From: Pseudobutyrivibrio xylanivorans
GTDB lineage: Bacteria; Bacillota; Clostridia; Lachnospirales; Lachnospiraceae
Reading direction: 5' to 3'
DNA: 64,000 nt
NCBI RefSeq assembly: GCF_008935055.1
Contig: NZ_CP043028.1
Coordinates: forward strand, 1,397,901-1,461,900
Shown here: positions 1 through 64,000 of the stretch, piece after piece
How positions within the stretch are numbered: the first letter of the stretch is position 1
Layout: every line of letters begins with the position of its first letter
Made by a program: the position numbers and the translations under genes
The notes under the pieces: generated by a model
Database searches by the model: none
What the model was told of the DNA's origin: nothing
What the model saw: the letters and a program-made list of their open reading frames with translations, nothing else

Positions 1-258
1 GTCAATAAATATTCTGCCAATGTATACGCTGTTTTTTGTTTCATCCTGGAATATAATGGCTGCCCCTACCAGATCATTTCCTATTATTGCCTGATACAAA
101 TGTCCCTCCCTGGCCATTTGTTCATGCCATTCTACTGAATCAAATCCAGGCGGGCAATCACCTTTTGCTCCGCCAACATTTACATCTGTTTCAAAAGCTC
201 TGATGGACATATCTACGATTTTTTCCACCTGATCTGTCTCAGCTTTGACAATATGCAT
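1..258 (-). CDS. GNAT-type N-acetyltransferase, N-terminal part
   Basis: The first 86 codons of a gene that runs off the left edge. The protein begins MHIVKAETDQVEKIVDMSIR, which is typical of the first strand and helix of GNAT acetyltransferases that move an acetyl group from acetyl-CoA to an amine. The acetyl-CoA binding loop is not in the window, so substrate and exact family cannot be judged. The ATG at 258 is preceded by AGGAG seven bases upstream, which fixes the start. It follows the TetR gene in the same direction with about 240 bp of degenerate sequence between them. The family call is by overall look of the N-terminus only. Confidence 0.6.
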   Translation of the reverse strand, partial: MHIVKAETDQVEKIVDMSIRAFETDVNVGGAKGDCPPGFDSVEWHEQMAREGHLYQAIIGNDLVGAAIIFQDETKNSVYIGRIFID

Positions 259-321
259 CCCACTTCTCCTAACTGTCATTATCCTCATTATTTTGCTATT
301 TTCAGTTGCGTTCGCCCTGGT

Positions 322-491
322 TCAAGCCCCATAATCTATCATGTCCCCATATAGATTATTTGCTATTGCCGACGCTTCTTCTCTGCACTTATCAAGACTC
401 CATTCTTCCACAAATGAAACAGGCAGAAGAATCCAGTTTCCATCTCCATTTCCCGCAGGAACAGCCTCTCTGTTTCCACGATTATTTTCAA
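322..491 (-). pseudogene. Fused remnants of a GNAT N-terminus and an unknown C-terminus
   Basis: Reading from a TTG at 491, one frame gives IIVETERLFLREM, the usual opening of RimJ/RimL-like GNAT proteins, and then turns into unrelated sequence. A second frame over the rest ends in VSFVEEWSLDKCREEA and about 17 more residues before a TGA at 322. Neither frame is a complete gene. The picture is two gene ends joined by deletion. This fills the stretch between the TetR gene and the partial acetyltransferase, where I see no promoter or terminator I would defend. Confidence 0.35.
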
Positions 492-495
492 ACTA

Positions 496-1086
496 TCAAT
501 CCTCTCTCATATATACCTTGCAAAAATGTCGTAAATGCTTTTCGATGTATTTCATACATTCTTCCTCACACTGAGGCTGTCGATCTGACCTTGCAATCTG
601 TAGAACAGCAGGCGCGGTAAGTTCTACCGCAAGCAGCTCCGGATCATCATTCTTAACGATACCTTCATCCATCATCTCCTTGATGATCTTTGCAAACATC
701 TTCTGTATTCCGTCCAGCTGATGCCTGGTCGTAACCTCGGAAATCCTTCCATTTCTGAACTGTTCCTGGACAAGAAACATTCGAGTCTTACGGATTATGG
801 GATCCCGCATTGTGAATGAAATCCTTTCCATTGTCACCTTTATGAACTCTTCCCGGCTCCGCGACAATTTCCCGATATTATGCTCAGATCCAAACATTTC
901 CTCATAACGCGTTTCAGCAGAATCGATCAAAGCATTTAGAATGTCCTCCTTACCTTTATAGTGCTTGTACAATGATGGAGCTTTGATTCCGACAATACTC
1001 GCAATCTGCTCCACACTTGTTCCATCGTATCCATTCTCTGCAAATAACGTTAATGCCGCATCCAGTATCTTCTCTTTGGTAGACAT
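496..1086 (-). CDS. TetR/AcrR family transcriptional regulator
   Basis: A 196-residue repressor of the TetR family. The N-terminal 50 residues form the DNA-binding helix-turn-helix (KILDAALTLFAENGYDGTSV, then EQIASIVGIKAPSLYKHYKG), and the rest is the variable helical ligand-binding and dimer domain. The ATG at 1086 is chosen because GGAGG lies five bases before it; an upstream ATG at 1098 would contain that ribosome site inside the coding sequence. Two tandem inverted repeats lie just upstream at 1102-1142 and are the likely autoregulatory operators. The neighbours are remnants and small enzymes, so the regulated target and ligand are unknown; a divergent target gene may have been lost. Confidence 0.88.
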   Translation of the reverse strand: MSTKEKILDAALTLFAENGYDGTSVEQIASIVGIKAPSLYKHYKGKEDILNALIDSAETRYEEMFGSEHNIGKLSRSREEFIKVTMERISFTMRDPIIRKTRMFLVQEQFRNGRISEVTTRHQLDGIQKMFAKIIKEMMDEGIVKNDDPELLAVELTAPAVLQIARSDRQPQCEEECMKYIEKHLRHFCKVYMRED

Positions 1087-1101
1087 ATCTTCCTCCATTC
1101 T

Positions 1102-1142
1102 GCTAATAACTATTAGCCATATTATAGCTAATATTCATTAGC
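1102..1142. promoter_or_regulatory. Tandem TetR-type operators
   Basis: GCTAATA-AC-TATTAGC at 1102-1117 is a perfect inverted repeat with 7-bp arms. A second copy, GCTAATA-TT-CATTAGC at 1127-1142, has one mismatch. The centres are 25 bp apart. The first copy lies 15 bp upstream of the tetR start codon, so a bound repressor would block its own promoter. The sites are read directly; the protein assignment is inferred from position. Confidence 0.75.
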
Positions 1143-1145
1143 CAA

Positions 1146-1235
1146 TCAAGGTTTTAATGAGATACCACAAAAATAGCCTGCAAGCATCAGAATTGCTCCA
1201 AATGCCTGCAGGCTCAATAACGTTTCGCTATTCAA
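1146..1235 (-). pseudogene. C-terminal remnant of an EamA/DMT-type transporter
   Basis: A 29-codon open stretch ends in LQAFGAILMLAGYFCGISL and a TGA at 1146. This looks like the last transmembrane helix of EamA (drug/metabolite) transporters. There is no start codon with a ribosome site, and nothing upstream continues the reading frame, since the neighbouring sequence belongs to a methyltransferase remnant. I treat it as a leftover tail from a deletion. The family call rests on one helix. Confidence 0.35.
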
Positions 1236-1255
1236 TTTACAATCGCCGACAGAAG

Positions 1256-1753
1256 TCAATGCTCAACCAGCCTATTCCGCTTCCTGCCGTGCCAGCTTTC
1301 TCTCGTAAAAGGAACCATAACATCGTATTCTTCATGATCTTCTGATTCAAAATAACGATAGGTCACATCCGGTATCCATATCGGATGTCTTGTCTCACCA
1401 GCTCCTGTCCATTCAGGATTATACTTCAATGCCAATTCTTCACTTGCACCTGCGATTGCATCCTCATAAGGCAGCCAAGCCATGTATAAAATGAGAAGCC
1501 TGCCATTGGGCTTGAGCAACTTCGCCAAATGTGGCATTACTCTCTCATGATCAAAATACCAGAAGCACTGACAGGCTGTAATAACATCAAAGCTTTCAAC
1601 CGGAAAAATTAGGTTCTCTGTCTACGATTTTTTGATAAAAATGTCCGGATAAATATCTCTGTACATCGCATAGTCTTTTGATGTTTTACCCCAATCAAAG
1701 GCTTTTCCGCCGTCTATCCTTGCGTCAATAATTTCCCAGGTTGTCCGAATCAT
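1256..1753 (-). pseudogene. SAM-dependent class I methyltransferase, frameshifted and internally deleted
   Basis: The N-terminal part reads IRTTWEIIDARIDGGKAFDW, then GKTSKDYAMYRDIYPDIF, and stops at a TAG near 1622. The C-terminal part resumes as ENLIFPVESFDVITACQCFW and ends at 1256. Both halves match the usual start and post-motif-I region of a class I methyltransferase. The segment with the SAM-binding glycine motif (roughly 60-70 residues in relatives) is absent. If one T were added to the T run near 1640, the first part would read on as DIFYQKIVDRE, the expected continuation, so there is a 1-base slip as well as the deletion. The ATG at 1753 overlaps the stop of the upstream fragment. 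It cannot encode a working enzyme. Confidence 0.7.
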
Positions 1754-2058
1754 TCTTTCTTCGCCTTTTTTATTCCCAGAACACACCACCTTATGAAAGG
1801 TATGCGGCTCATGATTTCATACAGAAGGTAGGAGCCTGCGAATGCTGCTATTGCAACCAACAGGTATACGATGACAGGGGAAAGGGACGGACATAATGTA
1901 TGCAGATACCATCCGCTGACCGCTATCATCAGATAATGGTATACGTAGAGGCCCCATGATTTTCGACACATCCACTTTGAGAAAGCATTCGTGAAATTTC
2001 CCCATTTTTTCTTCCAATTTGATTCTCCTTGTAAAACATAATGAACTTGAGATGCCAA
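1750..2058 (-). pseudogene. C-terminal fragment of an acyltransferase-3 (OafA-like) membrane protein
   Basis: About 100 codons with two hydrophobic helices, including KSWGLYVYHYLMIAVSGWYL and a later helix ending in a basic tail (GIKKAKKE). This matches the end of acyltransferase-3 integral membrane proteins that O-acylate cell-surface sugars. The family is normally about 330-400 residues with ten or so helices, and the catalytic N-terminal part is missing. The only start is a TTG with no convincing ribosome site. The TGA overlaps the ATG of the decayed methyltransferase. It is probably a non-functional remnant. Confidence 0.55.
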
Positions 2059-2083
2059 AATGGCATTTCAAGACAATATCCTT

Positions 2084-2431
2084 TTAAATATCCTCTAGCT
2101 TCGTAAGCTCCCCCAACTTCTTCGCGTAGACAAGCAGCCTCTTCTTATCATCTTCATTTAAGCTTTCATATTCTAGCAGAAGCTGCTTCCCCTTGTAATC
2201 AATCTTAGGTACTGTGACATCAGGTTCATCAATTCCTTTTCCTGTAAGAAGAATCTCTGGTGTTACTTCTAAAACTCTGCATATGTCCATTATCTTATCA
2301 GCAGAAGGAGTATGCCCTTTTGTCTTCCAATCACTAATTGTGCTAGGGGCTATACCCGCTGCTTTTCCAAAAGCATTTTGGCTCATGCCTCTAGCCTTTA
2401 TTAAATAAAAGATTCTTTCTGTAATAGTCAT
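2084..2431 (-). CDS. XRE-family HTH repressor (cassette 1)
   Basis: A 115-residue protein with an N-terminal Cro/CI-type helix-turn-helix (MSQNAFGKAAGIAPSTISDW, about residues 15-35) followed by a short acidic/basic C-terminal helix pair. It is about four-fifths identical to the protein at 6803-7150, with the same length and the same final ELTKLE-(D/E)-I. The start at ATG 2431 has GGAG six bases upstream; the TTG at 2443 would include that site. It is the last gene of a minus-strand operon after a BRO-N-like protein and a polyvalent-type protein. Repressors of this kind control phages, conjugative elements or toxin-antitoxin operons. Which role applies here is not shown by the sequence. Confidence 0.85.
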   Translation of the reverse strand: MTITERIFYLIKARGMSQNAFGKAAGIAPSTISDWKTKGHTPSADKIMDICRVLEVTPEILLTGKGIDEPDVTVPKIDYKGKQLLLEYESLNEDDKKRLLVYAKKLGELTKLEDI

Positions 2432-2469
2432 ATTCTGCTCCAAATTTCCATCGATTAATCTTAAATTGA

Positions 2470-3417
2470 CTAATCCTCAATCGGTGTAATATATTTTGCA
2501 AAATCAAAATCCTCAACACCATCTACCAATATTATATTACTATACTGACTTGGTGAAAGCATTTTTATCATTTCTTTTTGTGATATATAAAAATCAATTC
2601 CCGAGCACTGACAATACATCAAATCAACCCCTGCATCTTCAAACTCTTTATGCAAAATAAGATACAGTAGATTTTCAATACAGCTATATTGACTATAATC
2701 TCTATCGGAAATATCATGTCCATAATTTTTTTCAATAAATGAGTCTTCGTAATCGTCATAAGTAGGAATAATTAAATCTCCATCGATAACTTTGAGCTCA
2801 TCAAAAGCATAGTCGGAATCATATAACGCAAAAAAGATTCCCTTTCCTGCCAAAAATGATTCTATGTGTACTCCATATTCATTTATATGAATATATTGAG
2901 TCAACCTAATATTGTATTTTTTCAGAATATCATAATCGACCAAATCATTTATCTTCTTTTTAGCATCCTCCATAGAACTGATTAAATCAGCCTTACGAAC
3001 CATATTCTCTTTTTCTTCCTCAAGCTCTTTTGGATAATCCACATCATTTATATATTTTTCAACTGATTCATAACCTGCATCATATGCTTTACGTTCCAAG
3101 GTTCCGCCTGCTAGCATAAACTTTAGTGGATAAAAACTTCTAAGAGTTTCCGCTCTACTTCTCAAAGTGTCAACTCTAGTATATTCCAGATGCTTTATCC
3201 TATCTGAAAGCTCTACATCACCTAATATAATATTGTTATATTTTGTTTCTTCTACAAGTTTTGGAAGTCCATTCTTTTCAACAATCACTTCTGGCCTCGC
3301 ATTCGCAAAATTTTCGAGACTATCATACCCTAATTTTTTAGCTACATCCTCTGCTAACAAAAACACTTTGTTTTCGACTATTACTCTGTTTTTAAATAAA
3401 TATTCTTTTCTCATCAT
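2470..3417 (-). CDS. Hypothetical protein with a BRO-N/antirepressor-like N-terminus
   Basis: A 315-residue soluble protein I do not recognise as a whole. Residues 15-45 (VFLLAEDVAKKLGYDSLENF) resemble the DNA-binding BRO-N domain of phage antirepressors, where a short strand is followed by a helix ending in LGY. The middle is charged and helical; the C-terminal third is rich in Asp and Tyr (IPTYDDYEDSF, then SRDYSQY-like text). The start is at ATG 3417 or 3414, both served by AGGAG. It sits between the polyvalent-type protein and the XRE repressor with gaps of 65 and 38 bp, so the three are probably co-transcribed. A phage-derived regulatory role is a guess. Confidence 0.5.
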   Translation of the reverse strand: MMRKEYLFKNRVIVENKVFLLAEDVAKKLGYDSLENFANARPEVIVEKNGLPKLVEETKYNNIILGDVELSDRIKHLEYTRVDTLRSRAETLRSFYPLKFMLAGGTLERKAYDAGYESVEKYINDVDYPKELEEEKENMVRKADLISSMEDAKKKINDLVDYDILKKYNIRLTQYIHINEYGVHIESFLAGKGIFFALYDSDYAFDELKVIDGDLIIPTYDDYEDSFIEKNYGHDISDRDYSQYSCIENLLYLILHKEFEDAGVDLMYCQCSGIDFYISQKEMIKMLSPSQYSNIILVDGVEDFDFAKYITPIED

Positions 3418-3448
3418 AATTCTCCTCGCAAAAATACTTAAAAATCTA

Positions 3449-3477
3449 TTGACACCAACACATTCCGACATTAATAT
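3449..3477 (+). promoter_or_regulatory. Plus-strand promoter pointing into the 3' end of cassette-1 gene
   Basis: TTGACA at 3449-3454 and TAATAT at 3472-3477 are separated by exactly 17 bp on the plus strand, against the direction of all nearby genes. Transcription would start near 3484 and run antisense into the gene at 3483-4043. The same arrangement occurs at 6144-6172 beside the paralogue, followed in both places by GAAATGGGTTTTTT. Promoter quality is read directly; its use is inferred. Confidence 0.5.
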
Positions 3478-3482
3478 AAAAG

Positions 3483-4043
3483 TCAAGAAATGGGTTTTTT
3501 GTCTGGTAAGCCGTTAAGGCCGAGAGGGTTGCTCGTTTCTTTTTTTATGTCTATAACATCGTACAGATACAGTTTATTATCACTAGCATGTCTTATTAAC
3601 ATAGATGCATGATACAAATTGTAACGCTCAACTCGTCCATCATCTGCAAAGACTGGAAGCGCAAATCGTGAATCATATCTGTACCAGCCATATTGTGCAT
3701 CTCGTAAATGCTTCTTAGTTGTATTTTCTCTATAAAACTTTCCTGTTGCTATATTTAATAATTCTGGTATTCCTTGCGTAGCATTTGCTTTTGCTTTAGC
3801 ATTACCCCCTCGTAAACTTTCAGTATATTCAGAACCTGTGTATTCATCTGGCAAATCTGTACCTATGTATACATAATCATCAGTATTTGATATTTCATAT
3901 ATATCTCCAACATATCCATATAAATACTCTTTGACCTCATTCCAATCGACTTTCCTTTTTCCTTTAAATTGAATATCATAAATTAATACAATATCCTTTC
4001 CTTCAGAATCCTTAACAACTGATACGTTTCTATTACTCTCCAT
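3483..4043 (-). CDS. Polyvalent-protein-type domain protein (cassette 1)
   Basis: A 186-residue protein, paralogous (about 60% identical by eye) to the one at 6215-6745. Shared motifs are YIGTDLPDEYTGS, AKAKANA-QG, GWYRYDS-FALPV and LYDxIxIKKETSNPLG. This looks like a module found near the C-terminus of very large polyvalent proteins of phages and conjugative elements, where related domains can be BECR-fold (barnase/RelE-like) nucleases. I cannot assign the exact family. Conserved Trp-Tyr-Arg-Tyr-Asp and Arg-His pairs would suit a small nuclease, but that is inference. The ATG at 4043 has AGGAG; the longer frame from 4073 does not. It is the first gene of a three-gene operon ending in an XRE repressor, so a toxin with a cognate regulator is one possible reading. 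Confidence 0.6.
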   Translation of the reverse strand: MESNRNVSVVKDSEGKDIVLIYDIQFKGKRKVDWNEVKEYLYGYVGDIYEISNTDDYVYIGTDLPDEYTGSEYTESLRGGNAKAKANATQGIPELLNIATGKFYRENTTKKHLRDAQYGWYRYDSRFALPVFADDGRVERYNLYHASMLIRHASDNKLYLYDVIDIKKETSNPLGLNGLPDKKPIS

Positions 4044-4088
4044 AAATCTCCTACGCCTTCCCGTATATTTCATTCCGTTATCGCGTAT

Positions 4089-4117
4089 ATATTATCATTA
4101 AAACTCCCCTTCTTCAA
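4089..4117 (-). promoter_or_regulatory. Promoter of cassette-1 operon
   Basis: On the minus strand TTGAAG (4112-4117) and TAATAT (4089-4094) are 17 bp apart, followed about 40 bp later by the start codon at 4043. The -10 context ATGATAATAT is identical to that of the cassette-2 promoter at 7198-7226, which supports a common origin. Confidence 0.6.
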
Positions 4118-4119
4118 TC

Positions 4120-4151
4120 AAAAAAGCTCCCAAACTTTTTCAAGTTCGGAA
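4120..4151 (-). terminator. Rho-independent terminator
   Basis: Minus-strand RNA UUCCGAACUU pairs fully (two G-U pairs) with AAGUUUGGGA around a GAAA loop and is followed by GC and six U. It would end transcripts from the flavodoxin/esterase remnant region. Its distal arm and T run, AAAAAAGCTCCCAAACT on the plus strand, recur exactly at 8855-8871. Confidence 0.7.
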
Positions 4152-4171
4152 ACTTTTCTATTGCCTAGTTA

Positions 4172-4363
4172 TTATATTATATCGATTATTGCAACCGTCT
4201 CATCGTTATATCGGATTGCTTCTACGCCAAAATCTTCTACCATGTTGGCGCCGACACCCTGAAAATATAGTCCCTCCCATCCGGGAAGTGTAACAAAAAG
4301 CGCATAGGGCTCGCTGCCATCATAAGTCTCTGGAATATAGCTAGAATAATGGATGTCTCCGTG
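4172..4363 (-). pseudogene. Esterase/hydrolase fragment, in frame after the flavodoxin stop
   Basis: Directly after the TAG at 4364-4366, the same reading frame continues for 63 codons, including HGDIHYSSYIPETYDGSEPY and TLPGWEGLYFQGVGANM, and stops at 4172. This is the N-terminal strand region of an alpha/beta-hydrolase of the polyhydroxybutyrate-depolymerase/esterase kind. The nucleophile serine and the remaining ~200 residues are absent. Either a deletion fused it to the flavodoxin and a nonsense change separated them again, or the junction is chance. It has no start or ribosome site. Confidence 0.55.
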
Positions 4364-5053
4364 CTAGTCCAGATCTAAGCCATTCAACCACTTTATAATA
4401 TCTTCCTTCGATGAATCTTTTCCTACATCACTTCCACTTATAGGGATTCCTTCCAAAACCGTAGCCCCAGGCTCTCTATCCCTTATCATGTCATAGGTTC
4501 CGCAATTGCGACTTCCAAGATGCGTATTAAACGGAATGATGGTCACTCCGTCAAAATCATAGGTATCAAAAAATGTCTCCATTATCATCGGCATTCTGTA
4601 CCACCAAATCGGGTATCCGATAAATACTCTTGAGTAGGATGTAGGATCAATACCAAGATTGTTAAATGCCGGTCTGGCTTCACTATCTGCTTCAGTCTTC
4701 GCAAGATCAGCAGAAGCATCATATTCAAGTGGATAGTCTTCTGACGGAACTATTTGAACCAAATTGCCACCGACCTCATCATGTATAATGTTCACCATCC
4801 ACTCTACAGCGGACTCCTCACCCACCATTGGAGTTGATGAACTAACTGCATCAACATCATTCAGATTGTTGGCACTAAAATAAATTATCAAAGTGTCACC
4901 GCCATCCGAACCATCATTTTTAGTTACACTATCTTCGTCAGCCTGATCAGCGGCCGAAACTGTGGTTCCTGAACTGGAAACCTCAGCATTTTCACTGCTT
5001 CCGCAGGCGGATAAAAATACTGTAGCCAGCAACATTCCTGCCACATATCTCAA
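4364..5053 (-). CDS. Flavodoxin-like lipoprotein
   Basis: A 229-residue protein. The N-terminus (VAGMLLATVFLSACGSSENA) is a lipoprotein signal with the lipobox LSAC, so it should be anchored outside the membrane. A Ser/Asp-rich linker follows, then a flavodoxin-4 type domain from about residue 53: DTLIIYFSANN, FIGYPIWWYRMPM and FNTHLGSRNCG. Such proteins bind FMN and shuttle electrons. Oddly, the only start is a TTG at 5053 with a weak ribosome site and a signal peptide shorter than usual, so the true start may have been lost. In relatives an esterase is often nearby; here an esterase fragment follows in frame. It is probably intact as a domain but poorly expressed. Confidence 0.7.
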   Translation of the reverse strand: MRYVAGMLLATVFLSACGSSENAEVSSSGTTVSAADQADEDSVTKNDGSDGGDTLIIYFSANNLNDVDAVSSSTPMVGEESAVEWMVNIIHDEVGGNLVQIVPSEDYPLEYDASADLAKTEADSEARPAFNNLGIDPTSYSRVFIGYPIWWYRMPMIMETFFDTYDFDGVTIIPFNTHLGSRNCGTYDMIRDREPGATVLEGIPISGSDVGKDSSKEDIIKWLNGLDLD

Positions 5054-5287
5054 TTCTGCCTAATTTTGCCACCGATATAACAATTCGCACTTATGAAAGC
5101 ATGAATCTCCCTGGCAGATCCATTCCAGACAGAGTGCTCATTCCCATTATCGATGACAGTGCTACTGTTACTTTTTATTTGATTTCAGATAAAAATATCG
5201 CTTCAAAATACAAAGTTAAATTATAATAATTAAGATAAAATAGGTGTTTTTGATTTTCCAACGCATCATCTGGTTTTTGTTGGAACA

Positions 5288-6046
5288 TTACTTCTTTTGG
5301 ATTACCGTATTTATTCCTATTGGTTTAAATCCGACGCTGAGAGCCGTTTTCTGTGAACCTGTATTCGTTTCCGCATGGGCCCATACAGGTCTTCTGCCCT
5401 GGCGTATGATTTCCTCACACATCTTGTATGCCAGATAGGATGCCAGACCATGGTATCTGTATGTTTCAGCAGTCTCAACACCAATATCCACTTCCTCCGG
5501 ACTGACCGCACTTGAAAACGCCACCGCAGCGAAGCTGCCATCTTCCTTACTTCTTGCCAGAAATCCAAATCCATTCCGAAGGAACATTTCACTGTCATTC
5601 CAGGAAAAAGATGGCGTAATTCTCCCCTGAATGACATGTATATTGTCTGAAGTTATACGTTCAATGACAAAGCCGTCATCAAGTTTCGGTTGCTTTTCAA
5701 GGATTCCGCTATGAGTGTATTCAATCCTTTTATCAATTCGTAGCATGTCTATGCCTGAATAATAGTCGGAAAAAAACTTCGAATCTGTAATTAGTAAAAA
5801 TCTTCGCTCCGTATCAGACCCCCAAAAATTTTGATATACTTCCTCAAGAACATCTGAGCTCACATCCCCAGAGATATACGCAAAGCCGCAATAATGCCAA
5901 AACAGTACACAGCCTTTGCCATCAACATAAATATCTCCATCCTGAGTCCCGGTCGCAATTGATAAAGGATAAACCCGGTTAGCCAGGCATTCGTTAGCAC
6001 ATTTAATATATTCTTTGTATCTGATTCTATCAACTTTATTCAACAA
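5288..6046 (-). CDS. GNAT family acetyltransferase
   Basis: A 252-residue protein. The C-terminal half carries the acetyl-CoA fold: IERITSDNIHVI, AVAFSSAVSPEEVDIGVET, YRYHGLASYLAYKMCEEII (the pyrophosphate-binding loop and helix) and WAHAETNTGSQKTALSVGFK, which is the final strand-helix of GNAT enzymes. The N-terminal half is a second, degenerate domain, as in the double-domain acetyltransferases of Firmicutes. Two TTG codons open the frame at 6046 with GAGGTG five bases before them, so a TTG start is used. It stands alone between the flavodoxin region and cassette 2. Substrate unknown. Confidence 0.8.
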   Translation of the reverse strand: MLNKVDRIRYKEYIKCANECLANRVYPLSIATGTQDGDIYVDGKGCVLFWHYCGFAYISGDVSSDVLEEVYQNFWGSDTERRFLLITDSKFFSDYYSGIDMLRIDKRIEYTHSGILEKQPKLDDGFVIERITSDNIHVIQGRITPSFSWNDSEMFLRNGFGFLARSKEDGSFAAVAFSSAVSPEEVDIGVETAETYRYHGLASYLAYKMCEEIIRQGRRPVWAHAETNTGSQKTALSVGFKPIGINTVIQKK

Positions 6047-6143
6047 AATACACCTCTATATAATCTCGCTCATTTATTAACCTTCTCGAATCGCACGCGG
6101 ATAAGAAAACATAAGACATGTCCCCCTTTATTCGAATATTGGA

Positions 6144-6172
6144 TTGACATTTTTCCTGTACCATAGTATTAT
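6144..6172 (+). promoter_or_regulatory. Plus-strand promoter pointing into the 3' end of cassette-2 gene
   Basis: TTGACA (6144-6149) and TATTAT (6167-6172) lie 17 bp apart on the plus strand. The transcript would start near 6179 and run antisense into 6215-6745. About 12 bp later comes GAAATGGGTTTTTT, shared with the promoter at 3449-3477. Confidence 0.5.
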
Positions 6173-6214
6173 CCTTTTTGAAGGAAATGGGTTTTTTACC
6201 GTACGTGTTAGGAA

Positions 6215-6745
6215 CTAACAGCCAAGCGGGTTGCTCGTTTCTTTTTTTATGTTTATTATGTCGTATAAATACTTCTTGCCATCTAAATCATGTCTAATTA
6301 TCAAATTTACATTAAAGACGTTATACCTTTCCACTTTATTATCAACTCCATACACAGGCAAAGCAAAACAAGAATCATAACGATACCAACCATTAGCTCC
6401 ATCAATATTATGTTTTTTCTTTTTATTCTCTGTATGCTTTCCATTTGTTGCTATCTCAATTAATTCTCCTAATCCTTGAGCTGCGTTAGCTTTTGCCTTA
6501 GCAACTGCACCTTTCAAGCTATAGGTATAATCTGAACCAGTATATTCATCGGGTAAATCAGTTCCAATATAAACAACTTCATTAGAGCCAGCTATAGTGT
6601 AATTATTTCCAACAAATTCTTTTAAATACTCCTTTACATCATCCCAATTCATCGATCGCTTTCCCTTAAAAGCAATATCATTAATCATTACAATATTATT
6701 TCCATCTGCATCTTGAATCACAGACACATTTACATTATTCTTCAA
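6215..6745 (-). CDS. Polyvalent-protein-type domain protein (cassette 2)
   Basis: A 176-residue paralogue of 3483-4043 with the same order of motifs: VSVIQDADGN, FKGKR-x5-DVKEYL, YIGTDLPDEYTGS, AKAKANAAQG, GWYRYDSCFALPV and the ending KKETSNPLGC. It lacks the ten extra C-terminal residues of its partner. The start is a TTG at 6745, with AAAGGA about eleven bases away, which suggests weak translation. It follows the XRE gene at 6803-7150 by 57 bp in the same direction. That repressor-first order matches toxin-antitoxin-like operons. The activity is unknown; a nuclease fold is possible but not demonstrated. Confidence 0.6.
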   Translation of the reverse strand: MKNNVNVSVIQDADGNNIVMINDIAFKGKRSMNWDDVKEYLKEFVGNNYTIAGSNEVVYIGTDLPDEYTGSDYTYSLKGAVAKAKANAAQGLGELIEIATNGKHTENKKKKHNIDGANGWYRYDSCFALPVYGVDNKVERYNVFNVNLIIRHDLDGKKYLYDIINIKKETSNPLGC

Positions 6746-6802
6746 TTACTAAAAATTCCTTTCATATTACCTCTTTGAGGTCACAAATTGTGACCTCAAA
6801 AA

Positions 6803-7150
6803 TTAAATCTCCTCTAACTTAGTCAACTCCCCCAACTTCTTTGCATAAGTCAGCAGCCTCTTTTGTGCGTCCTCATTTAAGCCTTCATATTCCATTAAAA
6901 GCTGCTTTTCCTTATAATCCACCTTAGTCTCCTTGACCTCAGTCTCATCTATACCTTTACCAGTAAGAAGAGCCTCCGGTGATACTTCTAATACTCTGCA
7001 TATATCCATAATCTTATCAGCGGAAGGATTATGCCCTTTTCTCTTCCAATCACTGATTGTACTTGGTGCTATACCAGCTGCTTTACCAAATGCATTTTGA
7101 CTTAACCCACGCTCTTTTATAAGAAAAAATATTCTTTCAGTTATTGCCAT
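6803..7150 (-). CDS. XRE-family HTH repressor (cassette 2)
   Basis: A 115-residue paralogue of 2084-2431 with the same helix-turn-helix (LSQNAFGKAAGIAPSTISDW). It starts at ATG 7150. Immediately upstream is a promoter whose -10 sits between the two arms of an 11-bp inverted repeat (7182-7217), the arrangement expected for a self-repressing regulator. The downstream partner 6215-6745 is probably in the same transcript. The high similarity to the first copy means the two repressors could cross-regulate, although the cassette-1 promoter lacks an obvious copy of this operator. Confidence 0.87.
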   Translation of the reverse strand: MAITERIFFLIKERGLSQNAFGKAAGIAPSTISDWKRKGHNPSADKIMDICRVLEVSPEALLTGKGIDETEVKETKVDYKEKQLLMEYEGLNEDAQKRLLTYAKKLGELTKLEEI

Positions 7151-7181
7151 AACAACTGTCCGCCTTTCCGAATTCTATCAA

Positions 7182-7226
7182 TTTCGTTTACACGAACATA
7201 TTATCATGTAAACAAAACGTATTCAA
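7182..7226 (-). promoter_or_regulatory. Promoter and operator of cassette 2
   Basis: Minus-strand promoter TTGAAT (7221-7226), 17 bp, TAATAT (7198-7203). Two arms, TTTCGTTTACA (7182-7192) and TGTAAACAAAA (7207-7217), form an inverted repeat with one mismatch that flanks the -10. A dimeric repressor here would exclude RNA polymerase. Confidence 0.7.
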
Positions 7227-7362
7227 TATCAAACAAATCTTTTTCCTTACGTTTCTCTGCCGAAAGCTTAATAAACTTTCTTATTTCCTGCATAAAAACC
7301 TGCTAACAAAAATCAAGCATGAATTTCAAATATACTTTTTAAATAATTAATTGCATCACAAT

Positions 7363-7385
7363 AAGGCTGGCGGTAGACCAGCCTT
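7363..7385. terminator. Hairpin downstream of the IS110 transposase
   Basis: AAGGCTGG and CCAGCCTT form a perfect 8-bp stem around a 7-base loop. Neither side has a long T run, so as a terminator it would be weak. It lies 14 bp after the transposase stop and may be part of the element's other end. Confidence 0.45.
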
Positions 7386-7398
7386 TAACTATATTTTT

Positions 7399-8601
7399 CT
7401 ATTTATACACTTCACTTACTCTTGCATAATATATCCTTAAAAACTTGTTTAAACCTGCTATTTTTGCATGTTTCTTTGTTTTACCTTCAGCTTCCTTTTT
7501 CAGGATGTAATTGTATACAGCATTATCCTCTGGTTCAGGGTGACTCTTCAACACTCGCATAACTTCATACCCTACTTTTCGTAGCGTTGATGAACCTCTT
7601 TTCGTTATGCGCCGGTTTGAACCTACAAATTGTCCTGATTCATATGGAGGAGGATCTATTCCCGCAACAGCAATAAGTGCTTTTGCGCTATGAAGTTTTC
7701 TTATATCTCCAATTTCAGCAATCAACTTAGGTGCCAATACATCACCAACCCCACCCATTGCTCTAACAGTAGAATATTCAGGTAAACTCTTAGCAAGTTC
7801 CTTCATTCGTGTTAGAATTGTATTGAGGGTATCATCAATTGCTCTCAACACAGATATAGCTTCTTGTACTAACATTTTTGTAGATGGAGTACTTGAAGAT
7901 AACGTAGGAATACCATTAGATGCCAATTCATATATTTCTTCAGCTTTTGATTGGCTCTTTTGGTATTTCTTTTCTTTAGCCCACTCACAATAGGCCACCA
8001 CAAAATCATCACGACTCATTCCGATAATCAGGTCATAATGCCAGAAGCGTTCTACAAAATCACTAAGTTTATCTTTATTATTCTTTTCATCCCAACTATT
8101 AAATTTAGTTTTTAAGCCTGGCATTGTGTAATCTAACATATGAGTTAATTCTTGAAGCGCTTTAATGTGTAGTTCCATATAGAATCTGTAACGTCTCCCA
8201 AGCAACTTAAGCTCAGCATATATAGCCTCATCTTTGTCATAGTTTTGAAGCTTATACCATTTTTCAATACCATAGTTTGCTATGACAATTGAGTCCAATT
8301 TGTCTGTTTTAGCGCCACGAATGCTGTTATCTTTAGCATATTTTCTCATGGCATATGGATTTATTACCGACACAAAATACCCACGCTCAAGAAAAAAAGT
8401 TAGCAATGGCAAATGGTATACACCTGTGGCTTCCATAACCAATCTTACTTCGCCATCCAGCTTCCTTAACATCTTCTCAAGTTCGCTGAGCTCACTTTCT
8501 GTATGCTGTACTTCAAACGGTTTTAATACAATTTCTCCGTATGGCTTCATAACGCATACAGTACTTTTACCTTTAGAAACATCAACACCTACGCTTATCA
8601 T
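7399..8601 (-). CDS. IS110-family DEDD transposase
   Basis: 400 residues. The N-terminal RuvC-like domain carries the DEDD set: Asp7 (VGVDVSK), Glu57 (MEATGVYHLP), Asp100 and Asp103 (KTDKLDS). The C-terminal Tnp domain has GGVGDVLAPKLIAEIGD and GSNRRITKRGSSTLR, where Ser337 or Ser338 is the expected catalytic serine. These enzymes recombine DNA under guidance of a bridge RNA encoded in the element. All key residues are present and the frame is open, so the enzyme could be active. The start at ATG 8601 has GGGAGG-like sequence (AGAGGGAGG) upstream. In the IS110 subgroup the guide RNA lies upstream of the transposase, as the structured flank here suggests. Confidence 0.93.
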   Translation of the reverse strand: MISVGVDVSKGKSTVCVMKPYGEIVLKPFEVQHTESELSELEKMLRKLDGEVRLVMEATGVYHLPLLTFFLERGYFVSVINPYAMRKYAKDNSIRGAKTDKLDSIVIANYGIEKWYKLQNYDKDEAIYAELKLLGRRYRFYMELHIKALQELTHMLDYTMPGLKTKFNSWDEKNNKDKLSDFVERFWHYDLIIGMSRDDFVVAYCEWAKEKKYQKSQSKAEEIYELASNGIPTLSSSTPSTKMLVQEAISVLRAIDDTLNTILTRMKELAKSLPEYSTVRAMGGVGDVLAPKLIAEIGDIRKLHSAKALIAVAGIDPPPYESGQFVGSNRRITKRGSSTLRKVGYEVMRVLKSHPEPEDNAVYNYILKKEAEGKTKKHAKIAGLNKFLRIYYARVSEVYK

Positions 8602-8604
8602 TCT

Positions 8605-8836
8605 AAACCTCCCTCTACATAAAATTTAGTAATTGTTCCAACCGCACTTATTACCATTCAGTTTAGTTGGTTACGCGGGTGTCGCTCCCTACCTGCCTAA
8701 TCGAATGCTTATAATAAGGGGTTGGTTAACGGTTTTTATTGCGGATGATTAATCCAAAAAGCCCCACGTCAGACCAATTACTCCCCTTATTATAAAAAAA
8801 TAAGTGCAGAAGTTAGAGATAATTACTCTCTAACTA
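8605..8836 (-). ncRNA. Candidate IS110 bridge RNA region
   Basis: This non-coding stretch upstream of the transposase holds strong secondary structure. AGTTAGAGA (8811-8819) and TCTCTAACT (8827-8835) form a 9-bp hairpin. TTATAATAAGGGG (8709-8721) and CCCCTTATTATAA (8783-8795) are perfect 13-bp arms around a 61-base interior. The stem continues as TTGGT (8722-8726) with ACCAA (8773-8777) after a one-sided bulge. A 5' hairpin followed by a long stem with internal loops is the layout known for IS110 bridge RNAs. Strand is assumed to follow the transposase. The guide loops are not identified. Confidence 0.55.
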
Positions 8837-8854
8837 CTACACTTTTATGGTACT

Positions 8855-8888
8855 AAAAAAGCTCCCAAACTATTCATGTTTGGAAGCT
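8855..8888 (-). terminator. Terminator of the rRNA methyltransferase gene
   Basis: On the minus strand AGCTTCCAAAC and GTTTGGGAGCT pair around an ATGAATA loop and are followed by six T. It lies 22 bp after the stop at 8911. Confidence 0.85.
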
Positions 8889-8910
8889 GAGTCTATACCG
8901 TATTTAGTTC

Positions 8911-10302
8911 CTATATCCTCTCAATTTTCGCACACGTCTCCACATGATAAGTCCCAGGGAACATATCAACGCAAGCCAAGCGGGTTACATGATAGCCGCG
9001 GGCGAGGAATACCTCAAGGTCTCGTGCAAGGCTGGTAGGCTTGCATGAGATATACACAAGTGAATCCACACCGTAGTCGATGATCTTCTCCAAGGCCTTT
9101 GGATGGATACCATCACGTGGTGGGTCAAGGATGATATAGTCTGGCTTTTCAGAGATATCATCAAGAACCTTGAGGACATCACCTGCGATGAAATCGCAAT
9201 TTGAAAGTCCATTGAGCTTGGCATTTTCCTTTGCAGCCTCAACCGCTTCGGAGATGATTTCTACACCAGTAACGTGCTTTGCTGCAGGTGCGATAACCTG
9301 GGCGATTGTGCCTGTGCCAGAATAAAGATCATAGACCTCTGCTCCATCAGCGCCGCCAGCTATGAAATCACGAGCTGTGCTGTAGAGCACCTCTGCACCA
9401 AGTGAGTTGGTCTGGAAGAATGAGAATGGACTGATAGTAAATGAAAGACCAAGTAACTCTTCCTTAAACCAATCCTGGCCATAGAGGATTTCTGTACCCT
9501 CATCTGCTACAACATCTGCTTCTCTGTCATTCTTAGTATGAAGGATGCCAGTAAGCTTGCCTTCCCAATCCGGGCATGTTAGAAGCGCCTGCTTCCAACC
9601 TCCTAAAAGCTCCTTTTCGAAGCTTTCATCTATCTGTGTGCTTGTAACTATATCCACAAGAATTTCTCCAGTCTTTGCTGCCTTGCGCACAAGCAAATGA
9701 CGGAGGTATCCCTCGTGGGTATTCTTGCGATAATATGGCTGATTCGCATTTACGAAGTAATCTAAAGTGATTGTAAGAACGCGACGCATATCTGCATCAA
9801 TAATCTGACAGCCATCTACTGTAACAACATCATAGAAGCTCCCCTTCTTGTGCATACCAAGAGAAAGAGGTCCATCCTTCACCTCATCTCCAAAGGAGAA
9901 CTCCATCTTATTTCTATATTCAAACTGCTTTGGACTGCCCTTGATTCCCTCATAGGTAGCATTCCATACATCCTCACCAATGACTGGAGCCATCAGGTCA
10001 TGAATCATACCTGACTTAATCTCGAGCTGCGTCTCATAAGGAAGTGACTGATATGTACAGCCGCCGCATTTACCATAATGTACACATGCTGGCTCAGCCA
10101 TCTCAAGCTCTGAAGGAGCATCCACAGAAAGGAGATTGCCCTGTGCCTTTTCCTTTGAAGACTTTTTAACTCTTACAGAAACTGTCTGACCTGGGAGCAC
10201 GCCCTTTACACGAAGGCGGTCACCCTCAGCAGTTTCAACTATACCTTTGTTAGGGAAGTTTACTTTTATTACCTTACCTTGTACAACTTCTCCACGTTTC
10301 AT
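8911..10302 (-). CDS. 23S rRNA (uracil-C5)-methyltransferase, RlmD/RlmCD type
   Basis: 463 residues. The N-terminus is a TRAM RNA-binding domain (about residues 5-60). Cys73, Cys79, Cys82 and Cys165 (CVHYGKCGGC and DGCQ) match the 4Fe-4S ligands of RumA/RlmD. The SAM-binding motif is YDLYSGTGTIAQVI, the uridine site is DPPRDGIHPKAL, and the catalytic cysteine is Cys420 in YISCKPTSLARDL. It adds a methyl group to C5 of specific uridines in 23S rRNA; Firmicute members often modify two sites, so the exact target is not decided here. ATG 10302 has GAGGTG five bases upstream; the GTG at 10314 would bury it. It stands alone with its own terminator. Confidence 0.92.
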   Translation of the reverse strand: MKRGEVVQGKVIKVNFPNKGIVETAEGDRLRVKGVLPGQTVSVRVKKSSKEKAQGNLLSVDAPSELEMAEPACVHYGKCGGCTYQSLPYETQLEIKSGMIHDLMAPVIGEDVWNATYEGIKGSPKQFEYRNKMEFSFGDEVKDGPLSLGMHKKGSFYDVVTVDGCQIIDADMRRVLTITLDYFVNANQPYYRKNTHEGYLRHLLVRKAAKTGEILVDIVTSTQIDESFEKELLGGWKQALLTCPDWEGKLTGILHTKNDREADVVADEGTEILYGQDWFKEELLGLSFTISPFSFFQTNSLGAEVLYSTARDFIAGGADGAEVYDLYSGTGTIAQVIAPAAKHVTGVEIISEAVEAAKENAKLNGLSNCDFIAGDVLKVLDDISEKPDYIILDPPRDGIHPKALEKIIDYGVDSLVYISCKPTSLARDLEVFLARGYHVTRLACVDMFPGTYHVETCAKIERI

Positions 10303-10327
10303 ATTACACCTCACACAAACTTACTCC

Positions 10328-10410
10328 GCCAGTTACACCTACAAGCCCTGGTATTACTCCGTCGCGAGATTGGCCCCTCAAGTAACACCAAGAGCTTGTT
10401 GGCTACTGGC
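10328..10410. repeat. Dispersed covarying palindrome, copy A
   Basis: Outer arms GCCAGT and ACTGGC; inner arms AAGCCCTGGTATTACT and AGTAACACCAAGAGCTT. It lies between pcrA and the rRNA methyltransferase gene. See the finding on the repeat family for comparison with the copies at 13451, 43973, 49611, 59651 and 63544. Confidence 0.8.
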
Positions 10411-10435
10411 TCATTAAAAAAACACTAAGCTAATG

Positions 10436-12730
10436 CTAAATCTTACGCAACTTCGCGAACGACGCGAACATCTTCTTCACGCCTACACCATCAAACTCTA
10501 CCGTAACCTCATAGTCACGACCCTCGTCAATGATATCCTTCACTGTGCCTTCTTTAAATTTAATATGGCTGACGCGGTCGCCAATACCATATTCTAAATC
10601 ACCTTTTTCAATCTTTGTGCCATTCTTGTTTGCCACTGCGGTAGTCGAGCTTCCCACTGTAAAGCTCGCCGGCTTCGAATAACTTGAAACTGGCTTGTTG
10701 AAGCTAGACACTGGCTTGCTTGGTCTCTGATATACAGAGTACTCACCAATAGGAGTGCTAGAATAATCCTCCATTGGCTTTGGCTCCCAAAGGTTGCCCT
10801 GAAGAAGCTCCTCTGGAATCTCCTTAACAAATCGGGAAATCTTGTGGAAAGCAGTCTCACCACGAATCATTCTCATTCGAGCACTGGTCATAGTCAGGTG
10901 CTCTCTGGCACGGGTAATTCCCACGTATGCCAGACGACGCTCCTCTTCCATCTCTGAATCAGCTCCACCGCCATCAAAGATTGCACTCTGTCCTGGGAAC
11001 AATCCGTCTTCCATTCCTGCCATGTAAACACGTGGGAACTCAAGACCCTTTGCTCCATGAAGAGTCATAAGAACAACATAGTTGTCGCTCTCCTCGTAAC
11101 TATCAATATCGGCTACAAGTGCAACATCCTCTAAAAATCCTGAAAGAGTTGGCTCCTCGCCTTCCGCTCTTGCATCCTTCTCGTAGGCAACTGCCTTTGT
11201 CAAAAGCTCGTCGATATTCTCGATTCGTGCCTTTGCCTCATCTGTGCCCTCAGCCTTAAGCTCTGCCACATAATCTGTCTGATCCAAAATCTCCTCAACA
11301 AGAGCTGAAACCGACTCTGTCTTTCCAATCTCACGAAGCTTCTCAACAAGGGACGTGAAGCCCTGAATCTTTGCAGCGGCCTTTCCAATGGAAGGAATCT
11401 CCTCGCAATGAACCAGCGCCTCATAGAAATTCAAACCACGCTCCCTTGCAAAATCAGAAACCTTGGCGATAGTAGTAGCACCGATTCCACGCTTTGGAAT
11501 ATTGATAATACGCTGAACTGCAATATCATCACTACCATTATCAACTGTTTTTAAATAAGCGAGGATATCCTTGATTTCCTTACGGCTGTAGAAGTTTACA
11601 CCGCCTACAATCTTGTATGGGATTCCCTCGTAAATCATCTTCTCTTCAATAAGACGGGACTGTGCATTGGTACGATAAAGCACCGCACAATCCTTATAAT
11701 CAGCCTCTCCCTTACGAACAAAGGATGCAATATTGCTGGCAATAAAGCTTGCTTCCTCGTATGCACTGTCAAACTGCTGGAAATGGATTTTATCTCCATC
11801 CTCAGCTTCGGTCCAAAGGGCCTTTTCCTTACGTCCTTCATTGTTTGCTATGACAGAATTGGCTGCCTCCAGAATATTACCGGTAGAGCGGTAATTCTGC
11901 TCCAGCTTAATCACATGAGCTGCTGGGAAATGCTGCTCAAAATTCAAAATATTATAGATATCAGCGCCACGGAACTTGTAAATAGACTGATCATCATCAC
12001 CTACTACACAAAGATTCTGCTGAGCTCCAGTAAGCAAGCGAACCAGCTCAAACTGTGCAGCATTGGTGTCCTGATACTCATCCACCATGATATACTTGAA
12101 CTTATCATTGTAGTAAGCTCGCACCTCACCATCTACCTTCAAAAGCTCAACAGTCTTCATGATCAGGTCATCAAAATCCATTGCATTGTTCTGGCGAAGA
12201 CGTGCCTGGTACTCACGGTACACGGAAGCCTGACGCGACATGTTGTAATCTCCCATGGCACGATTGGTAAACTCCTCAGGTCCAATGAGCTTATTCTTGG
12301 CATCGGAAATTACATTTAAAAATGTACGTTCCTTGAACTGCTTTGTGTCTATCTGAAGATATTTGCAAACATCCTTCATAAGAGTCTTGCAATCATCAGT
12401 ATCATAAATAGTGAAATTGCTGCCATATCCAATTCTGTCACCAAAGCGGCGAAGGATTCGCACACAGCTGGCATGGAAGGTGGCAACCCAAACGCCATCT
12501 GAACCAAATCCAACTATACTATCTATACGCTCACGCATCTCTCGAGCTGCTTTATTCGTGAAGGTGATAGCCATAATGTTGTATGGCATCACGCCCTGCT
12601 CAATCAAATAAGCAACGCGATGTGTAAGCACTCTTGTCTTTCCCGAACCAGCACCTGCCAAAATAAGCACAGGTCCCTCGGTTGTGACAACACCCTCACG
12701 CTGCTTGTCATTTAAAATATCTAAATTCAT
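10436..12730 (-). CDS. pcrA: ATP-dependent DNA helicase PcrA/UvrD
   Basis: 764 residues, the normal length for PcrA. Superfamily 1 motifs appear in order: Walker A LAGAGSGKTRVL (Lys31), TFTNKAAREM (Ia), DEYQDTN (II), VGDDDQSIYKFRGA (III), QNYRS (IV), HGAKGLEF (V) and YVGITRARE (VI). It unwinds duplex 3' to 5' in nucleotide excision repair and plasmid replication and strips RecA. The C-terminus has the usual Ser/Lys-rich linker and the small Tudor-like domain that contacts RNA polymerase (GDRVSHIKFKEGTVKDI). ATG 12730 has AAAGGA eleven bases upstream. It is followed by copy A of the dispersed repeat. Confidence 0.97.
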   Translation of the reverse strand: MNLDILNDKQREGVVTTEGPVLILAGAGSGKTRVLTHRVAYLIEQGVMPYNIMAITFTNKAAREMRERIDSIVGFGSDGVWVATFHASCVRILRRFGDRIGYGSNFTIYDTDDCKTLMKDVCKYLQIDTKQFKERTFLNVISDAKNKLIGPEEFTNRAMGDYNMSRQASVYREYQARLRQNNAMDFDDLIMKTVELLKVDGEVRAYYNDKFKYIMVDEYQDTNAAQFELVRLLTGAQQNLCVVGDDDQSIYKFRGADIYNILNFEQHFPAAHVIKLEQNYRSTGNILEAANSVIANNEGRKEKALWTEAEDGDKIHFQQFDSAYEEASFIASNIASFVRKGEADYKDCAVLYRTNAQSRLIEEKMIYEGIPYKIVGGVNFYSRKEIKDILAYLKTVDNGSDDIAVQRIINIPKRGIGATTIAKVSDFARERGLNFYEALVHCEEIPSIGKAAAKIQGFTSLVEKLREIGKTESVSALVEEILDQTDYVAELKAEGTDEAKARIENIDELLTKAVAYEKDARAEGEEPTLSGFLEDVALVADIDSYEESDNYVVLMTLHGAKGLEFPRVYMAGMEDGLFPGQSAIFDGGGADSEMEEERRLAYVGITRAREHLTMTSARMRMIRGETAFHKISRFVKEIPEELLQGNLWEPKPMEDYSSTPIGEYSVYQRPSKPVSSFNKPVSSYSKPASFTVGSSTTAVANKNGTKIEKGDLEYGIGDRVSHIKFKEGTVKDIIDEGRDYEVTVEFDGVGVKKMFASFAKLRKI

Positions 12731-12815
12731 TATAATACTGTCCTTTAAGCGAAACTTTGTTCTATAATTTTATCATATGAACCTAGTTCCTTCTACCCAA
12801 GAATTATTTTTCTTT

Positions 12816-13436
12816 TTACTTTTCTTTAGAACTATTGCCAAGTTCTTCCTCGTCAGCACGACGATTAGATATATATTGCTCAATCATCATCTTTTTTACA
12901 AACACATCAAATGAAAGAAGACAAATGAATGTAAAGTCCTGAAGCACATCCCTGCTCTCCTCGTCCTGGTCTGCAAAGGCCTCGCGACTCATATTGTACT
13001 TCTTGATAATATCTTTTGTTACTTCCTTAGCGACTTTACGCTCATAGCCAACCATATCACTATAGATATCAAAGAAATCCAAGCCCTTACTATCACCATA
13101 GTACTTGTCGTTGATTGGATCAAGGATACTCTTGATATCCTTCAGTCCAAGGAAATTCTTGAAATAATAAATAAAAATTAAGTTAAGCATGTGATCCCTG
13201 GAATACTTTTTCTTGGTCGGTGGAGGCATAAGCTGATTCTTGGTATAGTTGTTAATCATGGTCTTGGTCATAGCCTTATCTTCGGTGGCTTCGCGAACTG
13301 TACCAAGCTCCTGATCCAAGAACGTAAGCACCTGATCCATGTATAAATCTATATTTGGAATGTCCTCTGGATGAACATAATCTATTTCTGCCAGTTGATG
13401 CAAAATTGAATTCAATCTTTTTCTAGAATTATCCAT
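12816..13436 (-). CDS. DUF1836 domain protein
   Basis: 206 residues. The central part (NNYTKNQLMPPPTKKKYSRD, then HMLNLIFIYYFKNFLGLKDI) is the hallmark of DUF1836, a Firmicute family with a predicted winged-helix or MerR-like DNA-binding N-terminus; YTK-LMPPP resembles the region where a second helix reads DNA. Function is unknown, with a regulatory role suspected from the fold. It is soluble with no signal peptide. ATG 13436 has AGGGG seven bases before it. It lies 85 bp upstream of pcrA, same strand, with no terminator between them, so co-transcription is likely. Confidence 0.85.
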   Translation of the reverse strand: MDNSRKRLNSILHQLAEIDYVHPEDIPNIDLYMDQVLTFLDQELGTVREATEDKAMTKTMINNYTKNQLMPPPTKKKYSRDHMLNLIFIYYFKNFLGLKDIKSILDPINDKYYGDSKGLDFFDIYSDMVGYERKVAKEVTKDIIKKYNMSREAFADQDEESRDVLQDFTFICLLSFDVFVKKMMIEQYISNRRADEEELGNSSKEK

Positions 13437-13450
13437 ATTTAAACCCCTAC

Positions 13451-13533
13451 GGCAGTTACGCCAACAATCCTGAGTATTTCTTCCGGTGACTACATGTCAC
13501 CTACAGAAATCTCAGAGATTGTCTGCTACCGCC
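13451..13533. repeat. Dispersed covarying palindrome, copy E
   Basis: Outer GCAG and CTGC; inner arms ACAATCCTGAGTATTTCT and AGAAATCTCAGAGATTGT; tip GGTGAC and GTCACC. Same skeleton as copy A but with different paired bases. It lies directly upstream of the DUF1836 gene. Confidence 0.75.
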
Positions 13534-13587
13534 TTACACTTTCTATAAAAAATTAAACATAGTTACAATAAACAGATACGAAAAAAT

Positions 13588-13614
13588 AAGATGTAGTTAC
13601 GAGAACTACATCTT
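13588..13614 (-). terminator. Terminator of the GH2 gene
   Basis: AAGATGTAGTT and AACTACATCTT make a perfect 11-bp stem around a 5-base loop, followed on the minus strand by A and six T. It is 38 bp after the GH2 stop. Confidence 0.9.
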
Positions 13615-13651
13615 ACATATTATCATCATTATCATATTATTAAAAGCCAAA

Positions 13652-16030
13652 TCAAATAACATTTACCTTCGCTTCGGCAGAGAGTTCACTCTTTCCAGCC
13701 ACGAATGCTTTTAGCCTAATTTCACCTCTTTCCTCAGGTTTTACGATAGCAAGTGCCTCGCCAAAATATGTGTCGCAGGTGTCTGACAGATAACTTTTGG
13801 TATAAAACGGGCACCCACTTCCAAGGCCCAAAAGCTTACCGCCTTCAACCTCAACCTCTATTTCTTCTCTCGCCAAAGGATTGAGTATACCATCCTTATC
13901 GCAGAATCTAAGTCTAATATAGGCAAGTCCATTATCTGCGGAGATTTCTTTTTGCTCTGGCTCCGCCACAAGGATTGTATCTGACTGCGCTGTCACAAGT
14001 GATGTTCTATGAGACTCATTGCCTGATGCATCATAAGCGATAGCCATCAATTCTCCTGGTTCATACTTCACATCAAACTTTACTCTACAATCATCTTTTC
14101 TCTTTTTTCGTCCAAGACTCTTGCCGTTCAAAAGAAGCTCTATCTCCTCATCTCTTGAATAAACTTCAACGGTTGTATCCATACCCCCGCAGCCATGCCA
14201 GGTCCACGATTGCATTGCATTAGTCATTTTCCAAGCTGATGGAGAATGTTTTTTCTTAGCATATTTAACTGGTATTACACCAATTGCAATATCCTTTTGC
14301 TCAAACGCAACCATAGTATAATCTGCCTCAGAAAGAGACTTTCCTGTTAAATCCACCCTGCCTGAACCAGCTGAAACCCAACCAATTCCGTGATTAAAAT
14401 CCGGTGCATAATCACTGTATTCCATTGCACCTACACCTGTTTCACCCAGATAATCCATTCCAGCCCAAACAAAATCACCTATAATTCTAGGCTCTTTCTT
14501 TGCAATCTCATAGAATTTATAAGCGTCCGAGCAAAATGTCTCACTACCTAAAATCAAACGCTTAGGATACTTCTTTAAATCCTTTTTATATCTGTTGATA
14601 CCATAGTTATAGCCAGCAAAATCCATGTTAGCAAAAGCACCTTTAGTTTTAAGGTCGCATGGATAAAGTGTGGCGCCAAACTTCATAAAATCTGCTCCGA
14701 GAAGCCCTGCAAGATTGTTGAAGAACTCACTTCCCACAGCCTTTTTCTTAGATGAATTCTTAACCTCTGCCTCAGCTTTCTTATCAGAATATACTCCAAA
14801 TCCCATCGAGAAAAGGAAATTGAAGAATATATTAACACCACAAGAAACTGGACGGGAGTTGTCAAGACTGTGAAGATAATTAGTCATCTCTCCAGTAAAC
14901 TTGATTCCACGTTCCTGCGAAGTCTCAGCTACCTCATTTCCTGTAGAATACATTATTACACTTGGATGATTGTAGTCCTTGTCCACCAAAGCCTTTAAGT
15001 CAGTCTTGTAGTTCTCTTCCACTTTGCCAGCATAATCATTCTTGGTTTTGTGAATATACCAGCAATCCACGTACTCATCCATCATCAGTACACCCATTTC
15101 ATCGCAGGCTCTAAGCATTGCTTCTGAACATGGATTATGAGCACTTCTGATGGCGTTATAACCATTTTCTTTCATGAGACGGACCTTGCGATATTCTGCA
15201 AAATCATGCGCAGCTGCACCAAGTAATCCATTATCGTGATGTATGCAGGCTCCTCTAAAAATCACTCGCTTACCATTTATTGCGAAGCCAACCTTCTCAT
15301 TGTATTCGATAGTCCTGATACCGATTCGCTCTGTCCACTCATCCTCACCAAATGAAACCTTGATATCATAAAGCTTTGGATTTTCCGGCGACCAAAGAAT
15401 GGCATCCTTGCACTCCAGTTCCAGAGTAGCATGACCGTATGCATCAGCAATTGCCACACCTGTTACAGCAAGCTCGGGTATAGATACAGCCACATTCCCT
15501 GCTCCAGTTGTAGATACTCTCACACGAATCCTTGCAGGTGAAATAGCTACTGTATCAATCTTAATTCCATTGATTTTGATATGCTCCTGTGGCAACTGGT
15601 ATAGCCAGACTGGTCGATAAATACCTGTGCCGGAATACCAACGGCTGTTTGGCTGGTCAGAGTTAATTGCTTCCACACGAATCTCATTGTCTTCTCCGTA
15701 TTTTAAAAACTCTGTCACATCAACATAAAATCCGCTGTAACCGTAATCCTGAAATGCAGCCTTCCTTCCATTTACAAAAACCGAAGCTTTATGATACACA
15801 CTCTCGAAATAGATTATATTCACCTTTTCTTTCCACTCTATCGGCACAAAAAGGCTCTTCTCATAAGTGTAATCCTTTGGAACAATCCATCCCAGATTAA
15901 CGCCAGTTACGCTATCTGCTGACTTTTCATCCAAGAGCATTGCATCATAAGGCACATCAACTTTTATTGCGTTATCTCTTTTTCCAGTTTCATAAACTAA
16001 CCAATTGTCATTTAAGCATTTTTTAATCAT
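13652..16030 (-). CDS. Glycoside hydrolase family 2 (beta-galactosidase/beta-glucuronidase type)
   Basis: 792 residues with no signal peptide, so it acts inside the cell. The domains are in the usual order: jelly-roll sugar-binding (WYSGTGIYRPVWL), immunoglobulin-like, then the TIM barrel. The acid/base is Glu366 in YSTGNEVAE and the nucleophile is Glu497 in LGSETFC. The C-terminal part has DUF4982-like and Ig-like domains (EVYSRDEEIELLLNGKSLGR). Substrate preference (galactose, glucuronic acid or another beta-glycoside) cannot be told from the sequence. ATG 16030 follows GAGAAG; the longer frame from 16063 would translate through a terminator hairpin. It is the last gene after the GH3 and small membrane protein, but an intrinsic terminator lies between. 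Confidence 0.9.
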   Translation of the reverse strand: MIKKCLNDNWLVYETGKRDNAIKVDVPYDAMLLDEKSADSVTGVNLGWIVPKDYTYEKSLFVPIEWKEKVNIIYFESVYHKASVFVNGRKAAFQDYGYSGFYVDVTEFLKYGEDNEIRVEAINSDQPNSRWYSGTGIYRPVWLYQLPQEHIKINGIKIDTVAISPARIRVRVSTTGAGNVAVSIPELAVTGVAIADAYGHATLELECKDAILWSPENPKLYDIKVSFGEDEWTERIGIRTIEYNEKVGFAINGKRVIFRGACIHHDNGLLGAAAHDFAEYRKVRLMKENGYNAIRSAHNPCSEAMLRACDEMGVLMMDEYVDCWYIHKTKNDYAGKVEENYKTDLKALVDKDYNHPSVIMYSTGNEVAETSQERGIKFTGEMTNYLHSLDNSRPVSCGVNIFFNFLFSMGFGVYSDKKAEAEVKNSSKKKAVGSEFFNNLAGLLGADFMKFGATLYPCDLKTKGAFANMDFAGYNYGINRYKKDLKKYPKRLILGSETFCSDAYKFYEIAKKEPRIIGDFVWAGMDYLGETGVGAMEYSDYAPDFNHGIGWVSAGSGRVDLTGKSLSEADYTMVAFEQKDIAIGVIPVKYAKKKHSPSAWKMTNAMQSWTWHGCGGMDTTVEVYSRDEEIELLLNGKSLGRKKRKDDCRVKFDVKYEPGELMAIAYDASGNESHRTSLVTAQSDTILVAEPEQKEISADNGLAYIRLRFCDKDGILNPLAREEIEVEVEGGKLLGLGSGCPFYTKSYLSDTCDTYFGEALAIVKPEERGEIRLKAFVAGKSELSAEAKVNVI

Positions 16031-16046
16031 AATTCTTCTCTTTCCT

Positions 16047-16081
16047 AAAAAGCCTGGAAACACATACGCGTCTCCAGGCTT
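16047..16081 (-). terminator. Terminator abutting the GH2 ribosome site
   Basis: AAGCCTGGA and TTCCAGGCTT pair around a 13-base loop, followed by TTTTT on the minus strand. The T run is only about 17 bases from the GH2 start codon, so GH2 must rely on read-through or on a promoter inside the preceding genes. Confidence 0.8.
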
Positions 16082-16102
16082 CTTTAAAATTTTTGTCTCT
16101 TT

Positions 16103-16579
16103 TTATGATTCTTTTCTCGTACTAAAGAACGCTGATACAATTCCCACAACTGCTGTGATTGCAAGGAAAACAATGTTTGCAATTGCTCCATGTGCTGATG
16201 AAATATTTGCTGGAGTCTGCACTTCCTGAAGAACCTCTACATTTGAGAAGTAGATAAATGCAAATCCCTCAACTCTTGCTGTTACGATAGCAAGTACAGC
16301 TGCTATAAAAAGCGCTGGTGCAACAATTCGGCACACATCTGAAATGATTGTGAGCACCTTGGCGAGTACACCTTCTACAGGTACAAGTGCAAGTACAATT
16401 GCAACTGCAAGAACAATGATTCCTAACACATTGAATTTTACTGCATTTGAAACTGCTGCATTATGGAAATAGCCTTCCCCAGCAATGTTTGTATTATATA
16501 CGATTATTGAAATCACACTTAAAAGTAAGGTGATGACAGTTAAGATGATTCCAGGTGTTATTTTTTTGATAGAATTCAT
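16103..16579 (-). CDS. Small four-helix membrane protein, unknown
   Basis: 158 residues with four hydrophobic helices at about residues 8-28, 45-68, 83-105 and 130-152 and short loops. I do not recognise a family. It starts three bases after the GH3 stop, so it is translationally linked to it, and its product may sit in the membrane beside the membrane-anchored glucosidase. No catalytic motif or charged residue inside a helix stands out. A role in anchoring or assisting the GH3 enzyme is a guess from position only. The start at ATG 16579 has GGAGGA just upstream within the end of the GH3 gene. Confidence 0.7.
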   Translation of the reverse strand: MNSIKKITPGIILTVITLLLSVISIIVYNTNIAGEGYFHNAAVSNAVKFNVLGIIVLAVAIVLALVPVEGVLAKVLTIISDVCRIVAPALFIAAVLAIVTARVEGFAFIYFSNVEVLQEVQTPANISSAHGAIANIVFLAITAVVGIVSAFFSTRKES

Positions 16580-16582
16580 AGC

Positions 16583-19500
16583 TTAATTCTCCTCCTTACT
16601 TTTGCTTGGCTTTACTGAAAATACAAGCCATAAAAGAGCTGATACTACAAGCAGGATTCCATTTGCAAGCTTAATGGTGTTAAGAACAGTGTCCCACCAT
16701 ACCTCTACCTTTTCAGTAGAAACATTCATAAGTGCGCTGTTAGCAAATGTGTAAAGCTGATACTTAAGATTCTCTCTAGCTTTTTCTACAAGAGCTGAGT
16801 CATTCTTTACAGCATCCACTGATAAGTAGCCCCATGAGCCATCTACTCCACCTTCACCAAGGTTGATGTGATTATCATTTGTTGCGAAGTCAGCCATCTG
16901 TGTGATACCTGCCATTACGCTGCCCTCTGGTGTGAAGTAGTAAATATTGTTAACCATATCTGTAGAAATGACGCCTGTAAATGCCCATTCCTGACGAAGA
17001 ATATTTGTAATAAGTGGTGCGTATGCACTTGCGTTTGTAGGTCCAAGTCTGTTGAATGCAATCATGACTGCAAGTCCCTTTGCATCCTCAAGTCCGCCCT
17101 GGAAGCCTCGTAAATCTGTCTCGCGCAACTTCTGCTCATTCAGATATACAGCAATACCGTTTCTAGTATGCTCCTGATCGTTAAAGCCTAAGTGCTTTGG
17201 TCCATTAAGAATTCCCTTTTCTGTGCATCCCTTTAAAGTGCCATAGCCAATTCTGTTTGTAAGCATTGGATCTTCAGAAATGTACTCGTAGTTACGTCCG
17301 TTATAAGGTGTTCTCTTAAGTGTAAGACCTGTGCCCCATAACTGATATCTCTCAAGCCATAAGCCTGAATTTCCTTCTACAAGACCCCACTCATATGCGA
17401 GCTGTGGGTTGAAAGAAGAACCTAAAAGTGTCTGTGAGTTTACATTAAAATGATAAACCTTTCCTGTTGCTTCATCTGTGTATGCTGCTGAGAAACCGCA
17501 AACACCCTCATTCTGAAGAACGATTGGATTATCAACGTTTGTAAGTGTATCTGTCTGGCTACCGCCGTGAATTACTGCACCGATTGCTTCGTCAATTGTA
17601 ATCTGAGAAACAAGCTCGTTCCAATATTCATCATTTACATTTTCAAGCTGCTCATAACCGATTGAAGTAGCGTCAAATCTAAGACCCTTGTCCTCACCCT
17701 CTGTTGCAGGTGAATCAGAAGCTATTTCATAAACCTTGCCCTTGAGAAGGTTAATCCACTCCTCAGCCTTAGGGCTGTCTGCAAGTGTAATCTGAACATC
17801 CTTATTGTAATTGATAGGGTATGTTCCTTCCCAATCCTGTCTTGAAAGATATGTTACAGTATCCTCACCTGTCCAGTAGTTAAGATCTGCATCGTCAGCA
17901 ACGTTTGTTACCTCTACATCATTCTCAATTGAGTATGTAACTGTATCAAGCTCTTTATTTCCATTCCATACTGTTGCTGTTCCCTTTGCATCAGCATCCA
18001 TACCGTCTGCTGTTGTAAAGCCCTGTGCTGCAAGGACATTGTTAACTGCCTCGTGCGCACCTGCTGCAGCTGTGAAATAGTAATCCCCAGCATCTAAGAT
18101 GTAAGTCTTTGCATTTTTATAATCGTAGCTTGCAAGATATTTTGCAGGAACCTCGATTGTAACCTCTGCTGTTTCACCTGCTGGTACAAATACCTTCGCA
18201 GAATTTAAAAACATAATTGATGATTTCTCAACAAGATTTTCCTTATCATAGTCTGTGTAAGGCTGTGAAACATAAAGCTGTGCAAGGAAGTTTCCATCTG
18301 CGTCGCCATTGTTCTTCACCTCTACAACTGCTGTTACATTTCCATCAACAGTGTTTTCAACTTCTACACTCTTGATATTCTGCTCATATGGTAAATATGA
18401 AAGGCCATGGCCAAAGCTGTAAACCATTTCATCCCCATAATTCCATCCTGCTCCCTGTGTTGAGCCAGCTGCAGAAGCTGCGTTAAATGTTGGATTTGCA
18501 ATAGCATCAAAGTATCTTGTCTCGTAGTACTTATAACCTACGTAGATACTCTCTGCTTCAACGATGTACTCACCACCACTGTAGGTAGGGTCTCCACCAC
18601 CGAATGAACCTACTGCACTTGTATTTGTAATATCAACATTTGGATATCTCTCGTCATAACCATTCTCAGCGTTTGCAGCAAGTGTTTCTGCGTCTGCATA
18701 ATAGTCGCCACCAAAGTTCTGAACTGCTGGAATAGAGCTGTTATCAACTACAAAAGCCTCTGTAAGAGCACCTGTAGCATTTACTTTTCCTGTGAGCACA
18801 TCCACGATACCGATGCACTGATAGTCGTTGATACAACCAATGTAAGCAATACCATCAACCTCGTGAGCGCCGCCCTCTGCAATATCAGAAATAAGCATTG
18901 CATTTCCTGTATTGAGAAGTACAACTACCTTTGAGCAAGTTTCCTTTGCTGCATCAATAACAGAAAGCTCATCCTCTGAAAGTGCAAGTGGATCTTCACC
19001 AGTCTTCTCTCCTGCATAATTTACAGCTGTGCCTGCACCGTAAGTGTTTGACTCTCCACCTGGTCTTGCAAAAACACAAATTGCAGTTGTATCTTCCTTG
19101 TTAATCTTTGACTTCCAATCACTTGCAAGTCCAAGACTTTCAAACTCATTAGCTGGTACCTCTGTGATAGCAAAATCTACCATATCACCAACTGTTGTGT
19201 TATAGATGTAGTCGAAGCCGATTGAATATTCATCTGCTCCTGTCCACATATTCTGAGTAACAACCTCATGCTTGTTCATAAGGTTAACATAGAAATCTTT
19301 AACTGTGGAATTAACAGTAACTCCAGCATCCTCAAATGCCTGAAGAAGCTCTACCGCGTCATCATTTCCACCTCTGAAATCGCCTGCATTATATGGATAA
19401 GGTGCATATGCTGCAAGTCCAAAAAGTGCTACCTCAGAAGTGCCTGAAAGTGGAAGTGCGTCATTATCATTTTTCATGATAACAGTACCTTCCTGGCCTT

Positions 19501-19735
19501 CTCTGATTGCAATATCTTTTGCAGCTGCTGCCATATCTTCAACTGTTTCATAGTCTGAAACAAATCTGGCAGAATCTGCATCTGTAGATGTTACGTAGCT
19601 TGTTGTGCCAAGTACATCATCAAGATTCTTTCTGTAGGTCTCAGCTACGTCCGCTCCAAGAGTGGAAAGCACTAAAAGTGATGCTGAAAGCGCTGCCACA
19701 CCTCTCATGGCTGGAACCAATACTTTAGTTCTCAT
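16583..19735 (-). CDS. Domain-permuted, membrane-anchored GH3 beta-glucosidase
   Basis: 1050 residues. The order of the GH3 domains is swapped. The alpha/beta-sandwich domain comes first (GTVIMKNDNDALPLSGTSEV; IYVGYKYYETRYFD), then a fibronectin-like domain (AQLYVSQPY), then the TIM barrel with PKHLGFNDQEHTRN and the nucleophile Asp926 in GVISTDMVNN. Permuted GH3 enzymes are known from Butyrivibrio and Ruminococcus. There is a hydrophobic N-terminal segment (residues 13-30) and a C-terminal helix (LANGILLVVSALLWLVFSV) with a basic tail, so the enzyme is probably held outside the membrane at both ends. It is transcribed from a promoter with LytTR-type repeats at 19822-19851 and leads an operon with 16103-16579. 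Cleaves terminal beta-linked glucose or a related sugar. Confidence 0.92.
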   Translation of the reverse strand: MRTKVLVPAMRGVAALSASLLVLSTLGADVAETYRKNLDDVLGTTSYVTSTDADSARFVSDYETVEDMAAAAKDIAIREGQEGTVIMKNDNDALPLSGTSEVALFGLAAYAPYPYNAGDFRGGNDDAVELLQAFEDAGVTVNSTVKDFYVNLMNKHEVVTQNMWTGADEYSIGFDYIYNTTVGDMVDFAITEVPANEFESLGLASDWKSKINKEDTTAICVFARPGGESNTYGAGTAVNYAGEKTGEDPLALSEDELSVIDAAKETCSKVVVLLNTGNAMLISDIAEGGAHEVDGIAYIGCINDYQCIGIVDVLTGKVNATGALTEAFVVDNSSIPAVQNFGGDYYADAETLAANAENGYDERYPNVDITNTSAVGSFGGGDPTYSGGEYIVEAESIYVGYKYYETRYFDAIANPTFNAASAAGSTQGAGWNYGDEMVYSFGHGLSYLPYEQNIKSVEVENTVDGNVTAVVEVKNNGDADGNFLAQLYVSQPYTDYDKENLVEKSSIMFLNSAKVFVPAGETAEVTIEVPAKYLASYDYKNAKTYILDAGDYYFTAAAGAHEAVNNVLAAQGFTTADGMDADAKGTATVWNGNKELDTVTYSIENDVEVTNVADDADLNYWTGEDTVTYLSRQDWEGTYPINYNKDVQITLADSPKAEEWINLLKGKVYEIASDSPATEGEDKGLRFDATSIGYEQLENVNDEYWNELVSQITIDEAIGAVIHGGSQTDTLTNVDNPIVLQNEGVCGFSAAYTDEATGKVYHFNVNSQTLLGSSFNPQLAYEWGLVEGNSGLWLERYQLWGTGLTLKRTPYNGRNYEYISEDPMLTNRIGYGTLKGCTEKGILNGPKHLGFNDQEHTRNGIAVYLNEQKLRETDLRGFQGGLEDAKGLAVMIAFNRLGPTNASAYAPLITNILRQEWAFTGVISTDMVNNIYYFTPEGSVMAGITQMADFATNDNHINLGEGGVDGSWGYLSVDAVKNDSALVEKARENLKYQLYTFANSALMNVSTEKVEVWWDTVLNTIKLANGILLVVSALLWLVFSVKPSKSKEEN

Positions 19736-19783
19736 AAATACCCTCCTATTTCCTCAGGATTATCTCCCTTATTTAGTAAGGCT

Positions 19784-19851
19784 ATATTATCAAATAAAAT
19801 CCTTGTAAAATCGTCACATGCGTCAACGGTTACTTTATTTGCATGAACGGT
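19784..19851 (-). promoter_or_regulatory. LytTR-regulated promoter of the GH3 gene
   Basis: ACCGTTCAT (19843-19851) and ACCGTTGAC (19822-19830) are direct repeats on the minus strand with a 21-bp period. The -10 TAATAT (19784-19789) begins 32 bp after the second repeat, and no good -35 is seen, as expected for an activated promoter. The first repeat begins one base after the stop of the symporter gene. Confidence 0.75.
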
Positions 19852-19852
19852 A

Positions 19853-21316
19853 TTATAATCCTTTTCGCTTTGCTATCTCTGCCTGTTCTGCGCTAAGATT
19901 CTTCTCTACTGTAAAGAAGAACGCCAATACTGCACAGAGAATATATGCAAAAGTTTCAATCCATATATATGAAACTGTAAGTGCTGACTGTGCAGCCGCT
20001 GACTGTACTCCTGCACCAAACACTATTGACTGATCAAAGCCGCCAGCTGTCAGAAGTGCATTCATAATTGCTGTTCCGATTGGTGATGCAGCAACCATAA
20101 GTGATGAGTAGATTGACATTGTAAGTCCATCTGTTCTGATGCCAGATTTAAACTCGATATGGTCGATAACATCTGCAAGCATTGCAAGAATCAAATAACA
20201 TGCTGGTGATGAACCAAAGCACTTAAGTGCAACACCGATTCCTACCACAATAATATTGTCACTAAAAAGTCCTGCAAGAATTCCACCAACTGCTCCAATT
20301 GCAAGACCTGCGAAAGTAACCTTTGCCTTGCCGAACTTGTTAGCAAGTGGAACAACAAATACTGCTGCAACTGCCATTGGCACTGCGCCTGCTATCGAAA
20401 GGATTGTCTGAGCGATTCCCCAGTCATTACCAACCATATCAAGCTTCAGCACCCATTCACAGAACTGAGTCATGGAACCATTTTTAATGGCACCTGACCA
20501 CTGAAATAATAAATAGAAGATAATGATTATCCACCACCATTTTTCTGTTGTAACAGCCTTCAGCTGCTCACTGATAGTAGCAGTCTTTGTGTTGTTTTCA
20601 GTAGCTGTTCCATCACCTGTACCACCGATAAAGTTTTCCTCTGTGACACGTTCTCTTGTGAACTTATACTGTAAGAGAATTGTCATAGCTGTGAAAATAG
20701 CTACACAAGCCATAACTATAAACCATCTGTGCTGATTCTCTCCAAGCACATTAGATGCCAAAATTGGGAACACCATTGAGCCTGCACCCATTACTCCAAG
20801 GCCTGCAACATTTGTAAATGAAGCAATGGCGCCACGCTGTTTGCTATCTCTTGTAGAAACAGGAACCAGTGTAGAATTTGCAGTGTTGTAAATTGGATAT
20901 GCCACTGAATAGTAAAGATTATAGGCGATGGCAATCCAAATCATACGAGCTGTGCCCTCTGCAGGTACAATAAACATAAGTACCGATGCAATTGAAAGAG
21001 TAAGCGCTGAAAGCAAAATCCATGGTCTAGCCTTTCCAGCAAGTGCCTTAGTATGCTCAATAAGCTGTCCTACCACCAGGTTTGCAATGATGATAAGTAC
21101 TGTTGATACAAGAGGTAACAGTGTCAAAAATCCATTCGAAAGCCCCAGTACCTCGTTTAAATATTTCTGGAGCATGCTTGTGAAAATACCTGATGACAGC
21201 AATGCTCCAAATGGTCCGATAAAATATCCTATAGCCATTTCAGGAAGCTTTACTTCATTTGATTTTATTGATGAAGCTAAGAATCCTGAGGCCCATATAT
21301 TATCTTGTTTTTTCAT
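19853..21316 (-). CDS. GPH-family (MFS) glycoside:cation symporter
   Basis: 487 residues with about twelve membrane helices. The start region (LPEMAIGYFIGPFGALLSSG), the loop TKALAGKARPWILLSALTLS and the central loop after helix six are typical of the GPH (MelB-like) symporters, which import glycosides with sodium or protons. ATG 21316 has AGGAG; the longer frame from 21463 runs through the LytTR repeats and a hairpin and is not used. The genes on both sides encode glycosidases, so it probably imports the same rhamnosides or beta-glucosides. It is expressed from its own LytTR-type promoter at 21348-21415. Confidence 0.9.
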   Translation of the reverse strand: MKKQDNIWASGFLASSIKSNEVKLPEMAIGYFIGPFGALLSSGIFTSMLQKYLNEVLGLSNGFLTLLPLVSTVLIIIANLVVGQLIEHTKALAGKARPWILLSALTLSIASVLMFIVPAEGTARMIWIAIAYNLYYSVAYPIYNTANSTLVPVSTRDSKQRGAIASFTNVAGLGVMGAGSMVFPILASNVLGENQHRWFIVMACVAIFTAMTILLQYKFTRERVTEENFIGGTGDGTATENNTKTATISEQLKAVTTEKWWWIIIIFYLLFQWSGAIKNGSMTQFCEWVLKLDMVGNDWGIAQTILSIAGAVPMAVAAVFVVPLANKFGKAKVTFAGLAIGAVGGILAGLFSDNIIVVGIGVALKCFGSSPACYLILAMLADVIDHIEFKSGIRTDGLTMSIYSSLMVAASPIGTAIMNALLTAGGFDQSIVFGAGVQSAAAQSALTVSYIWIETFAYILCAVLAFFFTVEKNLSAEQAEIAKRKGL

Positions 21317-21347
21317 GGTTCTTCTCCTTTGATACTTTAATAGTCTA

Positions 21348-21415
21348 ATAGTATCATGAAAGGCCCCGAATAATTCGGAGCCTTCATAAACTGTCATGTT
21401 TAGTTCGTAAACGGT
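21348..21415 (-). promoter_or_regulatory. LytTR-regulated promoter of the symporter gene
   Basis: Direct repeats ACCGTTTAC (21407-21415) and ACAGTTTAT (21386-21394), 21-bp period, with -10 TACTAT (21348-21353) 32 bp downstream. The gap contains a GC-rich hairpin (21361-21384, GGCTCCGAAT with ATTCGGGGCC) that may also serve as the end of the upstream kinase transcript. Confidence 0.75.
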
Positions 21416-21419
21416 AATA

Positions 21420-22751
21420 TTATCTAGGAATTGGTATGAGAATATAGAGCTTGAACCAACCATCTACCGCTTCCGCTCTTATTGAACCACCATATTTTTC
21501 CGCTATCTGCTTCATTGACTTCACACCATAGCCATGGACATTCTTGTTGGATTTGGTTGTCACAGGAAGGTGATGTCTGAACTGAATCTTGCCAGTATAT
21601 GTGTTTTCCACATGGATACGTATAAAGCTCTTCTGCTTATCCACAGTAAGATAAATCAGTCTCTCCTTTGGATTCTCAATCTTTTCCGTTCCTTCGATTG
21701 CGTTATCCAATGCGTTGAAGAACAGCGCACTAATATCCATAGGCTGCATAAATTCAATTGCATAGCCATCAGTTACACAGGTGATTTCTATACCTTTGGA
21801 CTGGCACTTCATTGCTTCTGACGAAAGTACTGTATCAAGAATTCGGTTGCCAGTTTTATACTGTGCCTCGTAGTGCCTAATTTCCTTCATCATCTGGTCC
21901 AAGTATTCTGACCGCTCATCATCTACCATATCTCTCTGTAGCATTCTAATTTGATGCTTCAAATCATGATACTTTTGGTTGACCAGTTCAATAGTCTGCT
22001 CCGAAGCCTGATACTGGCTATACTGTAGCTCCAGCATATGCTTAATTGTCAGAGCCTCAACCTTTTCTGCAGATTCCATCATAAGCTCGTGGTACATATA
22101 TAAAAGTACAACTCCCATGAAGTCTGCACCTGTTCGTATCATATAAAGCTCTGAATTGTACATGGTGGTAAATGGCGTATTTGTAACTACGTAAGACAGA
22201 TTACTAAAGGCGTAAGTCGCCAGTGCTGTGGCAGCTATTCCGCTTAAAGCTCTGCCAGTAATATCAAATTCACGATTGCTCTTTTGATGTCTCTTTTCAG
22301 CAAAGAATGCTATTCCAAATACAATTGCATAGGTTATAAACATAGTTGAGGCTTCGGCAATTCGTATATGCGATATGTATTTCTGGTTAAATATAAAATA
22401 ATAAACCTGCCATCCCAGCGAGCCAGCAAACTCACCTAAAATAAATGTTCGAATGGTGTAGTAAATCTTTCTTTTTATATCCCCCTCAACAGCTATACTG
22501 ATGCTAAAGAAATTAATGAATCCTATTACCAGCATCACAAGTACAAAAAGAATACCGTCCTGCCCAGCAGTAAGTATCATGAACACCTCAAGAATTACCC
22601 AAATCGGTATCTGAGGAAGAACCCAATTTGATTCTTTGTTTTTCTTAGGATTGTTAAATATATAAATAATCGAAGCTATTATATATGCATGTGAATACCA
22701 ATATCCTGGGGTATTCCCAACCTGCAAAGCCTGTATCAACTCTTGATTCAT
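21420..22751 (-). CDS. AgrC-like sensor histidine kinase (GHKL type)
   Basis: 443 residues. About six or seven membrane helices fill residues 15-225, with short loops and no large extracellular domain. A coiled stretch leads to the histidine box (QKYHDLKHQIRML, phospho-acceptor probably His262), and the C-terminal ATPase has the N box (FFNALDNAIEG) and G box (VHGYGVKSMKQIAEKYGG). This layout is that of AgrC, FsrC and related kinases that pair with LytTR response regulators and often sense peptides. No peptide precursor gene is visible here, so the signal may be a sugar or come from elsewhere. It begins one base after the regulator stop, in the operon rhamnosidase-regulator-kinase. Confidence 0.9.
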   Translation of the reverse strand: MNQELIQALQVGNTPGYWYSHAYIIASIIYIFNNPKKNKESNWVLPQIPIWVILEVFMILTAGQDGILFVLVMLVIGFINFFSISIAVEGDIKRKIYYTIRTFILGEFAGSLGWQVYYFIFNQKYISHIRIAEASTMFITYAIVFGIAFFAEKRHQKSNREFDITGRALSGIAATALATYAFSNLSYVVTNTPFTTMYNSELYMIRTGADFMGVVLLYMYHELMMESAEKVEALTIKHMLELQYSQYQASEQTIELVNQKYHDLKHQIRMLQRDMVDDERSEYLDQMMKEIRHYEAQYKTGNRILDTVLSSEAMKCQSKGIEITCVTDGYAIEFMQPMDISALFFNALDNAIEGTEKIENPKERLIYLTVDKQKSFIRIHVENTYTGKIQFRHHLPVTTKSNKNVHGYGVKSMKQIAEKYGGSIRAEAVDGWFKLYILIPIPR

Positions 22752-22752
22752 A

Positions 22753-23463
22753 TTAATGTCCCATTGTCCTCATGTATTGATTAAGCGCATCAATAAATGG
22801 TTTCTTCTTTGCTCGGCTCACCTGAACCCAGTCATTTCCAATAATGATATCATTACCCTGGATACTGTCTACCTGCGCCAGGTTAACTAAAAAGCCTTTG
22901 TTACACAGGAAGAAATAATCATCTCTAAGCAGTTCTTCCATCTCCCTGATAGTTCCCTTAGTTTCGATATCACTATCAATACAATGAATAATCATGTCGT
23001 GACCAATCACTTCAATATATCGTATATGCGATATATCAAGCTTCTGCTCACCGCCTTTTATCTTGACCCTGATATATTTCTTATCTGTATTTCCTCTTCT
23101 GCCTATAGCTCTTTTTATAGTCTGCGAAAATGGATAATACTCAATTGGCTTTAAAATATAATCAAGAGCATCCACTCTATATCCGTTGATAGCATATTGT
23201 GGCATGTTAGTAATAAATACAATTACAACGTCTGGATCAACCTCACGAACATGCCCCGCTGCGGCCATGCCATCCATAAATCTCATTTCCACATCCAAAA
23301 GAATGATATCAAAATCAGAGCTGTAGTTTTCCACCAGCTCATCTCCATCTGTATATTCAGTTATGTTAAAGGTTTCACCGTATTCCTTTTCGTATTTGAC
23401 GAGCATATCGATAATTTCTTTACGATATGCTCCGTCATCATCCACAATTGCTACTCGAAGCAT
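22753..23463 (-). CDS. LytTR-family response regulator
   Basis: 236 residues. The receiver domain has the acidic pair DDD (8-10) and the phospho-acceptor Asp57 (DIILLDVEM). From about residue 130 the LytTR DNA-binding domain follows (YIRVKIKGGEQKLDISHIRY; FFLCNKGFLVNLAQVDSI), ending in ALNQYMRTMGH. Such regulators bind paired 9-bp direct repeats. Matching repeats occur at three promoters in this block, including that of its own operon (25838-25867). The start at 23463 overlaps the ribosome site with the stop of the GH78 gene, so the two are coupled. Confidence 0.92.
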   Translation of the reverse strand: MLRVAIVDDDGAYRKEIIDMLVKYEKEYGETFNITEYTDGDELVENYSSDFDIILLDVEMRFMDGMAAAGHVREVDPDVVIVFITNMPQYAINGYRVDALDYILKPIEYYPFSQTIKRAIGRRGNTDKKYIRVKIKGGEQKLDISHIRYIEVIGHDMIIHCIDSDIETKGTIREMEELLRDDYFFLCNKGFLVNLAQVDSIQGNDIIIGNDWVQVSRAKKKPFIDALNQYMRTMGH

Positions 23464-23472
23464 AAAAATAAC

Positions 23473-25761
23473 CTAACAATAAATATTACATTCAAAACTA
23501 TATTCACCTGCCGAAAGGAACTTTTCACTCTCATCTGGCATAATCAAATGACAGGTAGTATCCTCTGGCACTGTAATCTTGATTATAAACCTGTTTTCTG
23601 AAATAGACCAGTCAGATACAATCTTTCCATAAGGTGAATTGAGCTCGCCTCTTGCAAATGTAAGTCCACCGCCTACTAATGGCGCAATCCTAAACTTCCT
23701 GTAGCCTGCCACAACTGGCTCAATTCCTGCGATTCTCCTGTAAAGGAAATCTCCAACAGCTCCTGAAGCATAGTGATTATAGGAAATCATGGTGTCAGTG
23801 CCGTCATTTCCTATTGGACAGTTGCCATTTTCATCCAAGCCATCCCAGCGCTCCCAAATGGTGGTCGCTCCCATTTTGACTTCATAGAGCCATGATGGAC
23901 AATCCGTATTCATAAGCATCTTAAAGGCTGCTTCCTTCTGCCCATTATCTGCTAATGCAAAAAGTATATATGGTGTTCCAGGGAAACCAGTTCCAATTTT
24001 ATAGTCGTTGGCCTTGACTAACTGTGCTAAGTTTTCAGCGGCCTTTTTCTTTGCTGCTTCGTTAAACATATTGAAGTGAATTGGAAGCACGTAGGCTGTC
24101 TGGAACTCCTCAAGAAGCTTACCATCTCCATCTGTGAAAATGCTCGTGTAGGCATCACTTGTCTTTTCATATATATTTCTGAAATAAACCTCATCATTAG
24201 GATTTCCAAGTATTTCTGCAACCTTTGAAACAAGATGTGCTGTATTTGCAAGGCTGGCTGTAGCGGTCCACTTGCTTCGTTTCTGCCACTGGCTCATCTT
24301 TGGAACATCTGGTGCTACCCAGTCGCCAAAATGAAGTGTGGATAGGGTATGCCAGATATATCTGTGCTTTCCAAATGAAAATAATCCAGCCCAGTTTTTG
24401 CAGGCCTTCACATATTTCTTCATCATGTCATAGTTTTCAGAGAGAACTGATTTATCACCAGTTGCCTGATAAACTGCCCATGGAACAAGCACACTGGCAT
24501 CTCCCCAAAAATCAACCGCAACAGGTGGCATTGTAGTAGGAAAACCAAATCCGTTAGACGGAATTGTATTCGGAATACCGCCGGTGGAAAGCTGTTCTGA
24601 GCGCATATCCCTCAACCATTTCTTAAGGAAATCCTTCATATCAAAGTTGAAGCAGGCTGTGGCTGCAAAAAGAGCAATGTCTCCAGTCCACCCCATTCTC
24701 TCATCACGCTGTGGACAATCTGTTGGAATTTCCACAAAGTTGGACTTCGCCCCCCATTTAATGTTTTCCTGAAGGCGATTTATCATCTCATTAGAGCAGG
24801 TAAATGAGCCAATTTCCTTTACATCAGAGTATAACGCTCTGGCATATATGCTAATTTCCTTTTCATCTATTCCTGATACAGAAACATATCTAAATCCCAT
24901 ATATGTGAAGTTCGGCGCATATTCCTGCTGTCCATCTCTTGCAGTATAAAGAATACGAGCCTTGGCACTTCTAAGGAAATCGGTGTTTAGACTACCATCC
25001 TCTTTTAAAATCTCAGCATGCTTTATTTCAATTTGCTGACCTTCTTTGCCATTGATTGAAAAATGAACTATTCCTGCAAAATTTTGGCCAAAGTCATAGA
25101 TTAATTCATCTCCAACCTTGTTTACGCTAATAGGCTCGAATTTTTCATGTTCTCTCACTGGCACACCGATAGCTTTTGAAATACTAGGAGCAATTCTAAG
25201 TGTTTCAAGGATAGCCTTATGGTATTTTATAGATTCATCACTAATTCTGGCATCGTACTCCTCGCCATCGTAGAGATCACCATAGCGCAATGGTCCCTCT
25301 GTAGAAACTTCCCAGCTCTCATCTGTAGCTACAAGCTCTTTAGTACCATCCTCATAGGTAATTATGAGCTCAGCAAGTAATGCCTGCCTGTCAGCAAACA
25401 ATCTGTTTCTTCTACTATAAACGAAGGCACCAACTGCCCAGCCGCCAGACACAGTTCCTAGAATAGTGTTATCTTCCCTCAGCAAATGTGTTACATCATA
25501 TTTCTGATACTGAAGATTATACTTATAGCTGGTAAAACCAGGGGTAAAATAGTCCTCTCCAACCCTGATGTCATTTATGGTAAACACATAGGTTCCAAGG
25601 GCTGTGGAATAGAGCTCAGCACTTACAACCTTTTTTGAAATTTCAAAACTTTTCCTGAAGACCATAGGAACTGGAGATATCTTTTTCTCTTTGAAAACAT
25701 ACTCTCCGTCAGTTATCCACTTAGCCTTCCACTGTCTATCGCTATGACTTAGCTTGCCCAT
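23473..25761 (-). CDS. GH78 alpha-L-rhamnosidase
   Basis: 762 residues with no signal peptide, so intracellular. The N-terminal beta-domains (KWITDGEYVF; YTPGFTSYKYNLQYQ-like text) lead into the six-hairpin barrel. The family signature is clear: EIPTDCPQRDERMGWTGD, with the conserved acidic cluster, then WERWDGLDENG near the C-terminus. It removes terminal alpha-L-rhamnose from glycosides such as flavonoids, saponins or pectin side chains. It is somewhat shorter than many relatives (about 900) but has all main parts. ATG 25761 follows GAGGAAGAAT. It is the first gene of the operon with the LytTR regulator and kinase, so the sensor controls its own synthesis together with this enzyme. Confidence 0.93.
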   Translation of the reverse strand: MGKLSHSDRQWKAKWITDGEYVFKEKKISPVPMVFRKSFEISKKVVSAELYSTALGTYVFTINDIRVGEDYFTPGFTSYKYNLQYQKYDVTHLLREDNTILGTVSGGWAVGAFVYSRRNRLFADRQALLAELIITYEDGTKELVATDESWEVSTEGPLRYGDLYDGEEYDARISDESIKYHKAILETLRIAPSISKAIGVPVREHEKFEPISVNKVGDELIYDFGQNFAGIVHFSINGKEGQQIEIKHAEILKEDGSLNTDFLRSAKARILYTARDGQQEYAPNFTYMGFRYVSVSGIDEKEISIYARALYSDVKEIGSFTCSNEMINRLQENIKWGAKSNFVEIPTDCPQRDERMGWTGDIALFAATACFNFDMKDFLKKWLRDMRSEQLSTGGIPNTIPSNGFGFPTTMPPVAVDFWGDASVLVPWAVYQATGDKSVLSENYDMMKKYVKACKNWAGLFSFGKHRYIWHTLSTLHFGDWVAPDVPKMSQWQKRSKWTATASLANTAHLVSKVAEILGNPNDEVYFRNIYEKTSDAYTSIFTDGDGKLLEEFQTAYVLPIHFNMFNEAAKKKAAENLAQLVKANDYKIGTGFPGTPYILFALADNGQKEAAFKMLMNTDCPSWLYEVKMGATTIWERWDGLDENGNCPIGNDGTDTMISYNHYASGAVGDFLYRRIAGIEPVVAGYRKFRIAPLVGGGLTFARGELNSPYGKIVSDWSISENRFIIKITVPEDTTCHLIMPDESEKFLSAGEYSFECNIYC

Positions 25762-25800
25762 AATTCTTCCTCGCCTATTACTTCTATTATCTATAATTAG

Positions 25801-25867
25801 AGTTTAGCACATAAGCATCCGGAAAAAACTCCACTACCTGAAATGTATAATTTTTCGCATGAACGGT
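25801..25867 (-). promoter_or_regulatory. LytTR-regulated promoter of the GH78-regulator-kinase operon
   Basis: ACCGTTCAT (25859-25867) and ACATTTCAG (25838-25846) repeat with a 21-bp period on the minus strand; the second copy departs by one base at the invariant G. The probable -10 TAAACT (25801-25806) starts 31 bp downstream. Confidence 0.65.
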
Positions 25868-25895
25868 AGTTTTCATTTTTCTGCATAATAAAAAG

Positions 25896-25915
25896 CCAGG
25901 TCAATGTTGACCTGA
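25896..25915 (-). terminator. Terminator of the TrpR-like gene
   Basis: CAGGTCAA and TTGACCTG pair around two bases, followed by GC and five T on the minus strand. It separates the TrpR-like gene from the GH78 promoter. Confidence 0.85.
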
Positions 25916-25936
25916 CTTTGACATTTGATATTCGCG

Positions 25937-26224
25937 TTATTTACTGATTCTCTTAAGAACCATGTCGTAACCATCGTTTCCATAGTTAAGGGCACGATTA
26001 ACACGGCTGATTGTAGCTGAGCTGGCACCAGTTTCATCTGCGATGTCCTGATATGTACGCTCCTCACGAAGCATCTTAGCAACCTCGAAACGCTGCTTCA
26101 TTGCTACCATCTCATTTACTGTACAAAGGTCTTCAAAAAATTCATATGCTTCCTCGACTGTCTCGAGGCTAAGAATGGCTCTTAAGAGCTCATCCATCTC
26201 TGCTGTTTCAAGTTTCTTATTCAT
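25937..26224 (-). CDS. YerC/YecD-type TrpR-like DNA-binding protein
   Basis: 95 residues, all helical. The sequence VNEMVAMKQRFEVAKMLREE and TYQDIADETGASSATISRV is the TrpR-superfamily fold with its helix-turn-helix (residues about 58-78), as in the Firmicute YerC/YecD family. In Bacillus this gene sits near pcrA; here it is 13 kb away. Regulated genes are unknown. ATG 26224 is preferred; a TTG at 26233 lies too close to the GGAG. A 15-bp palindrome covers its own -10 (26273-26287), consistent with self-repression. Confidence 0.9.
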   Translation of the reverse strand: MNKKLETAEMDELLRAILSLETVEEAYEFFEDLCTVNEMVAMKQRFEVAKMLREERTYQDIADETGASSATISRVNRALNYGNDGYDMVLKRISK

Positions 26225-26272
26225 TATTACCAATACTCCTATATTTACCCCATATTTTTAGACTTAAATCAT

Positions 26273-26287
26273 TACAGTAATACTGTA
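26273..26287. promoter_or_regulatory. Palindromic operator over the TrpR-like gene promoter
   Basis: TACAGTA-A-TACTGTA is a perfect 7-bp inverted repeat. On the minus strand TTTACT, 17 bp, TACAGT forms the promoter, so the operator covers the -10. The binder is inferred to be the gene's own product. Confidence 0.5.
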
Positions 26288-26325
26288 GCACACTAAAGTC
26301 TTAAAGTAAAGAGTCACAACAAAAA

Positions 26326-26353
26326 AATATTGTTACCTTTTAGCAACAATATT
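26326..26353 (-). terminator. Terminator of the asnS-asnA operon
   Basis: AATATTGTT and AACAATATT pair around ten bases, followed by seven T on the minus strand. A second hairpin (TCGGCTC with GAGCCGA, 26368-26392) lies between it and the asnA stop and lacks a T run; it may protect the 3' end. Confidence 0.85.
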
Positions 26354-26467
26354 TTTAGACAAAGTAATCGGCTCCCGAAATGAGAGCCGAAGAATATTTT
26401 ACGATAAAATTTTATAAATGTAAAGGATTTTGTTTGCGTCAGAAAGACACTTTTTCAGCATTGTCTT

Positions 26468-27478
26468 TTAAAGGATGACAACTCCTCTTTCGTTAGCATA
26501 CTTAACATCTTCCTCTGGCCAGAATGAGCACTGAACCTCACCAATGTGGCACTTACGAAGGAAGAACATACAGATACGGCTCTGTCCGATACCACCACCA
26601 ATTGTATAAGGAAGCTGCTTGTTAAGAATTGCCTTCTGGAATGGAAGCTCTGCGCGCTCCTCGCAGCCGGCCTTCTTAAGCTGAGATGCAAGACTGTCCT
26701 CATCAACGCGGATACCCATTGATGAAAGCTCAAGTGAAATATCATCCACTGGATAGTAAACAATGATATCACCGTTAAGTTGCCAATCATCATAGTCAGG
26801 TGCGCGTCCATCATGCTTCTCACCAGACTTGAGCAAATCACCAATCTTCATAAGGAAGATTGCGCCATACTCCTTGGCTGCCTCGTACTCACGCTGATTG
26901 TGATCAAGGTCTGGCCATCTGTCCTCGAGCTCCTGTGTAGTGATGAAGTGAATCTCCTCTGGGAGGATGCACTGAACATAGTCATATGAATTTGCAATAT
27001 ATTTCTCAGTAACGCGAAGAGCAGCATAAACGCTCTTTACGTACTTCTTAAGAGTCTCTTCGTTACGAGCAGATTTCTCGATGATACATTCCCAATCCCA
27101 CTGGTCAACATAGATAGAATGAATGTTATCTGTATCCTCATCGCGGCGGATAGCATTCATATCAGTATAAAGGCCCTCGCCTACATTGAAACCATAGCGA
27201 CCAAGGGCCATTCTCTTCCACTTTGCAAGAGAATGCACAACCTCAACCTCTTTATCGCCCTGCTCCTTTACTCCGAATGCAACTGGGCGCTCCACACCAT
27301 TTAAGTTATCGTTCAAACCTGACTCAGGCTCGACAAATAATGGTGCTGTCACACGATGAAGATTAAGCTCAGCAGTAAGCTGTGCCTGGAAGAAGTCCTT
27401 CACCTTCTTGATAGCGATTTGTGTTTCTTTAAGATTCAACGCCGAAGCGTAACCTTCTGGGATGTATATCTTGCTCAT
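26468..27478 (-). CDS. asnA: Aspartate-ammonia ligase (asparagine synthetase A)
   Basis: 336 residues, full length for AsnA. The protein is related to class II aminoacyl-tRNA synthetases and makes asparagine from aspartate, ammonia and ATP. Family landmarks are APLFVEPESGLNDNLNGVER, YTDMNAIRRDED, VDQWDWE and GGGIGQSRICMFFLRK near the end. ATG 27478 has GGAGG nine bases upstream. It follows asnS in the same direction, separated only by a 152-bp hairpin, so the asparagine attenuator in front of asnS probably controls it too. Both genes then respond to the supply of charged tRNA-Asn, which fits a joint role in making and using asparagine. Confidence 0.97.
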   Translation of the reverse strand: MSKIYIPEGYASALNLKETQIAIKKVKDFFQAQLTAELNLHRVTAPLFVEPESGLNDNLNGVERPVAFGVKEQGDKEVEVVHSLAKWKRMALGRYGFNVGEGLYTDMNAIRRDEDTDNIHSIYVDQWDWECIIEKSARNEETLKKYVKSVYAALRVTEKYIANSYDYVQCILPEEIHFITTQELEDRWPDLDHNQREYEAAKEYGAIFLMKIGDLLKSGEKHDGRAPDYDDWQLNGDIIVYYPVDDISLELSSMGIRVDEDSLASQLKKAGCEERAELPFQKAILNKQLPYTIGGGIGQSRICMFFLRKCHIGEVQCSFWPEEDVKYANERGVVIL

Positions 27479-27500
27479 AACTTATTGTCCTCCAAGTCCG

Positions 27501-27652
27501 AAATCTCTTTAGGCTTATCTATATATCTTTCCGAGACACGCTTTCGCTCTTGTCGTGCTCATTGCCCTACATAAGGTGCTGCTATGCACCACCTAAGTAG
27601 GGATGGCACTAAAAGGTCTCTTGAAAGATATATAAATAATCCCTAGAGATTT
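27501..27652. repeat. Giant intergenic hairpin between asnS and asnA
   Basis: The whole 152 bp folds on itself. AAATCTCTTTAGGCTTAT at the left pairs with a partner ending AGAGATTT at 27652; ATATATCTTTC pairs with GAAAGATATAT; GAGAC with GTCTC; GTGCTCATTGCCCTAC with GTAGGGATGGCAC; and the tip is GGTGCTGCTATGCACC. A few bulges break the stem. Neither end carries a T run, so it is not a simple terminator. It may set the ratio of asnA to asnS mRNA or be a small mobile palindrome. Confidence 0.8.
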
Positions 27653-27666
27653 CTCATTTAAATGAT

Positions 27667-29067
27667 TTATAAATCACAATTTCCAACTGTACGTGGGAAA
27701 GGTATTACGTCACGGATGTTACCCATGCCAGTTAAGTACATAACACATCTTTCGAAACCTAAGCCGAAACCTGCGTGACGAGATGAACCGTATTTACGAA
27801 GGTCAAGGTAGAACTGGTAATCCTCTTCCTTAAGACCGCACTCTTTCATTCTCTGAACAAGTACATCGTAGTCATCCTCACGCTGTGAGCCACCGATGAT
27901 TTCTCCGATACCAGGAACGAGGCAATCCATAGCTGCTACAGTCTTACCGTCTTCGTTGAGCTTCATATAGAAAGCCTTGATTTCCTTTGGATAATCTGTA
28001 ACGAATACAGGCTTTCCGAAAATCTTCTCTGTGAGGTATCTCTCATGCTCTGTCTGAAGGTCGCAACCCCAAGATACCTTGTAATCGAACTCATCGTTGT
28101 GCTTTTCAAGCTCAGCAACTGCATCTGTATATGTGATGCGACCAAAATCTGAAGAAGCTACATGATGTAATCTATCAAGAAGTCCCTTGTCGATGAAGTT
28201 GTTGAAGAACTCCATCTCCTCTGGAGCATGCTCGAGAACATAGTTGATAACGAACTTAATCATGTCCTCAGCGAGAATCATGTCATCCTCAAGATCAGCA
28301 AATGAAATCTCTGGCTCAATCATCCAGAACTCTGCTGCATGACGAGTTGTGTTAGAGTTCTCAGCACGGAATGTAGGTCCAAATGTGTAGATGTTCTTGA
28401 ATGCCTGAGCATAAGTCTCACCATTTAACTGACCTGAAACTGTAAGGTTTGTAGCATGTCCAAAGAAATCCTGTGAGAAATCAACCTTACCGTCCTCTGT
28501 CTTAGGGATGTTGTTAAGGTCCATTGTTGTAACCTGGAACATCTCACCTGCACCCTCGCAGTCACTTCCTGTAATAAGTGGAGTGTGAACATATACGAAA
28601 TCACGCTCCTGGAAGAACTTGTGAATAGCGTATGCGCAAAGAGAACGAACTCTGAATACAGCCTGGAATGTATTTGTACGTGCACGAAGATGTGTCTGTG
28701 TACGAAGATATTCCATTGTGTGGCGCTTTGGCTGAATTGGATAGTCAGGTGTTGACTTACCCTCTACCTCAACCTTTGTTGCCTGAATCTCGAATGGCTG
28801 CTTAGCCTCTGGTGTAAGAACTACAGTACCTGTTACGTATACTGCTGCACCTACGTTAAGGTGGCAAACCTCATCGAAGTTGTCAATCTTATCCTGGTTG
28901 AAAACTACCTGTACTGGATTGAAAAATGTACCATCAGCAAGTACTAAGAATCCGAAGGTCTTTGAATCACGCATGTTGCGTACCCATCCAGAAACTGTAA
29001 CTTCCTTGCCGTCGTAGTCTTTGAAGTTTCTTGATAGTGTTCTTACGTCTGTTGTTTTAACACTCAT
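27667..29067 (-). CDS. asnS: Asparaginyl-tRNA synthetase
   Basis: 466 residues, class IIb. An N-terminal OB-fold anticodon-binding domain ([20 protein letters not shown]) is followed by the catalytic core with motif 2 ([21 protein letters not shown]) and motif 3 ([20 protein letters not shown]) near the end. AsnRS is told apart from AspRS and LysRS by the TRHAAEFWM context. It charges tRNA-Asn with asparagine. ATG 29067 has AAAGGAG seven bases upstream. The 5' leader of about 290 bases holds an asparagine-rich leader peptide and a terminator (29173-29336), so expression should rise when charged tRNA-Asn is scarce. Confidence 0.98.
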
Positions 29068-29103
29068 TGTATTTTCTCCTTTAATACTTCTTTACATACT
29101 AAT

Positions 29104-29126
29104 AGTATCTAGCTTTGCTAGATACT
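29104..29126 (-). other. Perfect hairpin just before the asnS ribosome site
   Basis: AGTATCTAGC and GCTAGATACT form a 10-bp stem around three bases, about 37 bp upstream of the asnS start. There is no T run. It may stabilise the mRNA or add translational control downstream of the attenuator. Confidence 0.6.
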
Positions 29127-29172
29127 TGTGCAAGCGCTGAGACCGAAGGTCCTTCCTTTCCGCGCGCGTCAC

Positions 29173-29259
29173 ATAAAAGAGCCCCACCAAACTTACGCTT
29201 GATGAGGCTTCCTAATTCTTACTTATTTGAACAATCTTCAACTCTCATCAACACAATAA
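29173..29259 (-). promoter_or_regulatory. Asparagine attenuator: antiterminator and terminator segments
   Basis: Segment 2 (29244-29259, TTATTGTGTTGATGAG) can pair either with segment 1 inside the leader peptide (29305-29318, ATCAACAACAATAA, 13 pairs and one bulged A) or, by TTGATGAG, with CTCATCAA of segment 3. Segment 3 (AGCCTCATCAA, 29199-29209) otherwise pairs fully, with three G-U pairs, with segment 4 (TTGGTGGGGCT, 29180-29190), followed by CTTTTAT, which makes an intrinsic terminator. The leader stop codon lies three bases before segment 2, so a ribosome that finishes the leader covers segment 2 and lets the terminator form. Confidence 0.85.
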
Positions 29260-29261
29260 AA

Positions 29262-29336
29262 TTAAATCCCCTGATTATTATTCACGGAATTATTATTGTT
29301 ATTATTATTGTTGTTGATTACGATTGTGAAATACAT
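29262..29336 (-). CDS. Asparagine-rich leader peptide of the asnS-asnA operon
   Basis: A 24-codon reading frame: ATG at 29336, TAA at 29262-29264. After MYFTIVI come nine consecutive asparagine codons (three AAC, six AAT), then Ser-Val, three more Asn, and QGI. Half of all codons are asparagine. AAGGGG lies seven bases before the ATG and the predicted transcription start is only about 18 bases upstream. The place, directly between a sigma-70 promoter and a terminator in front of the asparaginyl-tRNA synthetase gene, makes this a regulatory peptide in the manner of trpL or hisL: ribosomes would stall on the Asn run when charged tRNA-Asn is low. The peptide itself probably has no further function. 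Confidence 0.92.
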   Translation of the reverse strand: MYFTIVINNNNNNNNNSVNNNQGI

Positions 29337-29360
29337 AATTGTTCCCCTTTATTCTGTTAA

Positions 29361-29389
29361 AGTATAAATTTTTCGACTATTTAAGTCAA
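29361..29389 (-). promoter_or_regulatory. Sigma-70 promoter of the asnS operon
   Basis: TTGACT (29384-29389), 17 bp, TATACT (29361-29366) on the minus strand. Transcription should start near 29354, just ahead of the leader peptide's ribosome site. Confidence 0.85.
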
Positions 29390-29465
29390 CCCCCTTTTTC
29401 AAGAATGGCCTTAAATTAATAATTGGAAAAGCCCAAATCCCCATACTCAACTTAGCGCAACCACC

Positions 29466-29490
29466 AAAAAAGGCAGCCCAAAGACTGCCT
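29466..29490 (-). terminator. Terminator of the GH32 gene and sugar operon
   Basis: AGGCAG and CTGCCT pair around eight bases, followed by a run of T on the minus strand. It ends the minus-strand operon that starts at 34561. Between it and the GH32 stop I see only AT-rich filler. Confidence 0.8.
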
Positions 29491-29547
29491 AATAACTCTC
29501 CCCGTTACATTACCCTTCTTTTTCAATAGACTCTCCCCCTAATTTGC

Positions 29548-31026
29548 TTACTTGAAATCGAACTTGATAACATCCATCACAACTGTTTTATCTGACTCAA
29601 ATGTAATATTTTCTGCAGATAAATCAGTATCAATTTTCATGGAAGCTGCCTGCTTTCCATTATTTGCAAAAAGTTCTAAACTCCATTTATCCAGAACAAT
29701 TCTTAATTCGATTTTACCATTTTCAAAGTCTACTGGAAACTCTCGGGTTGCAAGAGCTGATATTTTGTAGCCGCTGCCACTTCTATCCAGCTTGATTGTT
29801 CCTTTGCGGGCATCAAGCTCGATTACAGTTTTGTGCCTGTGGTCTTTTGCGACACAGATTTTGAAGATATAGCCTTCTGAACCAATTTCAGGTTTTAGTC
29901 TAAGCTTCATATCTAAAACTCTGCCTCTGATACCATCAAGAGTTAATGGCTTAAATACCCTCACATCTCTGTAAGCTACCTGATTACAATAATAGTTTTC
30001 AAGCTCCTTCACTGGGCGTTGGTACACATGTCCATCCTCAAGCCACAATTCACGAGGCAGGGTCATCATTCCAAAGAATCCACGCTTGTCATTTCCATAA
30101 TCCTTGGTTTCCCAGTTTTGCATCCAGGCAACCATAACACGTCTGCCGTCAATAGTCTCGATAGTCTGAGCAGCATAAAAGTCTGTACCAAAATCTATTG
30201 GCTGAACCACTTCTCGCTCAAACTCAAATGGTGCGCTCTCATTTCCAAGTAGGAAGAAGTTGTTATAGCCTGGCATGATGTCTACACCATTACCTTCTGT
30301 CTCCTGAGGACTGACGATAAGCACCTGCTTATTACCAAGAGCAAAGTAGTCTGGGCACTCCCAAACACGGCCTACTTCCCATTTACTCTCATCTAGCATC
30401 TTAAGGAATTTCCAGTGAAGGGCATCTTCACTTTCAAAAACGTAGGCATTGCCACAGTCTTCTTTATCCATATTAACTGCGATGGTGTAGTATTTACCAT
30501 CTCGCATTAAAATCTTAGGGTCTCTGAACTCATAAGGATTGCTTCCCTCTGGAAGGTCCTCCTTAGAAATAACAGGGTTGCCATCGACTTTTTCGTAGTC
30601 TACTCCATCGCCTATGGCAACGCACTGCTGCTGATAACATCTCTCCCAGCCATCTACCACACCGGCCTTTGTAATACCAGTGTAAATAAGCAGGTGCTTT
30701 CCATCAGGGGTTTCAATGGCACTACCTGAGAAACAGCCTTCAGCATCTTCAGCGCTGTCAGGCGCAAGTGCGCAAGGAAGGAAATCCCACTTAATAAAAT
30801 CCGATGTCTTTGAATGGCCCCAGTGCATAGGGCCCCAGTGATTATCAAAAGGATAATACTGATAGAAAAGATGATACTCTCCTTTGTATATTGAGAAACC
30901 ATTTGGGTCATTTATCCAACCTACAGTTCCTGTTGTATGAAAAGCTGGACGGTCGGTAACCTTCCCCTTTTCTATTGCTTCTGTTTCGTATTGGCGGGCT
31001 GCCGCCAGCTTTTCACTAATTTTCAT
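29548..31026 (-). CDS. GH32 sucrose(-6-phosphate) hydrolase / beta-fructosidase
   Basis: 492 residues, no signal peptide. The five-bladed propeller motifs are intact: nucleophile Asp40 in WINDPNGF, Asp169 in FRDP as transition-state stabiliser, and acid/base Glu223 in WECPD. The C-terminal beta-sandwich follows (LDKWSLELFANNGKQA). It splits the glucose-fructose bond of sucrose, its phosphate, or raffinose-type sugars. It is the last gene of an operon with a binding protein and two permeases and is near an alpha-galactosidase. Because import here is by an ABC transporter and not a PTS, the substrate is more likely the free sugar than the 6-phosphate. ATG 31026 directly follows the binding-protein stop by nine bases. 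Confidence 0.94.
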   Translation of the reverse strand: MKISEKLAAARQYETEAIEKGKVTDRPAFHTTGTVGWINDPNGFSIYKGEYHLFYQYYPFDNHWGPMHWGHSKTSDFIKWDFLPCALAPDSAEDAEGCFSGSAIETPDGKHLLIYTGITKAGVVDGWERCYQQQCVAIGDGVDYEKVDGNPVISKEDLPEGSNPYEFRDPKILMRDGKYYTIAVNMDKEDCGNAYVFESEDALHWKFLKMLDESKWEVGRVWECPDYFALGNKQVLIVSPQETEGNGVDIMPGYNNFFLLGNESAPFEFEREVVQPIDFGTDFYAAQTIETIDGRRVMVAWMQNWETKDYGNDKRGFFGMMTLPRELWLEDGHVYQRPVKELENYYCNQVAYRDVRVFKPLTLDGIRGRVLDMKLRLKPEIGSEGYIFKICVAKDHRHKTVIELDARKGTIKLDRSGSGYKISALATREFPVDFENGKIELRIVLDKWSLELFANNGKQAASMKIDTDLSAENITFESDKTVVMDVIKFDFK

Positions 31027-31035
31027 TTCGTACCT

Positions 31036-32697
31036 CTACTTATAAAACTCGTCCAAATATTTCTGGTATATTCCAATGTACTCTTCTATGCCGTAATCAT
31101 CAAGCTCATTTAGGTAAGCATCCCAATCTGCATCTGTGAAGCCATCCATAATCCAAGCTGCCTTTGTTGTATTGATGTAGCTAAGAATATCTGTAGCTAA
31201 ATCATTTAAATCTTCTGTGTCATCAGCGCTCATAAGAACGTTTGGATATACATACTTGTGATTCATATCATCTGTATAGTAATCCTTGATCCAATCAAGA
31301 CGATACTGTGCATCATCTGGGCATGTTACATAAACATCATAGTATTCGTCAAGAATTGCAAGAGGACCTGCTACACACTCAGCCTCACGAACCTCAACTG
31401 GTGAAGCATCACCAAGTGGTGCGTGCTTAAGCATCTTTTCACCGCTTGCATTTTCACTGAGTTCGAAGATATCAAAATCGTCATCCTCACCATAAGTTCC
31501 CCAGTTGTTCTGAGGAGACTGGAATGGATCATACATCTGATCAAGCCATGCACAAACTAAAGCTGGCTGCTCGCATTTTGCTGTTACAACACAACGACCT
31601 CTATCGAAACCTGATGTGAATGAACCATTCTGTGGTGTGATATTTACTGTATCAGCCTTTAACGCCTTAAGTGGAACCCAGTCTGTAAGGTTATCTACAT
31701 TAGCAACATCCCATGTGAAGCAAACACCATATCTACCAGACTTACCCTTTGCAACGTATGTTGCCCAGTCCTGAGTAAATGCCTCAGCATCGATTAAGCC
31801 CTCGCTGTAGAGCTTGTGAAGCCAAGCCACACCATCCTTGTAGCCTTCCTGCTCTGATGTACAAATTACCTTTAAATCATCTGTTACTGCAATATGCTTA
31901 CCCATATCAACATCGCCGTAGCCTTCGCCGAAACCGTTGATAAGGATTGCTGGATCCTGACCACCATCATTGATGATGCATGACATTGGGATGATATCAC
32001 CCTCAATACCAAATTCCTTCTGTAACTCTTTAGAATTATCCTTGAATGCAATAAGCACCTGCTCGAACTCGTCTACTGTTGTAGGCATCTCAAGTCCAAG
32101 GAAGTCAAGCCACTTCTTGTTGATGAATGGCATGCTACCAACTGTCTGAATAGCTGTCTTTTCAGAACCAAGCTGCTCAATCCAAGGAAGAGCCCAGATA
32201 TGTCCATTCTCATCCTCACACATCTTACGATATTCTGGTGCCTTATCAAATACTGCCTTAAGGTTAGGCATGTAAGTGTCAATATAGTCCTCAAGATTGA
32301 TGATAACACCCTGATCAGCATAGTTAAGCAAGTCGCTATCACCAAAGTTTGCTGTGAATACGAAATCAGTAAGGGTATCAAGATTTGCCATGTTAAGCTT
32401 AATCTTATCTCCCCACTGGTCCGATGAAATTGCGGTCCATTCAACATGAACATTGGTGTCTTCCTCCAATCTCTTGAAAATGGTTCTGTTGTTTGGCTCC
32501 GACTCTGTTCCAACTGGGAAGCTGGTCATGCCTGTGATAGTTGCCTGCTCCTTAAGTGGGAATGCAAGTGAATCAACATCCACCTCCTGCATTTCTTCCC
32601 CATCATTCAGGGCAGCAGAACCACCTCCGCAGCCTGTAAAAGCCCCTACAGCAATGGCTGCAACAAGTAACACACTAAGTAACTTTTTCCTTTTCAT
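31036..32697 (-). CDS. Extracellular sugar-binding lipoprotein (ABC, LipO/YtcQ type)
   Basis: 553 residues. The signal peptide LLSVLLVAAIAVGAFTGCGG carries a lipobox before the Cys, so it is tethered to the outer face of the membrane. The rest is a family 1 solute-binding protein of the large type (about 500-550 residues) that works with LplB/YteP and LplC/YtcP permeases. Located between those permease genes and the GH32 gene, it probably captures sucrose, raffinose or fructo-oligosaccharides. No ATP-binding protein is encoded in the operon; such importers usually share one encoded elsewhere. Good ribosome site AGGAGGAG before ATG 32697. Confidence 0.92.
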   Translation of the reverse strand: MKRKKLLSVLLVAAIAVGAFTGCGGGSAALNDGEEMQEVDVDSLAFPLKEQATITGMTSFPVGTESEPNNRTIFKRLEEDTNVHVEWTAISSDQWGDKIKLNMANLDTLTDFVFTANFGDSDLLNYADQGVIINLEDYIDTYMPNLKAVFDKAPEYRKMCEDENGHIWALPWIEQLGSEKTAIQTVGSMPFINKKWLDFLGLEMPTTVDEFEQVLIAFKDNSKELQKEFGIEGDIIPMSCIINDGGQDPAILINGFGEGYGDVDMGKHIAVTDDLKVICTSEQEGYKDGVAWLHKLYSEGLIDAEAFTQDWATYVAKGKSGRYGVCFTWDVANVDNLTDWVPLKALKADTVNITPQNGSFTSGFDRGRCVVTAKCEQPALVCAWLDQMYDPFQSPQNNWGTYGEDDDFDIFELSENASGEKMLKHAPLGDASPVEVREAECVAGPLAILDEYYDVYVTCPDDAQYRLDWIKDYYTDDMNHKYVYPNVLMSADDTEDLNDLATDILSYINTTKAAWIMDGFTDADWDAYLNELDDYGIEEYIGIYQKYLDEFYK

Positions 32698-32749
32698 TTT
32701 TCTCCTCCTTTATTATCTATTACACGCCTTCTTATGAGGGCGTTGTACA

Positions 32750-33649
32750 CTATCCCTTTATTGAGCCTGCCATAATTCCAGCATCAAAGTATTTCTGGAA
32801 GAATGGGTACATCACGATAAGTGGTAAACTTGAAACGATGATTGTTGCATACTTCAAAAGCTCTGCCAGCTGTGCACGCTGTGCTGTGCTTTGCATATCT
32901 GCAATCATTCCTGCTTCTGGCTGATTCTGAATCAGAATAGAACGTAGCACCAGCTGAAGTGGCTGCTTTGCCACATCGTTAATATAAATCATGGCATCGA
33001 AGTAGCTGTTCCACATTCCAACGAATTGCCACAGACATAGAACTGCTATTACAGGAACACACACGGGAAGAAGTATTTTAAAGAAGTAAACCACTTCACT
33101 GGCACCATCAACCTCTGCTGCCTCCCTAAGTTCCGAAGGCACACCTTGGAAATATGTACGGGCAATTATCATATTCCACACACTGAAAGAGCCCGGCAAA
33201 ATCACTGCCCACATTGAATCAAGCATTCCAAGTCTGCTAATCAAAATATATGTAGGAATCAATCCTCCACCGAAGAACATTGTGATGATGAAAATGGTGT
33301 TGAAGATTCCCTTGCCTCTAAAGTCTGGTCGTGACATTGGGTACGCACAAAGCAATGTTACAAAAACCGATACAAACGTAAACACCAATGAATAAACAAC
33401 TGAGTTCTTGAAGCCAACCCAAATCTGCTTATTGGAAAGAACTCGCTCATAAGCAGTCAATGTCCACTTGCTGAAATCAAAGGTCAGTCCCTTGTTCTGC
33501 AAAGTAATTGGATCAATGAAGGATGCAAGGACTATATAAACCATCGGAACTATGATTGCCAGTACAAACAATCCAAGTAAAAAATATCCAGTCAGAAGCA
33601 AACTTTTATCTGTCATATCATATTTTGCAAATGTACTTTTCTTTTTCAT
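32750..33649 (-). CDS. Carbohydrate ABC transporter permease (LplC/YtcP type)
   Basis: 299 residues with six membrane helices. The loop ELREAAEVDGASEVVYFFKI is the EAA motif that docks onto the ATP-binding protein. It forms the membrane pore with the partner at 33659-34561, only 9 bp upstream. CUT1 importers of this type bring oligosaccharides into the cell. The ending KYFDAGIMAGSIKG is typical for this subfamily. Confidence 0.94.
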   Translation of the reverse strand: MKKKSTFAKYDMTDKSLLLTGYFLLGLFVLAIIVPMVYIVLASFIDPITLQNKGLTFDFSKWTLTAYERVLSNKQIWVGFKNSVVYSLVFTFVSVFVTLLCAYPMSRPDFRGKGIFNTIFIITMFFGGGLIPTYILISRLGMLDSMWAVILPGSFSVWNMIIARTYFQGVPSELREAAEVDGASEVVYFFKILLPVCVPVIAVLCLWQFVGMWNSYFDAMIYINDVAKQPLQLVLRSILIQNQPEAGMIADMQSTAQRAQLAELLKYATIIVSSLPLIVMYPFFQKYFDAGIMAGSIKG

Positions 33650-33658
33650 AATTGCCTC

Positions 33659-34561
33659 CTATAATCCCTGTCCGTCGTTCATCTTCTCAACAATCTTGTT
33701 AACCACAATAAGAAGGATTAGGTTTATAACTGTATTAAAAAGGCCTACCGCTGTTGAAAAGCTGTAATCACCTTCAATCAAACCTTTCTTATATACATAG
33801 GTTGCTATGATTTCGGATGTTTCTAAGTTTAAATCTGTCTGAAGAGCGTAAGCCTTTTCAAAGCCGATGCTCATAATATTTCCTGCTGATAGAATGAATT
33901 GAATAACAACCATATTCTTAATGGCTGGCCACTCCACCGCCTTTATCTGTTGGAAGATATTGGCTCCATCAATCATAGCTGCTTCCTTCAATTCCTTGCT
34001 GGCATTGGAAAGTGCCGCTGTGTACATGATTGAAGCCCAGCCTGCACCCTGCCAGATACCACTTGTAATATAGATGCTTCGGAATGCCTCAGGAATTGTC
34101 ATAAAATTGATAGCAGTACCGAATAGGCCGTTGATTGGTCCGTTTACAGAAAGAAGAATTCGAACCATACCGCAAAGGACAATAACTGAAATGAAGTTTG
34201 GCATGTAAAGAACCAACTGGATTTTCTTTTTAATTCCTGTACTCTCGATTCTGTTAAGCAAAAGTGCCAGAAGAATCGGAACCGGAAATCCCCAAAGCAA
34301 TCCATATAATGAAAGCTTTAAAGTATTCACCAAATATCTAATGAAATCTGGCGAAGATAAAAATCTCTCAAAATGCTTAAGTCCTACCCAACGGCTTGCC
34401 AAGATTCCTTTGATTGGATTGTACTTTTGGAAAGCAATCATGATGCCGCCCATTGGCAAATACTTAAATATGATGGTAAGTACCAGTGCTGGCCCTAAAA
34501 ATAAAACATATAGCTGCCAATTTTGTTTGAGATATCTTCCCAGACTTTTTGACTTATTCAT
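33659..34561 (-). CDS. Carbohydrate ABC transporter permease (LplB/YteP type)
   Basis: 300 residues, six helices. N-terminal MNKSKSLGRYLKQNWQLYVL and the loop KELKEAAMIDGANIFQQIKA (EAA motif) are those of the LplB/YteP permeases. It is the first gene of the operon permease-permease-binding protein-GH32, driven by the promoter at 34630-34659, with operator-like motifs on both sides of it. ATG 34561 has GGGAGG six to seven bases upstream. Confidence 0.94.
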   Translation of the reverse strand: MNKSKSLGRYLKQNWQLYVLFLGPALVLTIIFKYLPMGGIMIAFQKYNPIKGILASRWVGLKHFERFLSSPDFIRYLVNTLKLSLYGLLWGFPVPILLALLLNRIESTGIKKKIQLVLYMPNFISVIVLCGMVRILLSVNGPINGLFGTAINFMTIPEAFRSIYITSGIWQGAGWASIMYTAALSNASKELKEAAMIDGANIFQQIKAVEWPAIKNMVVIQFILSAGNIMSIGFEKAYALQTDLNLETSEIIATYVYKKGLIEGDYSFSTAVGLFNTVINLILLIVVNKIVEKMNDGQGL

Positions 34562-34583
34562 TGCAAAATTCCTCCCATATCAT

Positions 34584-34733
34584 TTGTGCAAATGTAAAAT
34601 ATTGTGCATTTGCACTCTTTACTTTTGCTAGTATACTATTTACAAATAGAAAACGTCAACTAGAACTTTTACATTTGCACAACTATTGTTACATTTCGAC
34701 AAATATTCTTCTTAAATTTTTACATTTGACACA
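34584..34733. promoter_or_regulatory. Divergent control region with five operator-like motifs and two promoters
   Basis: The motif TTTTACATTTGCACAA occurs at 34667-34682, inverted at 34584-34599, and in variants at 34602-34617, 34687-34702 and 34718-34733. Minus promoter: TTGACG (34654-34659), 18 bp, TATACT (34630-34635). Plus promoter: a perfect TTGACA (34726-34731), 17 bp, TATAAT (34749-34754). One motif overlaps the plus -35; two lie just after the minus start point. Repression of both directions by the LacI-type protein at 34798 is the simplest reading. Confidence 0.8.
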
Positions 34734-34797
34734 TTTTCTTATCTCTTCTATAATTTAAAATAAGATTACGATATTCTAATTAACAAGGGGTTTATAA

Positions 34798-35853
34798 ATG
34801 TCAGAAAAAGTTACAATCCAGGATATCGCCGATGCTCTTGGATTATCTAGAAATACTGTTTCTAAAGCAATAAACAACACTGGAATTCTTGCTGATTCCA
34901 CTAGAGAAAAAATTCTTCAAAAAGCTGTCGAAATGGGCTACAAGCAGTTTTCTTATATTGCTTCCATGCCTAATTCTTCAATCATGACGGAGCAGCCTCC
35001 AAAAGCCTGCGGCGAAATAGCAGTTATGATAGGTGGTGTTGTAGATCGTTCACACTTTGCCACCACCATGCTTGATAAATTCCAGATGGAGATTTCATCC
35101 TTGGGATATAGCATGACCATGCATCGAATTTCAGATGATAATAGAAAGAAAAAGCAACTTCCTATCACTTTTATTTCCGACAATACAAAGGGTATTCTCT
35201 GCGTTGAACTATTTGACTATGAATACATAAAAATGCTTACAGAGCTTGGCATTCCTGTTCTTATGGCCGATGGACCAATTGAATCCTTCTCCAAGCCACT
35301 TGATGTGGATATGCTTCTTATGAACAATACCAACTGCATCTTTGAGATAATTGAAAAACTTAAGGACAAGGGTATAACAAAGGTCGGTTTTGTGGGCGAG
35401 AAGTTCCACTGTCGTTCCTTCTTTGAAAGATACTCTGCTTTCAGAGATGCCATGTATATGTGCGAGCTTCCTATAAATGAAGATTACAACCTCACAAATG
35501 TTCATGCCCATGACATAGAGTATCCTGGCTACCTTTTCAAGTCCTTAAAAAAGATGAAAGAAATGCCTGAGCTTTTTATCTGTGCCAATGATTTCGTGGC
35601 AATCGATTTGCTACAAGGCTTAAAGAAATTAAACATTGAATGTCCAAAGGATGTGCTTATCTGCGGCTTTGATGATTCACCAGAATCTCGCTTCATCACC
35701 CCTGCACTTACCACCTGCCACATTCACTCGCAGATTCTTGGTTTTTCAGCGGCTCAGCTATTGATTTCCAGAATCAATCAACCGGATTTGAATTACAGAA
35801 CACTTTATGCTGAGACAGATTTGCTTATCCGAGAATCAACAGCAATTAAGTAA
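34798..35853 (+). CDS. LacI-family transcriptional regulator of the sugar operon
   Basis: 351 residues on the plus strand, divergent from the transporter operon. The N-terminal helix-turn-helix is VTIQDIADALGLSRNTVSKA with the hinge helix following, and the rest is a periplasmic-binding-protein-like sensor (GEIAVMIGGVVDRSHFATTM; ELFICANDFVAIDLLQGLKK; GFDDSPES). It should repress the transporter/GH32 operon and itself through the five motifs at 34584-34733 and release them on binding a sugar. AAGGGG lies eight bases before the ATG. The sensor motif CGFDDSPESRFITPAL is well kept. Confidence 0.94.
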   Translation: MSEKVTIQDIADALGLSRNTVSKAINNTGILADSTREKILQKAVEMGYKQFSYIASMPNSSIMTEQPPKACGEIAVMIGGVVDRSHFATTMLDKFQMEISSLGYSMTMHRISDDNRKKKQLPITFISDNTKGILCVELFDYEYIKMLTELGIPVLMADGPIESFSKPLDVDMLLMNNTNCIFEIIEKLKDKGITKVGFVGEKFHCRSFFERYSAFRDAMYMCELPINEDYNLTNVHAHDIEYPGYLFKSLKKMKEMPELFICANDFVAIDLLQGLKKLNIECPKDVLICGFDDSPESRFITPALTTCHIHSQILGFSAAQLLISRINQPDLNYRTLYAETDLLIRESTAIK

Positions 35854-35861
35854 AATAAACA

Positions 35862-35893
35862 AGCCTCTAGTTGCTTGATGGCTACTAGAGGCT
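35862..35893. terminator. Bidirectional terminator between lacI-type gene and alpha-galactosidase
   Basis: AGCCTCTAGT and ACTAGAGGCT form a 10-bp stem around 12 bases. The plus side is followed by ATCTTTATTT and the minus side by TGTTTATTTTA, so it can end both convergent genes. Confidence 0.8.
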
Positions 35894-35909
35894 ATCTTTA
35901 TTTCTACTA

Positions 35910-38102
35910 TTACTGTCTTACGAAATGCAACTGCGCACTTGGATAATCACCCATGGCGATATTTATTGCAAATCCACCATACATAAGTGCTGCGCCTGAC
36001 ATCATATTATCTGTGCCTTCAAGGAGATACATAGCATCCTCCTCAAGACCTCTAAGCTTGATAATCTTAATCTTTGCATTAGCCTGAGACTTCTTTACTA
36101 CAATATTTACAAGTGCCTCAGATTTATCCTTTGCGGCAAACTCCCAAGCTTTGTAAACCTCAGCCTGCTCCTCATTTACCAGTCGATAATAATCGCTCTT
36201 TTGGATAAGCCAGTAGTACTTGTTGAAGGTCTTAATCTGCTCCTTAACCTCAGCCTTTTCTTCTTCTGACATCTTTGTCACATCGAGCTCATAACCAAAG
36301 GTTCCTGACATTGCTACCACACCACGTGTCGCAAGTGGAGTGCTACGACCTGTCTGATGATTTGGTGAAGCAGAAACATGGCTCCCCACTGTGCTTACAG
36401 GATATCCAAAAGAAGTGCCCTCCTGAATCTCAAGACGCTCGATTGCATCTGTATCATCTGAACACCAAATCTGTGGGCAATAGTAAAGCATTCCCGCATC
36501 GAAACGTCCGCCACCGCCTGAGCATCCCTCAATCATAAGATTTGGGTATGCATTAAGAAGTCGCTCCAATAATGAATATGTTCCAAGAACAAATCTGTGT
36601 GAAACCTCTCCCTGTTTCTTGTTAGGAAGATTCTTTGAGTAAACATTTGTAATACTTCTATTGAAATCCCACTTGATGTATGAAATATTTGCATCATCCA
36701 AAATCTTGCTGATGCAGTTGAAAAGGTAATCCTCAACTTTTGGATTACTCATATCAAGCACCATCTGATTTCTAGCCATTGTAGGATGTCTGTCAGGGTC
36801 AACAAGTGCCCAGTCTGGATGCTCTCTGAAAAGATTTGAATCCTCGTTTATCATCTCTGGCTCAAACCAAAGACCAAACTTCATTCCAAGCTTTCCAATT
36901 TCATCTGAAAGTCTCTTGAGACCACCCTCAAGCTTCTTTTCGTTTACAAACCAGTCTCCAAGACCAGAATTATCATCATCTCGCTTGCCAAACCAACCGT
37001 CATCGAGAACCATCATTTCCACACCAAGCTCTGATGCAGTCTTTGCAATATCGATGATTTTCTCAGCTGTGAAATCAAAATAAGTTGCTTCCCAGTTATT
37101 AATAAGAACTGGACGCTTGATTTCCATATACTTTCTGTCACAAACATTCTCACGAATGATGTTGTGATAGATGTGGCTAAGCTGCTCCAAACCAGATGGA
37201 GTGTAAGCCATAATAGCCTCTGGTGTATCAAAAGCATCGCTAGCCTCAAGGCACCATGAGAAGTTCTCCTCATTAATTCCTGCAACGATTCTTGTTGAAC
37301 CAGCCTGATCCTGCTCGATTTCAATCTTGTGATTGCCTGAGTACATCAGCATCATTCCGTAGCAATCGCCGTAGGTCTCTGTAGCCCCATGATCGCATAA
37401 AATCACAAATGGATTCTCGTGGTGAGAGCTCATTCCACGCTTTGAGCTAATAACCTTGATATCCTGTGTCAACTTGTTTCTGGACATCTGACGCTCCATG
37501 CAGTGGCGTCCAGCGAAATGAATCTCATCCCAGCTACCAAACTGTACATCAAGCATTGCCGATGCAGCCTTTTCAAGATGAATTTTCTTATCACTTACAT
37601 TTACAAATCTTGTGTGTCTTGTGATAACATCCTTATCTGCAAAAACAGAATAGAAAAGCTGTGCCTCAAGACCGATGACCTTATCCTCCAATGTGATTAC
37701 CAAAGTAGTTACGTCATCATCGTATGGTCTCACAGATGGAAGTCCTGGAATCTCTGGCTTGCCATCGATAATCTCATGGGATTTGTATCGAAGATCGCAG
37801 CTGCGGCTACCATTCTTTGCAACCACTCCCACTGAACTGATTCTATAATCACCAACTCCGCAACCTGAAAATTCCTGTGGAAGCACGTCGATAGAACGAC
37901 CTCTGTTGTCTCTGTTCTCAAACAGATTGCCAGAAAATCCTCTGTCCACAGAAAGAATCTGATAGCTCATATCGGTGTCACATGTTGATCTGCCATAGTA
38001 ATTGTGAATAACAAGTCCAATGTCATCCACCTTTATCTGATACTCGCTATTTGTGGTACTCAACCTAAAGAGTTTCCTTGATTCATCAAAAATAATTGCC
38101 AT
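35910..38102 (-). CDS. GH36 alpha-galactosidase
   Basis: 730 residues, the length of the tetrameric cytosolic bacterial enzymes. The nucleophile is Asp479 in YIKWDFNR and the acid/base is Asp549 in WCSDDTDAIERL, positions that match characterised Geobacillus enzymes within one residue. Other landmarks are LDDGWFGKRDDD and CSGGGGRFDAGML. No signal peptide. It removes alpha-1,6-galactose from melibiose, raffinose and stachyose, leaving sucrose for the GH32 enzyme next door. It is convergent with the regulator gene and has its own upstream region (38103-38235), in which I see no clear operator motif, so its control may differ from the operon. Confidence 0.95.
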   Translation of the reverse strand: MAIIFDESRKLFRLSTTNSEYQIKVDDIGLVIHNYYGRSTCDTDMSYQILSVDRGFSGNLFENRDNRGRSIDVLPQEFSGCGVGDYRISSVGVVAKNGSRSCDLRYKSHEIIDGKPEIPGLPSVRPYDDDVTTLVITLEDKVIGLEAQLFYSVFADKDVITRHTRFVNVSDKKIHLEKAASAMLDVQFGSWDEIHFAGRHCMERQMSRNKLTQDIKVISSKRGMSSHHENPFVILCDHGATETYGDCYGMMLMYSGNHKIEIEQDQAGSTRIVAGINEENFSWCLEASDAFDTPEAIMAYTPSGLEQLSHIYHNIIRENVCDRKYMEIKRPVLINNWEATYFDFTAEKIIDIAKTASELGVEMMVLDDGWFGKRDDDNSGLGDWFVNEKKLEGGLKRLSDEIGKLGMKFGLWFEPEMINEDSNLFREHPDWALVDPDRHPTMARNQMVLDMSNPKVEDYLFNCISKILDDANISYIKWDFNRSITNVYSKNLPNKKQGEVSHRFVLGTYSLLERLLNAYPNLMIEGCSGGGGRFDAGMLYYCPQIWCSDDTDAIERLEIQEGTSFGYPVSTVGSHVSASPNHQTGRSTPLATRGVVAMSGTFGYELDVTKMSEEEKAEVKEQIKTFNKYYWLIQKSDYYRLVNEEQAEVYKAWEFAAKDKSEALVNIVVKKSQANAKIKIIKLRGLEEDAMYLLEGTDNMMSGAALMYGGFAINIAMGDYPSAQLHFVRQ

Positions 38103-38237
38103 ATTACCTTGCTCCTTATACTTACAAACTATATGTAAAAGTCATTTCAACATATATGCTTTCAATATACATTATTCTAATTTCAAAAACCACAAGTTTC
38201 GCTTTTATTTGACGAAAAGCTTTAAGCCATTTTTATC

Positions 38238-38266
38238 TTGCTAACCTCTTTTTCCGACTTTATAAT
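38238..38266 (+). promoter_or_regulatory. Promoter of the DUF4317 gene
   Basis: TTGCTA (38238-38243), 17 bp, TATAAT (38261-38266) on the plus strand, about 30 bp before the ribosome site CAGGAGAAG. Confidence 0.75.
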
Positions 38267-38302
38267 TAGAGGGCACGAAATTTTTAATTCAGGAGAAGAG
38301 TA

Positions 38303-39526
38303 ATGAATAAAAAAGAAGTAAACGAGATAAAAAGACGTTTTAAAAAAGATTCCTGCAACTTCGACAAGATGGTTGGCTGCTATGTTGATGCCAACAAGGA
38401 AATGGTGCTCACTTTTAAGGAGACATTCCTTAATCTTGAAGACGAGGAATTTCACAAATATTTAGAGATTGCAAACAAATCACTTTCTGGAACTATTGGA
38501 AATAATCTTCTTGAGCTTCCATTTGACCCAGAATCAGAAATCGAAGGCAGTGGTCACGACCTTCTTATGAGACTTCGTGAAACACGCCTTCAGGACGAGA
38601 AGCTTCTCATTGAGTACTACAACAGAATCATTGAATCTTATGATTTTGTTGGAAACTACCTGATTCTTCTCTATCATGACACCTACGATATTCCAATGAA
38701 GACTTCAGATGAGCTTACACTTGATGAATCAGAAGAAGTATATGATTACATCATCTGTGCCATCTGCCCTGTTGCTCTTTCAAAGCCAGGACTTGGCTAC
38801 CGTGAGGCAGAGAATCGAATCGGTGCCCGTGACCGTGACTGGGTTGTTGGTCCTGTCGATACAGCCTTCACTTTCCCATGCTTCAGCGAGCGTACCACAG
38901 ATCTTCACGCTTGCCTTGCTTACACTAAGAATACTAAGGAGCCTCATGTTGAGTTCTGGGAGAACTGTATTGGCTGCGGCACAAAGAAGACTTCTACTCA
39001 GAAGAAAAATGCTTTCAACAACATGCTTGATCAGGCTCTAGGTGAGGAAACAGATGAAACTATCGAGACAAAGCTTGATATCCAGCAGAATCTTTCAGAT
39101 TTCATCACTGTTGAAAAAGAGCGCCTTGGCGAAGATGAGACAATTATTCTCGAGCCACAGGATGTTGCAAATATCCTTACAGACTCTGGTCTTTCAGATG
39201 TAAAGGTTGAAAAGATTCAGGCTAAGTTCGAGAACTACTTCGAGGAGCAGCTTCCACTTGCTGAGGAGATTCTCGATGAAAAAGCTCTTAAGAACAACGA
39301 GCTTCGCGTAGAGAAGAACGTACTCAAGGAACGCGTCGTTGACCTTACTAAGCAGCTCAAGGAAGCTACTGGCGTCACCGAAGATGGCAAGCCTGCAGAT
39401 ATCGTAGTTAAGGTTTCAGAAGACAAGGCTGCCACCGTGACCACTGCCTATGTGGATGGCAAAAAATGCGTCTGCGTACCAATCGAACCAGATGAAGTGC
39501 TGTTCTTGAATGGTGAACAGATATAA
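38303..39526 (+). CDS. DUF4317 family protein
   Basis: 407 residues, soluble and acidic. It matches the Clostridia-restricted DUF4317 family: MNKKEVNEIKRRFKKDSCNF at the start, the central AICPVALSKPGLGYREAENR, and the C-terminal IVVKVSEDKAATVTTAYVDG. Function unknown. The middle HVEFWENCIGCGTKKTSTQK has two Cys that could bind metal. A helical, charged segment (residues about 290-370) looks like coiled coil. It is a single-gene transcript with its own promoter and a strong terminator. It is one of only two clear plus-strand genes. ATG 38303 has AGGAG. Confidence 0.85.
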   Translation: MNKKEVNEIKRRFKKDSCNFDKMVGCYVDANKEMVLTFKETFLNLEDEEFHKYLEIANKSLSGTIGNNLLELPFDPESEIEGSGHDLLMRLRETRLQDEKLLIEYYNRIIESYDFVGNYLILLYHDTYDIPMKTSDELTLDESEEVYDYIICAICPVALSKPGLGYREAENRIGARDRDWVVGPVDTAFTFPCFSERTTDLHACLAYTKNTKEPHVEFWENCIGCGTKKTSTQKKNAFNNMLDQALGEETDETIETKLDIQQNLSDFITVEKERLGEDETIILEPQDVANILTDSGLSDVKVEKIQAKFENYFEEQLPLAEEILDEKALKNNELRVEKNVLKERVVDLTKQLKEATGVTEDGKPADIVVKVSEDKAATVTTAYVDGKKCVCVPIEPDEVLFLNGEQI

Positions 39527-39711
39527 ATTCAATTACAGAACCCTTGAAAATATTAAGATGCAAACGTTAAAGTAATGGTACATAAAAACCACCGTTATAT
39601 ATCGGAGACACAGACAGCTCAGAAGAAGTAAAGGCTATTACAGCTGATGGCTCTATTCTTAAGTGTGAAATCAATGACTAATTAAAACTTAATATGATAT
39701 ATAAGGACATA

Positions 39712-39740
39712 GCGCCCCTCGCGAGAGGGGCGCCTTTTTT
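39712..39740 (+). terminator. Strong terminator downstream of the DUF4317 gene
   Basis: GCGCCCCTC and GAGGGGCGC form a 9-bp GC-rich stem with a tight GCGA loop and six T on the plus strand. It lies 185 bp after the stop codon. Confidence 0.9.
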
Positions 39741-40184
39741 CAGAAAAAACACATCACAAGTACATTCAATATATAATCATATAATTATTTTTCAACCTGC
39801 TTGAAAATAGGACTGTGGCAAGCCACAAATCAACTAACTATCGCAAAACAACGGTAACACGTGGATTCAAATTATGTCTTGCTAAAAAATCCCATCCTTT
39901 TTATCACAGACCTCCTCTTCAAACCGCATATATTCGATACTATGTGATAAATTTAAGCGAAATGAGTGGATATTTATCACAACATGCCCTTGTACGCCGC
40001 TTCTCTTCGTTTCTATTTGATAAAATTCTTTAGATTTGAACAAAATTTATAAATACATCAATGTGATTACAAGAATGCTACCACTCCCATTGATAAAATA
40101 AGCATTTCACAAGAAATATTTATCAATAACAATCGCTGAAACGCCCTCACTCCGTTCACATATTGATAAATCAAGTTGTGGCTG
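39741..40184. other. Non-coding stretch with repeated TTTATCA-type motifs
   Basis: I find no gene in these 440 bases. TTTATCACA or its complement TGTGATAAA occurs three times (about 39898, 39942, 39974) and TTGATAAA/TTTATCAA three times (about 40093, 40123, 40163), in both orientations. They may be binding sites or the traces of decayed palindromic repeats. No promoter stands out. Confidence 0.4.
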
Positions 40185-40232
40185 CACCTCATCAGTCAGC
40201 TTTACTGACAGCTTCTCCTCAAGGAGAAGCCT
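40185..40232. repeat. Second dispersed palindrome family, copy 1
   Basis: CACCTCATCAGTCAGC, then TTTACTGACAGCTT, then CTCCTCAAGGAG, then AAGCC. The inner hairpin is GCTTCTCC with GGAGAAGC; the outer one is GTCAG with CTGAC. It matches the copy at 52378-52424. Confidence 0.75.
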
Positions 40233-40254
40233 CTCATTTCAAACATTCGCCCAT

Positions 40255-40281
40255 GAAAAAAGGACTGGCATCTGCCAGTCC
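40255..40281 (-). terminator. Terminator of the MacAB-like operon
   Basis: GGACTGGCA and TGCCAGTCC pair around two bases, with six T on the minus strand. It is 15 bp after the permease stop. Confidence 0.9.
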
Positions 40282-40296
40282 CTTCCATAAATCATG

Positions 40297-41583
40297 TTAT
40301 TCATAACGTAATGCATCAATCGGATTAAGCTTGGCAGCCTTGTTGGCTGGATAGTATCCGAAGAAGATTCCAATAGCCATTGAGAAGCAAACGGCAACTA
40401 CGATGGCTGATACAGAAACTGATGCGTCGTAACCCATATAGGTTGCAGCGATGGAACCAATTCCCACGCCGAAGAGAATGCCAATAAGTCCTCCGATGAT
40501 ACAAATGACCACCGACTCAGTGATGAACTGAAGTCTGATGGAACCATTTGTAGCACCCAGTGCCTTTCTGGTACCAATTTCCTTTGTACGCTCGGTGATT
40601 GAAACAAGCATGATATTCATAACACCGATTCCACCAACAACAAGTGAAATACCTGCGATGATAGCAAGAGCAATCTCGATAGTTCCAATCATTGAAGTCA
40701 TTGACTCAATCATTGATGACATGCTGGTTACTGTTACCTCGTAGTCATCATTTCTAGAGTAAAACATTGTGTTGAAGTATGTCTCTACTGTATCTGCAAA
40801 ATCCTCAGAATCAGTTTCAATTGTGGTTACAAGAATGATGCTCTGGTAACCATCATTTGAGGTATGAAGCTGAGCACGCGCAGTATTGTAAGGAATGTAC
40901 ATTTCTGTGGTTGTGTCCTCTGTTGAAGAGCTTGTCCACTCACTTGCCTCGTACTCGTAAACACCTACGATATAGTAATTGTAATATTTTCCATTGATGC
41001 TGACCTCAATCTCTGAGCCAAGTGCTGCTGAGGTATCGCCGTCAAACATGTTGTTGACGAAGTAATCTGAAACGATGCAAACCTTCTGAGCATTGTCATA
41101 ATCCTTGTCGATGAAGTTTCTACCTGACAACAGATTCAAATCTGTATATTCCATGTAATCCTTGTTATAGCCATTTATATTTACATAGGCATAAAGATTA
41201 CCATCTGTAGCTGTACCACTACCTACTGAAGAAGAAAACAGTGTGTATTTTACATTGTCACCATACTCCTCCATGAAAGAATCAATCATCTCATCTGAAA
41301 GATAATCATCACTGTCCATGCTTCGCTGACTTCCTGGACCAAATCGAAGTCCAGAGAATGTAGTCTCCTCAGAATTACTCTTTGCTGAAACACCAACAGT
41401 CAGGTTGTTTGCACCCATCTCCTGCATCGAGGTGTTTACCATGACTGTTATGGAATTACCAACCGTCATGATTGCGATAACCGATGCAATACCAATGATG
41501 ATTCCAAGCATTGTCAGCAGTGACCGCATGATATTGGATTTCAGTCCTGCCAATGCAACGAGGATATTTTCTGTGATTAACAT
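40297..41583 (-). CDS. MacB-type ABC transporter permease
   Basis: 428 residues. One N-terminal helix (MRSLLTMLGIIIGIASVIAI), a large extracellular MacB-PCD domain (residues about 45-290, rich in Ser/Tyr/Asp) and three C-terminal FtsX-like helices (GISLVVGGIGVMNIMLVSIT; IGGLIGILFGVGIGSIAATY; ending PIDALRYE). Such permeases do not import; they move peptides or drugs out with a partner adaptor or transmit force. ATG 41583 is preceded by AGGAGG and overlaps the end of the ATPase gene by 7 bp, so the two are translationally coupled. Partner proteins are the ATPase and the HlyD-like adaptor upstream. Confidence 0.93.
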   Translation of the reverse strand: MLITENILVALAGLKSNIMRSLLTMLGIIIGIASVIAIMTVGNSITVMVNTSMQEMGANNLTVGVSAKSNSEETTFSGLRFGPGSQRSMDSDDYLSDEMIDSFMEEYGDNVKYTLFSSSVGSGTATDGNLYAYVNINGYNKDYMEYTDLNLLSGRNFIDKDYDNAQKVCIVSDYFVNNMFDGDTSAALGSEIEVSINGKYYNYYIVGVYEYEASEWTSSSTEDTTTEMYIPYNTARAQLHTSNDGYQSIILVTTIETDSEDFADTVETYFNTMFYSRNDDYEVTVTSMSSMIESMTSMIGTIEIALAIIAGISLVVGGIGVMNIMLVSITERTKEIGTRKALGATNGSIRLQFITESVVICIIGGLIGILFGVGIGSIAATYMGYDASVSVSAIVVAVCFSMAIGIFFGYYPANKAAKLNPIDALRYE

Positions 41584-42308
41584 GCCATATCCTCCTTTAT
41601 CTTTTTCCAATTACCAGGCTGCTCGCCTGTGATTGTTCCATCCTTAAGTGTGATGATTCGCTCTGTCTCCTGTGAAAGCTCTGGCGAATGGGTAATGAGA
41701 ACGATTGTCTTCCCCTGCTCCTCATGAAGCTTGTGGAAGATATCCATTATCAATCTACCGGTTGCCGAATCAAGAGCGCCAGTAGGCTCATCTGCAAGGA
41801 TGATAGCTGGGTCATTTGCCATGGCCCTTGCAATAGCCACACGCTGTTTCTGACCTCCGGAAAGCTCATCAGGATTGTGATGCATTCTGTTGGTCATCTC
41901 CACCTGCTCCAAGAGCATTTTCGCTCTCTGATTTCGCTCTGCTCTTCCCATTCCTGCATACATCATAGGAAGCTCAACATTCTTAAGGGCGTTTGTTCTT
42001 GCTATCAGATTATAGGTCTGAAAAACAAAGCCAATTTTTTTATTTCTAAGAATAGATAATTCGTGATCCTTTGCTTTTTCGATGTCCACTCCATCAAGTG
42101 TATATTCACCGCTGGTAGGTCGGTCTAAGGCGCCAATGATGTTCATCAAGGTTGACTTACCCGAACCAGACTGACCAACGATTGAAACGAATTCTCCTTC
42201 ACGGACTGTGAAATTCAATCCGTGAAGCACCTCAAATTCATTTGGTGTCCCAATGAAGAAGCTCTTGTGGATGTCACGAAGATCTAACATAATATCTCCT
42301 GCTGCCAC
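41577..42308 (-). CDS. MacB/LolD-type ABC transporter ATP-binding protein
   Basis: 243 residues. Walker A GQSGSGKSTLMN, signature LSGGQKQRVAIARA, Walker B ILADEPTGALDS, and the switch His in LITHSPEL. It energises the permease at 40297-41583. Two starts are possible: GTG 42308, with AGGAGGT six bases before it, and ATG 42290, with AGGAG five bases before it. I keep the GTG because its ribosome site is stronger, but the ATG gives the normal family N-terminus (MLDLRDIHKSF). Confidence 0.94.
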   Translation of the reverse strand: MAAGDIMLDLRDIHKSFFIGTPNEFEVLHGLNFTVREGEFVSIVGQSGSGKSTLMNIIGALDRPTSGEYTLDGVDIEKAKDHELSILRNKKIGFVFQTYNLIARTNALKNVELPMMYAGMGRAERNQRAKMLLEQVEMTNRMHHNPDELSGGQKQRVAIARAMANDPAIILADEPTGALDSATGRLIMDIFHKLHEEQGKTIVLITHSPELSQETERIITLKDGTITGEQPGNWKKIKEDMAC

Positions 42309-42319
42309 AATTTCACCTC

Positions 42320-43846
42320 CTAAAATCCACCTGGGCCACCGCCTGGAGCTCCGCCACCGCTTGAACCACCACCTGGGGCGCCACCGCCCCCACCGAGGTT
42401 AAGCAGCGAACCGCCTCCCGGCATCTGTCCGTCATTTGATGTGCCGCTTGAAGCAGTTGCCTTCAGCTTTGTACCCTCTGAAATCTCGCTACTGATAATC
42501 TGAACATAGTAGTCACTCTCAAGACCAAGCTCAACAGTAACCTTTGTCTCCTCATCGTTGTCACCAACAACTGTTACGTAGCTGTTTCCATCCGAATCTG
42601 TCTCCACACAATCATAAGGAACGGCAAGTGCGTTCTCAACCGATTCAAGAATAACTGATGCCTTTGCTGTCATTCCAACACGAAGTCTGTCATCTGTTCC
42701 ATCCAGAGTAATCTTCACCTCGTAGCTGGCTGAGCTTGATGATGAGTTCGATGTGCCCCCAGCATTGTTTGAATTACCTGAACTAGAAGAAGATGTTGTG
42801 GAATCCGATGTAACTGCCACGTATGTAACAGTTCCTGTAAATTCATCATCATCTGTTGCGTCAAACTTTACTACTGCTGAAAGACCTTCCTTGATTGATG
42901 CAATATCATACTCATCAACTGTTGCCTTTACTACAAATGAATCTGTATTTGATATCGTAAATACGGTATTACCCTGTGTATAGTTGTTTCCCTCTGAGAC
43001 ATTGATTGCTGTGATATAACCAGAGAAAGGTGCCACAACCTGTGTACCTGACTGGCTCTCTGTTATCTTGTCGTACTCCTCAGCCTTTGTGTAGCTTGAA
43101 TCATACTCCTGCTGAAGCTCTGCTAATTCGATATTGTACTGAGCCTCTTCAATCTTGTCCTTATAGTCCTCAATCTCATCCTGCCAGCTCTCATAATCCT
43201 TCATGGTAAAGCCATAGAGAGACTGGATAACCTGGCTCTGCTCCTCGTATCTTTGCTTCTCATCTGAGTATGGATACTTCTGATAATTGTCATAAGCATC
43301 CTTTACATCCAGATAGTAAATCTCATACTTATCAAGCTTCTCCTGTAGCTCGGTAATCTTCTCGTTGTACTCCTCAATCTGCTTCTCATAATCACTGATG
43401 CTCTTAGCAGCTTTCTTATCAGAGATTTTGTATTTAGCATTTAACTGAGCAAGCTTTGTGTTGTAATCATCTGAATCAAATTCAACTACAACTGCACCTG
43501 CCTCAACATAATCACCAACCTCATAATTTACTGTTGCCACCTTTGTTCCTGTTGCAACTGTTGATGAAACACTTTGTGACTGGCCTGCCTGAAGTGTACC
43601 TGTAACGCTGACAGATGACTGTAAATCCATCACCTGAACATCTGTGGTAAGTGTACCAACTGCCTCCTGAGTGTCAGCCATCTTTTTCTTCATCAGGTAA
43701 CCCCTACCAAAAAATGCACCTGCAGCAATAAGTGCGATAAGCACAAAGCATAATAGCGTGTGCCCCTTAATAAATCTACCAATAGCTTTAAAAAACCACT
43801 TTATTTTTCCTGGCTTTTTTTGCTCCTTGGACCTATCATTTGACAT
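42320..43846 (-). CDS. HlyD/MacA-like efflux adaptor with Gly-rich tail
   Basis: 508 residues. A basic N-terminus, one membrane helix (HTLLCFVLIALIAAGAFFGR), a lipoyl-like half (VATVNYEVGDYVEAGAVVVE), a long coiled coil at about residues 130-255 (ISDYEKQIEEYNEKITELQE), the second lipoyl half (VVAPFSGYITAINVSEGN) and a beta-barrel domain interrupted by a Ser/Asn/Gly-rich insert. It links the MacB-type permease to the cell surface. The last 35 residues are nearly all Gly, Pro, Ser and Ala (GGGGGAPGGGSSGGGAPGGG), an unusual tail. It leads the three-gene operon; the ATPase follows 11 bp later. Confidence 0.92.
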   Translation of the reverse strand: MSNDRSKEQKKPGKIKWFFKAIGRFIKGHTLLCFVLIALIAAGAFFGRGYLMKKKMADTQEAVGTLTTDVQVMDLQSSVSVTGTLQAGQSQSVSSTVATGTKVATVNYEVGDYVEAGAVVVEFDSDDYNTKLAQLNAKYKISDKKAAKSISDYEKQIEEYNEKITELQEKLDKYEIYYLDVKDAYDNYQKYPYSDEKQRYEEQSQVIQSLYGFTMKDYESWQDEIEDYKDKIEEAQYNIELAELQQEYDSSYTKAEEYDKITESQSGTQVVAPFSGYITAINVSEGNNYTQGNTVFTISNTDSFVVKATVDEYDIASIKEGLSAVVKFDATDDDEFTGTVTYVAVTSDSTTSSSSSGNSNNAGGTSNSSSSSASYEVKITLDGTDDRLRVGMTAKASVILESVENALAVPYDCVETDSDGNSYVTVVGDNDEETKVTVELGLESDYYVQIISSEISEGTKLKATASSGTSNDGQMPGGGSLLNLGGGGGAPGGGSSGGGAPGGGPGGF

Positions 43847-43972
43847 GCCGTTCCTCCAATTTCTTATTAAAAATTTATTCGACTAATAGAGGATATATGC
43901 TATAAAAACCCTTGTAAATGGACTTCACAAAACACTCAGAAAAGTTCAGAAACCCATCACATAACAAAATCC

Positions 43973-44125
43973 GCACTATTACGCTCTCAAGCCTGGGTAT
44001 TGCACTTTTATGTAAGCTTCGCTTACTAGACCGCAAAAGTTGATTGCAAAGCAATCATCCTTTTGGGTTCATATGTCGCGAGATTGGCTCCTTGAGCAAC
44101 ACCCAGAGCTAGATAGCTACAGTGC
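43973..44125. repeat. Dispersed covarying palindrome, copy B (enlarged)
   Basis: Outer GCACT and AGTGC; inner arms AAGCCTGGGTATTGC and GCAACACCCAGAGCT. The loop is longer than in other copies (153 bp overall) and contains two further hairpins (GTAAGC with GCTTAC, GATTGC with GCAATC). It lies between the MacAB-like operon and the sugar transporter operon. Confidence 0.7.
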
Positions 44126-44164
44126 TCATCTCAATATGATATTTTTCTGAGCTCATCTAGATAC

Positions 44165-44200
44165 GAAAAATACCCCAAGAACTGAGTGTCCTTGGGGTAT
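44165..44200 (-). terminator. Terminator of the CUT2 sugar transporter operon
   Basis: ATACCCCAAG and CTTGGGGTAT form a 10-bp stem, followed by five T on the minus strand, 28 bp after the last permease. Confidence 0.9.
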
Positions 44201-44228
44201 GAGAATAAAATGAAGAATATAAATTAGT

Positions 44229-45410
44229 TTATTTTGTTGCCTTCTTTTTGTTGTTCAAAATTTCGAAGACTACGGCGCCGAGAAGTACGACACCCTTTAC
44301 AACCTTCTGCCAGTTAGCATCAATGCCCATGAGGGACATACCAAGGTTGATAACACCGATAAGTGTAGCACCTACGATCATTCCGAATACTGTACCAGAA
44401 CCACCGTATGCACTAACGCCACCAACTACGCAAGCTGAAATAGCATCCATCTCGTAGTTTGTACCAGCTGTAGAGTTTGCAGCCTGGAAACGAGACATTG
44501 TAAGGAATGCAGAAACAACTGTAAGAACAGCCATGTTAAGGTAAGCAATGAACATGATTTTCTTGGTGTCGATACCAGAAAGTCTTGTTGCCTCCTTGTT
44601 ACCACCGATTGTGTAGAAGTAACGTCCTACATCAGTCTTAGATGTAATGAAGCTGTAGATAAGCACGATAACTGCAACCCAGATGAGTGCGTATGGAATA
44701 CCGCCAGCAAGTGAAAGCTTGTATGCGAAGAGCATGATTACGAAGCAGATAAGCACTGACTTAACGATAACCTTTGTCATGCTGTCAGCTGTGTAACCCT
44801 TCTTAAGCTTTGTTGCACGCTCTCTTACGAGAAGGAATACAACGATAATTGAAGCAATAAGTCCAGCAACAATACTTGTCATGTTGTACTGTACGCCGCC
44901 GATTCTTGGACCACCGAAGAGGTCATTCATCTTGCCCATGAAAAGTCCATTGAAGCTTTCTGGAAGTGGGCTGATGTTTGATGCGCCGTGCATCAATGCA
45001 ATACCCCAACCTCTGAGAGCAAGGAAACCTGCAAGTGTTGCAATCCATGGTGGAATGTTGATGTACGCAATTACGTATCCAAGAACACAACCATAAACCA
45101 CACCGATAAGAAGCATTACTAAAATACCAACTGGAGTAGAAGCTCCCTTATCAACCATGAGCTTTGCTCCAAGAACACCTACGAAGCATACGAATGAACC
45201 GCAGGAAAGATCGATGTTACCACCGGTCAACATACACATCAACATACCTGTTGCAAGAACATATACGTATGCGTTCTGTGTGATAAGCGCATTGAACTGA
45301 CTTGGTAAAAGCATTGTGCCATTTGTTGTAATGTTAAAGAAGAGAACAACGAGGACCAGTACAATGAGCATTGTGTTTTCTTTTACTATTTTTAAAATCT
45401 TGTCTTTCAC
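44229..45410 (-). CDS. CUT2 sugar ABC transporter permease (second copy)
   Basis: 393 residues with about ten helices. Conserved stretches are MLTGGNIDLSCGSFVCFVGV, CVVGGVSAYGGSGTVFGMIV and MSLMGIDANWQKVVKGVVLL, typical of RbsC/XylH/GguB permeases that import pentoses and other monosaccharides. It is a clear paralogue of the upstream gene at 45428-46597 (same motifs, moderate identity), 17 bp away. A CUT2 importer normally uses a homodimer of one permease, so the pair may form a heterodimer. The ATG at 45410 has GGAGGAG. Confidence 0.94.
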   Translation of the reverse strand: MKDKILKIVKENTMLIVLVLVVLFFNITTNGTMLLPSQFNALITQNAYVYVLATGMLMCMLTGGNIDLSCGSFVCFVGVLGAKLMVDKGASTPVGILVMLLIGVVYGCVLGYVIAYINIPPWIATLAGFLALRGWGIALMHGASNISPLPESFNGLFMGKMNDLFGGPRIGGVQYNMTSIVAGLIASIIVVFLLVRERATKLKKGYTADSMTKVIVKSVLICFVIMLFAYKLSLAGGIPYALIWVAVIVLIYSFITSKTDVGRYFYTIGGNKEATRLSGIDTKKIMFIAYLNMAVLTVVSAFLTMSRFQAANSTAGTNYEMDAISACVVGGVSAYGGSGTVFGMIVGATLIGVINLGMSLMGIDANWQKVVKGVVLLGAVVFEILNNKKKATK

Positions 45411-45427
45411 TTTTCGCTCCTCCCTTC

Positions 45428-46597
45428 CTACTTCTTCTCTCTCTTAGACATTACATCAAAGATTACCGCAGCGAGAAGTACAAGGCCTTTAACAACCTTC
45501 TGATAGTTGGCATCTACACCCATGATAGACATACCCTGGTTGATGACACCCATTAAAAGAGCACCAACGATTGCTCCGAATACAGAACCTGTTCCGCCGT
45601 ATGCAGAAGCACCACCGATGAAGCAAGCACCGATAGCATCCATCTCATAGAACTGACCATATGTAGGCTGAGCTGATGCTGCACGGGCAACTGTAAGAAT
45701 ACCAGCGAGAGCTGTTAAGAATCCCATATTCGTATATGCGAAGAAGTAAACCTTCTTTGTGTTGATACCTGAAAGCTGTGTAGCCTTCTCATTTCCACCG
45801 ACTGCATAAAGGTAACGACCCATTGTAGTCTTTGTGGTGAAGTAGTGATAAGCAAGTACTACAATCATAATCCAGATAAGTGATGATGGAATTCCCTTGT
45901 AGCCTGCAAGCTTATAGAAAAGATATAAAATAACAACTGATATAAGGACAAGCTTTGCATAGAATGCACCAGCGCTTGTTGTTGAATAGCCCTTTCTCTG
46001 TGCTGCAATTCTGTTTCTGAAATTGAGAATTACAAATACTGCAACAATGATGATTCCTGCAAGAAGACAGGTGATATTAAGTCCTGTTCCATGGAAGAAA
46101 TCTGGAATGTAGCAATCAGCGCCGCCACCGAAAACGTTAAGGTATGTTGTGTTTGAAATTGAAACTGCATAACCGTTAAGAACTACGTTTGAAAGTCCAC
46201 GGAAAGCATACATACCTGCAAGTGTTGCGATGAATGGTGGAACATTAATGTAAGCTACCCAGAATGCCTGCCATGCACCAACTGCAGTACCGCAAAGAAG
46301 CATAACCAGAACTGTAACCCAAACGTTTACGCCCTTGCTCATAAGCACTGCTCCGATACCACCGACGAAGCAAACTACTGAACCAACAGAAAGATCGATG
46401 TTACCACCTGTTAAAATACACATCAGCATACCAGTTCCAAGAACAAATACGTATGCGTTCTGTGAAAGTAAGTTATTGATATTCTGTGGTAAAAGGATTG
46501 TTCCACCTGTTCCCACATAGAATATTGCAATGATGATCACCAGGGCGATTACCATGGTGTATTTCTTTAAAGCATTTCCAATATTATTTGAAACCAT
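45428..46597 (-). CDS. CUT2 sugar ABC transporter permease (first copy)
   Basis: 389 residues. Motifs GGNIDLSVGSVVCFVGGIGA, CFIGGASAYGGTGSVFGAIV and MSIMGVDANYQKVVKGLVLL. It works with the ATPase at 46612-48138 and the binding protein at 48275-49402. ATG 46597 has GGGAGAGG before it and follows the ATPase stop by 14 bp; the longer frame from 46630 overlaps the ATPase and is less likely. Confidence 0.94.
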   Translation of the reverse strand: MVSNNIGNALKKYTMVIALVIIIAIFYVGTGGTILLPQNINNLLSQNAYVFVLGTGMLMCILTGGNIDLSVGSVVCFVGGIGAVLMSKGVNVWVTVLVMLLCGTAVGAWQAFWVAYINVPPFIATLAGMYAFRGLSNVVLNGYAVSISNTTYLNVFGGGADCYIPDFFHGTGLNITCLLAGIIIVAVFVILNFRNRIAAQRKGYSTTSAGAFYAKLVLISVVILYLFYKLAGYKGIPSSLIWIMIVVLAYHYFTTKTTMGRYLYAVGGNEKATQLSGINTKKVYFFAYTNMGFLTALAGILTVARAASAQPTYGQFYEMDAIGACFIGGASAYGGTGSVFGAIVGALLMGVINQGMSIMGVDANYQKVVKGLVLLAAVIFDVMSKREKK

Positions 46598-46611
46598 GAT
46601 TCCTCTCCCTT

Positions 46612-48138
46612 CTAATTCTTTAAGATGCAAGACATGATGCTTTCCTGTGAAGCCTCAGCACCTGACATTTCGCCAACCATCTTGCCCTCATTCATAACAT
46701 AAATTCTATCTGACATTCCAAGTACCTCTGGAAGCTCTGAAGAAATCATGATAACTGATTTTCCAGCTGCTACAAGGTCATTGATGATGCAGTAAATCTC
46801 GTACTTAGCACCAACGTCGATACCACGTGTTGGCTCATCAAGAATAAGTACATCTGGATTTGCAAACATCCACTTTGCAAGAAGAACCTTCTGCTGATTT
46901 CCACCTGAAAGGTTACCAACATTCTGCTCTACTGATGGACACTTGGTCTTGAGCTTCTCTCTATATTCCTCCGCAACCTGATATTCCTTATCCTGATCAA
47001 TAACATGTTTTGAGCAAAGCTCTGAAAGATTTGCAAGGGTTGTATTAATCTTGATTGGATTTGTGAGGACAAGTCCGTTACCCTTTCTATCTTCTGTAAC
47101 GTAAGCAAGCTTGTGCTTAATAGCATCCTTAATATTCTTGAGTTGAACTTCCTCACCGTTAAGAACCAACTTTCCTGAGATATTTGTACCGTATGACTTT
47201 CCAAAGATTGACATTGCAAGCTCTGTACGTCCAGCACCCATAAGACCTGCGATACCAACAACCTCGCCCTTGCGAACGTTCATTGATACGCCATCAACAA
47301 CCTTACGCTCAGCATACTGTGGATGGTAAACTGTCCAGTCCTGAACCTCCATAGCGATGTCACCGATTTTAACATCATGTCTCTTAGGAAAACGGTCTGT
47401 CATTTCACGGCCAACCATGCCCTTGATAATTCTATCCTCAGAGATATCATCAGTTGCCTTATCAAGTGTTTCAATTGTTGAACCATCACGGATAACAGTG
47501 ATTTTGTCTGCTACGTAGGAAACTTCGTTAAGCTTGTGAGAGATGATGATAGATGTCATACCCTCTTTCTTGAACTTAAGAAGTAAATCAAGAAGTGCCT
47601 TTGAATCTGTCTCGTTAAGAGATGATGTAGGCTCATCTAAAATAAGTAATTTAGCGTGTTTAGCAAGTGCCTTTGCAATTTCTACAAGCTGCTGCTTACC
47701 AACACCGATATCTTTAATCAAAGTACGGCTGCTCTCTGTAAGACCTACCATACCAAGATATTTGTCAGCCTCTGCATATGTCTTATCCCAATCGATGGCT
47801 GCCTTAGAGCCCTGCTCGTTTCCAAGGAACATATTCTCACCAATTGACATGTAAGGAATAAGGGCTAATTCCTGATGAATAATAACAATTCCCTTTTCCT
47901 CTGAGTCCTTAATCTTCTGGAACTTACAAACCTCTCCATTGTAAACAATGTCGCCTGTGTAAGAGCCAAATGGATAAATACCACTTAAAACATTCATCAA
48001 TGTAGATTTTCCAGCACCATTCTCACCTACAAGAGCGTGAATTTCACCTTCCTCTACCTTAAGATTAACGTTGTCAAGGGCCTTTACTCCTGGGAACTCT
48101 TTGGTGATGTTCACCATCTCAAGTAATGTTTTTCCCAC
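46612..48138 (-). CDS. CUT2 sugar ABC transporter ATP-binding protein (XylG/GguA type)
   Basis: 508 residues with two ATPase halves, as usual for this class. The first half has Walker [17 protein letters not shown], signature [14 protein letters not shown] and Walker [14 protein letters not shown]; the second half has [16 protein letters not shown] as a degenerate Walker A, signature [14 protein letters not shown] and [11 protein letters not shown]. It powers uptake of a monosaccharide, probably xylose or a related pentose judging by the adjacent XylFII-like sensor. It lies 136 bp after the binding-protein gene with a stem-loop between. Confidence 0.95.
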
Positions 48139-48228
48139 TTGTTTGTCCTCCCTATTTTTAATACTTACTTAATGGATAAATATCTTTATCCTCTTCAAAT
48201 CATTCTCTTATGTGTCTTCTCTTAGAAA

Positions 48229-48250
48229 TAGGGCAGGTTTCCCTGCCCTA
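48229..48250 (-). other. Stem-loop between binding protein and ATPase genes
   Basis: TAGGGCAGG and CCTGCCCTA form a 9-bp stem around a GAAA loop, followed by TTTCT on the minus strand. A partial terminator or 3' protective stem here would explain a high ratio of binding protein to the membrane components, as in other sugar importers. Confidence 0.7.
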
Positions 48251-48274
48251 CAAAAAGCATTTCAAAACTTTAAA

Positions 48275-49402
48275 TTATTTAAGCTGATCCTCTGTGTAGT
48301 AACCAGAATCGATAAGGATTTCCTTGTAGTTGTTTGCATCAGCGAATACAGGATCGCAAAGGAATGAAGGAACAACGCCCTTACCATTGTCGTATGTCTC
48401 TGTATCGTTAACATCAACTGTCTCACCGCTAAGAATCTGACCTACCATCTTAACTACCTGTGAAGCAAGTGTACGTGTATCCTTGAATACTGACATAGAC
48501 TGCTTTCCAGCGATCATGTTCTTTGTGTTCTCGATATCGCAATCCTGACCAGTTACGATTGGATACTCACCGTTGTAGTTTGCTGCAAGAGCGTTCTCAA
48601 CACCAAGTGCTGTAGAGTCGTTTGAGCAGAGGCAGATGTCAAGGTTTGTGCCATCAGCATAGTATGTAGAAAGGATATTCTCCATACGTGACTGAGCTGT
48701 CTCTGTAGCCCACTGTGCTGTAGCTACGTCAGAGAACTCTGTCTGACCAGACTTAACTTCGATTGTGCCGTTCTCAATGTATGGCTTAAGAAGGTCCATA
48801 GCACCATTGTAGAAGAAGCCAGCGTTGTTGTCGCCTGGGTCACCAGCTGTGATTTCCATTGTGAATTTCTTGTCTGTGTTCTCAAGGTCGAGCTGATCGA
48901 TGATGTACTGGCCCTGAACCTGACCTACCTTGTAGTTATCAAATGTTGCATAGTATGAAACAGCATCTGTGTTCATGATAAGACGATCATAAGCGATAAC
49001 TGGGATGTTCTTCTCAGCTGCAAGGTCCATAGCTGAACCAAGTGAAGAAGCCTCGATAGCTGCAACTACGAGTACGTTACATCCTGAGTTGATCATGTTC
49101 TCAATCTGAGATACCTGTGTAGCTGTGTCGTTTGATGCATACTGAAGATCTACTTCGTATCCAGCAGCCTCAAGCTCCTTCTGCATGTTGGCACCATCCT
49201 GGTTCCATCTCTGAAGGTCCTTAGTAGGCATTGCTACACCAACCTTTGTGCCGCCTGCTGTGCCAGCGTCAGATGTTGTCTCTGTTGCTGCACCAGTATC
49301 AGCTGCTCCTGTGTCTGTTGTCTCTGTGCTTGTTCCGCAACCTACAAACATTGAAGCTGCCATAGCACCTGCTAATACTACACTTAAAACTTTCTTTTTC
49401 AT
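48275..49402 (-). CDS. Sugar-binding lipoprotein (ChvE/XylF type)
   Basis: 375 residues. A lipoprotein signal (SVVLAGAMAASMFVGCGTST) is followed by a Thr/Ala/Asp-rich linker and a Peripla-BP-4 domain: VGVAMPTKDLQRWNQDGANM, NVLVVAAIEASSL, PVIAYDRLIMNTDAVSYYAT, CLCSNDSTALGVENALAANY and PIVTGQDCDIENTKNMIAGK. It captures a monosaccharide for the importer encoded downstream. It is the first gene of that operon. GGGAGG is eleven bases before ATG 49402. Confidence 0.95.
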   Translation of the reverse strand: MKKKVLSVVLAGAMAASMFVGCGTSTETTDTGAADTGAATETTSDAGTAGGTKVGVAMPTKDLQRWNQDGANMQKELEAAGYEVDLQYASNDTATQVSQIENMINSGCNVLVVAAIEASSLGSAMDLAAEKNIPVIAYDRLIMNTDAVSYYATFDNYKVGQVQGQYIIDQLDLENTDKKFTMEITAGDPGDNNAGFFYNGAMDLLKPYIENGTIEVKSGQTEFSDVATAQWATETAQSRMENILSTYYADGTNLDICLCSNDSTALGVENALAANYNGEYPIVTGQDCDIENTKNMIAGKQSMSVFKDTRTLASQVVKMVGQILSGETVDVNDTETYDNGKGVVPSFLCDPVFADANNYKEILIDSGYYTEDQLK

Positions 49403-49542
49403 TTCTAGAAAAACCTCCCTTTCTTCTAGGTAAAATTATTTTTGAAAACTTAGTAGTTTTCCGTTCTGAAAATACTTTAACAAATAAAGGTCTTAAAATG
49501 GTTGTCACTTTCTTCACATTTTTGTCTAAAACGTATATACGT

Positions 49543-49584
49543 AAAAAATAGGACTAGCACATTTTTGTGCTAGTCCTATTTTTT
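49543..49584. terminator. Bidirectional terminator after the sensor operon
   Basis: TAGGACTAGCACA and TGTGCTAGTCCTA form a perfect 13-bp stem with a TTTT loop, with six A on one side and six T on the other. It ends the operon 54939-49691 on the minus strand and separates it from the transporter operon promoter. The next 140 bp to 49402 should hold that promoter; I cannot pick a convincing -35/-10 pair, as is common for genes under AraC-type activators. Confidence 0.9.
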
Positions 49585-49610
49585 AATTACAATAATTTGC
49601 TATACGGCTC

Positions 49611-49698
49611 GCCAGTTACAATCTCAAGCCTATGTGTCACTCCGTTCAGCAGAGGAATGCTTCACTTGAGTAACACATAGAGCTTGATATTTACTGGC
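49611..49698. repeat. Dispersed covarying palindrome, copy C
   Basis: Outer GCCAGT and ACTGGC; inner arms AAGCCTATGTGTCACT and AGTAACACATAGAGCTT, a different set of paired bases from copy A. Its right arm overlaps the last codons and stop codon of the gene at 49691-50737. Confidence 0.8.
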
Positions 49699-50737
49699 TA
49701 TCTGTAGTATCTACTGTATTTAAATATACGTCCTCACGAGTGTGGAAGCCTCCGTCGATTATTACCTGATCCATGTTGTCCTTTGTTACGGCAACTGGCT
49801 CAACAGCCACATAAGGGATTTGGTTTGTGCCGTCATTAATAACGCCCTCCACATCAAGCGTCTCGCCCTTTGCCAGCTCCACAGAAAGCTTTGCAGCCTC
49901 TTCAGCAAGTTTGCCAACTGGCTTATAAACAGTCATCAGCTGAGTTCCCTGGACTATATGCTGACAGGCTGGCAGGTCTGCGTCCTGACCAACAACTGGA
50001 ATCTCCCCAGCAAGCTGTCCAACTGCAAGGGCTTTGATTACAGAGCTGGCGATATCATCATTTCCGCACATAATGGCATCAGCGCGCTTCACAAGCTCCA
50101 TATGGTCATAGACATAAGCACTGCCGTACTCAGCCTTCCAGCCTTCGCAATTATAAGTATCAAGAATATCAATTCCATTCTGCTTCATTACATTTGTGAA
50201 GCCTGCTGTGACCATCGGTACATTATTGTCAGTGAGAGGTCCGCCTATCATAATTACATTTCCTGCCCCCTGGCTGGCAATTGCCTCGCCAAGCATCTGC
50301 CCTACTCTTTCGTTGTCAAAGGAAATGTACAAATCTGCGTTGGCATTGGATATCAATCTATCATAGCAAACTACAGGAATCTTCGCCTTCTTTGCATCAA
50401 GCACTACATCCTTCAGGCTTGAACCATCCACCGGAATAATAACAAGACAGTCCACCTTTTTATCAATAAAATACTTTATCTGCTCAATCTGCTTTTCAAC
50501 ATTTCCATTGGCATTCTGGATATTAACTGTAGCGCCAAGTCCTGCCGCCGTAGCCACAAAAACGTCTCTATCCTTTTCCCATCTTTCAATGACGAAAGAA
50601 TCAAAGCACATTCCAATTTCAAGTGTGTCATCAGCCTGGTTCACATCGTCAGGACTGATAACAGGCCCGCTACTACAGCCGCAGGCAAGGGTGGCAGTAA
50701 TCACCACCGATAACATCATTCTCAAAAAACCCTTCAT
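49691..50737 (-). CDS. Second sugar-binding lipoprotein in the sensor operon
   Basis: 348 residues. Lipobox ATLACGC near residue 20, then a Peripla-BP-4 domain (IGMCFDSFVIERWEKDRDVF; VDCLVIIPVDGSSLKDVV; VVCYDRLISNANADLYISFD; AIMCGNDDIASSVIKALAVG; VVGQDADLPACQHIVQGTQL). It is related to the XylF/ChvE group, as is the protein at 48275-49402. It is the last gene of the sensor-kinase-regulator operon, so it may feed the importer with a second ligand or help the sensor. The final codons and the stop fall in the arm of a dispersed repeat. RBS GGAGGATGT before ATG 50737. Confidence 0.93.
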   Translation of the reverse strand: MKGFLRMMLSVVITATLACGCSSGPVISPDDVNQADDTLEIGMCFDSFVIERWEKDRDVFVATAAGLGATVNIQNANGNVEKQIEQIKYFIDKKVDCLVIIPVDGSSLKDVVLDAKKAKIPVVCYDRLISNANADLYISFDNERVGQMLGEAIASQGAGNVIMIGGPLTDNNVPMVTAGFTNVMKQNGIDILDTYNCEGWKAEYGSAYVYDHMELVKRADAIMCGNDDIASSVIKALAVGQLAGEIPVVGQDADLPACQHIVQGTQLMTVYKPVGKLAEEAAKLSVELAKGETLDVEGVINDGTNQIPYVAVEPVAVTKDNMDQVIIDGGFHTREDVYLNTVDTTDSQ

Positions 50738-50768
50738 CTACATCCTCCATAATTCCTACCGACTTTTA

Positions 50769-52358
50769 TCAGCCCTTCGCGTAGTCAGTAGGTGTCTTCC
50801 CCGTATATTTCTTGAAGTTACGTGAGAAATAGTTCGGATCAGAGTAACCAACCTCTGCCGAAATCTCCTTCATGGACTTGTTTGTAGTCTTCAATAGCTT
50901 CTTTGCCGCCTCGATTCGAAGCTTTGTAAGATAATCAATGAAGTTCTCTCCCGTCTCCTCCTTAAACACCTTTGAAAAATAGTAGGAGCTGATATTAACC
51001 ACCCGAGAAACATCATCCAACGTAAGCTCCTTCATATAATTCTCATCAATGTACTGCTTTGCTTTGTTGACAGCACTCATGGATTGCTCCTCGTGCTTAT
51101 TTGAAACCCAGAAAGCCGCAGACTTAATCTTGTTCATGAACCAGACCTTCATATCTGAAAGCCCACCCAAACTCATGAGCTCTGAAAGATAATTGGCTCG
51201 GCTCTGGAACTCGTACATTCTTCCTGTCTTTTCATAGGCAAGATGCTCCGCCCACAAAACAAACTCCAAGCACTTCAAACGAATACTCTCTGTATCACTG
51301 CCGTAGGTCTCCTCCATCCATTCGAAGAAATTCTGCGCGATGGATGATGACTCGTTAACATTACCAAGAGTGATTTCATCAAAGAGGCGCTTTTCCATTT
51401 CCATAGGATAGTTGGACTCATACTGACAAGCCACAGGCATGTCATCCACATGAGCAACATGGCTGGTGTTAGATATCAACACTGAGTTTGCCTCCTCGTA
51501 GGATTCGCTCATTCTCTCAAGTGGCTTTACAGAACCAAAGCCAACTCTGAAATCCATATCAAATCGCTCAGCCAGCTTTCGACAAAGTGCTCGGGCACTT
51601 TCTACGATTGCATTTCTCTCGTTATAGGAAAGCGTGTCACTATCACACGGAATCAAAATTGGAATTTTGTTAGACATAACATTTCCCATGATTCCCTTTA
51701 TATAATCGTCGGTGATAGTGTGGATTTCCTTGTAGGATTTCTGAGCCTGGATTGATGCGGCAACAGCATTTGTCATGTAGTTGCCCACCAGCTCACGTCC
51801 AAATACCATGCAGGCCATATAGCCATAGTTGGAGTCAATTCCAAGAAGAGTCTTATAATTATCGATATCCTCCTGGAAGTATTCCTTGAAAAGCAAATCC
51901 TGAATAAGTCCATTTTCAATAATAGGAACCACAATCTCCAGCTTCTCACGAACCTTCAAATCATCGCTTCGCTTTGTACGCTCACCATCAATCTGGCGCA
52001 TTGCCCGCTGGAGAATCTCAAGGATTTTGTCACGGCTCACAGGTTTGTTCAAATAATCAAGAACACCAAGCGAGATTGCCTCCTTGGCATAATCAAACTT
52101 GTCATAGGCTGTCATTACAATGAAAACAACATGATTGTTGGTGCGACGGATTTCACGCATGGCATCGATACCATTTATGCCTGGCATCTGAATATCCATA
52201 AATGCAATATCTGGCTGGAATTCCTCTGCTAACTCTATGACCTGGCGACCAGTTTTGGCAACACGGATGTCGCACTGGCTACCATATTCTTTTTCTATGA
52301 TGAATTTGAGGGAGTCAATAACAATGCCCTCATCATCGGCTAACATAACTTTATACAT
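50769..52358 (-). CDS. YesN-type response regulator (receiver plus AraC domain)
   Basis: 529 residues. The receiver domain has phospho-acceptor Asp55 (AFMDIQMPGINGI). A long middle domain follows, then an AraC-type double helix-turn-helix at the end (AKQYIDENYMKELTLDDVSR; KEISAEVGYSDPNYFSRNFK; KYTGKTPTDYAKG). It probably activates the transporter operon starting at 49402. ATG 52358 has AGAGG seven bases before it; the frame from 52385 begins inside a dispersed palindrome. It follows the kinase gene with that palindrome between them. Confidence 0.95.
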   Translation of the reverse strand: MYKVMLADDEGIVIDSLKFIIEKEYGSQCDIRVAKTGRQVIELAEEFQPDIAFMDIQMPGINGIDAMREIRRTNNHVVFIVMTAYDKFDYAKEAISLGVLDYLNKPVSRDKILEILQRAMRQIDGERTKRSDDLKVREKLEIVVPIIENGLIQDLLFKEYFQEDIDNYKTLLGIDSNYGYMACMVFGRELVGNYMTNAVAASIQAQKSYKEIHTITDDYIKGIMGNVMSNKIPILIPCDSDTLSYNERNAIVESARALCRKLAERFDMDFRVGFGSVKPLERMSESYEEANSVLISNTSHVAHVDDMPVACQYESNYPMEMEKRLFDEITLGNVNESSSIAQNFFEWMEETYGSDTESIRLKCLEFVLWAEHLAYEKTGRMYEFQSRANYLSELMSLGGLSDMKVWFMNKIKSAAFWVSNKHEEQSMSAVNKAKQYIDENYMKELTLDDVSRVVNISSYYFSKVFKEETGENFIDYLTKLRIEAAKKLLKTTNKSMKEISAEVGYSDPNYFSRNFKKYTGKTPTDYAKG

Positions 52359-52377
52359 AACAAAACCTCTAATTTTC

Positions 52378-52424
52378 CACCTCATCAGTCAGCTCTGCTG
52401 ACAGCTTCCCCTCAAGGGGAAGCC
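52378..52424. repeat. Second dispersed palindrome family, copy 2
   Basis: CACCTCATCAGTCAGC, CTCTGCTGACAGCTT, CCCCTCAAGGGG, AAGCC. It differs from the copy at 40185-40232 by a paired change (TCTCC/GGAGA to TCCCC/GGGGA). It fills the gap between kinase stop and regulator start. Confidence 0.75.
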
Positions 52425-53897
52425 TTATTTAGGCAAGTACAGAATTGTTTCTGTACCCTTGTTTTCTCCTTCTGAAATAATATCAAGAACATCATCTCGC
52501 TCGTAGAAAATGTTCAATCTTTCGATGCAGTTGGCAAGGCCTACTCCGTTGGAGTCGGTCTTCTGTGGATTGCCTTCATAGCTACCCTCAAGGATTTTGG
52601 TGATGGTCTCGGCAGTCATACCGATGCCATTGTCCTTAATGCTTACGCAGATAAAATCACCCAGCTTGTATACTGAGAGAGAGATTTTTTTTGTCCACTC
52701 AATATTACGGACTCCATAGTTAATGCTGTTTTCCACAATTGGTTGGAGAATCATGCTAGGAATTTTCACATCCAAAAGAGCCTCATCCACATTCTTTTCA
52801 AACTGGATTTCTCCAGCGAAACGAACATTGATGATATAGATGTAAATATCAACAAGCTCTATCTCATCCTTCAGTGTTACAACATCCTTATTTTTCTTGA
52901 TGTTGTATCTGAAGAAGTTGGCAACATTATGCATATATTCTGAGGTTCGATCTGCGCCCTCCATCATGGCAAGCTGCGCTCCAGCATTTAGGGTATTGAA
53001 AAGGAAATGCGGATTAATCTGAGACTGAAGATATTTCAGCTCCGCATCCTTGATGTGGTTAGCCATGATAAGTTCGTTTTCCTTTAGCTTGCGCTCTGTC
53101 TCCATGGACTCAGTAAGCTTGGTAATATAATCCTTAAGGGAAACCACCATCTTGTTGAAGGCACGGGTTACGACACCGACCTCATCGTTATTCTTAACAG
53201 GTGGAAGTGAAACCTCAAAATCACCATTTGAAACCCTGTTGGCTGCAGACGCCAGCTTAATAAGCGGCTCAGTGATTGTTGATGCAATCAAAACTACGAA
53301 GGAAAGGTTTGCAATACCAATGATAATCAGAGTCAAAATATTCAGCTCTTCAATTGTCTGCAACGCTGACATCATTGTGCTGTAGGACTTTGAGTTGTTG
53401 ATGAACTGCTGATTATTAAGCCTTGTAATGTTAGTGCCAATGTAGTTGTAAAGGCGTGAAGCCTTCTCGTAATAATACTTGTACTTCTCAACATTTCCAC
53501 CACGCTTGCTCTCAACGGCCTTGCTGCAAAGTACGAAGTAATTGTTGGACATTCGCTTGATGTTTCGCTCTAAAACCCTACTTTCATTCTCGTCCTGATT
53601 GTCTTCCAGGGCATTAATTGAATCAACGTAAGACTGCTCTGCGATATAGTATGCCTCCAAAGCATCACTGGTTTTGGTACTAAGATAGCCTGTGGTCGCA
53701 AGGTGGAGATTATCAAGGGCAGTGTTGATTTCGTTCAAAGAATTATTGCTTGCGTAGACCTCGTTCAAGCTGTCTAACATCCTGCTGGTTCCAAGATAAA
53801 GTGTCATGTTTACCATAAAAAGCAGAATTGTAGGCAAACAGAACACGATAATCATCTTTTTTCTGAGGGAGAGTGATTTGAATAATTCTTTACTCAT
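52425..53897 (-). CDS. LytS/YesM-type sensor histidine kinase
   Basis: 490 residues. Two membrane helices (about residues 15-37 and 190-212) flank a 150-residue extracellular helical domain. A HAMP domain follows (STITEPLIKLASAANRVSNG), then the YesM-type histidine box (KYLQSQINPHFLFNTLNAGA) and the ATPase N and G boxes (ILQPIVENSINYG; KDNGIGM; GVGLANCIERLNIFY). ATG 53897 has AGGAG seven bases before it and overlaps the end of the sensor-protein gene by 8 bp. It probably receives its signal from that membrane-tethered sugar-binding protein. Confidence 0.95.
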   Translation of the reverse strand: MSKELFKSLSLRKKMIIVFCLPTILLFMVNMTLYLGTSRMLDSLNEVYASNNSLNEINTALDNLHLATTGYLSTKTSDALEAYYIAEQSYVDSINALEDNQDENESRVLERNIKRMSNNYFVLCSKAVESKRGGNVEKYKYYYEKASRLYNYIGTNITRLNNQQFINNSKSYSTMMSALQTIEELNILTLIIIGIANLSFVVLIASTITEPLIKLASAANRVSNGDFEVSLPPVKNNDEVGVVTRAFNKMVVSLKDYITKLTESMETERKLKENELIMANHIKDAELKYLQSQINPHFLFNTLNAGAQLAMMEGADRTSEYMHNVANFFRYNIKKNKDVVTLKDEIELVDIYIYIINVRFAGEIQFEKNVDEALLDVKIPSMILQPIVENSINYGVRNIEWTKKISLSVYKLGDFICVSIKDNGIGMTAETITKILEGSYEGNPQKTDSNGVGLANCIERLNIFYERDDVLDIISEGENKGTETILYLPK

Positions 53898-54939
53898 CAC
53901 TGCTCTCCTTCTTCATATAATCACCAATATTTGTGGAATCAATAATCTTTGGCTCCACATTGATGTAATCAGAAACATAGCCTGAATCACGGTACTCAAT
54001 ATACGCCCCAACTGCTGTCTCTCCCATACTTGTAGCATCAAGGGTTACTGTACTTTTGATGACTCCCTGCTTTATTCCTGTGTAAATTGTCTGAGATTCA
54101 TAGTTTCCAAATAGAAGAACCTGACCAACCTTGTTGTAGTCAATCATGGACTGATAGAAGCATTCAGTAGAAGTGGCATCAAGGCAAATGACGATTGGTG
54201 CCAGTTCATTTTTAATGAAAATATTCTGGATGTATTCCTCTGTCGCAAAGGCATCATCGCTCTCGATGATTTTGATATCAAACTCCAACGGAGCATTCAC
54301 CAAATCCTCAGTGGCAAGTGCCTCCTGCATATTGTTCACGAAATTGTTGGCAGCTGTCTCATTGATAGTGCTGTCTCCAAGAACCATCACATGCTTCTGC
54401 TTCACAATATTATCCATAAGCGACTGGGTGTAAAGCTTGGCTATAGTGTAATTATTTACCCCAACAAAGCTGACACGGCTGCTTCCTAAAACATCATTTT
54501 CAAGAGTGATAACAGGAATGCCTGCAGCATCTGCTGTATTCAGAAGCTCCGCTGTCTCAGGGCTATCATCTCCCTCAAGGAGGATTGCGTCACAACCTGA
54601 TTCAATTGCCATTTCAAGAAGCTGAGACTTTGAATATTTCTCATCCACATTATCAGAAAGCAAATCAACATAAACGCCGTTTTTCTTTCCATATTCGAAG
54701 GCCGCACTATAGACTCTCTGCCAAAAATCCGAATCATCATCTGAAGAAATCATCACAACATAAGAATCGTACTGTGAGTACTTTGCTTCCTGCAAAAGGC
54801 TATAGGCCTCATTCATTCGCTGTCTATAAAAATATATGGTAAGGCAGGTGGTTAAAAACATAAAAGCAACAGCACACCCTGCCGCTATGACGAGTGCACT
54901 GCTGCTTTTTATCTTCATTCTACGCTTTCCCAAATTCAT
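53890..54939 (-). CDS. Membrane-tethered sugar-binding sensor protein (XylFII-like)
   Basis: 349 residues. Instead of a cleavable signal it has an N-terminal membrane anchor (SSALVIAAGCAVAFMFLTTC), then a Peripla-BP-4 domain (YDSYVVMISSDDDSDFWQRV; GCDAILLEGDDSPETAELLN; GIPVITLENDVLGSSRVSFV). In Clostridium a protein of this kind, XylFII, binds xylose and passes the signal to a LytS kinase and YesN regulator that induce xylFGH. The same three-gene order occurs here next to a CUT2 importer. The ligand here need not be xylose. ATG 54939 has GGAGAAG before it; the frame from 54963 starts too early. Confidence 0.9.
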   Translation of the reverse strand: MNLGKRRMKIKSSSALVIAAGCAVAFMFLTTCLTIYFYRQRMNEAYSLLQEAKYSQYDSYVVMISSDDDSDFWQRVYSAAFEYGKKNGVYVDLLSDNVDEKYSKSQLLEMAIESGCDAILLEGDDSPETAELLNTADAAGIPVITLENDVLGSSRVSFVGVNNYTIAKLYTQSLMDNIVKQKHVMVLGDSTINETAANNFVNNMQEALATEDLVNAPLEFDIKIIESDDAFATEEYIQNIFIKNELAPIVICLDATSTECFYQSMIDYNKVGQVLLFGNYESQTIYTGIKQGVIKSTVTLDATSMGETAVGAYIEYRDSGYVSDYINVEPKIIDSTNIGDYMKKESSDE

Positions 54940-54984
54940 TACATTACTTCTCCAAAAACCCATTTGAAGATTATTGTAATGAAT

Positions 54985-56112
54985 CTAGGTAGCGAAGTCA
55001 ACGTGTTGAACGCCTCCTGCGTGGCCATCCTTCTCGTGAAGGAAGATTCCAGTTTCCCGTGAGGCCGCTGTTAACTGCCTGTCTTCACCCCTGTGCGTAA
55101 ACTGAGTATCGATGCGTCCTAAGAATATAGCACCAACATCCGACTGTTTTAGTCCATAAAGCTCCTTCTCTCCCTTTTCAGTCACAGTCATGATTCTAAG
55201 CTTTGTAAATATCGGATCGTTCTCATCAATCCAGCCATTTCCATCCTCATCGAACTCCTTCAATTCACCAAAGCCATCACCGGTGCGGGCACCAAATAGC
55301 TCCAAGCCATCATTGATTTCTCCGTCCTCATTTCTATCCAGTGCCAAGAAGCCTGAACCCTTTCCAATATTGTGAATCTCATCCTCATTGCCATCTCCAT
55401 CTAAATCAAAGTAGAAGGTTTGGTCAGCAATAGAGGTTGGACAGTCATCCAGATTAATAATGAGCGGGTCGATACATTCTCTAAGAGCGAAATACTCTGT
55501 TGAGAATTCCTCTGTAAAGGATTCCGACATAGAAAAGCTGTAATTAAAATTCAGCTTTCTGCCATCACCGGTTATTACAGTGCCAGTAGATGCATACTCA
55601 ACACTCTGTTCCTCGTGGTACTGATAGCTGTGAGTTGTGGTTTGGACATAGAATGGCTGTATTCCAGACATACCCATTGATGTTGTCGGCAGCTCGCCCT
55701 CACTGGATTCGCCACTAAGCATCTCCTTAATCATCCTTCCAAATTCGCTGTCCTCATCGATGTTGCAACCAAATAGTAGCAACTCCAAAAGATACTGCAT
55801 TGTTTTCATCCTTACCTGATGATTTGCAGCTACATCAAGTAGGGGATTCGTCTGTTCCACCTCCTGAACCTGACCATTTGAGCCAAGGGCATAGTTAAGA
55901 GATGAGAGAAATTCACCCTCACCTATCTCCTTAGACTCATCATTGCTTTTGTCCTCGGTTGCCTCAGTCTTTTCAATTTTGTCCGGAGCCCCCAAAACCT
56001 GGATGCCCGCCACATTGATGACTGGTTTTGCAGTTGTCTGAACAGACAGCTTCATTTCTCTAGCGACGCTAGATTTTGAGGTCATAGAAACCTCAGAGTT
56101 TTGAATTACCAT
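54985..56112 (-). CDS. Hypothetical protein with calcium-binding EF-hand-like repeats
   Basis: 375 residues, no signal peptide. The N-terminal part is Ser/Thr/Glu-rich and disordered. From about residue 225 the sequence has several DxDxDG loops: YFDLDGDGNEDEI, ALDRNEDGEINDG and FDEDGNGWIDEND. These suit calcium binding as in dockerin or EF-hand modules. The C-terminal piece (GAIFLGRIDTQFTH) recurs in clostridial proteins of unknown function that share this architecture. It ends 45 bp before the sensor gene, same strand, with no terminator seen, so it may be transcribed with it. GGAGG lies seven bases before ATG 56112. Function unknown. Confidence 0.8.
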   Translation of the reverse strand: MVIQNSEVSMTSKSSVAREMKLSVQTTAKPVINVAGIQVLGAPDKIEKTEATEDKSNDESKEIGEGEFLSSLNYALGSNGQVQEVEQTNPLLDVAANHQVRMKTMQYLLELLLFGCNIDEDSEFGRMIKEMLSGESSEGELPTTSMGMSGIQPFYVQTTTHSYQYHEEQSVEYASTGTVITGDGRKLNFNYSFSMSESFTEEFSTEYFALRECIDPLIINLDDCPTSIADQTFYFDLDGDGNEDEIHNIGKGSGFLALDRNEDGEINDGLELFGARTGDGFGELKEFDEDGNGWIDENDPIFTKLRIMTVTEKGEKELYGLKQSDVGAIFLGRIDTQFTHRGEDRQLTAASRETGIFLHEKDGHAGGVQHVDFAT

Positions 56113-56183
56113 GTGCTTTCCTCCTTTTTGAAAAACATGTTACCTGTTGGAAGAAAGTCCGTTTTCAAGCCCTCAGAAGAAAT

Positions 56184-56214
56184 AAAAAACCAGGAAAGCC
56201 TTGGCCTTCCTGGT
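56184..56214 (-). terminator. Terminator of the glgP-CPBP operon
   Basis: ACCAGGAA-GCC and GGC-TTCCTGGT pair around three bases, followed by TTTTTT on the minus strand. It is 27 bp after the CPBP gene. Confidence 0.9.
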
Positions 56215-56240
56215 CTTCTTCTGAATCATCGTCCGTGTAA

Positions 56241-57125
56241 TTATATATCGGAGAAAAACTCTCCATCCTTAACAGATGCAGCACCATTTCTTAAAAGAAG
56301 TATCGATGCGTATGCTGCTGCAAGTGATGCCAACGAACAAAGGAAAAATGTAAGTATTGAATTTCCGCCTGCTGGCAAAATCTCTGAGCATATTGTTCCC
56401 ACAAAATTGTAAGCAACGTGAACTGCAATTGTCATCAATAGGTTGTCGTAAAGATACATGATGTATCCAAGTCCAAGTCCGAGAACAAATGCATATACGC
56501 CCTGAAGCTTGTTCATGTGGAATGCTCCAAACATAATAGCCTGAACCAAAATTGCGAAGTAAACTGGCATAACCTTCTTTGCTGCGAAGAATGTAATTCC
56601 TCTAAAGAGCAATTCCTCACAAACAGGTCCAAGGATTATTGCGTACAAAATCATCAACAATGACATTTCCGAATCAATTCCTGCGGAATCCATCAACTCC
56701 TGATACTCTAAAAGCCACGATGGGAAAGCTGCCGACAATGAATTCACCAGATAGATTGTCACGTACTGCATAGCCAGTGTGAAAATCACCATGCCTGCTA
56801 TCGTAAAGCCTAAATTCTTAGACTTGCCAGCAAGTGTTGAAAGCTGCCCTTCCCTGAACTTGTTTCTAAAAACTAAGAATCCAACAACAATTGTGACAAC
56901 AGCATATAAAATGGAAATCATTGCAACTGAATCGCTGCCTGCGTATCCCTCAAACACCTCTTTCATGAAATCAGTGTATGAACCGCTGGTGTAATTTGCC
57001 ATCTTATCGACTATATAAAACTGAAGTGCCATTACTGCAATTGCACTCTGAACAAGAATCGCAAAAATCGTTGGAAGGAAAATCCAGACAATAAACTTGC
57101 TCTTGTCTTCTCTATTTTGATTCAT
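56241..57125 (-). CDS. CPBP-family intramembrane glutamic protease
   Basis: 294 residues with about eight membrane helices. The catalytic motifs are present: EELLFRG (Glu170, Glu171, Arg175) and FGAFHMN (His203). CPBP (Abi) proteins are membrane proteases or peptide-processing enzymes, often tied to bacteriocin immunity or protein maturation. No bacteriocin gene is nearby. It follows glgP by 42 bp in the same transcript, which seems accidental. GGAG lies seven bases before ATG 57125. Confidence 0.92.
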   Translation of the reverse strand: MNQNREDKSKFIVWIFLPTIFAILVQSAIAVMALQFYIVDKMANYTSGSYTDFMKEVFEGYAGSDSVAMISILYAVVTIVVGFLVFRNKFREGQLSTLAGKSKNLGFTIAGMVIFTLAMQYVTIYLVNSLSAAFPSWLLEYQELMDSAGIDSEMSLLMILYAIILGPVCEELLFRGITFFAAKKVMPVYFAILVQAIMFGAFHMNKLQGVYAFVLGLGLGYIMYLYDNLLMTIAVHVAYNFVGTICSEILPAGGNSILTFFLCSLASLAAAYASILLLRNGAASVKDGEFFSDI

Positions 57126-57167
57126 TCTATGTCTCCAATTTAAGTATTTCTTTATTACAAATCAGGA

Positions 57168-59621
57168 TTATAACTCCAGCTTATCAAGGTGCCAGATGTC
57201 GTCAACATATTCCTGGATAGTTCTGTCAGAAGAGAACTTGCCAACGTGAGCAACATTGGAAAGTGCCATCTGCGCCCACTTTCTCTCGTCCTTGTATGCC
57301 TCCTGAATCTTCTCATGTGCCTCACAGTAAGAAGCAAAATCCTTGAGAACGAAGTAGGTGTCTGCTCTGTCTGTGCACTGTGTGTTGAGAAGTGAATTGT
57401 AAATCGGCCTGAACAGCTCTGGGTTTTCGATGCTGTAATAGCCATTTACAAGCTGTGAAAGCACCTTCTGAATGTGATGATTATTATTCATCTCGTCCAC
57501 AGGGTTGTAATCACGATTCTTCTCGTGAGCAATAACCTCATCTGAGCTCATACCGAAGATGAAGATATCCTTGCCACCAAGCTCCTGATACATCTCCACA
57601 TTAGCACCATCCATAGTACCAATTGTGATTGCACCGTTAAGCATAAACTTCATATTTCCAGTACCAGATGCTTCCTTTGAAGCTGTAGAAATCTGCTCAG
57701 AAACATCTGCAGCTGCAAAAATCCACTCAGCATTGGAAACTCTGTAGTCTTCGATGAAAACAACCTTCAGCTTATTGTCGATTGACTTATCATTGTTAAT
57801 TACTGAGCCAACGTTGTTGATAAGCTTTATGATAAGCTTTGCATTTTCATATCCAGCAGAAGCCTTTGCACCGAAGATAAATGTGGTAGGTATAAACTCC
57901 ATTTCTGGATGCTCTTTAATCTGATTGTACAGATACATTACGTGCAAAATATTGAGAAGCTGACGCTTGTACTCATGAAGTCGCTTGACCTGCACATCAA
58001 AAATTGACGATGGGTCAACATTGATATGATTATGCTCCCAAATATATTTTGCCAGACGCTTTTTATTCTCATATTTGATGGCCATAAATTCCTTGAGGGA
58101 CTTATCGTCATCAATGTATCTTTCAAGCTTTTGCATCTGAGATAAATCTGTAATCCAACCACGACCAATCTTTGAGATAACCCAATCAGAAAGCATGTAA
58201 TTACCATGCATAAGGAATCTTCGCTGAGTGATTCCGTTGGTCTTGTTGTTGAATTTCTCAGGATACATTTCATAGAAATCATGAAGAGAAACGTTCTTCA
58301 AAATCTCTGTATGAAGTGCAGCAACACCATTTACAGAATAGCTTGCGCAGATAGCCATATGAGCCATCTTAACCTGACCGTCAGCAAGTATTGCCATGCG
58401 GTGAACTCTTTCTTCATCACCTGGGAACTTAGCCCTAATCTCCTCGCAGAAACGACGGTTGATTTCCTCAACAATCATAAATACTCTAGGAAGCAGTCCC
58501 TTGAAGATTTCCTCAGGCCACTTCTCCAAAGCCTCTGCCATAATTGTATGATTGGTATAAGCAACGCAATGGGTTGTAACCTCCCATGCCTCGTCCCAGC
58601 CAAGTCCATGCTCGTCCATAAGAAGACGCATGAGCTCAGCAACCGTGAGGGTTGGATGAGTATCATTCATCTGAAAAACTACCTTTTCAGGAAGCTTCTT
58701 GATGTCGTTGTGATAACGCAAATACTTTGCGATAGCACGCTGAAGAGATGCTGATACAAAGAAGTACTGCTGCTTCAAACGAAGCTCCTTGCCCTGAACG
58801 TGATTATCGTTTGGATAAAGAACCTCTGTAAGGTTGCGGGCAAGGTTCATGTCCTCAACAGCCTTGTTGTAATCACCACGCTCGAAGGAAGCAAGTCTGA
58901 AGACCTCCTTTGGCTTGGCATCCCAGATCATAAGAGTATTAACCATACCATTATCAAAGCCAGTGATAGGCATATCATAAGGTGTGGCAATTACTGAGTT
59001 GTAGCCCTCGTGAATATAACGGGTGGTGCCATCATCACCATTCTCATAGCGAACCCAACCACCAAACTTAACCTCGAACTCATACTCTGAACGCTCAAGC
59101 TCGAAAGGATAACGTGTCTGAAGCCAATCATCAGGAACCTCCTCCTGATAACCATCGTTAATCTTCTGCTTGAACATACCATAGTGATAACGAATACCAC
59201 AGCCATAAGCTGGATACTGCAAGGTCGCAAGTGAATCCAGGAAACATGCAGCAAGTCGTCCAAGACCACCATTACCAAGGGCTGGGTCTGGCTCCTGATC
59301 CTCGATGACATTAATATCAACATTCAGATTAGAAAGAGCATCCATTACCTCGGTGTAGCCACGCATGTTTATCATGTTATTTCCAAGAAGTCGACCAATC
59401 AAAAACTCCATGGACATATAGTAAACGCACTTTGGATCCTGCTTTACAAATTCCTTTTGAGTGGTAAGCCAGTTGTCGATTACCACATCATTTACGACTT
59501 CGGCACAGGCTCGGTAGATTTCCTCTTCTGTGGCGTCCTCAAAGTCTTTGCGGAACATGGACTTGACGCGGTCCTTTATTTCTCGCTCAAGCTCCTTAGT
59601 ACTTGGCATCTGTCTCTTCAT
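57168..59621 (-). CDS. glgP: Glycogen/maltodextrin phosphorylase
   Basis: 817 residues, the usual length. Landmarks are YYMSMEFLIGRLLGNNMINM, LGNGGLGRLAACFLDSLATL, NGITQRRFL, KRLHEYKRQLLN and the pyridoxal-phosphate region EASGTGNMKFMLNGA. It releases glucose-1-phosphate from the non-reducing ends of glycogen or dextrins using phosphate. It lies downstream of ileS with copy D of the dispersed repeat between them. GAGGGG stands eleven bases before ATG 59621. No other glycogen gene is in the window. Confidence 0.97.
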   Translation of the reverse strand: MKRQMPSTKELEREIKDRVKSMFRKDFEDATEEEIYRACAEVVNDVVIDNWLTTQKEFVKQDPKCVYYMSMEFLIGRLLGNNMINMRGYTEVMDALSNLNVDINVIEDQEPDPALGNGGLGRLAACFLDSLATLQYPAYGCGIRYHYGMFKQKINDGYQEEVPDDWLQTRYPFELERSEYEFEVKFGGWVRYENGDDGTTRYIHEGYNSVIATPYDMPITGFDNGMVNTLMIWDAKPKEVFRLASFERGDYNKAVEDMNLARNLTEVLYPNDNHVQGKELRLKQQYFFVSASLQRAIAKYLRYHNDIKKLPEKVVFQMNDTHPTLTVAELMRLLMDEHGLGWDEAWEVTTHCVAYTNHTIMAEALEKWPEEIFKGLLPRVFMIVEEINRRFCEEIRAKFPGDEERVHRMAILADGQVKMAHMAICASYSVNGVAALHTEILKNVSLHDFYEMYPEKFNNKTNGITQRRFLMHGNYMLSDWVISKIGRGWITDLSQMQKLERYIDDDKSLKEFMAIKYENKKRLAKYIWEHNHINVDPSSIFDVQVKRLHEYKRQLLNILHVMYLYNQIKEHPEMEFIPTTFIFGAKASAGYENAKLIIKLINNVGSVINNDKSIDNKLKVVFIEDYRVSNAEWIFAAADVSEQISTASKEASGTGNMKFMLNGAITIGTMDGANVEMYQELGGKDIFIFGMSSDEVIAHEKNRDYNPVDEMNNNHHIQKVLSQLVNGYYSIENPELFRPIYNSLLNTQCTDRADTYFVLKDFASYCEAHEKIQEAYKDERKWAQMALSNVAHVGKFSSDRTIQEYVDDIWHLDKLEL

Positions 59622-59650
59622 AAACTCAAAACCCCTCCATTCGTCTAAAC

Positions 59651-59737
59651 GCTGGTTACGTGTTCAAGCCTTGGTATTACTCCGCTCAGCGTAGATTGCT
59701 TCCCTTGAGTAAAACCAAGAGTTAGACCACTACCAGC
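59651..59737. repeat. Dispersed covarying palindrome, copy D
   Basis: Outer arms GCTGGT and ACCAGC, a compensatory change from GCCAGT/ACTGGC in copies A and C; inner arms AAGCCTTGGTATTACTC and GAGTAAAACCAAGAGTT. It fills the gap between ileS and glgP. Confidence 0.8.
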
Positions 59738-59747
59738 TATCTCTACA

Positions 59748-62700
59748 TTATTTTCTAGTTACAGATAATACGACTTTCTCTCCGTTGATATTCCATTCTT
59801 TTGTATGCTCTCCAGATTCTCCTACGACAATCTCATCAGCAAGAACTTCACCAGCGATTGTAGCTTTGTTCTTCTCGAAGACTGCAGCTGCCTTTTCGCC
59901 AGCTGAGTACGCTACGCTGATGCGGTCCATAACCTCGAAGTCAGCTTCCTTACGCATTGTCTGAATCTTAGATACGATTTCACGTACGAAGCCTTCCTCA
60001 AGAAGTTCCTCTGTAAGATTTGTATCGAGAACTACTGTTACGTAGTTGTCTCCATCTGCTACGAAGCCCTCTGTCTGAGCCATAGAAATAAGTAAATCTT
60101 CCTCTGCAAGCTCGATAGATGCATCAACCTCTGGCAATCTTAATACCCCATTTGCCTTAAGTTCTGCATAAGCTGCATTTCCATCAAGGCTAGAAAGCGC
60201 CTTCTGGATGCCGCCAAGGAACTTACCATACTTAGGTCCTACTGTACGAAGCTGTGGCTTGAAGCTATATGATGTGAATGCTGAAACATCATCTGTGAAT
60301 GTAGCCTTCTTAACATTAAGCTCGTCCTCGATGATTGATACATACATCTCATCAAGCTCGTGCTCAGCCTTGATATACATCTGGCCGATTGGCTGACGGT
60401 TCTTGATGTTTGCTGTGTTACGGCAAGCACGTCCGTGAACAACAATCTTGAGAAGCTCATCCATGTCTTCCTCAAGCTTCTTGTCGATGAACTGCTCATT
60501 TACTACTGGGAAGTCGCAAAGGTGGATAGACTCTGGAGCTGTCTTATCTACTGAGCGAACCATGTTCTGGTAGATTTCCTCTGTCATGAAAGGAATCATT
60601 GGTGCTGCTGCAAGTGAGATATCCTTAAGGCATGTGAAAAGAGTCATGTAAGCATTAATCTTATCCTGCTCCATTCCCTTTGCCCAGAATCTGTCACGGC
60701 AACGACGAACGTACCAGTTTGACATATCATCTACGAACTCATCAAGAGCACGTGCTGCCTCAGGAATCTTGTAAGCGCCAAGGTTCTCATCAACAGCCTT
60801 GATTGCTGAATTAAGACGGGAAAGAATCCACTTGTCCATAACTGCAAGCTTGCTGAAATCAAGCTCGTACTTTGTAGGATCAAACTCATCAATATTTGCA
60901 TATAAGATATAGAAAGCGTATGTATTCCAAAGTGTTCCAAGGAACTTTCTCTGGCCTTCCATAACTGCATTCTCACCAAATCTCTTTGGAATCCATGGTG
61001 CTGAAGATGTGTAGAAGTACCATCTGATAGCATCTGCACCCATCTTCTCAAGTGCGTCGAATGGATCAACAGCATTGCCCTTAGACTTAGACATCTTCTG
61101 ACCATTCTCATCCTGAACGTGACCAAGTACGATTACGTTCTCGTATGGAGCCTTGTTGAAGAGAAGTGTTGACTCTGCCATAAGTGAGTAGAACCAACCA
61201 CGAGTCTGGTCAACAGCCTCTGAAATGAACTTAGCAGGGAACTGCTGCTCAAATACTTCCTTGTTCTCGAATGGATAGTGATGCTGAGCGAATGGCATAG
61301 CACCTGAATCGAACCAGCAGTCGATAACCTCAGGAACACGCTTCATTGTGCCCTTACACTCAGGACATGTGCATGTAACCTCATCGATGTATGGACGGTG
61401 AAGCTCGATTGTCTCAGCGTCAGCGCGGCCTGAAAGCTCTGCTAACTCCTTGCGGCTACCGATTGAAATCTGCTTGCCACAGTCTGGACACTCCCAGATG
61501 TTAAGTGGAGTTCCCCAGTAACGGTTACGTGAGATACCCCAGTCCTGAACGTTCTCAAGCCAGTCACCGAAACGTCCCTTACCAATTGAATCTGGAATCC
61601 AGTTTACAGTGTTATTATTCTTAATCAGGTCATCCTTAACCTCTGTCATCTTGATGAACCATGATTCTCTAGCGTAGTAGATAAGTGGAGTGTCGCATCT
61701 CCAGCAGTGTGGATACTCGTGCTCGAACTTAGGTGCTTCGAAGAGCTGTCCCTTTGCATCAAGGTCCTTAAGTACGTTTGGATCTGCATCCTTAACGAAC
61801 TGACCTGCGTAAGGTGTCTCCTCTGTAAGCTCACCCTTGCCATCTACGAACTGAACGAATGGAAGGTCATACTTACGTCCAACCTTTGCATCGTCCTCAC
61901 CAAATGCAGGAGCGATATGAACGATACCAGTACCATCTGACATAGTAACGTAATCGTCGCATACTACGAAGTGTGCCTTCTTGTGCTGCTTTTCTGCTGC
62001 AATACCTGCGCACTCGAAAAGTGGCTCGTATTCCTTGTACTCAAGGTCTGTACCCTTGTAAGTCTCAAGAACTTCGTATGCCTTCTGTCCTTCCTCTGAA
62101 GCGAGCTTGCCAAGAACCTTGTCAGCAAGTGCCTCTGCAAGAATGTATGTATAGCCATCAGCTGCCTTTACTCTGATGTAAGTCTCTACTGGATTTACGC
62201 AAAGTGCAAGGTTTGATGGAAGTGTCCATGGTGTTGTTGTCCAAGCGAGGAAGTAAGCATCCTCTCCCTTAATCTTGAAACGTGCGATTGCTGAGCGCTC
62301 CTTAACAGTCTTGTAGCCCTGAGCAACCTCCTGCGCTGAAAGTGGAGTACCGCAACGAGGGCAATAAGGAACAATCTTGAATCCCTTGTAAAGGAGTTTC
62401 TTGTCCCAAATTGTCTTGAGTGCCCACCACTCAGACTCGATGAAATTGTCATCGTATGTGATGTAAGGATTGTCCATATCTGCCCAGAAACCAACTGTGC
62501 CAGAGAAATCCTCCCACATACCCTTGTATTTCCATACGGATTCCTTACACTGCTTGATGAAAGGCTCCATTCCGTATTCTTCAATCTGCTCTTTTCCATT
62601 AAGACCAAGAAGCTTCTCAACCTCGAGCTCTACTGGAAGACCATGTGTATCCCAACCAGCCTTACGAGGAACGAACTTGCCCTTCATTGTCTGGTATCTA

Positions 62701-62906
62701 GGAATCATGTCCTTAATGGCACGAGTCTCAACATGACCAATGTGAGGCTTGCCGTTTGCTGTTGGAGGGCCATCATAGAATGTGTATGTTTCCCCCTCTT
62801 TTCTTGAATCCATTGACTTCTGGAAGATATCGTTCTCCTCCCAGAACTTGAGCACCTGCTTTTCGCGCTCAACAAAATTTAAGCTTGCGTCTACTTTGTT
62901 GTACAT
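59748..62906 (-). CDS. ileS: Isoleucyl-tRNA synthetase, type 2
   Basis: 1052 residues, class Ia. HIGH motif at residues 55-58 (GKPHIGH), KMSKS near residue 600 (GQKMSKSKGNAVDPF), the editing domain (WTTTPWTLPSNLALCVN) between them, and paired zinc-type cysteines in CPDCGKQ and CPECKG. Length and the N-terminus VEREKQVLKFWEENDIFQKS are of the eukaryote-like type 2 IleRS, which often resists mupirocin. That property is known for the type but not tested here. There is no T-box; the leader is only about 100 bp with one hairpin (62929-62953). ATG 62906 has AAAGGAA nine bases upstream. Confidence 0.97.
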   Translation of the reverse strand: MYNKVDASLNFVEREKQVLKFWEENDIFQKSMDSRKEGETYTFYDGPPTANGKPHIGHVETRAIKDMIPRYQTMKGKFVPRKAGWDTHGLPVELEVEKLLGLNGKEQIEEYGMEPFIKQCKESVWKYKGMWEDFSGTVGFWADMDNPYITYDDNFIESEWWALKTIWDKKLLYKGFKIVPYCPRCGTPLSAQEVAQGYKTVKERSAIARFKIKGEDAYFLAWTTTPWTLPSNLALCVNPVETYIRVKAADGYTYILAEALADKVLGKLASEEGQKAYEVLETYKGTDLEYKEYEPLFECAGIAAEKQHKKAHFVVCDDYVTMSDGTGIVHIAPAFGEDDAKVGRKYDLPFVQFVDGKGELTEETPYAGQFVKDADPNVLKDLDAKGQLFEAPKFEHEYPHCWRCDTPLIYYARESWFIKMTEVKDDLIKNNNTVNWIPDSIGKGRFGDWLENVQDWGISRNRYWGTPLNIWECPDCGKQISIGSRKELAELSGRADAETIELHRPYIDEVTCTCPECKGTMKRVPEVIDCWFDSGAMPFAQHHYPFENKEVFEQQFPAKFISEAVDQTRGWFYSLMAESTLLFNKAPYENVIVLGHVQDENGQKMSKSKGNAVDPFDALEKMGADAIRWYFYTSSAPWIPKRFGENAVMEGQRKFLGTLWNTYAFYILYANIDEFDPTKYELDFSKLAVMDKWILSRLNSAIKAVDENLGAYKIPEAARALDEFVDDMSNWYVRRCRDRFWAKGMEQDKINAYMTLFTCLKDISLAAAPMIPFMTEEIYQNMVRSVDKTAPESIHLCDFPVVNEQFIDKKLEEDMDELLKIVVHGRACRNTANIKNRQPIGQMYIKAEHELDEMYVSIIEDELNVKKATFTDDVSAFTSYSFKPQLRTVGPKYGKFLGGIQKALSSLDGNAAYAELKANGVLRLPEVDASIELAEEDLLISMAQTEGFVADGDNYVTVVLDTNLTEELLEEGFVREIVSKIQTMRKEADFEVMDRISVAYSAGEKAAAVFEKNKATIAGEVLADEIVVGESGEHTKEWNINGEKVVLSVTRK

Positions 62907-62928
62907 ATAAAGTAATTCCTTTCTATGA

Positions 62929-62953
62929 GGATATGCTTTCTCGTCACATATCC
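62929..62953 (-). other. Hairpin in the ileS leader
   Basis: GGATATG and CATATCC form a 7-bp stem with an 11-base loop, 23 bp upstream of the ileS start. A second stem (GGTTAGA with TCTAACC, 62988-63010) lies after the upstream gene, followed at a distance by TTTTT. Neither matches a T-box. Confidence 0.4.
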
Positions 62954-63014
62954 CTTCTCTTATTTAATATGTAAAAACTCTGAAGCTGGTTAGACTTCAG
63001 ACTTCTAACCAATA

Positions 63015-63464
63015 TTAAAGTGTGTCATCTGGCTCTAAATCCTGCAATTCATTGTCCAAATCAAAATTGAACTCTGAATCGAAATTTGGATAGTCCTCAA
63101 TATTATTAAAGAAAATGCCGTCATTCATCATCAGGATGATATTATCAGCATTGCTAAACATGTAGGTCCAGCAGCCGATGCAAAGGACGATTGAAGCAAT
63201 AGCTGTCAGAATTCCTGTTACAGCAAGAGCCTTGCCCTTCTTTACTCCTCTGCCTGAATTGGAGCCAAGGAAAACTGCTCCGAAAATAATTGCAATAATC
63301 GAAGACAAAATATTCAGTCCAAACAAGAAAAATACCAAGGAAATTGCACCAATTATCAATGATGCAACTGCCAAGCCGTAGTTCATCGGAGGTGCATCCT
63401 TCCTATCGTTTAAAGAGTTCATCTCCTTATCAATATCCTCAACATACTGGTACTCGTAATTCAT
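63015..63464 (-). CDS. DUF4190-like small membrane protein
   Basis: 149 residues with two hydrophobic helices close together (YGLAVASLIIGAISLVFFLF with LNILSSIIAIIFGAVFLG, and ALAVTGILTAIASIVLCIGC). This pattern, with GxGxxKGKALAVTGI between, is that of DUF4190. The N-terminus is charged and the C-terminus is acidic with an Asp/Glu/Leu-rich tail. The function is not known. It has its own promoter (63505-63533) and AGGAG before ATG 63464. It is just upstream of ileS, with only a weak hairpin between. Confidence 0.75.
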   Translation of the reverse strand: MNYEYQYVEDIDKEMNSLNDRKDAPPMNYGLAVASLIIGAISLVFFLFGLNILSSIIAIIFGAVFLGSNSGRGVKKGKALAVTGILTAIASIVLCIGCWTYMFSNADNIILMMNDGIFFNNIEDYPNFDSEFNFDLDNELQDLEPDDTL

Positions 63465-63504
63465 GATTTCTCCTCGGATAAATATAGTCTACCTAATCTT
63501 AAAT

Positions 63505-63533
63505 ATTCTACCCTTTATACCGCGTAAATACAA
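63505..63533 (-). promoter_or_regulatory. Promoter of the DUF4190-like gene
   Basis: TTGTAT (63528-63533), 17 bp, TAGAAT (63505-63510) on the minus strand, about 40 bp before the start codon. Confidence 0.65.
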
Positions 63534-63543
63534 GCATAAAAAC

Positions 63544-63683
63544 GCCCCCAGTTACGGCTACAAGCCGTGCGAACTATCTCTCAGCGTAAAAATGCCCCTA
63601 GTAGGCATCAAGCTCTGAGGTCTCTCAAGCGAAACATGTAGTTGAGCGGAGAGACTCTCAGGCTTGTAGCCGTAACTAGGGGC
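63544..63683. repeat. Dispersed covarying palindrome, copy F (nested, two-headed)
   Basis: A full copy in inverse orientation (63594-63683: AAGCTCTGAGGTCTCTC pairing with GAGAGACTCTCAGGCTT) is joined to the left arm of a forward copy (63544-63590). The outermost arms, 63544-63566 and 63661-63683 (starting GCCCC and ending GGGGC), pair over 23 bp with one mismatch. It lies just downstream of dhaK. Confidence 0.75.
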
Positions 63684-63700
63684 TTCATAAACCTAAGAGA

Positions 63701-64000
63701 TTATACTTGTACGAAGGCTGGTGTGTCAGCTGGGGCTGCCAGGAATTTCTTGAGTTCGTCGTCGACCTTGAGGAGGGTAATTGAGAATCCTTCCATGTCG
63801 AGGGATGTCATGTAGTTGCCAACGAGTGTCTTGGCTACTTTGATTCCCTTGCCGTCGAGAACTTCCTTCACGTGCTTGTTAGCCACGAAAAGCTCCATGA
63901 GAGGTGTGCCACCCATTCCGTTGACCATAACAGCAACCTCATCGCCTGAATTGTAGATGCCTTCTGCAAAAATCTTATCAAGAAGCTTGTCTGCAATCTC
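63701..64000 (-). CDS. dhaK: Dihydroxyacetone kinase subunit DhaK, C-terminal part
   Basis: The last 99 residues of a gene that enters from the right edge. The text SGDEVAVMVNGMGGTPLMEL and VGNYMTSLDMEGFSITLLKV is the end of the DhaK subunit (about 330 residues in full), which binds dihydroxyacetone covalently for phosphorylation. The active-site His lies outside the window. The gene ends close to copy F of the dispersed repeat. Whether it is PTS-dependent (with DhaL and DhaM) cannot be seen here. Confidence 0.9.
   Translation of the reverse strand, partial: EIADKLLDKIFAEGIYNSGDEVAVMVNGMGGTPLMELFVANKHVKEVLDGKGIKVAKTLVGNYMTSLDMEGFSITLLKVDDELKKFLAAPADTPAFVQV

Follow-up and report, generated by a model that had tools for sequence, protein, structure and literature searches.

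A probable asparagine-sensing, ribosome-mediated attenuator before asnS-asnA of Pseudobutyrivibrio xylanivorans, akin to a wider family of Lachnospiraceae leaders

In Pseudobutyrivibrio xylanivorans a short reading frame crowded with asparagine codons lies before asnS-asnA, which raises the question of how these two genes are controlled. The aminoacyl-tRNA synthetase genes of Firmicutes are regarded as T-box territory. A preliminary description of the window, the whole stretch of 64,000 nucleotides analysed here, had proposed instead that the leader works as a trp-type attenuator. We conclude that the leader is probably a ribosome-mediated attenuator sensing charged Asn-tRNA, which would have come from a wider Lachnospiraceae family of leaders and been retuned by Asn codons.

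The features of the locus were collected in Table 1. The promoter (found at 29389-29361), the frame with a ribosome-binding site of its own, its Asn codons (12 of 24, nine of them consecutive), segments 1 and 2 and the pairing of segment 2 with segment 3 were all recovered as the preliminary description had given them, and the model matches to both genes agreed with its placement of the leader before asnS-asnA. The asnS gene was the sole full-length asnS match in the genome. An attenuator calls for a ribosome-binding site followed by a short frame with clustered cognate codons, which the predicted frame supplies, and asnS and asnA, which charge and make asparagine, lie downstream. TATACT was present 5' of every complete leader in the genus, a conservation that is partly by construction because the alignment was cut at TATACTT, and the leader ATG of the relatives that were printed had a purine-rich site just upstream. 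Upstream of the leader, the neighbouring gene had a terminator-like site of its own (29490-29471). Between asnS and asnA, a pattern scan revealed no promoter or terminator; this gap (27479-27666) contained an inverted repeat, ATATATCTTTC ... GAAAGATATAT, flanking a hairpin-rich core. About 110 hairpin-rich bases (29068-29178) separated the terminator from asnS, and the 111 bases between the two were single copy in the genome. Locus L015 resembled the window in this stretch, and L027 and L029 carried different, partly repeated hairpin elements.

Table 1. Features of the asnS-asnA leader region, in window coordinates.
Feature	Position	Strand	Remark
sigma-70-type promoter TTGACT-17-TATACT	29361..29389	-	10/12 consensus bases
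Ribosome-binding site GGGG	29344..29347	-	7 bases 5' of the leader ATG
Leader frame MYFTIVINNNNNNNNNSVNNNQGI*	29262..29336	-	24 codons plus stop, ATG 29336 to TAA 29262
Segment 1	29305..29318	-	partner of segment 2
Nine-codon Asn run	29289..29315	-	proposed sensor
Second Asn cluster (NNN)	29274..29282	-	codons 19-21, at the inner-hairpin loop
Inner hairpin of 1:2 (AAUUCC-GUG loop CAG-GGGAUU)	29265..29291	-	99.5% of cells paired
Segment 2 (1:2 form)	29247..29259	-	
Segment 2 core TTGATGAG	29244..29251	-	alternative partner of segment 3 (29251-29244 paired with 29206-29199); 7/8 pairs invariant in genus
Segment 3 core CTCATCAA	29199..29206	-	antiterminator partner
Intrinsic terminator 3:4	29180..29209	-	13 pairs (29209-29197 with 29192-29180), loop 4, tail CTTTTAT
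asnS, asparagine--tRNA ligase	27667..29067	-	regulated gene; NF003037, TIGR00457
asnA, aspartate--ammonia ligase	26468..27478	-	second gene; TIGR00669, PF03590

Chance had been called very unlikely, and two controls agreed. The nine-codon AAY run had a single occurrence in the window and none in 100 shuffles, and folding of 29160-29360, a check that had been suggested, gave -52 kcal/mol versus -33.7 kcal/mol (S.D. 3.8) for shuffled sequences, with none of 200 shuffles as low. Runs of six AAY codons in the 3.58-Mb genome were confined to the leader locus (four overlapping matches, all there); the reversed control pattern gave four matches too. The predicted pairings 1:2, 2:3 and 3:4 are mutually exclusive, as expected of an attenuator. 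The terminator was present with the CTTTTAT tail described for it, but it has 13 pairs rather than 11, and its U-tract is short or weak, as in several relatives.

The frame, the Asn run, the exclusive pairings and how well they are kept, the position before asnS-asnA and the likeness to other leaders can be read from the nucleotides themselves, and the following mode of action is proposed from them. When Asn-tRNA is scarce, the ribosome would stall at the early Asn codons and mask segment 1, so that 2:3 would pair, block the terminator and let asnS-asnA be transcribed. When Asn-tRNA is ample, the ribosome would complete the leader and depart, 1:2 would form, and with segment 2 sequestered 3:4 would form and end transcription; in long-frame versions of the leader, the ribosome itself would cover segment 2. 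Both the response to Asn-tRNA and antitermination in vivo are what we infer from this arrangement.

We further modelled masking in 22 leaders by computing the partition function for the RNA 3' of a ribosome with a leading edge of 11 nt. P(2:3) was 0.99-1.0 in all 22 leaders when the A site held the first Asn codon; the mean over the Asn run was 0.83, and the NNN cluster had a mean of 0.97. Stalling at the last Asn codons predicted weaker antitermination in many leaders, with values down to 0.00. In ribosome-free RNA the mean P(2:3) was 0.26, and 2:3 was favoured in 5 of 22 leaders (0.61-0.98), among them that of the window at 0.61, a value that varies with the 5' end used and was 0.02 when bases were masked within a longer RNA. 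In L012, L018, L024 and L029, P(2:3) at many Asn codons was also lower in the longer-RNA version.

The preliminary description had further held that a ribosome reaching the stop codon covers segment 2, and this claim failed. A ribosome at the stop codon in the window extends to 29251, so that the GATGAG core of segment 2 stays free, and P(2:3) with the ribosome at the stop was 0.99-1.0 in 20 of 22 leaders, including that of the window. It was 0 in L031 and L032, which have a longer frame with the stop just past GATGAGAT and would mask segment 2 in the classical way. Masking of segment 2 by the ribosome at the stop codon, as expected of a classical attenuator, was thus absent in the window and 19 other leaders. 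We took this masking as a trp-like detail and not as a defining one because release lets 1:2 re-form; since the core is free at the stop, termination in the fed state would in the window need release followed by re-formed 1:2, or a 1:2 formed in the absence of translation. The trp-type geometry claimed for the leader therefore stood in its pairings, in the preserved Asn run and in the presence of the leader at 22 of 25 loci, but not in the ribosome at the stop.

That the leader is a T-box or another ligand-binding RNA that happens to hold a frame is hardly credible, even though T-box leaders are common for Firmicute synthetase genes and T-box matches do occur in this genome. Three such matches were found (L005, L006 and L007), one over and two under the Rfam cut-off, and the genes behind them resemble trpD, thrS and valS on inspection by eye; sensing of amino acids at the leader level is therefore normal for this cell. 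None of the three sites from the RF00230 search of the genome lies at asnS, where the covariance model had no match, and a T-box was rejected for this leader. At gathering score the 4227 Rfam models had no match in the window, and at relaxed E (up to 1) the one match of the leader region was freshwater-2, which lay outside the leader (E 0.18). In 20 related loci, no Rfam model matched the leader. The earlier statement that asnS is usually controlled by T-box leaders was not borne out either: in a scan of 19 sources, three being this genome's own T-box loci, none of the 16 other asnS loci matched at gathering score, though this score also misses two of the three T-box matches of this genome, which makes for a weak test.

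We compared the locus across the genus. Of 28 other Pseudobutyrivibrio genomes, 25 had a full-length asnS locus, and the three left out either carried asnS in split form (G023) or lacked a genuine match to it (G020 and G026). Homologous complete leader frames were present at 22 of the 25 loci. One leader was partial (L022, where a contig end cuts the locus and the 3' half is visible), and two loci were without it (L026 and L030), with a chemoreceptor-like gene, judged by eye, directly 5' of asnS. The asnA gene lay at most 1.5 kb from asnS in 23 of the 25 loci, and the remaining two reach a contig end. Most leaders were MAFTSMLNNLNNNNNNSVNNNQGI or close to it. In alignment A2 (22 leaders including that of the window, 21 of them distinct, L008 being identical to L009), 1:2 plus 3:4 were paired in 95.0% of cells versus 32-50% when slid by 1-3 columns, and 2:3 was paired in 99.4% of cells versus 13-51%.

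Could the Asn run be a plain trinucleotide expansion in a non-functional frame beside an ordinary terminator? AAT repeats can expand by slippage, and the length of the Asn run does vary. However, variation inside the run consisted mostly of AAT/AAC swaps in the 17 short leaders, so that AAC is interspersed; indels within the frames were whole codons as far as segment 1; no other run of six AAY codons exists anywhere in the genome; and the frame, the run and the pairings were preserved throughout the genus. We therefore regard expansion as very improbable. In all 17 short leaders free of indels, the second Asn cluster was AAT AAT AAT. The commonest non-Asn codon in the run was Leu CTC, whose partner is GAG in segment 2 and which was shifted by one codon in L023; L031 had ATC in its run, where its own segment 2 is GATG. 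Since CTC and ATC pair with segment 2, these interruptions fit the 1:2 pairing. The reading of the leader as a trp-type sensor of Asn was supported in the genus comparison because the leader, a mostly synonymous Asn run and the pairings were all kept.

A search for Asn-rich short frames before asnS in other Lachnospiraceae had also been suggested. It found complete leaders in the genus, as above, but none in the readable named asnS loci outside it: among 80 named asnS loci, 78 of them readable, 6 had the leader, all titled Pseudobutyrivibrio and not independent of the genus set, and neither L068 (titled Pseudobutyrivibrio, asnS 83% identical) nor the other readable named loci had one.

The suggested check for covariation likewise gave a divided answer, with none in the genus but some in the wider family. 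No two-sided pair change was found in A2, and column shuffles matched or beat its pairings in 258 of 500 cases for 1:2 plus 3:4 and in 500 of 500 for 2:3, because the columns hardly vary. Segment 4 varied by G-U wobble, and segments 2 and 3 were nearly fixed, which is the pattern expected if each serves two partners and may be taken as suggestive, short of proof. In alignment A5, made of 17 members of the wider family, the terminator was paired in 99.0% of cells and had 16 two-sided changed cells versus 5.8 for shuffles, none of the 500 being as high. The 2:3 helix had 5 such cells versus 1.8 in shuffles (4 of 500 as high), a count also reached by 2:3 slid by -2, and when slid by +2 its covariation score was 0.210 versus 0.175 unslid. 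In four of the 17 rows (L129, L139, L140 and L146), positions 97 (segment 2), 171 (segment 3) and 194 (segment 4) changed together from G-C-G to A-U-A; G-U-A in L137 and A-U-G in L138 are intermediates. The events are few because L139, L140 and L146 are close kin; with no two-sided change inside the genus, support from covariation therefore comes from the wider family only, through a small number of events.

The wider family was found with covariance models. Model R1 was made from the asnS leaders and nothing else. At E up to 0.001 per genome it hit 6 of the 397 genomes of the family, against about 0.4 expected by chance. Its matches were two Pseudobutyrivibrio asnS leaders, three leaders of other genera (L119, L121 and L122), each preceding a gene with a GNAT domain, and L120. 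The last was judged a chance match and was dropped together with L143, since no matching leader frame was seen at the terminator; L124 and L181 were dropped as the reverse strand of the L123 terminator, L196 as a piece resembling a terminator but lacking a leader of this kind, and L195, an incomplete locus, was left outside the family counts. With model R2, matches appeared in 14 of the 397 family genomes (E up to 0.01) and, mostly through the asnS leader, in 26 of the 29 genomes of the genus (E up to 0.05); genus matches to R2 outside asnS were left out (G002, G022, G008 and G004 with E 4e-14 to 5e-10, and weak ones with E 0.007-0.04). Searched with model R3, the class gave matches in 6 of 391 genomes and the order in 17 of 295, and all matching genomes belong to the window's own family. 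The sequences that built R2 and R3 match these models by construction.

A second related leader, L123 (E 0.026 with R1), was found in the genome of the window itself. This leader lies at L123:1498-1671 (G000:C1:2481670-2481843), and 1711-2997 holds a GNAT plus SAM-methyltransferase gene. Close relatives of the L123 methyltransferase were present in 7 of 200 family genomes, 5 of them with the leader (L123, L121, L126, L129 and L131); the methyltransferase loci L128 and L130 had no such leader within 420 bases upstream. In total 29 leaders away from asnS were read, several of them near-identical, and 26 stood before a gene encoding an acetyltransferase domain, a methyltransferase domain or both. 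By Pfam, the first downstream frames of the 29, several of them cut or split, comprised 12 with GNAT only, 9 with GNAT plus methyltransferase, 5 with methyltransferase only, 2 of the phosphorylase superfamily (PF01048, at L193 and L194) and 1 without a match (L142). A skipping-rope RNA (RF02924) lies at L173:2062-2141 on the minus strand, about 390 bases 5' of a family leader.

The asnS leader has the features by which the family was defined, namely an in-frame hairpin, a segment 2 of the GATGAG type and a terminator of the CCTCATC type. In the family, segment 2 is GATGAGG or GATAAGGTC, the terminator contains CCTCATC or GACCTTATC, and in many members segment 1 encloses a CTC codon. The inner hairpin of 1:2 in the window is related to the in-frame hairpin (U)CCCGUGAA-loop-UCAGGGG of most members; a different hairpin was found in L123, L126, L169 and the L139 group. 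The likeness can be seen by setting the near relative L122, MTYSYILNSMPETTMPVNNNYQGLNSVMVDEDMSKCTG, beside the asnS leader L031, MTYSVILNNNINNNNNNSVNNNQGINFDVFDEI. When four asnS leaders were compared pairwise with 13 relatives by single-base shuffles, terminator included, z was 6.3-11.9 for ten of the relatives and 2.1-4.4 for L139, L140 and L146; without the terminator, for L031 only, it was 2.8-7.0 for the ten and 0.0-2.3 for the latter three. The low z values mean that the L139 group and the asnS leaders may have only their architecture in common. L139, L140, L142 and L146 form a sub-type with another in-frame hairpin and weak similarity outside the terminator.

Since the scaffold is somewhat Asn-rich throughout, there is room for the view that the Asn codons only keep the RNA open. 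The asnS leader would then still respond to whatever its relatives sense, perhaps a ribosome-targeting drug or general stress on translation, with the Asn run serving as unstructured A+U-rich RNA. The scaffold shared with leaders before GNAT and methyltransferase genes speaks for this view, as do the moderate Asn content of those relatives (median 13%) and the dominance of AAT (210 AAT, 40 AAC). The longest uninterrupted Asn runs, 4-9 codons in asnS leaders versus 1-4 in relatives, also overlap at four codons. The Asn fractions, however, do not overlap (0.39-0.50, median 0.46, in 22 asnS leaders versus 0.05-0.23, median 0.13, in 29 relatives), runs of at least five Asn codons were seen only in leaders before an asparagine-charging gene, and the mixture of AAT and AAC preserves the amino acid and not the bases. 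We thus consider an inherited signal unlikely, and hold to the reading of the asnS leader as a sensor of Asn-tRNA.

How the leader came to asnS can be approached from the extent of the frame. Of the 28 relatives checked, 27 have a frame that runs through segment 2; the exception is L131, in which segment 2 was unmatched by the search pattern. Since these relatives and L031 and L032 read through segment 2, the short frame of the window is most simply derived. The simplest history suggested by these comparisons would be that a leader of the GNAT type was recruited to asnS and that its Asn run grew later: an ancestral attenuator, mostly found before acetyltransferase and methyltransferase genes, would have been retuned by Asn codons filling segment 1. 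With less assurance, we lean towards a broader view, in which one scaffold spread through the Lachnospiraceae as an interchangeable module with fixed pairings, the codons of segment 1 set the signal, and the copy before asnS-asnA of Pseudobutyrivibrio turned into an Asn sensor. Two narrow tests for mobile carriage gave no matches, namely one relative's leader (L171) against plasmids or phages and one hairpin pattern against viral contigs. If the broader view is true, the passage from another kind of leader, of a stress or drug type, to an amino-acid attenuator would be visible here. The same scaffold before unrelated genes would offer a testable case for the birth of attenuators, in which a leader is copied and its codons are retuned, and not built anew. 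The comparison also singles out a set of GNAT and methyltransferase genes apparently controlled by leaders.

The mechanism is a known one, and the amino acid and the scaffold family are apparently new. The preliminary description knew of no asparagine leader peptide of this kind; in agreement, none was found in Rfam, and the titles and abstract openings of the open-access papers searched described no attenuator with an asparagine or asnS leader peptide and no leader peptides in Lachnospiraceae, Butyrivibrio or Pseudobutyrivibrio. Classical ribosome-mediated attenuators are those of enterobacteria, the trpL, hisL and pheST leaders. The asnS leader is like them in its frame rich in the cognate codon, in its 1:2, 2:3 and 3:4 pairings and in its place before biosynthetic or synthetase genes. 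It differs from them in using asparagine, in occurring in Lachnospiraceae and in that the ribosome at the window's stop codon leaves the core of segment 2 unmasked. Like the T-box (RF00230), it would tie tRNA charging to the expression of synthetase and biosynthesis genes, but the T-box is a tRNA-binding RNA and involves no translation. Among Firmicutes, Rli60 of Listeria monocytogenes, located before ilv-leu, is in the available text of its report a ribosome-mediated attenuator tested by mutation (PMC5864092); likened by description only, both it and the putative asnS attenuator belong to Firmicutes, whereas Rli60 senses branched-chain amino acids. Candidate His attenuators, as far as the available text of their report goes, were described in the Bacillus cereus group, five Eubacteriales and six Erysipelotrichales, with predicted peptides containing 3-5 consecutive cognate codons (PMC9413887). 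They resemble the asnS leader in having runs of cognate codons in Firmicutes; they differ in sensing histidine and in that the same text describes them as acquired separately by lineages, and not as retuned from one family (PMC9413887).
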